From contig JAFUTP010000044.1 in assembly GCA_017484165.1 (NCBI GenBank), positions 1 to 33,084 of the forward strand: a DNA stretch of 33,084 nucleotides, given 5' to 3'. This stretch comes from Cardiobacteriaceae bacterium (lineage in GTDB: Bacteria; Pseudomonadota; Gammaproteobacteria; Cardiobacteriales; Cardiobacteriaceae). Numbering within the stretch: the first letter of the stretch is position 1; every line of letters begins with the position of its first letter. Under the pieces are notes generated by a model, which was not told the origin of the DNA, made no database searches, and was given only the letters and a program-made list of their open reading frames with translations. The translations under genes were made by a program, and so were the position numbers. This document shows positions 1-33,084 of the stretch, piece after piece.

Positions 1-1
1 A

Positions 2-814
2 TCGATTGAAAAACTTAATCAAGTCCTGCCGCCAGAGCGAAAAATAACAGAGACAGAGCGAAAAAAATTACAAAACGGTGAAAGATTATCTAACGAACGG
101 TATAGAGAATTATACGCAACAGTAGAGAATAATAAAGAAACCCTAAAACCAGAAGAAATTCAACTAGAAAAACAAAAAAATGGGCGATATACATTCACAC
201 AAACCAGCTTAAAAGAGCTTAAATGGTCTGAATTAATCCCAGAAGATGAAACACCAATTACCGCAGATGAACACGGCAATTTATATTTCCTTGCAAACGC
301 CGCAATCGACTTCGTGCCAGTTATCGGCGATGCCAAGGGAATTATCGAAGCCGAAGGGTCATGGGAAACCGCCGCTGCCGTCGCAAGTGTCGTCCCACTG
401 GTTAAAATAGTAAATAAAGGTAGAAAAGTTGTCAATGCAGCTGATAATGCAAATAATGCCAAAAAAACTACCAAAACAGGGGCGAAAAATACAGAGAAGA
501 ATGCGAATAAAAAACTAAAAATCAAAAAAGGAGAGTGGTCGAAAGGCAGAAAAAATAGCCCTTCTGATAATGCTGCTCATCATTTTGCAAAACACGGTAG
601 TGAATTCCCTCAATACAAAACTCCCGAGGAATATGTCAAGGGAGCAAACAACTTTGTTAAAAATCCTCCAAAAGGCACACTGATTAAAAAAGAAGGAGAC
701 GACACCATTTATTATCACCCACAGAGCAATACTTATGCTGTTACTAACAAAAAAGGTGAAGTAAAAAGTATGTATAAACCAACTCGTGGAAAGGCTTATT
801 TCGATGCAAAATAA
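2..814 (+). CDS. C-terminal part of a large polymorphic (contact-dependent) toxin, 5' end outside window
   Basis: The frame is open from the left edge to the TAA at 812-814, so this is the tail of a longer protein; the ATG at 314 is probably internal. Three parts are visible. A charged Lys/Glu-rich stretch contains a VENN tetrapeptide (122-133), a motif known from CdiA pretoxin regions, though it may be coincidental here. Next comes a small-residue, hydrophobic pretoxin-like segment (about 290-440, DFVPVIGDAKG then an Ala/Val run). A Lys/Asn-rich linker leads to a compact basic domain of about 95 residues (about 525-811) with HHFAKHGSEFP, NPPKGTL and YHPQSNTYAVTNKKGE motifs. This last domain resembles terminal toxin modules of CdiA/RHS-type proteins; a BECR-fold RNase is my best guess, not shown. 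The overlapping downstream gene looks like its immunity gene, which supports the toxin reading. Confidence 0.72.
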   Translation, partial: SIEKLNQVLPPERKITETERKKLQNGERLSNERYRELYATVENNKETLKPEEIQLEKQKNGRYTFTQTSLKELKWSELIPEDETPITADEHGNLYFLANAAIDFVPVIGDAKGIIEAEGSWETAAAVASVVPLVKIVNKGRKVVNAADNANNAKKTTKTGAKNTEKNANKKLKIKKGEWSKGRKNSPSDNAAHHFAKHGSEFPQYKTPEEYVKGANNFVKNPPKGTLIKKEGDDTIYYHPQSNTYAVTNKKGEVKSMYKPTRGKAYFDAK

Positions 815-1454
815 CCAACTTTTACGATGTTGCCGAGTATGCGGTTTCGAATATGCAAACTATTATCCTTGGGGAGAAGATGGGAACAGTGCTAGTTATG
901 ATGTTTGCGATTGTTGCGGCTGCGAATTTGGCTACGATGATGATGAAGGGGCTAGCGGAAAAGGTGTGTTAGTTTATCGACAAGAATGGTTTAATAAAGG
1001 TGCTCCTCTATTAGAACAAGATGATAAAGAACTAACACAAGAAAAAAAATTATCAACTCTTAAACAGCAATTATCAAATATCGGAATTGAATTAGATAGT
1101 AACATTGTTTTTCAAGTAAAAAACTCTCTACATAAACATCAAAATGGCAATTTAAATGCAAAAAACTTTTATTGCCTAATATGCGGTTTAAGTTATACGG
1201 AAAGAGATTTTTGTTTGCATTCAAGTTGTATTTGTTGTAATTGCAAATTTACTTATGACGATAATAGTGATGATGCAATTTCAACTTATAGACAAGTATG
1301 GCTAAACAATGGGGCTTATCCATTCTATCCCGATGACCCTCGCCTCCCCAAAAACTGGTCAATGTCTCACTTAAAAACTCAACTTGCAAACATTGGTTTT
1401 AATTTGACCGATGAAATGATTGCAGAGATAGAAAAAAATATGAGGAAGATATAA
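804..1454 (+). CDS. Putative immunity protein with two cysteine-rich CPCC-like domains
   Basis: This 216-residue protein consists of two related halves. The first carries CRVCGFEY, then CDCCGCEFGYDDDEG and YRQEWFNKGAP. The second repeats the plan with CLICGLSY, CICCNCKFTYDD and YRQVWLNNGAYP. Both halves end in a matching helix (LKQQLSNIGIEL and LKTQLANIGFNL). The paired cysteines suggest a zinc-binding fold like the CPCC family (Pfam Cys_rich_CPCC), whose members often sit beside polymorphic toxin genes. The frame is open from a GTG at 786, but the ATG at 804 has a good ribosome binding site (GGAAAGG, 788-794) and is preferred. It overlaps the toxin stop by 11 bases, the usual toxin-immunity coupling. 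Binding to the toxin is inferred from position only. Confidence 0.75.
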   Translation: MQNNQLLRCCRVCGFEYANYYPWGEDGNSASYDVCDCCGCEFGYDDDEGASGKGVLVYRQEWFNKGAPLLEQDDKELTQEKKLSTLKQQLSNIGIELDSNIVFQVKNSLHKHQNGNLNAKNFYCLICGLSYTERDFCLHSSCICCNCKFTYDDNSDDAISTYRQVWLNNGAYPFYPDDPRLPKNWSMSHLKTQLANIGFNLTDEMIAEIEKNMRKI

Positions 1455-1460
1455 AAAACA

Positions 1461-1490
1461 AAAGCGGAAGACTAGAACCTTCCGTTTTTT
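1461..1490 (+). terminator. Intrinsic terminator after the immunity gene
   Basis: A six-base stem CGGAAG/CTTCCG (1465-1470 with 1479-1484) has an eight-base loop and is followed by six T. It starts about 10 bases after the immunity gene stop and would end plus-strand transcription of the toxin operon. Confidence 0.75.
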
Positions 1491-1507
1491 TACTTTATAT
1501 GCAACAT

Positions 1508-1539
1508 AAAAAACCGCCGAAAAATAACGGCGTTTTTTT
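1508..1539. terminator. Bidirectional terminator hairpin between convergent genes
   Basis: The stem CGCCG/CGGCG (1515-1519 with 1528-1532) is preceded by an A run and followed by seven T, so it can act on both strands. It lies between the plus-strand immunity gene and the stop of the minus-strand gene at 1557. Confidence 0.7.
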
Positions 1540-1556
1540 ATGTCATAGAGCTCGCA

Positions 1557-2270
1557 CTATTTTTTCTTTTTGCAATCAACATTAGCGTTTAAATCAGCGG
1601 AACAATCCAACAGTGTCGCACCAGATTTCAAAGCTTGTAAAAAATCGCTTGCATTTTTATCGTTTGGAAATTCCTGAACATATTCTTCTAATTTTTTCTG
1701 TGCTTGTTCTGGCTTATCTTTCAAATCCAACAAAGCCAAGGAATAAAGCGCAGGACGGTAACCATCCGCCACGGCTTGTTCTAATTGCTGATGTGCTTGC
1801 TGTGCCTGCATCGAACTTGCTAAAAAAGCACCATATTCACCGCGAACTCGAGCCACATTGTCCATAGACAAAAATTTTTGATAGCTTGAATTAGCAATCT
1901 TCGCGCCTTTCGGATTATCAAAGTTATACGCCATAACCCCAAGTCGAGCATAAGTTAGGTGATTTTGCGAACTATTCGGATTATTTTCCAAAGCAAATTC
2001 AAGGAGTTTGAGAAGTTTTAGCAAATCTACATACGCGGCTTTTTTATCAACTTCACTATCAAACTTTAAGGGATACTCGCCAGCACGCAACCAAAGTTGT
2101 TGAATTATTTCGTCTAAATATTCCGTATTTATTGAAATAGTTTCACATTTATCAGCCGCACAACTGTCATTCTTTTGATATTTCATCAATTTATCAAAAT
2201 CCATTCTTTGATAGCTATCCGCATAAACCACAGCACTAAATAACAAGAAAACAACAAGTAAGTTTCGCAT
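1557..2270 (-). CDS. Secreted helical-repeat (TPR/Sel1-like) protein of unknown function
   Basis: The 237-residue product starts with a typical signal peptide (MRNLLVVFLLFSAVVYADS, likely cleaved after VYA), so it should be periplasmic. The mature part is rich in Ala, Leu and Gln and resembles TPR-like helical hairpins, for example HLTYARLGVMAYNFDNPKGA and YRPALYSLALLDLKDKPEQA. No catalytic motif is visible. Two cysteines near the end (LLDCSADLNANVDCKKKK) might form a disulphide. The start has a good ribosome binding site (AAGGA, about 9 bases upstream). It follows yidC on the same strand, but a terminator hairpin lies between, so it may have its own promoter. I do not recognise an orthologue. 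Confidence 0.7.
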   Translation of the reverse strand: MRNLLVVFLLFSAVVYADSYQRMDFDKLMKYQKNDSCAADKCETISINTEYLDEIIQQLWLRAGEYPLKFDSEVDKKAAYVDLLKLLKLLEFALENNPNSSQNHLTYARLGVMAYNFDNPKGAKIANSSYQKFLSMDNVARVRGEYGAFLASSMQAQQAHQQLEQAVADGYRPALYSLALLDLKDKPEQAQKKLEEYVQEFPNDKNASDFLQALKSGATLLDCSADLNANVDCKKKK

Positions 2271-2300
2271 CTTGGCATTCCTTAAAAGTTAGTTTGAAAT

Positions 2301-2325
2301 AAAACGAGCCCAAATCATTGGGCTC
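2301..2325 (-). terminator. Intrinsic terminator after yidC
   Basis: A perfect eight-base stem GAGCCCAA/TTGGGCTC (2306-2313 with 2318-2325) has a four-base loop. On the minus strand it is followed by GTTTTATTT. It begins directly after the yidC stop and would separate the rpmH-yidC operon from the next gene. Confidence 0.75.
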
Positions 2326-2333
2326 ACAAAACT

Positions 2334-3977
2334 CTAATCATTTGCCGCTTTCGGCATTTTTTTCTGCAATTTACTCTCGCCATAATGCTTATTCATCAGA
2401 TATTGCTGCACGATACCGAAAGCATTCGACACCGTCCAATAAAGCACCAAACCAGACGGGAATACCGCAAACATCATCCCGAAAATCAACGGCATCATCA
2501 GCATCATTTTTTGCATCATCGGATCAGGCGGTGGCGGATTGAGTTTTTGTTGCACGAACATCAAAGCGGTATTGATGATTGGCAGCACGAAATAAGGATC
2601 CATTACCGATAAATCCTTAATCCAGAAAATCCAAGCCGATTGCCGCAACTCGACGCTCTCCGCCAACATATAGTAAAAAGCAATAAAGAACGGAATTTGC
2701 AACAACATCGGCAAGCATCCGCTCATCGGATTGACTTGCTCGCGGCGGAATAATTTCATTTGCTCCTGCGCCATTTTTTGGCGATCTTCACCGTATCTTT
2801 CCCGCAAACGGTTCAGCTCTGGCTGCAACAGCCGCATTTTCGCCATCGACTTATAAGCCCAAGCAGACGGCATAAAAAATAAGCCCTTAATCATCAAAGT
2901 AATAACCACAATCGACCAGCCCCAGTTTCCAAGCAGGGAATAAATCAAGTCCATTACTTTGAACATAAATTCCGAAATAATGAAAAGCCAACCGTAATCC
3001 ACCGCTTTATCCAAATACGGTGCGGTTTTTTCTAGATTTTTAACAATTTTCGGACCGATATAAGCCTTGCCCGCAAACTCATAATCCGCACCATTTTCCA
3101 CGGTGAATAATTCGGTTTTAACTCCAACGATATGGTCGCCCGTGTTCTGATTGTAATTAGTGAAAATTCTTTGCTCTTTACCGCTTTCTGGCACAAATGC
3201 GGCAATGAAATAATGCTGAATCATCGCCACCCAACCGTCTTTGCCAGCTATGTCTTTTTGATATTTATTAGCCTTTTTCGAAGCGGGATTTATGCTTTCT
3301 AAATCATCTAACTTTATCTTTTCATAACGCTTTTGTTCGGTTGAAATTGCCGCTCCAGTAAAAGTCGCCGCACTGGATAAACCACCGCCCTGCGGTTTTC
3401 CGAAAGCAATTTGGTTATAAGCGCGCCCTACCCAATCGCTGCCGCTTTCGTTATGCACTTTTTGGCTAATTTCAATTTCATAGCTGTTGCGCTTAAATGT
3501 AAAAGTTTTAACCGAAGTTACACCTTCTGCATCAGTCCAATAAAACGGAACGATTAATTTATCCTCACCGTCTTTTAAGTGATAAAACTCTTTATCTACC
3601 GTCCAATTTGCAAGATGCGAGGGCGCGTTAGTATTGTCTCCGTGCGCAATTCCAGAAAGCATCTGCATACGGTTAGGATTATCAGAACGGATTAAAGAAA
3701 GCGGTTTTTCATCTTGCAAAGAAGTCGGATATTGCAATAAATTCGCCGCAATAATTCCAGCACCTTTGGTATCAATATAAACATCATAAACATCAGTTTT
3801 AATTCGCACCTTTTGGCTTCCAGAATTACCCTCTTGTATATTTTCTGGCAGGCTCTCTTGTTGAGTTTGCTCCTGTGATAGATAATGCTCCCGACTCGCA
3901 ATTTGCCATTTATTCCACAAAATAAAAAGAAGACCGAAAGCGATGATGTAAAGCATAACTCTTACATTTATTTTCAT
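2334..3977 (-). CDS. yidC: Membrane protein insertase YidC
   Basis: YidC inserts and folds inner-membrane proteins, alone or with SecYEG. This 547-residue protein has the proteobacterial layout: an N-terminal membrane anchor (about residues 6-22), a large periplasmic domain (about 30-340) and a C-terminal five-helix core. Family motifs are clear: KSMAKMRLLQPELNRLRERYG (coiled cytoplasmic loop), NPMSGCLPMLLQIPFFIAFYY and FPSGLVLYWTVSN. The conserved positive charge in the hydrophilic groove (Arg366 in E. coli) appears here as Lys364 in the string LMIKGLFF, a substitution also common in other bacteria. The gene is last in the rpmH-rnpA-yidD-yidC order. The more usual following gene mnmE is absent. 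Confidence 0.97.
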   Translation of the reverse strand: MKINVRVMLYIIAFGLLFILWNKWQIASREHYLSQEQTQQESLPENIQEGNSGSQKVRIKTDVYDVYIDTKGAGIIAANLLQYPTSLQDEKPLSLIRSDNPNRMQMLSGIAHGDNTNAPSHLANWTVDKEFYHLKDGEDKLIVPFYWTDAEGVTSVKTFTFKRNSYEIEISQKVHNESGSDWVGRAYNQIAFGKPQGGGLSSAATFTGAAISTEQKRYEKIKLDDLESINPASKKANKYQKDIAGKDGWVAMIQHYFIAAFVPESGKEQRIFTNYNQNTGDHIVGVKTELFTVENGADYEFAGKAYIGPKIVKNLEKTAPYLDKAVDYGWLFIISEFMFKVMDLIYSLLGNWGWSIVVITLMIKGLFFMPSAWAYKSMAKMRLLQPELNRLRERYGEDRQKMAQEQMKLFRREQVNPMSGCLPMLLQIPFFIAFYYMLAESVELRQSAWIFWIKDLSVMDPYFVLPIINTALMFVQQKLNPPPPDPMMQKMMLMMPLIFGMMFAVFPSGLVLYWTVSNAFGIVQQYLMNKHYGESKLQKKMPKAAND

Positions 3978-4050
3978 TATTGCTTTTTCCTATTTTTTAT
4001 CGATTTAATGAGATATTCATAACTTAAAATATAAATCTGCAAGATTATTT

Positions 4051-4299
4051 TTATTCTTGATTATTTACGATATTTTTCTGTTTCTCTGTCTCTGGAACTG
4101 GGTCATATCCGCCACGACAAAAGGGATTACAACGCAGAATTCTTTTTATACAAAGCCAAGAACCTTTTATCGCACCGAAACGAGCAATTGCCTCTTCACC
4201 ATAATGCGAACAAGTCGGTTCAAAACGACATTGCCCACCGATATACGGACTTAAAGTAATACGGTAAAGTTTTATCAAAGAAATCAATATTTTAGCCAT
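4051..4299 (-). CDS. yidD: Membrane protein insertion efficiency factor YidD
   Basis: YidD is a small inner-membrane-associated protein that improves YidC-dependent insertion; its mechanism is not settled. The 82-residue product shows the family block: [25 protein letters not shown], and [13 protein letters not shown] with its conserved cysteines. A longer frame opens at a TTG (4320), but the ATG at 4299 overlaps the rnpA stop as TGATG, the usual arrangement for coupled translation, so I use it. It lies between rnpA and yidC, as in most bacteria. Confidence 0.95.
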
Positions 4300-4721
4300 C
4301 AAGACAAAATTCTCCGCCAATGATGTTGTAAAGACTTAAATAATGCTTGATTATCCGCTTCCCTTGCCTGCGTTTTCGCCATCAAAACAATGTCGTAGGA
4401 ATAACAACATTTCCTATCGTCTTGCAAATTATCAGAAGGAATAATTAAAGCCGCATCGGAGCTTTTTTTTGCATAATTAAAGTCAATTTTGCGAAAAGAT
4501 TCACGGCTAATTCTTTTAATACGATTTCTATCAACTGCGAGATGAATTTTCTTTTTCGCAATTGCTAAACCCAGTCGCAATTTTGGGCTTTCTGATAAAT
4601 AAATAAGAGCTAAAACAGTGAAATATCGGTCGGAACTTTTTTTCTGCGGATTGTTAAAAACCGCTTGAAATTCAGCTCGTTTTAATAACCGCGAGGTTTT
4701 AGGAAAGGACTTTTTATCCAT
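4299..4721 (-). CDS. rnpA: Ribonuclease P protein component
   Basis: RnpA is the protein subunit of RNase P and helps the catalytic RNA bind pre-tRNA for 5' leader removal. The 140-residue product has the family signature: [17 protein letters not shown] at the start, [22 protein letters not shown] in the RNA-binding centre, and a basic C-terminus. The frame extends upstream to 4766, but MDKKSFPK at 4721 matches the usual N-terminus. The Shine-Dalgarno sequence there is weak, so translation may depend on coupling or an open leader. It lies 87 bases after rpmH in the classic order. Confidence 0.95.
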
Positions 4722-4808
4722 AATTGCCAGAAGCAATACATAAAAATAGCGCGACTGAAAATTCAATCACGCTTTTTATCTAAAACTCAACAAAAAATAA
4801 ACGCGAAA

Positions 4809-4946
4809 TTAAACGGTTAAACGCTTACGACCTTTTGCACGACGGCGATTTAATACTTCTCTTCCGTCAGCGGTTTGCATTCTGGCACGGAAACCGTGAG
4901 TGCGTTTGCGTTTAATATTGCTTGGTTGGTAAGTGCGTTTTGACAT
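4809..4946 (-). CDS. rpmH: 50S ribosomal protein L34
   Basis: The 45-residue, very basic protein begins [20 protein letters not shown] and ends [12 protein letters not shown], an almost textbook L34. It belongs to the large ribosomal subunit. A strong ribosome binding site (GGAGAAG) lies about 7 bases before the ATG. It is first in the operon with rnpA, yidD and yidC. A near-consensus promoter and a terminator-like hairpin lie upstream of it. Confidence 0.97.
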
Positions 4947-4983
4947 TATTCTTCTCCGAAAAATAAAAGTTAAAAATTAAGAA

Positions 4984-5006
4984 TAAAAAACCGCCAAAAA
5001 TGGCGG
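4984..5006 (-). promoter_or_regulatory. Terminator-like hairpin in the rpmH leader (possible attenuator)
   Basis: On the minus strand a perfect six-base stem CCGCCA/TGGCGG (4991-4996 with 5001-5006), with a four-base loop, is followed by six T and ATTC. It sits about 38 bases before rpmH and just downstream of the only visible promoter. No minus-strand gene ends here, so it must act, if at all, on the rpmH transcript. Its form is that of an intrinsic terminator; an attenuation role is inference. Confidence 0.6.
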
Positions 5007-5023
5007 ACAAAAATAAGTCGCGC

Positions 5024-5051
5024 ATTGTAGCCGCAATATTTCCCTTGTCAA
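5024..5051 (-). promoter_or_regulatory. Sigma-70-type promoter for rpmH
   Basis: Reading the minus strand, a perfect -35 hexamer TTGACA (5046-5051) is followed after 16 bases by TACAAT (5024-5029), one base off the -10 consensus. Transcription would start near 5017 and give a leader of about 70 bases before rpmH. The -35 box lies only 16 bases from the dtd start on the other strand. Confidence 0.75.
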
Positions 5052-5066
5052 TATTTAGGAATAAAA

Positions 5067-5516
5067 ATGCTCGCAATAATTCAAAGAGTGCGTAAAGCCG
5101 AAGTTGTAGTTGATAACAAACAAGTGGCAAAAATAGACCAAGGAATTCTGGCTTTCATCGGCTATCAAAAATCCGAATTAAATGACAATCTCGCGGAAAA
5201 AAATAAAAAAATGCTGGAAAAAATTATCTCTTACCGCATTTTTGAAGATGAGGCTCAAAAGATGAATTTAAGCCTTTTAGATATAAACGCTGAATTATTA
5301 CTAGTTCCGCAATTTACTCTCGCTGCCGACACAAGTAAAGGTCGTCGTCCGAGTTTTGATAGCGCAATGCCACCGCAAAATGCCGAACTTGCTTTTCAAA
5401 ATTTAAGGGGAATTGCCCAGCAAACATACGCCAAGACACAATTCGGAATTTTCGGAGCTGACATGCAAATATCTTTAATAAATTCTGGACCTGTAACTTT
5501 TTCTTTTGAAATCTAG
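5067..5516 (+). CDS. dtd: D-aminoacyl-tRNA deacylase
   Basis: Dtd hydrolyses D-amino acids (and glycine mis-attached to tRNA-Ala) from tRNAs, protecting translation in the cytoplasm. The 149-residue length is normal. The active-site motif, usually SQFTL, reads PQFTLAADTSKGRRPSF here, and the trans-subunit motif NSGPVTF is intact near the C-terminus. The Ser-to-Pro change in the first position of SQFTL is unusual; the Thr is kept. The start has AGGA about 8 bases upstream. It diverges from rpmH and converges on fabH with only 10 bases between the stops. Confidence 0.95.
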   Translation: MLAIIQRVRKAEVVVDNKQVAKIDQGILAFIGYQKSELNDNLAEKNKKMLEKIISYRIFEDEAQKMNLSLLDINAELLLVPQFTLAADTSKGRRPSFDSAMPPQNAELAFQNLRGIAQQTYAKTQFGIFGADMQISLINSGPVTFSFEI

Positions 5517-5526
5517 CGAAATTTAA

Positions 5527-6495
5527 TCAATATGTGAGCAAACAACCGCCCCAAGTAAAACCGCCGCCGAACGCTTCCAAAAGCAATTTATTTCCCCGTT
5601 TAATTTTTCCGCTTTTAATTCCAAAATCCAAAGCCAAGGGAATTGAAGCAGCAGAAGTATTTGCGTGTTTATCAACTGTCAAAATTACTTTTTCCATCGG
5701 CATATTGAGATGCTGTGCGGTTGCTTTGATAATCCGTAAATTCGCCTGATGCGGAACTAAATAATCCAAATTATCGGCGCGAGTTTCATATTTATCCAGC
5801 AATTCTTCCACCAAATTCGCCAAACTCTTCACCGCAACCTTGAACACTTCCCGACCTTGCATTTGTAAATACGGTGGCTGCGCATCGGGATTAACTCTCG
5901 CTCTTCCAGCACCTTTCGGAATGCTTAATAAATCCGCAAAACTACCGTCGCTATGCAAACAAAAGCCGAAAATTCCAGGAGTTGCCGCCGCTTCTAAAAT
6001 CACCGCTGCCGCGCCATCACCGAATAAAACAGCGGTATTTCTATCCGTCCAATCAATCGAATTTGAAAATAAATCCGCACCGACAACCAACACTTTTCTC
6101 GCTGAATAACTACGGATATAAGCATCCGCCGTCGATAAAGCATAAATAAAACCAGAACAAGCAGCCGATACATCAAAAGCAGGAATATCACGGCAAGCAA
6201 GCCGATGCTGCAATAAAACCGCCGTCGATGGAAATAAATATTCAGGTGTTGAAGTCGCAACCACAATCAAATCAATATCGCGCGCTTCCAAACCAGCATC
6301 CTGCAATGCCGCCAATGCCGCTTTTTCGCACATATCGGTGCAGGTTTCGTTATCAGCTGCAATATGGCGCTCGGCAATGCCAGTTCTAGTGCGAATCCAA
6401 TCATCGGAAGTGTCCATAATTTTTGCAAGGTCATCATTCGTACGCACATCAGACGGCAAATAAGCCCCAGAACTCACAATTCGGCTGTAAATCAT
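5527..6495 (-). CDS. fabH: 3-oxoacyl-[acyl-carrier-protein] synthase III
   Basis: FabH condenses acetyl-CoA with malonyl-ACP to start fatty acid synthesis. The 322-residue chain has the complete catalytic triad: Cys113 in DVSAACSGFIYAL, His249 in VPHQANLRI and Asn279 in KHANTSAAS. The C-terminal FGGGFTWGG motif is present. It is the last gene of the minus-strand block yceD-rpmF-plsX-fabH, a widely conserved order linking ribosome and lipid synthesis. It begins 49 bases after plsX with only a weak ribosome binding site. Confidence 0.97.
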   Translation of the reverse strand: MIYSRIVSSGAYLPSDVRTNDDLAKIMDTSDDWIRTRTGIAERHIAADNETCTDMCEKAALAALQDAGLEARDIDLIVVATSTPEYLFPSTAVLLQHRLACRDIPAFDVSAACSGFIYALSTADAYIRSYSARKVLVVGADLFSNSIDWTDRNTAVLFGDGAAAVILEAAATPGIFGFCLHSDGSFADLLSIPKGAGRARVNPDAQPPYLQMQGREVFKVAVKSLANLVEELLDKYETRADNLDYLVPHQANLRIIKATAQHLNMPMEKVILTVDKHANTSAASIPLALDFGIKSGKIKRGNKLLLEAFGGGFTWGGCLLTY

Positions 6496-6544
6496 AAAAA
6501 TCTAGTTGATTGAATTTAGAAAGATTTCGCAACAAACACAAAAA

Positions 6545-7585
6545 TTATTCACTAGCTTTCGCTACATCTTGATTATGTTCAGCATTGTTACGAGAACGAA
6601 TTTGCGCGGTAATTTTTTCGATAAGCGATTTTTCCGCGGCACGAACGGCAAAAAATATTGCATTGGAATAAGAAAACGCATCAGCACTGCCATGGCTTTT
6701 AACCACCAAACCGTTCAGTCCCAACATCACCGCACCGTTATACAAACGAGGGTCAATTTTCTTTTTCATCGCCTTCATCGCAGGAAGCGCAAACAATCCG
6801 CAGATTTTGCACAACAAGTTTTGACGGAAGGTTTGTTTTAATGTCAGAGCAACAAACTTCGCCGTTCCTTCAATACTTTTCAAGGCAACATTACCAACAA
6901 AGCCGTCGCAGACCACGATATCGAGATTTTCTTTCAGCAAAATGTCATCGCCTTCGACATTACCGATGTAATTTATCGGTGCTTCTGCCAGCAATTTACT
7001 CGCTTCTTTAACAACTTCATTACCCTTAATCGCTTCGCCACCGATATTGAGCAATCCGACGGTAGGATTTTCCTTACCCACAACCGCACGGACTAATTCT
7101 GTTCCCATCAGCGCAAATTGCTCTAGCTGCTGCGGTTTTGAATCAACGGTCGCACCTAAATCCAAGCAATAAACCCGCCCAGTTCTAGTCGGCATCGCCG
7201 TGCAAAGCGCAGGACGCGAAACATCAGGCAAAGTTTTGAGTAAAAAATAAGCACTCGCCATCAAAGCACCAGTGTTACCAGCACTAACACAAACATCGGC
7301 TTTTTTATCGCGAACTAATTCAATAGCACGCCAGAGTGATGAATCCTGTTTTTTACGCAAAACTTGCGATGGACTTTCGTCCATCTCCACAACTTGCGAA
7401 CATTGGACAATTTCGATGTTTTCTGATTTAAGCTCGGAAAAAGATTGATGAGAACGGATTTTTTCTTCATTGCCGCAAAGGATAAATTTCACTTCTGGCA
7501 ATTTTTTCTGGGCAATAGAAACGGCGGCGATGGTGGTATCTAACCCAATATCGCCGCCCATTGCATCGATAGCGATAGTTGTCAT
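6545..7585 (-). CDS. plsX: Phosphate acyltransferase PlsX
   Basis: PlsX makes acyl-phosphate from acyl-ACP, feeding PlsY in the first step of phospholipid synthesis. The 346-residue product begins TTIAIDAMGGDIG, the hallmark of the family, and carries VSAGNTGALMA, LDLGATVDSKP and CDGFVGNVALKS, all typical. It is a peripheral membrane enzyme. The gene lies between rpmF and fabH on the same strand. No strong Shine-Dalgarno is visible before the ATG. Confidence 0.97.
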   Translation of the reverse strand: MTTIAIDAMGGDIGLDTTIAAVSIAQKKLPEVKFILCGNEEKIRSHQSFSELKSENIEIVQCSQVVEMDESPSQVLRKKQDSSLWRAIELVRDKKADVCVSAGNTGALMASAYFLLKTLPDVSRPALCTAMPTRTGRVYCLDLGATVDSKPQQLEQFALMGTELVRAVVGKENPTVGLLNIGGEAIKGNEVVKEASKLLAEAPINYIGNVEGDDILLKENLDIVVCDGFVGNVALKSIEGTAKFVALTLKQTFRQNLLCKICGLFALPAMKAMKKKIDPRLYNGAVMLGLNGLVVKSHGSADAFSYSNAIFFAVRAAEKSLIEKITAQIRSRNNAEHNQDVAKASE

Positions 7586-7627
7586 TTTGATGAATTAAGT
7601 ATCTATGAACAAAACTGTTTTTTGCGC

Positions 7628-7831
7628 TTATTCGTTTTCATCAAAATCGATGACTTGTTCTGGCTTAACAATCACTTGTTTGCCGCGATAAAAACCATCT
7701 TTAGTGATGTGATGACGAAGATGGCGTTCGCCAGAAGTTTTGTCGGTTGCAAGAGTTGCAAATCCGAGAGCATCGTGGCTACGACGCATATCGCGTTTTG
7801 ATGGAGTTTTACGATTTTGTTGAACTGCCAT
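7628..7831 (-). CDS. rpmF: 50S ribosomal protein L32
   Basis: The 67-residue basic protein starts [20 protein letters not shown], the standard L32 N-terminus. It lacks the four zinc-binding cysteines seen in some L32 forms, so it is the zinc-free type, as in many gammaproteobacteria. The ribosome binding site AAGGAA is about 6 bases upstream. It follows yceD by only 10 bases. Confidence 0.96.
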
Positions 7832-7841
7832 TGTTTTTTCC

Positions 7842-8375
7842 TTATTTCAAAAGTTGTTTCAAAGCGGCAAAAGGATTTTCTTTTTCTTCTGCCAAATTAT
7901 TCTTCTCTTTACCGAATGCTTGCGGCAGAGAGCAATTTTCATGTTTAGCAATCATCGGCATTGCCAAAAGAATTTCTTCTTCAATAAACCACAATAAATC
8001 GATTTTTTCCGCTTGCTCACAAACTAAAAAATCTTCAACCGTTTCTGGTGCGTTTTCTGCTTGCTTTTCTGAACGAAAAATCGGCAAGGAAAACTCTTGT
8101 TCATAGTGCCAAGCGAGATTTTCTAAACAACGCTGACATTGCAAATCAAGAATTGTGCTGATGTGAAAATTAAGCTCAAAAGTTTCTTGACCAGCAAAAA
8201 TGTTTGCATTTTTTTGACTTGCCAGCTCGATACTTAAAACACCGTCTTGATGAGCAAACTTACTCAATTCGCGTGTATCCGTAAGAGCAACTTGACAACC
8301 GATGATGTCGTTGTTTTTACAAAAACCCCAAACATCGAAATTTTCCAGCTGTTCCTTACTAAACACACGGTTCAT
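7842..8375 (-). CDS. yceD: YceD family protein (DUF177), linked to 23S rRNA accumulation
   Basis: Members of this family sit immediately before rpmF in most proteobacteria and are linked to 23S rRNA processing or accumulation; the biochemical role is unclear. The 177-residue chain has the family core [14 protein letters not shown] with its CxxC pair and the acidic segment [21 protein letters not shown]. The frame reaches a TTG at 8381, but the ATG at 8375 is the better start, with AAGAAG upstream. It heads the yceD-rpmF-plsX-fabH operon. Confidence 0.9.
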
Positions 8376-8421
8376 ATTCAAGCTTCTTTCAAAAAGCGCG
8401 CGATTTTAGCAACTTTATTTA

Positions 8422-9501
8422 TTAACCGTTGTGCATTTTTTCGATATGCAAATAAACCAAATCGGAAACCTCACGAATTACATCGCCACGGCTTCTAATC
8501 CAAGAGCCGTAATTATCACAGGAGCGACTTTTTTCAATCACCGCCGCAAAGGAATAAGGCTTGGAATATCCGCGTTTATCAATAAATTCGACGATACCGA
8601 AATCGCCGCAACATTGTGAAGTAGAGCCAGTTTTGTCATAAATCGTCAGATTTTGCGGCACAAATTGCGTTCTAGTAGCAATGCGGTCGGGATTTTTAAT
8701 GCTCATCAAAGACTTCAATAACTTCGACTGTGGCAATTTATCTCGCCATAAAGCCTGCATAAAGCGGCTGTAATCTCCGCATGATGCACGGTTACGGTAA
8801 GTTTTTCCGCCAGCGGGAATGCTTTCCACCACGCTGGTGTTGCGAAAAATATCCCCTGCTTCACGGCGCAAAATACTTTGCACCGCATACGGTCCGCCGA
8901 CACGGTCAATAATTTTGTTAGTCGATGAATTGCTACTTTTGACAATCATCAAGCGCATTGTGTTGATGATGTCGTCGGTTATCGGGAATAATCCAGGATT
9001 GCGGCGGTTTTGAAAAAAATAAGCCTGACAGACAAATGGCTTAATCATCGATGCCGCTTGCAAGGGAAGATGATGATTTATATCGAGCAAATGCCGTCCC
9101 GAATTGATATCCACAACTTGCCATGCAGTATGTTCATCCCTAGCGATGTGTCCCAGCGCGCGTTTTTGTCGAATTAGCTCATTGATTTGCTCATTGAGAT
9201 TACCACTTGTAATAACTGGACGGTTATAAGAATTTTGAACTTGACTGGACAAATTGCTATTTTGCTGACCGTAACTCGGTTCTACATAAGTCCGATGCAC
9301 TCCGTAATCCGCATCGTATTGATAATTTCCATTGGACGGCGCAGCAATTCGCACTTTGGCATCAGAAGAAATACCGTTATTACTCGTCTCGGGATAAGAA
9401 TCTTCGATGCTTTCTAATTTAAGTTCGGCAAGAGCCTGCAAAGTCGGAAAACTTCCAACATAAAAAAGAGACCGCAAAAAGCGGCGTTTCGATAAATTCA
9501 T
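8422..9501 (-). CDS. Class A beta-lactamase-like serine hydrolase with Tat-like leader
   Basis: The 359-residue product carries the three marks of penicillin-interacting serine enzymes: SMIK (Ser151, Lys154), SSN at 189-191 and KTG at 290-292. The Glu166 motif of true class A beta-lactamases is not seen, so a D,D-peptidase-like activity is as likely as antibiotic hydrolysis. The N-terminus, MNLSKRRFLRSLFYVG, resembles a twin-arginine signal (SRRxFLK) with a possible cleavage after QALA. A Ser/Asn/Tyr-rich linker (about 35-100) precedes the catalytic domain. The ATG at 9501 is preferred over a TTG at 9528. It is 51 bases downstream of ampD on the same strand, suggesting a joint role in cell-wall metabolism. 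Confidence 0.8.
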   Translation of the reverse strand: MNLSKRRFLRSLFYVGSFPTLQALAELKLESIEDSYPETSNNGISSDAKVRIAAPSNGNYQYDADYGVHRTYVEPSYGQQNSNLSSQVQNSYNRPVITSGNLNEQINELIRQKRALGHIARDEHTAWQVVDINSGRHLLDINHHLPLQAASMIKPFVCQAYFFQNRRNPGLFPITDDIINTMRLMIVKSSNSSTNKIIDRVGGPYAVQSILRREAGDIFRNTSVVESIPAGGKTYRNRASCGDYSRFMQALWRDKLPQSKLLKSLMSIKNPDRIATRTQFVPQNLTIYDKTGSTSQCCGDFGIVEFIDKRGYSKPYSFAAVIEKSRSCDNYGSWIRSRGDVIREVSDLVYLHIEKMHNG

Positions 9502-9552
9502 AACTAAATAATGTCGTCTAATCTGCAAAGCGACGCATTCTAACGGCTCAAA

Positions 9553-10116
9553 TTACAGCAAAACAAGCAACTGCCGCAAAAATTCAGCGTTAAAAGCCTC
9601 ACCAGGATCGGTTTTTCTATTCGGCGCGATGAAGGAATGAGTGGTGATTTTTTCAGCTGTAATGCTGGGATATTTCCACATCAAGGCGTGAATTAGCTTG
9701 GCAATCGCTTGATACTGCTGCAGCGTGTAAGGAATATCGTCAGCACCGTTAATTTCAATGCCGATGGAAAAATCATTGCAATTTTCGCGACCGTAAAAAT
9801 TCGACACGCCCGCGTGCCAAGCGCGATTTTTGGTAGCAACAAACTGAATAATCTCACCGTTGCGAGCAATAAAAAAATGCGCGGAAACCCGTAAATCAGC
9901 AATCGTCGGAAAAAAATCATCTTCGGCAAGATGCGAAGAAATTTCCCCGAGAAAAAATTTTTCCACAAAAAAACTGCCAAATTGCTTGGGCGGCAAGGAA
10001 ATATTGTGTAAAACCACTAAATCAATATTCGTGTTTTCTGGACGCAGATTGAAATGCGGTGAAGGAATTTTTCTTGCAACATCGAGCCAACCGTCATCAT
10101 CAATATTCCAATCCAT
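9553..10116 (-). CDS. ampD: 1,6-anhydro-N-acetylmuramyl-L-alanine amidase AmpD
   Basis: AmpD cleaves the stem peptide from anhydromuropeptides in the cytoplasm during wall recycling, and so sets the level of the signal that induces AmpC in some species. The 187-residue chain has all expected ligands: zinc-binding His37 (VVLHNIS), His160 (TTHSFIAP) and Asp170 (RKTDPG), with catalytic Glu121 (SIGIEING) and Lys168. The start at 10116 follows a strong AAGGGAA site; upstream extension to 10185 is not needed. No ampE is adjacent. A serine hydrolase gene follows. Confidence 0.95.
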   Translation of the reverse strand: MDWNIDDDGWLDVARKIPSPHFNLRPENTNIDLVVLHNISLPPKQFGSFFVEKFFLGEISSHLAEDDFFPTIADLRVSAHFFIARNGEIIQFVATKNRAWHAGVSNFYGRENCNDFSIGIEINGADDIPYTLQQYQAIAKLIHALMWKYPSITAEKITTHSFIAPNRKTDPGEAFNAEFLRQLLVLL

Positions 10117-10146
10117 TTGATTTCCCTTATTCGCTGTTTTTGTATG

Positions 10147-10358
10147 TTTTCCACATTCGCTAGCAAAAAAAATGTGGAAAAGCAATAGTGAAAAAAATTT
10201 TTTTCTTTTTAGCTATCATTTTTGCTAATTCGTTGATTTTATTGAACTTTTACAATGTAAAACAAATTCTTCCAAACTGCCAATATCACGAATACAACAA
10301 GAAAAAATCACAATCCACAAAAGTTTTCCACATTTTTATCCACAAAGACGGTGGAAAA
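10147..10358. other. Cluster of DnaA boxes in an AT-rich intergenic region
   Basis: This 337-base gap between ampD and a lipoprotein gene holds four exact matches to the DnaA box TTWTNCACA: TTTTCCACA at 10147-10155 and 10324-10332, TTATCCACA (the strongest E. coli form) at 10336-10344, and TGTGGAAAA on the other strand at 10173-10181. Near matches lie at 10311-10319 and 10350-10358. Between the two groups is a very AT-rich stretch (about 10185-10300) that could be an unwinding element. An origin or a DnaA-controlled site is possible; dnaA itself is not in the window. No GATC site was seen here. Confidence 0.6.
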
Positions 10359-10391
10359 AATTTTGCCGAAAAAAGTAGCAAATTTGCAAAT

Positions 10392-10422
10392 AAAAAAACG
10401 CTGGACGAAACCAGCGTTTTTT
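10392..10422. terminator. Bidirectional terminator after the lipoprotein gene
   Basis: The stem AACGCTGG/CCAGCGTT (10397-10404 with 10411-10418) has a six-base loop and is flanked by A and T runs that extend the pairing to about 12 bases. On the minus strand it follows the lipoprotein gene by about 30 bases. Confidence 0.8.
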
Positions 10423-10453
10423 GCATTTTTATTGCAAGGAATTTCAGCAATTT

Positions 10454-10771
10454 TTAATAACCGTAACCAGATTGCTGATAACCGTTAGCGTATCCCGAGT
10501 TGTATTGCTGATTGGCATAGCCAGAGTTGTAGTTTTGATCGTAGCTTTGATAGTTATTGTTGTTCGAACCAGAACGGATTTGCGAACCAATCAAGCCACC
10601 GACAACCGCGCCCGTTATTGCTGATTCGTGGTTATCACCCAGTGCCAAACCAGCAACCGCACCAACTCCCGTTCCGATTGCGGCATTGCGCGCCATATCA
10701 GGATTTTCAGCACAACCTGCAAGTAGCATTCCTGAAATAGCCAGTCCAAAAATAAGACTTTGTTTTTTCAT
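10454..10771 (-). CDS. Glycine-zipper outer-membrane lipoprotein
   Basis: The 105-residue precursor has a lipoprotein signal with lipobox LAGC (MKKQSLIFGLAISGMLLAGC), so the mature protein is probably anchored to the outer membrane. A glycine-zipper segment follows (AAIGTGVGAVAGLALG and AITGAVVGGLIGSQI), typical of the 17-kDa antigen/YMGG-like families, which can insert in or pack on membranes. The tail is made of imperfect Tyr/Asn/Gln/Ser repeats (QQYNSGYANGYQQSGYGY). The start has CGGAG about 8 bases upstream. Function is unknown. Confidence 0.85.
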   Translation of the reverse strand: MKKQSLIFGLAISGMLLAGCAENPDMARNAAIGTGVGAVAGLALGDNHESAITGAVVGGLIGSQIRSGSNNNNYQSYDQNYNSGYANQQYNSGYANGYQQSGYGY

Positions 10772-10880
10772 AAGTAAATCTCCGATTTTGTTGAGAGAGA
10801 GTTCAAAAAAATAGAGCTAAAAAAAGCGTTTAGCGCGGCGCATTTTATTTACTAAACAAATTGTCCGTATTCTTAATTTA

Positions 10881-10997
10881 GGCGTGTCTAAAAATTCGTC
10901 ATTTTGAGCCGCAGGCGAAAAATCTCTATCGTCAGATCCTTCGCAGCGCTCAGGATGACGAGGTAAAAAATAGAACTACCTAAATGTAGATGCACCT
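10881..10997 (-). repeat. Small inverted-repeat element (MITE-like), copy A
   Basis: About 117 bp, related to copies at 12446-12565 and 32657-32773 but in the opposite orientation. The ends are GGCGTGTCTAAA and, read inward from the other side, GGTGCATCTACA. A second, inner inverted repeat (TCGTCATTTTGAGCC against GCTCAGGATGACGA) makes the whole element palindromic. ATTT flanks both sides (10876-10879 and 10998-11001), a possible target-site duplication. It ends inside the argH stop codon and carries no gene. Confidence 0.8.
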
Positions 10998-12393
10998 ATT
11001 TACCAGCCGCGTTAATTTCCGCTCGCGCCTCTTCTATTCGTATTTTTATTTGCCCAGGAGCAGTTCCACCGATGTGATTACGAGCATTAACCGAACCTTC
11101 CAGCGTGAGCACTTGATAAACATCATCCCCGATTTTGTCGGACAAATTTTTGAAATCAGCGATTTTCAGCTCTTCCAAACCGCAATTTTTGCTAATTGCC
11201 AAGGCAACCGCACGACCAACTATTTCATGTCCGTCGCGGAAAGCCACACCTTTACGAACTAAATAATCCGCCAAATCCGTTGCCGTTGAATATCCTTGCA
11301 GAGCCGCACGCGCCATATTTTCTCGCCGCGGTTTGAGGTGCGGCAACATATCGGCGAATGCTCGCAAACAGCCGAGAGTTGTATCTATCGTGTCAAAGAG
11401 CGGTTCTTTATCTTCCTGATTGTCCTTGTTATAAGCAAGCGGCTGCGATTTCATCAAGGTAAGCAGCGAAAACAAATTACCGAAAACTCGTCCCGTTTTA
11501 CCGCGCACAAGTTCGGGGACATCGGGATTTTTCTTCTGCGGCATTATTGAAGAGCCCGTGCAGAAACGGTCGGGCAAATCGATAAAGGAAAACGGTGCGC
11601 TATTCCATAAAACTAATTCTTCCGCAATCCGTGAAAGATGCATCGCCAAAATCGCTGCTGCTGCATTAAATTCAATTGCAAAATCGCGGTCGGATACGGC
11701 ATCAAGCGAATTTTTACAAACACCGTCAAAGCCAAGCAATTGAGCTGAATATTCACGGTCAGTCGGATAAGTTGTCCCTGCCAAAGCTGCCGCGCCAAGC
11801 GGTGAATAATTCAGGCGACGGCGACAATCTTGAAAACGAGAAAAATCCCGTTTCGTCATTTCATACCAAGCCAAAAGATGATGCGCGAAGGAAATCGGCT
11901 GCGCGGTTTGCAGATGAGTAAAACCTGGCATTAAAGTCATAACTTCGCGTTCAGCAAGTTCCACAATTCCCGTTTGCATACGCAAAATTTCTGCCGTAAT
12001 ACGGTCGATTTGAGCGCGCACATAAAGACGGATATCGGTTGCAACTTGGTCATTGCGCGAACGCCCCGTATGTAGTCTTTTTCCCGCATCGCCGATGAGC
12101 GCGGTCAAGCGTTGCTCAATATTCATATGCACATCTTCGAGCGCAACCGACCACTCAAATTGACCGCGATTTATCTCCTCACGAATTTGGTTAAGTCCTT
12201 GCAAAATCGCTGCGCCGTCTTCTTCTGTCAAAATTTTCTGTTTCACTAGCATTTTGCAATGCGCTTCTGACCCCGCAATATCTTCTAAATACATTCTTTG
12301 ATCGAAATTAACCGAGGCGGTAAATTCAGCTACAAAAGCATCGGTTGATTCGGCAAATCTACCGCCCCAAGATTGATTGGTTTTTTGCGTCAT
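10996..12393 (-). CDS. argH: Argininosuccinate lyase
   Basis: ArgH splits argininosuccinate into arginine and fumarate, the last step of arginine synthesis. The 465-residue chain starts [20 protein letters not shown] and contains the fumarase/lyase signature [12 protein letters not shown], plus [10 protein letters not shown] and [14 protein letters not shown]. The start is set at 12393, preceded by AAGGA; the frame extends to 12462, but that extension is encoded partly by the repeat element at 12446-12565. Copies of that element touch both ends of the gene in inverted orientation. No other arginine gene is nearby. Confidence 0.97.
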
Positions 12394-12445
12394 TTTTTTG
12401 TCCTTGAAATAAATAAAAATGTTGCTTACAGGAATATTTTTGTTG

Positions 12446-12565
12446 AGCTCATCTAAATTCATAGTTAGTTCTATTTTTTTACCTCGTCATCTTGAGCGCA
12501 GCAAAGGAGCTGCTGATAGAGATTTTTCGCCTGCGGCTCAAAATGACGAATTTTTAGACAAGCCC
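12446..12565 (+). repeat. Small inverted-repeat element (MITE-like), copy B
   Basis: About 120 bp between divergent argH and hemC. It shares long blocks with copies A (inverted) and C: TAGTTCTATTTTTTTACC, CTCGTCAT, GATAGAGATTTTTCGCC and CTCAAAATGACGAATTTTTAG. The outer ends are CTCATCTAAAT and TTTTTAGACAAGCC. It lies within the argH leader and ends 33 bases before hemC, so it could influence expression of both. Confidence 0.8.
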
Positions 12566-12598
12566 TTTTGAGATTTTTTCAAATTTTAGGAGACCGCT

Positions 12599-13534
12599 AT
12601 GCGCGAATTTTCCACGCCCAAGCAAATAAAAATTGCCACCCGCAAAAGCAAACTCGCAATTTGGCAAAGTGAGTTTGTCGCAGAACAATTAAGAAAAATT
12701 TTGCCTGACACGGAAATTTCGCTCCTCGAACTTTCTACTCGCGGCGATGAAATTCTCAACCAACCGCTTGCCAAAATCGGCGGTAAAGGCTTATTCATTA
12801 AAGAATTAGAAACCGCAATTCTGGACGGCAGAGCTGATATAGCCGTGCATTCAATGAAAGATGTCGCAGCGGATTTACCAGAAGAATTCGAAATTGCCGC
12901 GATTTTGCACCGCCACGACCCCCGCGATTGCCTGCTTTCGAAAAATTTTTCTAATCTCAAAGAAATTCCAGCAGGCGGAAAAATCGGCACTTGTTCGCTA
13001 CGGCGCAGAATGCAGCTTGCGGAATTACGGCAAGATTTACAAATTCTTGATCTGCGCGGCAATATCAATACCCGCATTCAAAAAATGTTCAACGGTGAAT
13101 TCGACGCGATTTTGCTTGCCAGCGCGGGAGTAGAACGGTTAAATATCTGTGAAATCAAAGAAAAATTTGCATTCGACGACTTTCTCCCCGCCGCAGGACA
13201 AGGCGCAATCGGAATAGAAATCGCAAAAAACTCTCCACTTCTACCGCTAATTCAAAAATTAAACGATGCAAACACCGCAATTTGCGTGCAAGCAGAGCGC
13301 AATATCGCCAAAATTTTGAACGCTAGCTGCCAAATTCCACTCGCCGCATACGCAGAAATCTTGCCAGATGAAAAAATGCAACTTCGCGCCAAAATCGGCT
13401 ATCCCAAGGCAGAAAAAATCTGCTTTTTTCAAGGCACGGCAAATATCCGCGATTGGAAAAAATTAAGCGAAGAAGCAGCAAATGCCTTAATCGCACAAGG
13501 GGCAAGAGAAATTCTTGAAAAATTAACGAATTAG
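12599..13534 (+). CDS. hemC: Porphobilinogen deaminase (hydroxymethylbilane synthase)
   Basis: HemC joins four porphobilinogen units into hydroxymethylbilane in haem synthesis. The 311-residue product has IATRKSKLAIWQ, catalytic Asp88 in HSMKDVA, LRGNINTRI for substrate binding, and the cofactor-anchoring Cys244 in NASCQIPLAAYA. The usual sequence around this Cys is GGCQVP; the Asn-Ala-Ser form here is a little divergent. The ATG follows AGGAG by 7 bases. hemD is not downstream, unlike in many relatives. Confidence 0.96.
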   Translation: MREFSTPKQIKIATRKSKLAIWQSEFVAEQLRKILPDTEISLLELSTRGDEILNQPLAKIGGKGLFIKELETAILDGRADIAVHSMKDVAADLPEEFEIAAILHRHDPRDCLLSKNFSNLKEIPAGGKIGTCSLRRRMQLAELRQDLQILDLRGNINTRIQKMFNGEFDAILLASAGVERLNICEIKEKFAFDDFLPAAGQGAIGIEIAKNSPLLPLIQKLNDANTAICVQAERNIAKILNASCQIPLAAYAEILPDEKMQLRAKIGYPKAEKICFFQGTANIRDWKKLSEEAANALIAQGAREILEKLTN

Positions 13535-13697
13535 CGCACAAGTGAGATAACTATGCTCTGGTAAAATCCACCGCCCTCTTGGGGAGAAGTTTTATTCAAT
13601 AAATAGCAAAACAAAATATCCATACATCTAAATCATTAAAAAAATAAAAAAATCTAGACCAACCAAATCACCACACACGAAAATTACGGAGATAACA

Positions 13698-14885
13698 ATG
13701 AAAAAATATGTTTTAGTCATCAATTGCGGCTCTTCCAGTTTGAAATTCGCTCTGATTGAGCCGAATAGCGGTGCAAGTCCGCTAAAAGGCAATGCCGAAC
13801 ATCTCGGTTTTAACGACGGTAAGGGCACGATTTCTCTTGCCATCGGTGAAGAAAAAATCAAAAGAGAATTAAAAGAACAATCCACTCATGACGGTGCTTT
13901 ACACGAATTAGTCGAAATTTTGAAATCACATTCAATGGACGGCGATATTTACGCCATCGGGCATCGCATCGTCCATGGCGGAGAATATTTCTCCGATGCG
14001 GTGATTGTTGATGACGATGTCCGTGAAAAAATAGCTGAATGCTCACGGCTTGCGCCATTGCACAATCCCGCACATATTCTCGGTATCGATGCGGCTCGTC
14101 ATAATTTTCCGCATTTGCAAAATGTAGTCGTATTCGACACCGCATTTCATCAGCAAATCCCTGAAAAAGCCTATCTTTACGCCCTTCCCTACCGTTTTTA
14201 CACCGACTATCACATTCGCAAATACGGTTTTCACGGCACTTCTTACCGTTACATTTCCACCAAACTTCCTGAAATTACGGGCAATGCGCATAACAAAGCA
14301 ATTGTTTGCCATCTCGGTAACGGCGGTTCAGTCGCGGCAATTGACGGCGATCATTCGGTAGATACCACGATGGGGCTTACTCCGCTCGAAGGAATTGTTC
14401 ACGGCACTCGCTGCGGCGATATCGACCCCGTAATTCACGATATTTTGACCAATCAATTTGAAATTCCTGCTTCTGAAATTAGCAATTTGCTCTGGAAACA
14501 ATCGGGACTTCTCGGACTTTCAGGAATTTCTAATCATTGCGGTGAATTAGAAGAGCTGTCGAATAACGGTAATGAAGCGGCAAAACGGGCAATTGAAGTG
14601 TATTGCTACCGTCTTGCCAAGCACATCGCAGGGCAATTTATCGCTTTGGGCGGCTGTGAGATTTTGGTATTTACAGGCGGTATCGGAGAAAAATCACGGA
14701 TTATTCGCCGCCGCACGATTGAGCAGCTCGGCATTCTCGGTTTTTACCTCGACAATGACCGCAATAACGACCAAACTCTCGGTAAAACTCGCTCAATTCA
14801 CGCCCAAAATTCCACTCCGATTTGGATTATTCCAACCAACGAAGAACTAATGATTGCCCGTGATACAGCGCGAATTTGTGCTTAA
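13698..14885 (+). CDS. ackA: Acetate kinase
   Basis: AckA interconverts acetyl phosphate and acetate with ADP/ATP, giving ATP during overflow or fermentative growth. The 395-residue chain has the signature VLVINCGSSSLKF at the start, GHRIVHGGE, the phosphate loop HLGNGGSVAAI, and TGGIGEKSRIIRR. The start has GGAG about 9 bases upstream. The 163-base gap after hemC suggests an own promoter, but none could be named with confidence. A terminator hairpin separates it from pta. Confidence 0.97.
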   Translation: MKKYVLVINCGSSSLKFALIEPNSGASPLKGNAEHLGFNDGKGTISLAIGEEKIKRELKEQSTHDGALHELVEILKSHSMDGDIYAIGHRIVHGGEYFSDAVIVDDDVREKIAECSRLAPLHNPAHILGIDAARHNFPHLQNVVVFDTAFHQQIPEKAYLYALPYRFYTDYHIRKYGFHGTSYRYISTKLPEITGNAHNKAIVCHLGNGGSVAAIDGDHSVDTTMGLTPLEGIVHGTRCGDIDPVIHDILTNQFEIPASEISNLLWKQSGLLGLSGISNHCGELEELSNNGNEAAKRAIEVYCYRLAKHIAGQFIALGGCEILVFTGGIGEKSRIIRRRTIEQLGILGFYLDNDRNNDQTLGKTRSIHAQNSTPIWIIPTNEELMIARDTARICA

Positions 14886-14902
14886 TTTGACAATTAAAAA
14901 AT

Positions 14903-14927
14903 AGCCAGATTTTCTGGCTGTTTTTTT
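14903..14927 (+). terminator. Intrinsic terminator between ackA and pta
   Basis: A perfect seven-base stem AGCCAGA/TCTGGCT (14903-14909 with 14913-14919) with a three-base loop is followed by G and seven T. It starts 18 bases after the ackA stop and would reduce read-through into pta. Confidence 0.75.
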
Positions 14928-14974
14928 CTTATTTTTTTTGAAAAAATAATTTAATAACTTTTCGGAGAGCAAAT

Positions 14975-16405
14975 ATGAGTAAAGCAGTTTTATGTTTGAA
15001 CGCTATTCCCAGTGGTTTTTCCGCCGTCTATAACCCTTTTGAAGGAAAAAATATCGGTGAAATTTATTGGTCAAAACAGCTCGATAGCTTTATTGACACG
15101 GTGATTGAAGAATATGCAGAAATCGCGGCAAAACATCAAAACGATGCAATTGCAGTAATGGGGCTCAATATGTGCTGCAAAACGCCTTATGCCACAGAAG
15201 TTAATACTGCGCTGGTAAATGCTCTCAATGCAAGCGTGCTTTCGGTGGAAGATAAACCAGTTTCTGCCCGTTACGCGCAACATATTTACGCAGAAAAATT
15301 TCTCGGTGCGATTTATCAAGATGAACGGGCTTTAGAAATGCTCGCGGATAACGGTTTAGTTGTCTATCAAGGTTTGAATGATGCGGATTTACAAGCCAAA
15401 ATCGACGGCGTTGCGAGTAAAAATATTTCTGGTGCGGCATTTCGGCAAAAAATTGTCGCACAAGCCAAAGCGAATTTGAAACGAATTGTTCTGCCAGAAG
15501 GCGCAGAGCCGCGCACACTCAAAGCCGCAAGTTATATCGCAGAACACGACATTGCCAAATGTATTTTGCTTGCCGAAACCGCTGAAATAGAGGCAGTTTG
15601 CAAGGCAGAAAATATTTCTCTCCCGACTAAAAATATCGAAATTCTCTCGCCATCGGCAATTGAAAATAAATACTTAAACCGCCTCGTGGAATTGCGTGCG
15701 GCAAAAGGTATGACCGAAGAGGCAGCACGCACGGCTTTGAAAGATACGGTGATGCTCGGCACAATGATGCTCGAAGCCGATGAAGCCGATGGTTTGGTTT
15801 CTGGTGCAGTGCATTCCACCGCCGACACAATGCGACCGCCCTTGCAAATTATCAAAACTGCGCCTGGTGCAAAAATGGTGTCCAGCCTGTTTTTTATGTG
15901 TCTGCCTGACAAAGTTATGGTTTATGCCGACTGCGCCATCGTGCCAGAGCCAGACAGCGCACAACTTGCCGAAATTGCAATTCAAACCGCGGATACCGCA
16001 AAAGCTTTCGGAATTGAACCAAAAGTCGCGCTAATTTCATATTCAACTGGCAATTCAGGTAGCGGTGCGCCAGTGGAAAAGGTAAAGGCGGCAGCAGAAA
16101 AAGTAAAAGAACTCCGTCCTGATTTAGCAGTCGATGGTCCTCTGCAATACGACGCTGCTTGCACACCATCGGTAGCAAAAAGTAAAGCTCCAAATTCTCC
16201 CGTTGCTGGTCAGGCAAATGTTTTCGTTTTCCCAGATTTGAATACAGGTAACACGGTTTATAAAGCGGTGCAACGCAATGCAGGCGCAATCGCGATGGGA
16301 CCAGTTTTGCAAGGTATGAAAAAACCTGTCAATGATTTATCTCGTGGTGCATTGGTTGAAGACATCATCTACACCATCGCCATTACCGCGGTGCAAGCGC
16401 AATGA
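14975..16405 (+). CDS. pta: Phosphate acetyltransferase (short form)
   Basis: Pta converts acetyl-CoA and phosphate into acetyl phosphate, the substrate of AckA. At 476 residues it is much shorter than the roughly 700-residue E. coli enzyme: the catalytic PTA_PTB domain is complete (about 155-470; [72 protein letters not shown]), but the N-terminal regulatory part is reduced to about 150 residues. The start follows GGAG. Its stop overlaps the next gene (hisIE) by four bases (ATGA), so these two are probably translationally coupled. Confidence 0.95.
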
Positions 16406-17199
16406 GTAATGCAAAATGGCTCGATGCGGTCAAATTTAATGCCGACGGATTGGTTTCCGTCATCGCCGTCGATTGGCAAGATAAAACCGTCTTGATGCAA
16501 GCTTTCGCTAACCGTGAAGCCTTACTGAAATCGCTAGCGCACGGTCAAATGTTCTATTACAGCCGCTCTCGGCAAAAATTGTGGAAAAAAGGCGAAGAAT
16601 CAGGACATTTCCAAAATATCAAGGCGATGTATCTCGACTGCGACGGCGATTGCGTTTTAGCGGAAGTCGAACAAGTCGGAAATATCGCTTGTCATACTGG
16701 GCATAAATCTTGTTTTTACCGCAAACTGCATATAGCAAGCGACTTTATCGATTGGCAGGAAACGGAAAAGGCTCTGAAAAAACCAAGCGAAATTTACCGA
16801 CATACGGATGCACACACGGTTAGTGCCAATATGTCAACTACAAATGCAAGCTCTTCGGAAGAAAATAAAGAAAACTTCCTTTCCGTCTTACATAAACTCG
16901 AAAAAATCATCGCCATCCGCAAAAAACTCGGTGATACGGAAAAAAGTTACACCGCAAAATTGCTCGGCGAAAACATCGATAAATTGCTCAAAAAAATCGG
17001 TGAAGAGGCGACAGAAACCGTTATCGCTGCCTGCCACGGAGAAAAATCAGAGATTATTTATGAATCCTGCGATTTGCTCTATCACCTGATGGTGCTCTGG
17101 TCAAGAGAAAATATCAGCTTGGCAGAGATTGAAAACGAATTAGCTCGCCGCTTCCAAATGTCAGGTTTGGAAGAAAAGGCTTCCAGAAACAACAAATAA
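16402..17199 (+). CDS. hisIE: Bifunctional phosphoribosyl-AMP cyclohydrolase / phosphoribosyl-ATP pyrophosphatase
   Basis: This fused enzyme catalyses steps two and three of histidine synthesis. The HisI half (about 1-110) has the metal-binding strings [15 protein letters not shown] and [11 protein letters not shown]. The HisE half (about 160-260) has [20 protein letters not shown]-like sequence and [15 protein letters not shown] Ser/Thr/Asn-rich linker of about 45 residues joins them. The start overlaps the pta stop, and tatA follows after 10 bases. No other his gene is in the window, so the histidine pathway is scattered here. Confidence 0.95.
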
Positions 17200-17209
17200 G
17201 GATAAATTT

Positions 17210-17404
17210 ATGGGTATCAGTCCAGCGCAACTAATCATTGTTTTACTTTTGGTTTTAATTATTTTTGGCAGCGGCAAACTCCGCTCGCTCGGTTCCGACT
17301 TGGGCGGCGCAATTAAAGGCTTCAAAAAAGAAATGGCAAGCGAAAAAACCGAAAACGACGGTAAAGACGAGCCAGTTATCGAAAATAATGAGCAGAAATC
17401 TTAA
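17210..17404 (+). CDS. tatA: Sec-independent translocase component TatA
   Basis: TatA forms the variable pore of the twin-arginine translocase for folded proteins. The 64-residue chain has one N-terminal membrane helix ([18 protein letters not shown]), the [22 protein letters not shown] hinge and amphipathic helix, and an acidic tail. The start has AAGGA upstream. It sits directly after hisIE and before tatB. Confidence 0.95.
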
Positions 17405-17428
17405 ATATAGCAACACTTTTTAATCACA

Positions 17429-17770
17429 ATGTTCGACATCGGTTTTTGGGAATTAGTAACTATCGCCATCATCGGCGTAGTGGTTGTCGGTCCAGATAAA
17501 TTGCCAGAAGTTATGCGAGGAATTTTCCGCTTTATTCATAACTTGCGAAGAATGTATCAAAACGCAAAATCCGACATTTCCCGCGAATTGGAACTCGATG
17601 AACTAGAAAAAATTGCCCGCGAAGGTAAAGATGATTTTCAAGATGCATTCGATTCTGTTGCCGAAGACGGTAAAGAATTACTCCGTGCCATCGATGAAAA
17701 TCATCAAAGCATCAAAAAAGAACTTCACGAAATAAAAGAAGAAGTCGAAAAAAATCCCAATACGGAATAA
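17429..17770 (+). CDS. tatB: Sec-independent translocase component TatB
   Basis: TatB forms the substrate-receptor complex with TatC. The 113-residue protein has the family N-terminus MFDIGFWELVTIAIIGVVVV, the GPDKLPEVMRG hinge and a long charged helical region after it. It is separate from TatA and has the longer amphipathic region usual for TatB. The Shine-Dalgarno is weak. tatC starts four bases after its stop. Confidence 0.94.
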   Translation: MFDIGFWELVTIAIIGVVVVGPDKLPEVMRGIFRFIHNLRRMYQNAKSDISRELELDELEKIAREGKDDFQDAFDSVAEDGKELLRAIDENHQSIKKELHEIKEEVEKNPNTE

Positions 17771-17774
17771 TTAA

Positions 17775-18587
17775 ATGGACAAAAAATTATTAGAAGACGA
17801 ACAAAATCCACAACTTGCAGAAGAGCAGGAAAATGAACTGCAAGATACGGAAATGTCTTTCGTTGAACATTTAATTGAACTTCGTAGCCGTTTGATAAAA
17901 ATTTTAGTATCCGTTGCGGTAATTTTTTTGGCTCTTTTGCCTTTTTATCAAAAGATTTACGAAATATTTGCTTACCCTGTTATCACTAATTTATTACCTG
18001 GTCAGCAAATGCTAGCCCATCAACCTATCGATGTTTTTTTAACCCCTATTAAGGTTTCTTTATTCATCTCTGTGCTAATTGCAATGCCGATAATTTTGCG
18101 GCAAATTTGGCTTTTTATAGCACCTGCAATGTATAAGAAGGAAAAGAAATTGATGCTACCGCTGGTTATTTCTTCGACTTTTCTTTTTTATCTCGGAGTT
18201 TTATTCGCATATTTCGTCATTTTGCCGCTACTCTTTGCCTTTTTATCCAAAATCGGTGCAAATATGAACGGTGTTGCTTTGATGCCTGATATTACCGCTT
18301 ATTTAGGTTTGTCGTTGAAGCTGTTTTTAGCTTTCGGAATAGTGTTTGAAGTGCCAATTGCAACCGTAATTTTGATTCAAAGTGGCATTGTCAAAATCTC
18401 CACTCTTACGGCAAAAAGACCGTATATCATTTTGGCAGCCTTCACTATCGGAATGTTACTCACCCCCCCCGATGTTTTTTCGCAAACTTTACTTGCCGTG
18501 CCGATGCTTTTGTTATTCGAATTAGGAATTTTGGTCGCGAAATTTTTAGAAAAAAATCAGGCTAATAAGCACTCTAATTCAAAATAA
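17775..18587 (+). CDS. tatC: Sec-independent translocase component TatC
   Basis: TatC recognises twin-arginine signal peptides in the inner membrane. The 270-residue product has the conserved MSFVEHLIELRSRL (Glu31 region), PLLFAFLSKIG and FGIVFEVPIATVIL segments and six expected membrane helices. It has an acidic N-terminal extension of about 26 residues before the usual start. The serine hydrolase at 8422-9501 is a candidate substrate in the same window. Confidence 0.96.
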   Translation: MDKKLLEDEQNPQLAEEQENELQDTEMSFVEHLIELRSRLIKILVSVAVIFLALLPFYQKIYEIFAYPVITNLLPGQQMLAHQPIDVFLTPIKVSLFISVLIAMPIILRQIWLFIAPAMYKKEKKLMLPLVISSTFLFYLGVLFAYFVILPLLFAFLSKIGANMNGVALMPDITAYLGLSLKLFLAFGIVFEVPIATVILIQSGIVKISTLTAKRPYIILAAFTIGMLLTPPDVFSQTLLAVPMLLLFELGILVAKFLEKNQANKHSNSK

Positions 18588-18673
18588 AGCAATCCATATA
18601 TAACTGTGGCGAAGGAAAATAAAACAATAATCGCCTATATCATTTCAAAAGAATATTTAATTGTGAGAACAAA

Positions 18674-20221
18674 ATGCAAGATTTATTAAACAATATCCCG
18701 AATTTATCAAGCGGAACTATCGGTATTGAAAGAGAGACTTTACGCACAAACACCGATGCATATTTATCACAAACTTTACACCCTGAAAGTCTTGGAAATG
18801 TTTATACTCATAAAAACATCACAATTGACTATGCAGAAAGCCTTTTAGAACTTGTAACCGATACTCATAATAATCCTGAAAATTTATATTTACAACTACT
18901 AAATCTGCATAAATTTACCGCCCAAAATATAAATAACGAATTACTTTGGCCAACAAGTATGCCCTGCATCTTGCCTGATAACCCCGAGTTAATAGAATTC
19001 GGCTATTTCGGACAAAGTAACGGCGGCAAAATTAAGCGCTTATACCGCAGCGGACTAGCTTACCGTTACGGCAGACCGATGCAAATGATTGCGGGAATTC
19101 ACTTTAACTATTCACCCAGTCAGGACTTTTGGAATTATTTAAGTCAATATAAAAAACAAAAATTAAATCAAAATTTCAAAAACGAAATTTATATGGCAGC
19201 ACTGCGCAATATCGGTCGAACAAGTTGGCTCGTATGCTATTTATTCGGTGCATCGCCTGCCTGCGATTTCTCCTTCCAACCAGCGCAACAACTATTAACT
19301 CGACATCATAAAAGAAGCCTAATTTGGAACAATGCCTGCACTTTAAGAATGAGCCAATTAGGTTATCAAAATAAAGCTGATTTTAGCGTTGATTTTAATA
19401 ACCTCGAAGCATATATTAAAGACCTAATTTATGCGGTTTTAACCCCTTCTCCCATTTATGAATATATCGGAATTCAAGCACCAGATGGTAATTATCGGCA
19501 AATTAGCACCAATATTTTGCAAATTGAAAATGAATATTATGCTTCTGCGCGTCCAAAACAAATTCCGAATAAAAATGAAGCACCAACTTTGGCGTTGGCT
19601 CGGCGGGGAATTTTATATTTAGAACTGCGTCTGCCCGATTGCAATCCATATAGTCCAGTTGGAATTAGTTTGGAGCAAATTTATTTTCTGGAAACATATA
19701 TGCTTTATTGCTTGATGAAAAATTCGCCAGAAATTAAGCATTGCGAACAAGATGAAATTAACCGCAATCGCCTGCGCGCTGCCTGTTGCGGCTTATCAAA
19801 AGACTTAAAATTATCCTATCATTGCAAAGAAAAAAGTATGAAATCTTGGGCTTTGGAAATCCTAGAAGAGATGCTAAAAATTGCTGCGATAATGGATAAA
19901 AATACAGATAAAGAGCTTTATCAAAATTCCGTAAGAGAGCAAATAAAAGCAGTTGAGAGTGGAGAAGTTTTAGCCGCGAAAGTCCGTAATGATTTAATTG
20001 ATAAAGATTTTATAAATTTCGCGCAAGAGTTGCAAAATAAACATCTAACAGTATTAAAATCCCCGCTCGATAGTGAAACAAAACAGGAATTAAATAATTT
20101 GCGAAATAAATCACTAGAAGATTTTGCAAAAATTGAAAAAGCCGCTGAAAATCAAATTCCATTTAGTGAATATTTAGAGCATTATTTTGATGAATTAAAA
20201 GTCTTTGCCAGAGAAAGTTAA
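18674..20221 (+). CDS. gshA: Glutamate-cysteine ligase (E. coli GshA type)
   Basis: GshA makes gamma-glutamylcysteine from glutamate, cysteine and ATP, the first step of glutathione synthesis. The 515-residue chain matches the gammaproteobacterial type: GTIGIERETLR at the N-terminus, ITIDYAESLLELVT, LWPTSMPCILP, GLAYRYGRPMQMIAGIHFNYS and YLELRLPDCNPYSP. It starts 86 bases after tatC with a weak GTGAGA ribosome site. gshB is not nearby. The RNA-repair gene begins 17 bases after its stop and may be co-transcribed. Confidence 0.96.
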   Translation: MQDLLNNIPNLSSGTIGIERETLRTNTDAYLSQTLHPESLGNVYTHKNITIDYAESLLELVTDTHNNPENLYLQLLNLHKFTAQNINNELLWPTSMPCILPDNPELIEFGYFGQSNGGKIKRLYRSGLAYRYGRPMQMIAGIHFNYSPSQDFWNYLSQYKKQKLNQNFKNEIYMAALRNIGRTSWLVCYLFGASPACDFSFQPAQQLLTRHHKRSLIWNNACTLRMSQLGYQNKADFSVDFNNLEAYIKDLIYAVLTPSPIYEYIGIQAPDGNYRQISTNILQIENEYYASARPKQIPNKNEAPTLALARRGILYLELRLPDCNPYSPVGISLEQIYFLETYMLYCLMKNSPEIKHCEQDEINRNRLRAACCGLSKDLKLSYHCKEKSMKSWALEILEEMLKIAAIMDKNTDKELYQNSVREQIKAVESGEVLAAKVRNDLIDKDFINFAQELQNKHLTVLKSPLDSETKQELNNLRNKSLEDFAKIEKAAENQIPFSEYLEHYFDELKVFARES

Positions 20222-20238
20222 TTGGAGTGGTAATAAAT

Positions 20239-22413
20239 ATGCGCACAATATATTTTTTAAGAGGTCTGCCCGCTTCTGGAAAAAGTTTTTGGATTAAAGA
20301 AAATAATCTCTCTCCCTACACTATTAGTTCCGACGAAATCCGCTTGATGTATGCCTCGCCAGTTATAGATAACGACGGTAATTACAGCATTTCACAAAAA
20401 TATGACAAAAAAGTTTGGAATTTAATCTTCAATCTGCTAGAAGAAAAAATGGGGCGCGGAGAATTTATTATCGTCGATGCAACTCATTATCGTGATAGTT
20501 CTTTAAGGGAATATAAAAAGCTGATAAATTATTACCGTTATCGCCCTTTTGTTGTTGATTTTACTAATATTGAATTAAATACAATTCTGAACAGAAATCA
20601 ACAACGAGAAAGTTATAAAATAGTGCCTGAACAAGTCATTTATAAAATGCACAAGGTTTTAGAACAAAATAATAATGAAATATATCCCAAATTAAGCCCA
20701 AAAGCAGCGATAGAACAACTAAATAAATCGCTAATTTTTGATTTTAATCATTACGAAAAAGTTATAATTTTTGGGGATATTCACGGTTGTTTTACTCCTC
20801 TTAATCATTATTTTCAAGAAAATCCTTTTTCAGAAAATAATGCTTATATTTTTCTCGGTGATTATGTCGATCGAGGAATAGAACATCATCAAACATTCGA
20901 ACTTTTGCTTTCTATTTATCACTTAAAAAATGTATTAGTTTTAGAAGGCAATCACGAAAGATGGCTGCGTTTTTATGCCGAAGATGATGAGCAAAGTTTT
21001 GCTCGCATTAAATCCAAAACTTTTTTGGAAAAAACCGCTCCTGAATTGAAAAATTTGGATAAAAAAGATTTACGGCAATTTTGCCGCGCACTCGCCCAAA
21101 TGGCGTATTTTTCCTTTGCGGGAAAGGAATATTTTGCCTCGCACGGTGGAGTTGGCTGTTTGCCGCATTTATTTATAAACACCCAGCAATATATCAACGG
21201 TGTTGGCGGCTATGAAGATACCGAACAGTTGTATAACGCTTGGGAGAAAAACACCGCGGATAATTGCGTTTTAATTCACGGTCATCGCAATACCGAAAAT
21301 CTCCCAGCACAAGTAAGAAGCCGATGTTATAATTTATGTAGTGAAATTGAATATGGAGATAGTTTAAGAGTGTTAGAAATTTCACGCAAGGGGGAAGAAA
21401 TTAAAGAATATCGAAATCCTATTTATGATAAAAATTTACCGAAAAAACTACGCGTAATCAAAAATAATAGGGTTTTAAGCGACAATGAATTACTCAATCA
21501 GCTTAATTTAAGCCCATTAATCATTAAAAAATCATTTGATAATGGAATTATTTCTTACAATTTTTCTCGCGATGCCTTTTATAAAAAAGAATGGAATAAC
21601 TTAACTTGCCGTGCAAGAGGGTTATTTATTTTTGAGGACAGGGTAATTTGTAGAAGTTATAACAAATTTTTCAATTGGTATGAAAGAAAAGAAACCAGTG
21701 ACGAGGAATTAGAAAAAAATTTATGCTTCCCTGTCCGTGCATATAGAAAGGAAAATGGCTTTCTGGCAATGGTTTCCGTCTTTAATAATGAACTTTTAGT
21801 GTGTAGCAAATCAACTATTTCTGGCACTTTTGTCGGATATATCAATAATTTCCTAGAAAGATTATCAGAAGACACTAGAAAAGCTATTTTTAACTATTGC
21901 CAGAAAAATAATGTATCCTTTGTTTTTGAATGCGTTGATATCGCAAACGACCCCCATATTGTGCAATATCAAAAGCCTCATTTATATCTATTAGATATCG
22001 TGCAAAATGATTTTGAATTTAAGAAAATTCCCTATGAAGAGTTAATAAAAATTGCCGAAGAGTGCAATTTAGAATATAAGAAATTAGAAAAAGAATTTAA
22101 CTCTTGGAAAGAGCTAAATAGCTATAAAAATAAACTAGAAGAGAGCTTAAATTTACAAAAAAGAGAGTGGTCGGAAGGATTAGTTTTAGAAGATAAAAAT
22201 GGCTTTATGCTCAAATATAAAAATCCTAATTACCGCCTGTGGAAGCAATTGCGTTCGGTGCTAGAAAGATTGCAAACGGATAAGCAAGTAACGGTGAATA
22301 ATTTTTCACAACAGGCACAAGAGGTAATAAAACTAATGCAGAACTTAAAAGTGGAAAATAAATTAAACGGCTTAAAAATTACCGATATTCAAAATATATA
22401 TTGGAATTCATAA
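20239..22413 (+). CDS. Three-domain RNA-repair protein: polynucleotide kinase, calcineurin-type phosphatase, RNA ligase
   Basis: The 724-residue protein joins three activities that heal and seal broken RNA. Numbers count from the ATG at 20239, preceded by GGAG; an upstream GTG at 20227 is less likely. (1) P-loop kinase, about 1-160, GLPASGKS at 9-16 and SSDEIR. (2) Binuclear metallophosphoesterase, about 172-385: GDIHG 179-183, GDYVDRG 207-213, GNHE 237-240, SHGG 301-304 and HGH 347-349. (3) Nucleotidyltransferase, about 430-690: motif I KENG with probable AMP-accepting Lys504, motif III VFECV (Glu564), motif IV SEGLVLE 645-651, motif V LKYKN. The layout recalls bacterial Pnkp, with a ligase that looks T4 Rnl1-like. 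No Hen1 methyltransferase or toxin gene is adjacent. Function is by family analogy. Confidence 0.88.
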   Translation: MRTIYFLRGLPASGKSFWIKENNLSPYTISSDEIRLMYASPVIDNDGNYSISQKYDKKVWNLIFNLLEEKMGRGEFIIVDATHYRDSSLREYKKLINYYRYRPFVVDFTNIELNTILNRNQQRESYKIVPEQVIYKMHKVLEQNNNEIYPKLSPKAAIEQLNKSLIFDFNHYEKVIIFGDIHGCFTPLNHYFQENPFSENNAYIFLGDYVDRGIEHHQTFELLLSIYHLKNVLVLEGNHERWLRFYAEDDEQSFARIKSKTFLEKTAPELKNLDKKDLRQFCRALAQMAYFSFAGKEYFASHGGVGCLPHLFINTQQYINGVGGYEDTEQLYNAWEKNTADNCVLIHGHRNTENLPAQVRSRCYNLCSEIEYGDSLRVLEISRKGEEIKEYRNPIYDKNLPKKLRVIKNNRVLSDNELLNQLNLSPLIIKKSFDNGIISYNFSRDAFYKKEWNNLTCRARGLFIFEDRVICRSYNKFFNWYERKETSDEELEKNLCFPVRAYRKENGFLAMVSVFNNELLVCSKSTISGTFVGYINNFLERLSEDTRKAIFNYCQKNNVSFVFECVDIANDPHIVQYQKPHLYLLDIVQNDFEFKKIPYEELIKIAEECNLEYKKLEKEFNSWKELNSYKNKLEESLNLQKREWSEGLVLEDKNGFMLKYKNPNYRLWKQLRSVLERLQTDKQVTVNNFSQQAQEVIKLMQNLKVENKLNGLKITDIQNIYWNS

Positions 22414-22424
22414 TTAAAGCATAA

Positions 22425-22449
22425 AAAAACGGCTATTAAAGCCGTTTTT
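22425..22449. terminator. Bidirectional terminator between the RNA-repair gene and ubiA
   Basis: The stem AACGGCT/AGCCGTT (22428-22434 with 22440-22446), extended by flanking A and T runs, has a five-base loop. It separates two convergent genes and can work in both directions. Confidence 0.8.
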
Positions 22450-22477
22450 TATTTTTACGGTAATTACTTATAATTAC

Positions 22478-23338
22478 TTACGGTAAATAATCCAACACAA
22501 CTCCCGTAAAAATCGCCGCGCCAACCCAGTTATTATGAAAAAACATCGCAAAACATTTTTCTCGCTCTAAATTACGAGCGTAATAAATCTCCCAAGAGAA
22601 TATTAAAGCTGCGGAAATAAGTCCTAAATAAAACCAGAAACCTACACCCGCGCAAATTCCCGCTAAAAACATAAAAAATAAAGTGATTGCCGCCATTAAA
22701 GCTAAAAATCTTTTTTCCCAACCTAGGCAAAAAATAGCCGAAGAGTGTAATTTCATCGGAATATCATCATCTCTATCAACCAGCGCATAAAAAGTATCAT
22801 AAACCAGTGCCCAAAAAGTCCCAGCCATATAAATAAAAAATCCTGCCCAAGTTAAATGCCCTAAAATTGCCGTATGTGCAATTAACACAGGGGCGGAAAA
22901 AGCAAGACCTAAAACAAACTGCGGCAGGGGGAAAAATCTTTTACAAAAGGGGTAAATTATTGCAATGAAGAGGCAATAAATTGCCATCAACCATGACTGC
23001 CAATTTAGACATAAGAGTAATAAAAAACTCACAAAAAGCATAAAAATTATCGCCGAAAGAGCCTCTTTTTCACTTAATGTACCCGTTGCAAGAGGGCGAT
23101 TTTTGGTGCGTTTGACATTACCGTCAAAATTGCGGTCGGCATAATCATTTACCGCACAACCAGCCGAACGCATCGTAAAAGTTCCCAGCAAAACAATAAA
23201 GCAAATTTCAGCAGGAGGAGTGCCATTTCCAGCAAGCCAGAGCCCCCATAAACTACTCCAAAGGAGTAACATCGAACCGACTGGTTTATCAATACGATAA
23301 AGTGCAATATAAGCCTGCAATTTATTAAGAAGTTTCAT
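22478..23338 (-). CDS. ubiA: 4-hydroxybenzoate octaprenyltransferase
   Basis: UbiA attaches the polyprenyl tail to 4-hydroxybenzoate in ubiquinone synthesis, in the inner membrane. The 286-residue protein has about eight or nine membrane helices and both aspartate motifs: NDYADRNFDGNVKRTKNRPL (about 64-83) and YDTFYALVDRDDD (about 180-192). The start has GGAT about 7 bases upstream. ubiC is absent here. It follows an unknown membrane protein gene by 15 bases and is probably in the same transcript. Confidence 0.95.
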   Translation of the reverse strand: MKLLNKLQAYIALYRIDKPVGSMLLLWSSLWGLWLAGNGTPPAEICFIVLLGTFTMRSAGCAVNDYADRNFDGNVKRTKNRPLATGTLSEKEALSAIIFMLFVSFLLLLCLNWQSWLMAIYCLFIAIIYPFCKRFFPLPQFVLGLAFSAPVLIAHTAILGHLTWAGFFIYMAGTFWALVYDTFYALVDRDDDIPMKLHSSAIFCLGWEKRFLALMAAITLFFMFLAGICAGVGFWFYLGLISAALIFSWEIYYARNLEREKCFAMFFHNNWVGAAIFTGVVLDYLP

Positions 23339-23353
23339 TTTTTATATCCAAAT

Positions 23354-24154
23354 TTATTTTTTTATTTCCAAAAAATCTTTAATTGATTTCTTTTGCGTAT
23401 TTTCAGCAGGCATCAAAATGCGGTTATAGCTTGGCACGCGCCCTACTCTTTCGGAAAAAAACTTATGAACTTGCAGATATTGATATGACATTAAAACAAT
23501 GCAAGGTAGTGAAATTGTAAGCGCAAGAATATTGATTTTTTTCGTATCAAGATAATGAATTAAAAACGCACGGTAGAGAATAATTAACACAAGAGTGGAA
23601 ATAAATAAAGTCCCCAGTCCCGTCCATAAAAAACCAGTATAAAAGGAAAAATAATCACCAGCTAATTCAATTCCTGATGAAAGAAGCGAAAAAAATGCCG
23701 TTATTCCCAACCAAGCCATAAGAGGTGGTTTTTTATTAGTATTTTTATTAACAACAGTTAAACTATTTGCAATCCAAACTAAACCTAAAATAATCAGCAA
23801 GCAGAAAAATAAGAGTTTGTAATTCGGCAAATATTGCTGTGCTGAACTTAAATAATCGTTATACACCGGGTCTAATAAATACAAAATAAACCAGACAATT
23901 GCCATAAACGGTGAAGTCAGCAAAAGCCAAAAAAAGCTTCTTTTTTTCTTGCTTGAAGCAAGAGCTGATTTATTCATTTCAGTTGTTAATTGTAAATTTT
24001 CCGCTAATTTATCCGCATGCTCTTGTTTTGTTTTTACCGCTTGTTTCTGCGCTTCTTTTTTCGCTTCCAATTGGTTTAATTTATTATTCAGATTTAAGTT
24101 GCTATTTAATTCCTTCGTAGTTTTACTTACCGAAGTATTTTTTCTTCTAGCCAT
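23354..24154 (-). CDS. Unknown membrane protein with N-terminal coiled coil
   Basis: The 266-residue product begins with a highly charged, Lys/Glu/Gln-rich helical segment (about 15-65, QLEAKKEAQKQAVKTKQEH) likely to form a coiled coil in the cytoplasm. Four or five hydrophobic helices follow (about 73-93, 108-130, 140-165, 170-195, 200-225), then a short basic tail. No known motif was found. AAGGA lies about 7 bases before the ATG. It lies between a serine protease gene and ubiA on the same strand. Confidence 0.65.
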   Translation of the reverse strand: MARRKNTSVSKTTKELNSNLNLNNKLNQLEAKKEAQKQAVKTKQEHADKLAENLQLTTEMNKSALASSKKKRSFFWLLLTSPFMAIVWFILYLLDPVYNDYLSSAQQYLPNYKLLFFCLLIILGLVWIANSLTVVNKNTNKKPPLMAWLGITAFFSLLSSGIELAGDYFSFYTGFLWTGLGTLFISTLVLIILYRAFLIHYLDTKKINILALTISLPCIVLMSYQYLQVHKFFSERVGRVPSYNRILMPAENTQKKSIKDFLEIKK

Positions 24155-24184
24155 ATCTATTCCTTACAATTTCTAATTAAAGTG

Positions 24185-25672
24185 CTATTTTGAACTGCGT
24201 TTTACTTGTTCCAATATCTTCGCAATTACTTTTTTACCCTTTTCGGTTTGTATTCCGTAAAGCTCAATTTGGATAACAAAGCCCTCTTTTTTATGCGCAA
24301 CAGATGCGGCTAAAAAGCGATGGTCGTCAATTGTTTCACCGTTAGAGGTAAATTTTCCAGGCTGACGACAATAAACGGTTTTGAACGCCTCGCCCGCAAT
24401 GTCCGTAAATCCTTCCTTGCACTTGTAATTATCATAATCGCGGCGCGGTCTTGCACTGTATCCCATTTTGAATGCTTTGTTATACACACCGTAAAAATGC
24501 GCGCTAGTTATATCTTCCAAGGGATAAACATAAGCATAACTGTATCCAATTTGTCCGACAGATGTCTCATTATTGATAAAAGTCTGACGGTCATTAAAAC
24601 AACGGACTTCGGCAACGGCAATTAAATCTTCCGCATCAGGATTAGAAGACGCGTCCCAACATTTGGTATCTTTGCTCATCGCAAGCGGCACGGTGTATTT
24701 GGCAATTTTGGTAGTTTGCCAATTTTCGGCTGCAAGCGGTTCTTTGAAATATTTGTCATTGTCGGCGGAAAGCTGCTCGGCGATGCGTTTATTAACTTCA
24801 TCTTGCTTAATTTTTTTATCAAGATTGAGCATTTTTTGCAGATGTTCAGCTGGCACGACAAAACTAATATTGCTGCCAGCGCGCAAATACGCAACATTCA
24901 CCCCAACGACTTTTCCCCGATTATTCAAGGTCGGACCGCCGCTCATTCCGCTATTTAACGAGCCCGAAAAGAGAATATGCGCCTGCGCCGACTTGCGCAG
25001 CAGCCCGTTATTTATCCCATCAATGATTACAAACCCCAAATCATGAGGATTGCCAAGCGCAAACAAACTCTCACCCTGCACCGATTTTTCCTCGAATTCA
25101 AAAGGCTCGCCAACCTTTTTTTCCGCCTGCAAAATCGCCAAATCATTGACAATATCGAAATCCAGCAAAGTTAAATTTCCCTGTTCGTCATTTTGGTCGA
25201 TGTAACTTGCACGGTGATTTTGCTTTTGTAATACATCTGATACAACATGATAATTTGTCGCGATTTTGTCGCCATTTGCAATCACAAATCCCGAACCAAT
25301 TGCGGTTTTTTGCCCTGTTTTTTCATTATTGATTTGAATTTGCACCACCGAATTACGGTAGCGAGCAAAAAGTTCTTCGGCATTAAATTTCCGTGTTTCT
25401 TTCTTGGCAAATGGCAGTTTTTTGCCCGATTTAGCAAATTTTTCCTGAATTTTGTCGAGAGCTAAATCCTGTGTTTTTTCCGTATTTTCTGTATTTTCTG
25501 TGGAAACTTCTAACTCAATCGCCTCATTTTTTTCTACCGCCACAGAGTTCATATTCGATATTTTTTCAGCCCGAACTTCATCAGCTTGAATTTCATTATT
25601 TTCTAGCTCTTGCGTTGATGCGGTAGAAATAAAAAATATAAAAATCATAAAAAAACAAAGGATTTTTTTCAT
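24185..25672 (-). CDS. Secreted trypsin-like (HtrA-family-like) serine protease
   Basis: The 495-residue protein has a signal peptide (MKKILCFFMIFIFFISTAS) and an acidic, Glu/Asn/Thr-rich linker (about 20-95), then a chymotrypsin-like domain with the full triad: His142 (ATNYHVVS), Asp177 (IVNDLAIL) and Ser244 in SGMSGGP. This is the S1C/DegP-type signature, but no PDZ domain is recognisable; a separate C-terminal domain of about 200 residues with several cysteines follows. It should be periplasmic. The start is taken at 25672 with AAGAGA upstream; the frame runs to 25747. Substrate is unknown. Confidence 0.82.
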   Translation of the reverse strand: MKKILCFFMIFIFFISTASTQELENNEIQADEVRAEKISNMNSVAVEKNEAIELEVSTENTENTEKTQDLALDKIQEKFAKSGKKLPFAKKETRKFNAEELFARYRNSVVQIQINNEKTGQKTAIGSGFVIANGDKIATNYHVVSDVLQKQNHRASYIDQNDEQGNLTLLDFDIVNDLAILQAEKKVGEPFEFEEKSVQGESLFALGNPHDLGFVIIDGINNGLLRKSAQAHILFSGSLNSGMSGGPTLNNRGKVVGVNVAYLRAGSNISFVVPAEHLQKMLNLDKKIKQDEVNKRIAEQLSADNDKYFKEPLAAENWQTTKIAKYTVPLAMSKDTKCWDASSNPDAEDLIAVAEVRCFNDRQTFINNETSVGQIGYSYAYVYPLEDITSAHFYGVYNKAFKMGYSARPRRDYDNYKCKEGFTDIAGEAFKTVYCRQPGKFTSNGETIDDHRFLAASVAHKKEGFVIQIELYGIQTEKGKKVIAKILEQVKRSSK

Positions 25673-25757
25673 ATATGCATCTCTTTTATTAAAAATTAAG
25701 ACAAGGCAAACAGTATAGCTAAATACAGCAACACGAATATCAGACAAACGAACTAAA

Positions 25758-25796
25758 AAAATAAAGCGGAGTTAGATATAAATCTCCGCTTTATTT
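25758..25796. terminator. Long terminator hairpin after the PepSY-like gene
   Basis: A perfect 13-base stem AAATAAAGCGGAG/CTCCGCTTTATTT (25759-25771 with 25784-25796) has A and T runs on each side. It lies between the PepSY-like gene stop and the protease leader and would end minus-strand transcription from the former. Confidence 0.8.
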
Positions 25797-25823
25797 TTTA
25801 GCATAAAGGCAACTGTTTTAAGA

Positions 25824-26324
25824 TTATTTTTCCTCTGGCTTATCTAATTTTTTACCATCTTCGGCAGAAAAAATCAGGTTTTGTTCCTGACCATCCTTTT
25901 CTACCGTTACTGAATAAAAAGGCTTTACTGCTTTTGGTGGAGCATCTTTTGGTTTATCACCGCCCATTCCACGACCAGCTCTTCCCATTCCACCCATTTG
26001 TGTCATATAAGAAATTGCAAGGACTTTGCCTTCTTTTTCAGCTTGTGCGATTGCGTCTTTGATAGAAAATTTCGGCGCGGCAAATGGCTCTGGCTTCGGT
26101 TCTGGCAATTTTTCACCAGTTTCAGCATCAAGCAAAATCATCTTTCGCTCACCGTTATCACTGACTACCATCACGCGGTAAGCATCTTTGCCATCTTGTT
26201 TCATCAGGCGAACAAAAGTTACATTCCCCTCGCTTTGTGCTTTATCTACCGCTTCTGATAGACTGATAGCTTGTGCTTGTGTTACAAATAATAAGCTTGT
26301 GATAATTAAGGATATTTTTTTCAT
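25824..26324 (-). CDS. Periplasmic PepSY-like repeat protein
   Basis: The 166-residue product has a signal peptide (MKKISLIITSLLFVTQAQA) and two related halves: SLSEAVDKAQSEGNVTFVRL ... ILLDAETGEKL and SIKDAIAQAEKEGKVLAISY ... LIFSAEDGKKL. This helix-plus-strand plan resembles PepSY domains, which in other proteins inhibit peptidases or bind partners. A Met/Gly-rich insertion (MGGMGRAGRGMGG) interrupts the second half and might bind metal, a guess. The neighbouring protease gene downstream may be related in function, but the terminator between argues for separate transcripts. Confidence 0.65.
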   Translation of the reverse strand: MKKISLIITSLLFVTQAQAISLSEAVDKAQSEGNVTFVRLMKQDGKDAYRVMVVSDNGERKMILLDAETGEKLPEPKPEPFAAPKFSIKDAIAQAEKEGKVLAISYMTQMGGMGRAGRGMGGDKPKDAPPKAVKPFYSVTVEKDGQEQNLIFSAEDGKKLDKPEEK

Positions 26325-26367
26325 AAAAATTTGATCTCATTAAAAACCGCGAAATTACGGCGAACTA

Positions 26368-26373
26368 ATTATA
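26368..26373 (-). promoter_or_regulatory. Possible -10 box for the PepSY-like gene
   Basis: On the minus strand a perfect TATAAT lies 43 bases before the start codon of the PepSY-like gene. No convincing -35 hexamer is found at the right distance, so the call rests on the -10 match in AT-rich DNA. Confidence 0.3.
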
Positions 26374-26408
26374 ATACATAAATGATAAATATTCTTAATT
26401 TCATATCA

Positions 26409-27176
26409 CTAAAAACTCCGACCGCCACCGCCGTGTCTATTTCCACTAGATGAAGTATGAGTTGAACTGCCACCAGAACTGGAAGATGATATTTCCCTAT
26501 AAAACACTTCTCGATCAATAACCACATCTTTGAACGGCATAAAATTACCCTTTGCGGTTTTTTCCCACACTGGCGGCATATTTCGTTTTCTTAATTTATA
26601 ACTCTTTTTATTTCTAAAATAAGCCAAAATCATAGCTATCAGCCCTGCTAATCCGCCACCTGCTGCATCTTCTTCACTTATAGAATTACCTGAAATATAA
26701 AATTCAAGTTTTTTTACATAAGCATGTAAGCCATCATCATATGAGCCGTTTTTTTCATACCCTTCCACAAACTTGTCAAGCAATTCGCTAATTTTTATAT
26801 CAGTTAAAGTTGCAATTGTATTAGTCCCCGATGTGGAAATATGCACTTTACGATTGCCTGTCATATCGGCAAGCGCAACCAAAATTAAGCTTCCCTCAAC
26901 ATTTTGCCCCTGTTTGTAATTAAGCAACTCATCTAAATAATCATCAGCAGCATCTTGGACTGTTTTATCAGTTGCATTTACCGTATAAATAATCGAATAA
27001 GAACCTGTTTTTTCTGAAATTTTTTCTAATTTTGCGGATAATTTGCTTTTTGTATCTACAGTCAATATCCTCGCATTATCAAAAACATACTCTCGACTAA
27101 AACAATTTGCCGCAAAGATAAAAAATATTCCTACTATTGCAAGTATTTTTTTGCACCATTTATTGAAATTTACCAT
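26409..27176 (-). CDS. TPM-domain membrane protein (YdjH/YgcG-like)
   Basis: The 255-residue product has an N-terminal signal or anchor (CKKILAIVGIFFIFAANCFS), a TPM domain (about 25-160; REYVFDNARILTVDTKSKL, GSLILVALADMTGNRKVHIS), a hydrophobic helix (GGLAGLIAMILAYF) and a Ser/Gly-rich tail ending HGGGGRSF, typical of this family. The ATG at 27176 overlaps the stop of the upstream zinc-ribbon gene (ATGGTAA) and has GGGAG upstream, so the two are coupled. In B. subtilis the TPM protein YdjH works with YdjG and YdjI; the same three families occur here. Confidence 0.82.
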   Translation of the reverse strand: MVNFNKWCKKILAIVGIFFIFAANCFSREYVFDNARILTVDTKSKLSAKLEKISEKTGSYSIIYTVNATDKTVQDAADDYLDELLNYKQGQNVEGSLILVALADMTGNRKVHISTSGTNTIATLTDIKISELLDKFVEGYEKNGSYDDGLHAYVKKLEFYISGNSISEEDAAGGGLAGLIAMILAYFRNKKSYKLRKRNMPPVWEKTAKGNFMPFKDVVIDREVFYREISSSSSGGSSTHTSSSGNRHGGGGRSF

Positions 27177-28228
27177 AACCATCTCCCACCACATAATGCC
27201 AAAATCAAAACGATTATTCCAAATATTGCCGAATAAGCAAAAGCTTTTGGCTTGGATAACGGTAATTCGCCATTTGCAATTCCAGTTTGACCGTTAATAG
27301 CAAATTGATAATTTTTTCCCTTATAGCTGTAATTTAAAATATAAGTCGGAAGTAATACATAGCGAGTATCGGTAATTGCAAATTGGGAATTATCCACTTG
27401 ATTAGTAAATCCTTGGCAATTTGCACTCTCTGCTATTTGGTCTATTGTGAATATTTCCGCATCTCTTATCGCTTGTTTTTGCGCCTCTTCTTTATCTAAA
27501 TTATGCCTCTCCGATTGAAAACCAGCCAGATATGCACTCTTAAATTCAATCTGTTCGCTGTCATCAAAGGGGTTAATCGCATTGATTAAATTAGTATCAA
27601 TTTTGTCAAAAGATAAACTACGAATATTATTAAAATGCAACTCACCTTTACGCTTAATATCTAATTTCAGAACTTCCGTTTCTTCTTGATTTCCTACTCT
27701 TTTGGTATGTTTTTGAATACCTGTTGCTTGAAAATCTACTTTTACATCAACATCACAATCCCAATAGGGCAAATACATTCCAATAATTTTATCCTGTTGC
27801 CTCTTTACCGTAAAATCAATCGGCAATAATTTTTTACCTCTTACCCATTTTTCAAAGCACTCTATTGCCTGTTTTTGCGTAATTTTGAACGGTATGATGC
27901 GATGCGGTAAAAAATCCCCCTTCAAGCGATTTTCAATAATTACTGGACTATGACAGTAATAGCAAAATGCAGCCGTTGTCGTATCACCGCAAACCACTTC
28001 CGCACCGCAATTCGGACAATGATATTGCCGTATTTCAGAACCATCATCTATTCTATTATCGGAATATTTATTTTTTTCTTCAATCTGTTCTTCATATTGA
28101 GCAATAAACGCTTCCAGCTCTTCTTCGGTAGATGAACGACCGCAATATTCACACTTAAATCCCTGAAATTGCGGGTTATAAGAAAGCGGTGCACTACAAC
28201 CAGGACATTTGTAATTATCGGTTGCCAT
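27170..28228 (-). CDS. Zinc-ribbon membrane protein (YdjG-like)
   Basis: The 352-residue protein starts with two zinc ribbons: Cys8/Cys11 with Cys26/Cys29, and Cys70/Cys73 with Cys88/Cys91, separated by an acidic helix. A middle domain of about 200 residues (HRIIPFKITQKQAIECFEKW, LPYWDCDVDVKVDF, YVLLPTYILNYSYKGKNYQF) resembles proteins annotated as TFIIB-type zinc-ribbon or YdjG-like. One membrane helix closes the chain (AIFGIIVLILALCGG). The start has AAGGAG about 6 bases upstream. It lies between the SPFH gene and the TPM gene, which it overlaps. Confidence 0.82.
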   Translation of the reverse strand: MATDNYKCPGCSAPLSYNPQFQGFKCEYCGRSSTEEELEAFIAQYEEQIEEKNKYSDNRIDDGSEIRQYHCPNCGAEVVCGDTTTAAFCYYCHSPVIIENRLKGDFLPHRIIPFKITQKQAIECFEKWVRGKKLLPIDFTVKRQQDKIIGMYLPYWDCDVDVKVDFQATGIQKHTKRVGNQEETEVLKLDIKRKGELHFNNIRSLSFDKIDTNLINAINPFDDSEQIEFKSAYLAGFQSERHNLDKEEAQKQAIRDAEIFTIDQIAESANCQGFTNQVDNSQFAITDTRYVLLPTYILNYSYKGKNYQFAINGQTGIANGELPLSKPKAFAYSAIFGIIVLILALCGGRWLW

Positions 28229-28265
28229 TTAGTCTCCTTAAATAATAATTTTTACCTCTTCTAAT

Positions 28266-28305
28266 AAAAAAAATAGCCTGTTTATCTCTAAAACAGGCTA
28301 TTTTT
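28266..28305. terminator. Strong terminator between SPFH and zinc-ribbon genes
   Basis: A perfect 13-base stem AAATAGCCTGTTT/AAACAGGCTATTT (28271-28283 with 28291-28303) has A and T runs. It follows the SPFH gene stop by about 14 bases and should reduce read-through into the zinc-ribbon and TPM genes. Confidence 0.82.
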
Positions 28306-28316
28306 AACTCAAAAAA

Positions 28317-29606
28317 CTAAACCGCTTGCCCGCAATTACCGCAGAATTTAGCTCCTGGCGATAATTTTTCATTGCAGTTGGCGCAAGTTTTTTCCGTCTC
28401 AACTTTTGTGCCACATTCGCCGCAGAATTTAGCATTTGCTGCAAGCTCTGCTCCGCAATTTGCGCATTTTGCTGCCTGCGGTTTTTGACTGCCACAAGAT
28501 GAGCAAAATTTCCCCGTTACCGTCGCACCGCAAGAGCACTGCCATTGATTTTGGGCATTTTGATTTTGCGCTACTGGCATCGCGGACTGCGCTTGTTGCT
28601 GCTGCATTTGTGCCATATTGACTTGCGAAGATTGTTGCATAAAGCCGCCTGCTGCCTGCATTCCCAAGCCCATTCCCATAAACGCGCCCATCGGACCGCC
28701 ACCGCCTTCATTTGAGCCAGCGTTTTCAAAACCGCGTGCAATCGATGTTTGCACATAAGTTTCGCGCAAATTCGGATCGGAGAGCATTGCCGCTTTATTC
28801 CTTTCGTTGATGAGTTTTTTGCTTTCCTCATCGTATGAAATGCTGGAAATACCAACCGCTTGCACTTCAAAACCGCGCATTTTTTTCCATTCTTCGTCCA
28901 AAGTTTCCTGCATAAACTTGGACAATTCGCGCCCTTTGCTCGGTAAAAACGAAATTCTTATTCCTTCCGCTGACATTTGATTTACAACTGCTTGCAGAGC
29001 TTCTAAAAATTCGTTCAAATATTGCTGATTTATGTCCTCGATATGGACGGTTGCGGTATTTCTAGGAATTGCTTCTTGGAAGAACAAAATCGGGTCGGTT
29101 ACTTTGATTGAGTATGTTCCGAATGTTCTTAAAAATAATTCCGAGTTATAAAACAAGTCAAAATATTGCAGCGGATTTGGCGTTCCGAATTTAATCCCTT
29201 TTATTTCCTGCAAATTGATGTAATACACCTCTTGCTTACCTGACGGTGTGCCAGAAAACTTAAATCTATTCCAAGCGTCTTTTAATGAGTCCTTAAATTG
29301 ACCATTAAATATACTCGGCGCGGAATTATTAGACACCTTAAAATAACCAGGTTCAGCGGAATAATCAACAATTTTTCCGCCATCAACCAGCATCATAAAT
29401 TGATTTTGATTGACATAAATAATCGAACCGTCGGTAATTAAATCGGAAGAGCCTTTGCGGTTGGTATTGCGTTTTTCACCACGTCTGACCTGCTCTCCCT
29501 TACACATTACCACGCCTTCTTGCATTTCAGTCGCTTCAATGACATCAAGCCATTGATCAGCAAGAGTTCCACCTATTGCACCTGCAGCAGCTGAAAGTAA
29601 TCCCAT
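28317..29606 (-). CDS. SPFH-domain protein with C-terminal zinc ribbons (YdjI-like)
   Basis: The 429-residue protein has an SPFH/virion-core-like domain (about 15-290; EATEMQEGVVMCKGEQVRRG, FGTYSIKVTDPILFFQ, ERNKAAMLSDPNLRETY), a Gly/Met/Gln-rich low-complexity linker (about 295-350), and three short zinc ribbons at the end (CSCG..CSSCG, CANCG..CGECG, CANCN..CGNCG). SPFH proteins form membrane-associated oligomers. The B. subtilis homologue YdjI lacks a long multi-ribbon tail as far as I recall. A strong AAGGAG precedes the ATG. It is first in the SPFH/zinc-ribbon/TPM set. Confidence 0.85.
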   Translation of the reverse strand: MGLLSAAAGAIGGTLADQWLDVIEATEMQEGVVMCKGEQVRRGEKRNTNRKGSSDLITDGSIIYVNQNQFMMLVDGGKIVDYSAEPGYFKVSNNSAPSIFNGQFKDSLKDAWNRFKFSGTPSGKQEVYYINLQEIKGIKFGTPNPLQYFDLFYNSELFLRTFGTYSIKVTDPILFFQEAIPRNTATVHIEDINQQYLNEFLEALQAVVNQMSAEGIRISFLPSKGRELSKFMQETLDEEWKKMRGFEVQAVGISSISYDEESKKLINERNKAAMLSDPNLRETYVQTSIARGFENAGSNEGGGGPMGAFMGMGLGMQAAGGFMQQSSQVNMAQMQQQQAQSAMPVAQNQNAQNQWQCSCGATVTGKFCSSCGSQKPQAAKCANCGAELAANAKFCGECGTKVETEKTCANCNEKLSPGAKFCGNCGQAV

Positions 29607-29636
29607 AATTAACTCCTTAAAATATAAATCTAAAAC

Positions 29637-29671
29637 AATAATAAAACCGCCATTAGAGACGGTTTTATTTG
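29637..29671. terminator. Terminator after lpdA
   Basis: The ten-base stem AATAAAACCG/CGGTTTTATT (29640-29649 with 29660-29669) has a ten-base loop and ends in a T-rich run on the minus strand. It begins just after the lpdA stop, separating it from the SPFH gene. Confidence 0.7.
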
Positions 29672-29674
29672 TTA

Positions 29675-31114
<1,440 letters not shown>

Positions 31115-31230
31115 TTAAGAAGTGATAAAAGTTGGGCATTCTACATTGAATTTCCCTGATACAAAGACTTTTCCGCCCAGAATTTGCCTAATTTACCGAC
31201 AGAAATTCAATTTATATCCAGCAGTAAATA

Positions 31231-31258
31231 ATCACATTTTACGAATGAAAAATGTGAT
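31231..31258. repeat. Ten-base inverted repeat upstream of the ATPase gene
   Basis: ATCACATTTT (31231-31240) is mirrored by AAAATGTGAT (31249-31258) with eight bases between. The right arm overlaps the first 32-base tandem repeat. It could be a protein binding site in the divergent lpdA/ATPase promoter region. Confidence 0.6.
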
Positions 31259-31339
31259 AAATTGCCACTTTTTCCAATGAAAAATGTAAATATTTGCCAC
31301 TTTTTCCAATAAAATATTGTCAATTTTGACAATTTTTCA
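31244..31339. repeat. Three tandem 32-base repeats before the AAA/DUF4143 ATPase gene
   Basis: Unit 1 (31244-31275) and unit 2 (31276-31307) both begin AATGAAAAATGT and end TTGCCACTTTTTCC, differing at only a few central positions. Unit 3 (31308-31339) keeps the 32-base length and the AATnAAA...TTTTT frame but is degenerate. The array ends 11 bases before the ATPase start codon, and looks like an operator or iteron set. Confidence 0.75.
31317..31332. promoter_or_regulatory. Perfect 16-base palindrome near the ATPase start (possible operator)
   Basis: TTGTCAA, two T, then TTGACAA forms a perfect 7+2+7 palindrome inside the third tandem repeat, ending 18 bases before the start codon. This is the size and position of a dimeric repressor site; the protein is unknown. 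Confidence 0.5.
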
Positions 31340-31350
31340 AAGATACTTTT

Positions 31351-32646
31351 ATGAAACGATTGATTTTTAAGCAACTTTTGGATTGGAAAAATAGCCCAAA
31401 TCGCAAACCTTTAATCATTCAAGGCGCACGGCAAGTTGGTAAAACTTGGCTGATGAAAGAGTTCGGCAAAAAACATTATCAAAATACGGTTTATATTAGT
31501 TTTGCTGATAGCCCAAAAGCCGCGCAGATTTTTAACGGCAATTACGATTTAGCACAAATTTTGTTGCAGTTAAAAATTTTTAGTAATACGGAAATCCAAG
31601 CCGACGATACTTTGATTATTTTTGATGAAATTCAGGAATGTGAAAGAGCCTTGAATGCTTTGAAATTTTTCAATGAAAATGCGAAAAATTATCACATCAT
31701 CGCGGCTGGCAGTTTATTGGGAGTTGCGGTTAGAAAAAAACAATACTCTTTTCCAGTCGGACAGGTGGATTTTTTGAATTTATATCCCCTAAATTTCAGG
31801 GAATTTTTAACCGCTATCGGTGAAGAAAAATTATCCCATTTGTTGATAAATCAAGATTGGCAAAGTATAAAAATATTCCATCAAAAATATATCAATTTCC
31901 TAAAACAATATATGTTTATTGGCGGTATGCCAGAGGCGGTGCAATCTTTTGTTGATTTTCAAGATTTCAATAAAGTCCGAACCATACAAAGTAACATTTT
32001 AATTGGCTACCGAGAAGATTTTTCTAAATACAGCGAAGCAAGAAATATTCCAAAAATAATGGCAGTTTGGAATTCATTACCTGCGCAATTGTCCAAAGAA
32101 AATAAAAAATTTACTTATCAACAAATTCAAAAAGGGGCAAGAGCAAGAGAATATGAAAACGCAATAGAGTGGTTAGTTTTAACGGGACTAGTGCATAAAG
32201 TAAATCGAATTACTAAACCAAATTTACCTTTATTGTCCTATCAAGATAATAATTTCAAGTTATATTTATTGGATACGGGATTGCTATCGGCATTGTCAAT
32301 GCTCGATGCACAAACAATTATCAACGGCGATAAAATTTTTTCAGAATTCAAAGGAGCTTTAACCGAGCAATTTGTTTTGCAAGAATTAAAAAACAATCCA
32401 CAACTTCCAATTGCGTATTGGGCTGCTAAAAATGCAATGGCAGAGCTTGATTTTGTCATTCAATATAAACAACAAGTTATTCCAATAGAAGTTAAATCAG
32501 TGCTCAATTTAAGAGCAAAAAGTCTTACCTCTTACCGCAATAAATATCAGCCAGAGCTTGCAATTCGCAGTTCGCTTGCCAACTTTGAAATCAATCAAAA
32601 TTTGCATAATATTCCCTTATATGCCATCGGAAATATTTGCAATTAA
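31351..32646 (+). CDS. AAA ATPase with DUF4143 domain
   Basis: The 431-residue protein belongs to the large AAA_14/DUF4143 family of uncertain role. The N-terminal ATPase has Walker A GARQVGKTW (25-33), Walker B LIIFDEIQEC (Asp92, Glu93) and sensor-like IAAGSLLGVAV. The C-terminal DUF4143 part has ALTEQFVLQEL and a nuclease-like core AYWAAKNAMAELDFVIQY ... PIEVKSV, which resembles the D-ExK pattern of restriction-type nucleases. Such genes are often scattered as single, mobile copies. No good Shine-Dalgarno is visible. It is flanked by tandem repeats and a MITE-like element. Confidence 0.9.
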   Translation: MKRLIFKQLLDWKNSPNRKPLIIQGARQVGKTWLMKEFGKKHYQNTVYISFADSPKAAQIFNGNYDLAQILLQLKIFSNTEIQADDTLIIFDEIQECERALNALKFFNENAKNYHIIAAGSLLGVAVRKKQYSFPVGQVDFLNLYPLNFREFLTAIGEEKLSHLLINQDWQSIKIFHQKYINFLKQYMFIGGMPEAVQSFVDFQDFNKVRTIQSNILIGYREDFSKYSEARNIPKIMAVWNSLPAQLSKENKKFTYQQIQKGARAREYENAIEWLVLTGLVHKVNRITKPNLPLLSYQDNNFKLYLLDTGLLSALSMLDAQTIINGDKIFSEFKGALTEQFVLQELKNNPQLPIAYWAAKNAMAELDFVIQYKQQVIPIEVKSVLNLRAKSLTSYRNKYQPELAIRSSLANFEINQNLHNIPLYAIGNICN

Positions 32647-32656
32647 ATAGATATAT

Positions 32657-32773
32657 GGGCGCATCTAAATTTAGAGTAGTTCTATTTTTTTACTTCGTCA
32701 TTCTGAAACGGCGAAGGATCTGCCGACAGAGATTTTTGCCTATGACTCAAAATGACGAGTTTTTAGATACGCC
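32657..32773 (+). repeat. Small inverted-repeat element (MITE-like), copy C
   Basis: About 117 bp, in the same orientation as copy B. The ends are GGGCGCATCTAAA and TTTAGATACGCC, a clear terminal inverted repeat (GGCGYATCTAAA). Flanking ATAT on the left and right extends the symmetry or marks a short target duplication. It lies 10 bases after the stop of the ATPase gene. Confidence 0.8.
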
Positions 32774-32820
32774 ATATTGCAAAATGATTTATTGCGCAAG
32801 CTCTTCAAAATAAAAACACA

Positions 32821-32852
32821 AAAAAAAAGCGAAAAGTTTCCCTTTCGCTTTT
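32821..32852 (-). terminator. Intrinsic terminator for the beta-barrel gene
   Basis: The ten-base stem AAAAGCGAAA/TTTCGCTTTT (32825-32834 with 32843-32852) has an eight-base loop; on the minus strand a long T run follows. It lies about 80 bases after the stop of the partial gene at the right edge. Confidence 0.7.
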
Positions 32853-32933
32853 CAAAAAATCACCTGTTTGATTATTTATCCGTATATCTTCGGTTGATAA
32901 TTAACTGCTGTTTTGGTTTATTTTTTCTTCTAT

Positions 32934-33084
32934 TTACTTAAATTTATAACGGACTCCGATATTTCCGCTCACCCCTCTTTCTTTGCCGACAGAGCCTTTA
33001 ATTCCCGCTCTGAATTCAAGTTGTTCGCCTGAATATTTATAGCCGAATTCCGCTTGACCAGATGAGCCTTTCATCGATGGAGCC
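32934..33084 (-). CDS. C-terminal end of an outer-membrane beta-barrel protein (possibly an autotransporter), partial
   Basis: The last 49 residues of a minus-strand gene are visible; its start lies beyond the right edge. They alternate polar and hydrophobic residues as in beta-barrel strands (AEFGYKYSGEQLEFRAGIKG, then GVSGNIGVRYKFK), with Gly-rich turns. The end RYKFK resembles the last strand of autotransporter barrels, which usually finish in an aromatic residue; here a Lys follows the Phe. Family assignment from so short a piece is tentative. Confidence 0.6.
   Translation of the reverse strand, partial: APSMKGSSGQAEFGYKYSGEQLEFRAGIKGSVGKERGVSGNIGVRYKFK

Follow-up and report, generated by a model that had tools for sequence, protein, structure and literature searches.

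A probable DARS-type DnaA-regulating locus of variant layout upstream of ampD in a Cardiobacteriaceae genome

A short gap between two genes of a Cardiobacteriaceae bacterium contains a cluster of DnaA boxes, and the question is what such a cluster is for. The gap, between ampD and a gene for a glycine-zipper lipoprotein, lies within a window of 33,084 nucleotides, by which we mean the whole stretch of DNA analysed (assembly GCA_017484165.1, contig JAFUTP010000044.1). A first-pass annotation of the sequence suggested a replication origin, a DnaA-titration site or DnaA-regulated promoters. By analogy with Escherichia coli, we consider that the element is probably a DARS-type chromosomal DnaA-regulating locus with a variant layout. 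The window genome (G000) comprises 77 contigs and 1.8 Mb and is 87% complete, and the genome of the same genus used for comparison (G001) is 72% complete. The window is approximately 90% identical to a same-genus contig matching G001 (identity with G001 over 1.8 kb).

DnaA boxes of the gap and the question of an origin

The 337-base gene-free gap described in the first-pass annotation is real: it occupies 10117-10453, bounded by the start codon of ampD (10114-10116) and by the stop of the lipoprotein gene at 10454. The features of the gap and its neighbours are as follows:

9553-10116, minus strand: ampD (1,6-anhydro-N-acetylmuramyl-L-alanine amidase), left neighbour (NCBIfam NF008758, 247 bits)
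10147-10155, plus strand: upstream DnaA box TTTTCCACA, exact match, 177 bp before box III and in the same orientation
10173-10181, minus strand: extra inverted DnaA box TTTTCCACA, exact, forming an inverted repeat with 10147
10187-10195, minus strand: near-match DnaA box TTTTTCACT, one mismatch, also present in the same-genus genome
10226-10238, plus strand: predicted IHF site TAATTCGTTGATT, zero mismatches to YAANNNNTTGATW, starting 98 bp before box III
10248-10262, no strand: 15-bp palindrome TTTTACAATGTAAAA, read directly, identical in the same-genus genome
10324-10332, plus strand: core DnaA box III, TTTTCCACA, exact match
10336-10344, plus strand: core DnaA box II, TTATCCACA, exact, 12 bp after III
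10350-10358, minus strand: core DnaA box I, TTTTCCACC, one mismatch, inverted, 14 bp after II
10394-10421, minus strand: likely intrinsic terminator of the right-hand gene, AAAACGCTGG...CCAGCGTTTTTT, read directly
10454-10771, minus strand: small glycine-zipper (OsmB-like) lipoprotein gene, right neighbour

The lipoprotein of the same-genus genome has a far longer C-terminal repeat. A dispersed repeat (AATTCGTCATTTTGAGC...) is present at 10893, 12536 and 32745 of the window and at 1066, 9262, 10946 and 16642 of another stretch (L011); these places include the dnaA-dnaN gap of the window genome.

Four exact matches to TTWTNCACA on both strands had been reported, and all four are found in the gap, at 10147(+), 10173(-), 10324(+) and 10336(+). 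The two reported near matches are likewise present as the one-mismatch boxes 10187-10195(-) and 10350-10358(-), and they are in part putative functional anatomy. The number of boxes exceeds chance, as had been claimed: when a 333-base slice of the gap (30% GC) was shuffled 20,000 times with its dinucleotides preserved, no shuffle reached four boxes, the maximum being three. The motif itself is not rare, with 339 matches in the 1.8 Mb of the genome against 101 for the reversed pattern, and two further exact boxes lie within ampD, at 9959(+) and 10005(-). Upstream boxes in the orientation of the one at 10147 are found in relatives at -162 to -188 from box III. The extra inverted box at 10173 has one mismatch in the same-genus genome, and none was found at the equivalent place in the other genera compared.

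A box cluster with an AT-rich core would be compatible with a replication origin (oriC). The window genome, however, has a dnaA-dnaN cluster: on contig C37, the gap between dnaA and the gene after it, read as dnaN, holds six exact boxes in approximately 175 bp and includes AT-rich stretches, as against the four boxes of the element on its separate contig. GC skew was followed in G004, a genome of the same family in a single contig of 2.0 Mb, first in 15-kb samples taken around the chromosome and then in adjoining pieces that cover 1.20-1.515 Mb. The cumulative minimum is at approximately 1,305,000 and dnaA starts at 1,305,187, while the equivalent of the window element, at 1,466,250, is inside the positive arm, 161 kb from the skew minimum and dnaA. 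Within the window the skew does not change sign at 10.1-10.4 kb. The skew of G003 was too noisy for use, and the window genome is in 77 contigs. In G008 approximately 123 kb separate the element from dnaA. An oriC at the element was rejected on the G004 skew and the dnaA-dnaN cluster; we regard it as extremely unlikely.

Several observations concern the dnaA region itself. The window has yidC, preceded by two ORFs where yidD and rnpA are expected, at 2334-4766, approximately 5 kb from the element; dnaA is on another contig than this region, so that the usual dnaA-rpmH neighbourhood seems to be split. In another genome of the family (G005, contig C12), the gap downstream of dnaA (L046:2773-2948) has 11 perfect TTATCCACA boxes, mostly in two facing arrays.

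Layout of the element and its conservation

The three boxes at the right-hand end of the cluster form a core of the order III-12-II-14-inverted I, box II being at +12 and the inverted box I at +26 from box III. The III-II pair occurs once in the window genome and once each in G001, G004 and G007, every time upstream of ampD, and its reversed control has no match anywhere. When the three-box core was searched for with up to two mismatches, one match was obtained in the window genome and none for the control.

Lack of conservation in relatives had been named as one part of what would refute the first-pass reading; the element is present in relatives. Among 19 loci chosen by the III-II pair alone, seven have an IHF site in the slot -101..-94 (8 bp; at most one mismatch, window orientation) against 0.19 expected, although these seven are not all independent, since the window and some of its close relatives are among the loci. 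Box-IHF-box at the window spacing is present in 16 of 369 sampled genomes of the class (approximately 4%), a lower bound because the pattern permits no mismatch, and neither the reversed pattern nor an IHF site shifted by 30 bp between the same boxes was found in any of the 369. The core boxes, absent from this query, accompany it: a box at +12 (at most one mismatch) in 13 of the 16 and an inverted box at +26 in most of them. The remaining three have two mismatches at +12 (L144), another register (L146) and no such core (L151). At the level of the phylum, III-II-IHF was found in 11 of 398 genomes, six of them outside the class, and its reversed pattern in none of the 398. In a pattern scan of named genomes the matches were in Cardiobacteriaceae, in Alcaligenaceae including Paenalcaligenes suwonensis (Burkholderiales), in SAR92/Cellvibrionales and in one Magnetococcales contig, and the IHF-to-III distance was 99 in nearly all of them.

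Some single loci deserve mention. An Alcaligenaceae MAG contig (L161; 623-830 and 1057-1265) has two tandem copies of box-IHF-DARS core 434 bp apart. A contig binned as Flavobacteriaceae TMED48 (L163) carries an element near-identical to that of a Cellvibrionales contig (L159) and is likely mis-binned. In G004, a second, weaker DARS-like core (L190) is at C1:388382-388416, near the skew-inferred terminus.

Could the element be a promoter under DnaA and IHF control that serves ampD? It is directly upstream of this gene in the window, G001, G004, G007 and G009. The flanking genes vary by lineage, however, and the same layout elsewhere adjoins aroE/dctM, malic enzyme, priA, hemW, pckG and others. 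In G006, of the same family, AmpD was not detected and the element is retained, in two copies 9 kb apart (C9:55141 and 64144; L065, L074), and in G008 ampD lies far from it. Given these contexts the element is no fixed promoter of ampD; the promoter as main role was rejected on them, and the DnaA-regulated promoter of the first-pass annotation is, for ampD, very unlikely.

A plain titration site, which would only sequester DnaA, would agree with the cluster being the densest in the window, with a denser one only beside dnaA in the genome stretches examined. Titration, on the other hand, needs no fixed spacing, and the distances of IHF site and boxes vary by no more than a few bp from family to family, which makes this explanation improbable.

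Predicted sites for IHF and Fis

The perfect IHF consensus at 10226-10238 is a feature that the first-pass annotation did not contain. Shuffles place a perfect consensus within 3 bp of 10226 in 0.07% of cases. The distance from its start to box III is 98 bp in the window and 95-101 in relatives. An IhfA-like protein is encoded in the window genome (114.8 bits, slightly short of the curated cut-off). IHF is needed for E. coli DARS2 (PMC4245941), and a perfect site at -98 would, by analogy, favour a DARS-type element here.

The other activator of DARS2 is Fis, which E. coli DARS2 also needs. Matches to the published Fis consensus, GnnYAnnnnnTRnnC (PMC8682772), cluster in many relatives at -63 to -67 from box III and are few elsewhere in the 260-bp span; in six of 11 further loci a match was seen at the same place. 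That relatives with fis often carry one there suggests a DARS-type role as well. In the window and G001 elements no Fis consensus was found. A search for the fis gene gave nothing in G001 and, in G000, no more than a partial match of 27 bits, as compared with scores of 56-93 bits in G003, G004, G006-G009, G012 and G026. The fis gene has likely been lost in the window genus; likely rather than proven, because G000 (87%) and G001 (72%) are both incomplete. The missing site counts against the name DARS2 but not against DARS, since DARS1 has no Fis feature. The palindrome TTTTACAATGTAAAA is approximately one helical turn from the place of the Fis site of relatives.

Comparison with DARS1, DARS2 and datA

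Most knowledge of DARS and datA loci comes from E. coli and closely related beta- and gammaproteobacteria, and the effect of datA on DnaA is opposite to that of DARS. At DARS2 of E. coli, IHF bends the DNA, DnaA is bound head-to-head on boxes I and II, and ADP is released. We infer a comparable course of protein binding, looping and reactivation for the present element. DnaA would bind the three-box core (III-II-inverted I) and the distant box 177 bp away; IHF, bound 98 bp from the core, would bend the DNA so that the distant box meets the core. With DnaA molecules facing each other on boxes I and II, ADP-DnaA would then be made to release its ADP, and the freed DnaA could take up ATP and start the next round of replication.

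The DARS core has been described as having equal spacing at both loci, with box I opposite to II and III (PMC5742627), and according to the same review the DARS2 spacing is conserved in beta- and gammaproteobacterial species proximal to E. coli (PMC5742627). As measured in MG1655, the cores of DARS1 and DARS2 have the 12/14 spacing and the inverted box I, identical to the window, in which II and III are in tandem and box I has one mismatch. A core with this geometry that is unique in the genome would speak for DARS. The perfect IHF consensus at 10226-10238 beside the core corresponds to DARS2, and the Fis site of DARS2 is missing in the window and in G001.

Other points would argue against DARS: the mismatch in box I, a window genus with neither a Fis site nor a recognisable fis, a site order other than that of E. 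coli DARS2, a box-IHF-box frame that at 97-98 bp appears to be that of datA, and the strict pattern in only approximately 4% of the sampled class genomes. E. coli DARS sites are mid-arm. The element is origin-proximal in G004 (161 kb of 2.0 Mb) and G008 (approximately 123 kb), which is more datA-like, and together with the datA-like frame this may indicate a DnaA-inactivating or dual role.

The element was at first read as datA alone, on the 97-bp IHF spacing, and this was changed once the core matched DARS. A datA-type locus would act through IHF bending between the same-direction boxes 10147 and 10324/10336, by which ATP-DnaA would be assembled head-to-tail, ATP hydrolysed and initiation shut off after each round. 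The essential boxes of datA are all in one direction (PMC5742627); the IHF-to-box distance (98 against 97), the same orientation, the same-direction boxes on either side and, somewhat, the origin-proximal position in G004 and G008 favour such action. The box at +12, however, is direct in the window and inverted in datA, the inverted box being at +26 as in DARS, and the box-to-box distance is 177 against 162. On balance a datA-type locus is rather unlikely. It can also be imagined, with a low probability, that one locus combines the datA frame (box-IHF-box) with the DARS core as a bifunctional switch, inactivating or reactivating DnaA by IHF/Fis occupancy, and represents an ancestral Pseudomonadota form behind E. 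coli datA, DARS1 and DARS2.

We return to a DARS-type locus of variant layout as the probable reading. The earlier description of a DnaA-binding locus was right but too vague, for the layout places the element in the DARS/datA class of loci that regulate DnaA. A description of the present form was not found in the papers examined, nor were papers on oriC or DARS in Cardiobacteriales. The fixed order box-IHF-(Fis)-DARS core in Cardiobacteriaceae, Burkholderiales and SAR92 and, in the phylum genomes sampled, beyond the class suggests an ancient origin for the recharging of DnaA at chromosomal sites; the layout offers a searchable signature for such sites and testable ideas on the origin of datA and DARS.

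Compared locus by locus, DARS1 (bioD-uvrB gap) has the common III-12-II-14-inverted I core, a decayed IHF-like sequence of its own at -99 and a one-mismatch box at -177, the two occurring jointly in 0.1% of shuffles. It differs in working without IHF, in having no consensus IHF site and in its neighbour genes. DARS2 (rppH-mutH gap) has the same core spacing and orientation and a same-direction upstream IHF site; its IBS2, at -87, is 11 bp, approximately one helical turn, from the -98 of the window. Unlike the window, DARS2 has a pair of IHF sites lying 3 bp apart, with a Fis region on their far side, and further boxes, and it lacks a same-direction box at -177, whereas the window lacks a Fis site. 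The order also differs, the Fis-like site of relatives being between IHF and core and that of DARS2 beyond IHF. In datA (glyY-queG gap) same-direction high-affinity boxes surround one IHF site in the same orientation, with 97 bp from IHF to box 3 against 98 in the window, and box 10147 takes the position analogous to datA box 2. It differs in a box-to-box distance of 162 against 177 and in having no DARS core, its stimulatory box 4 at +12 from box 3 being inverted; datA further has a low-affinity box 7. Because of this comparison with the E. coli loci, the window element can be described as a DARS core plus most of the datA frame. From the known forms it differs in the order of its sites, the -177 box, the Fis-less form in the window genus and its wider range.
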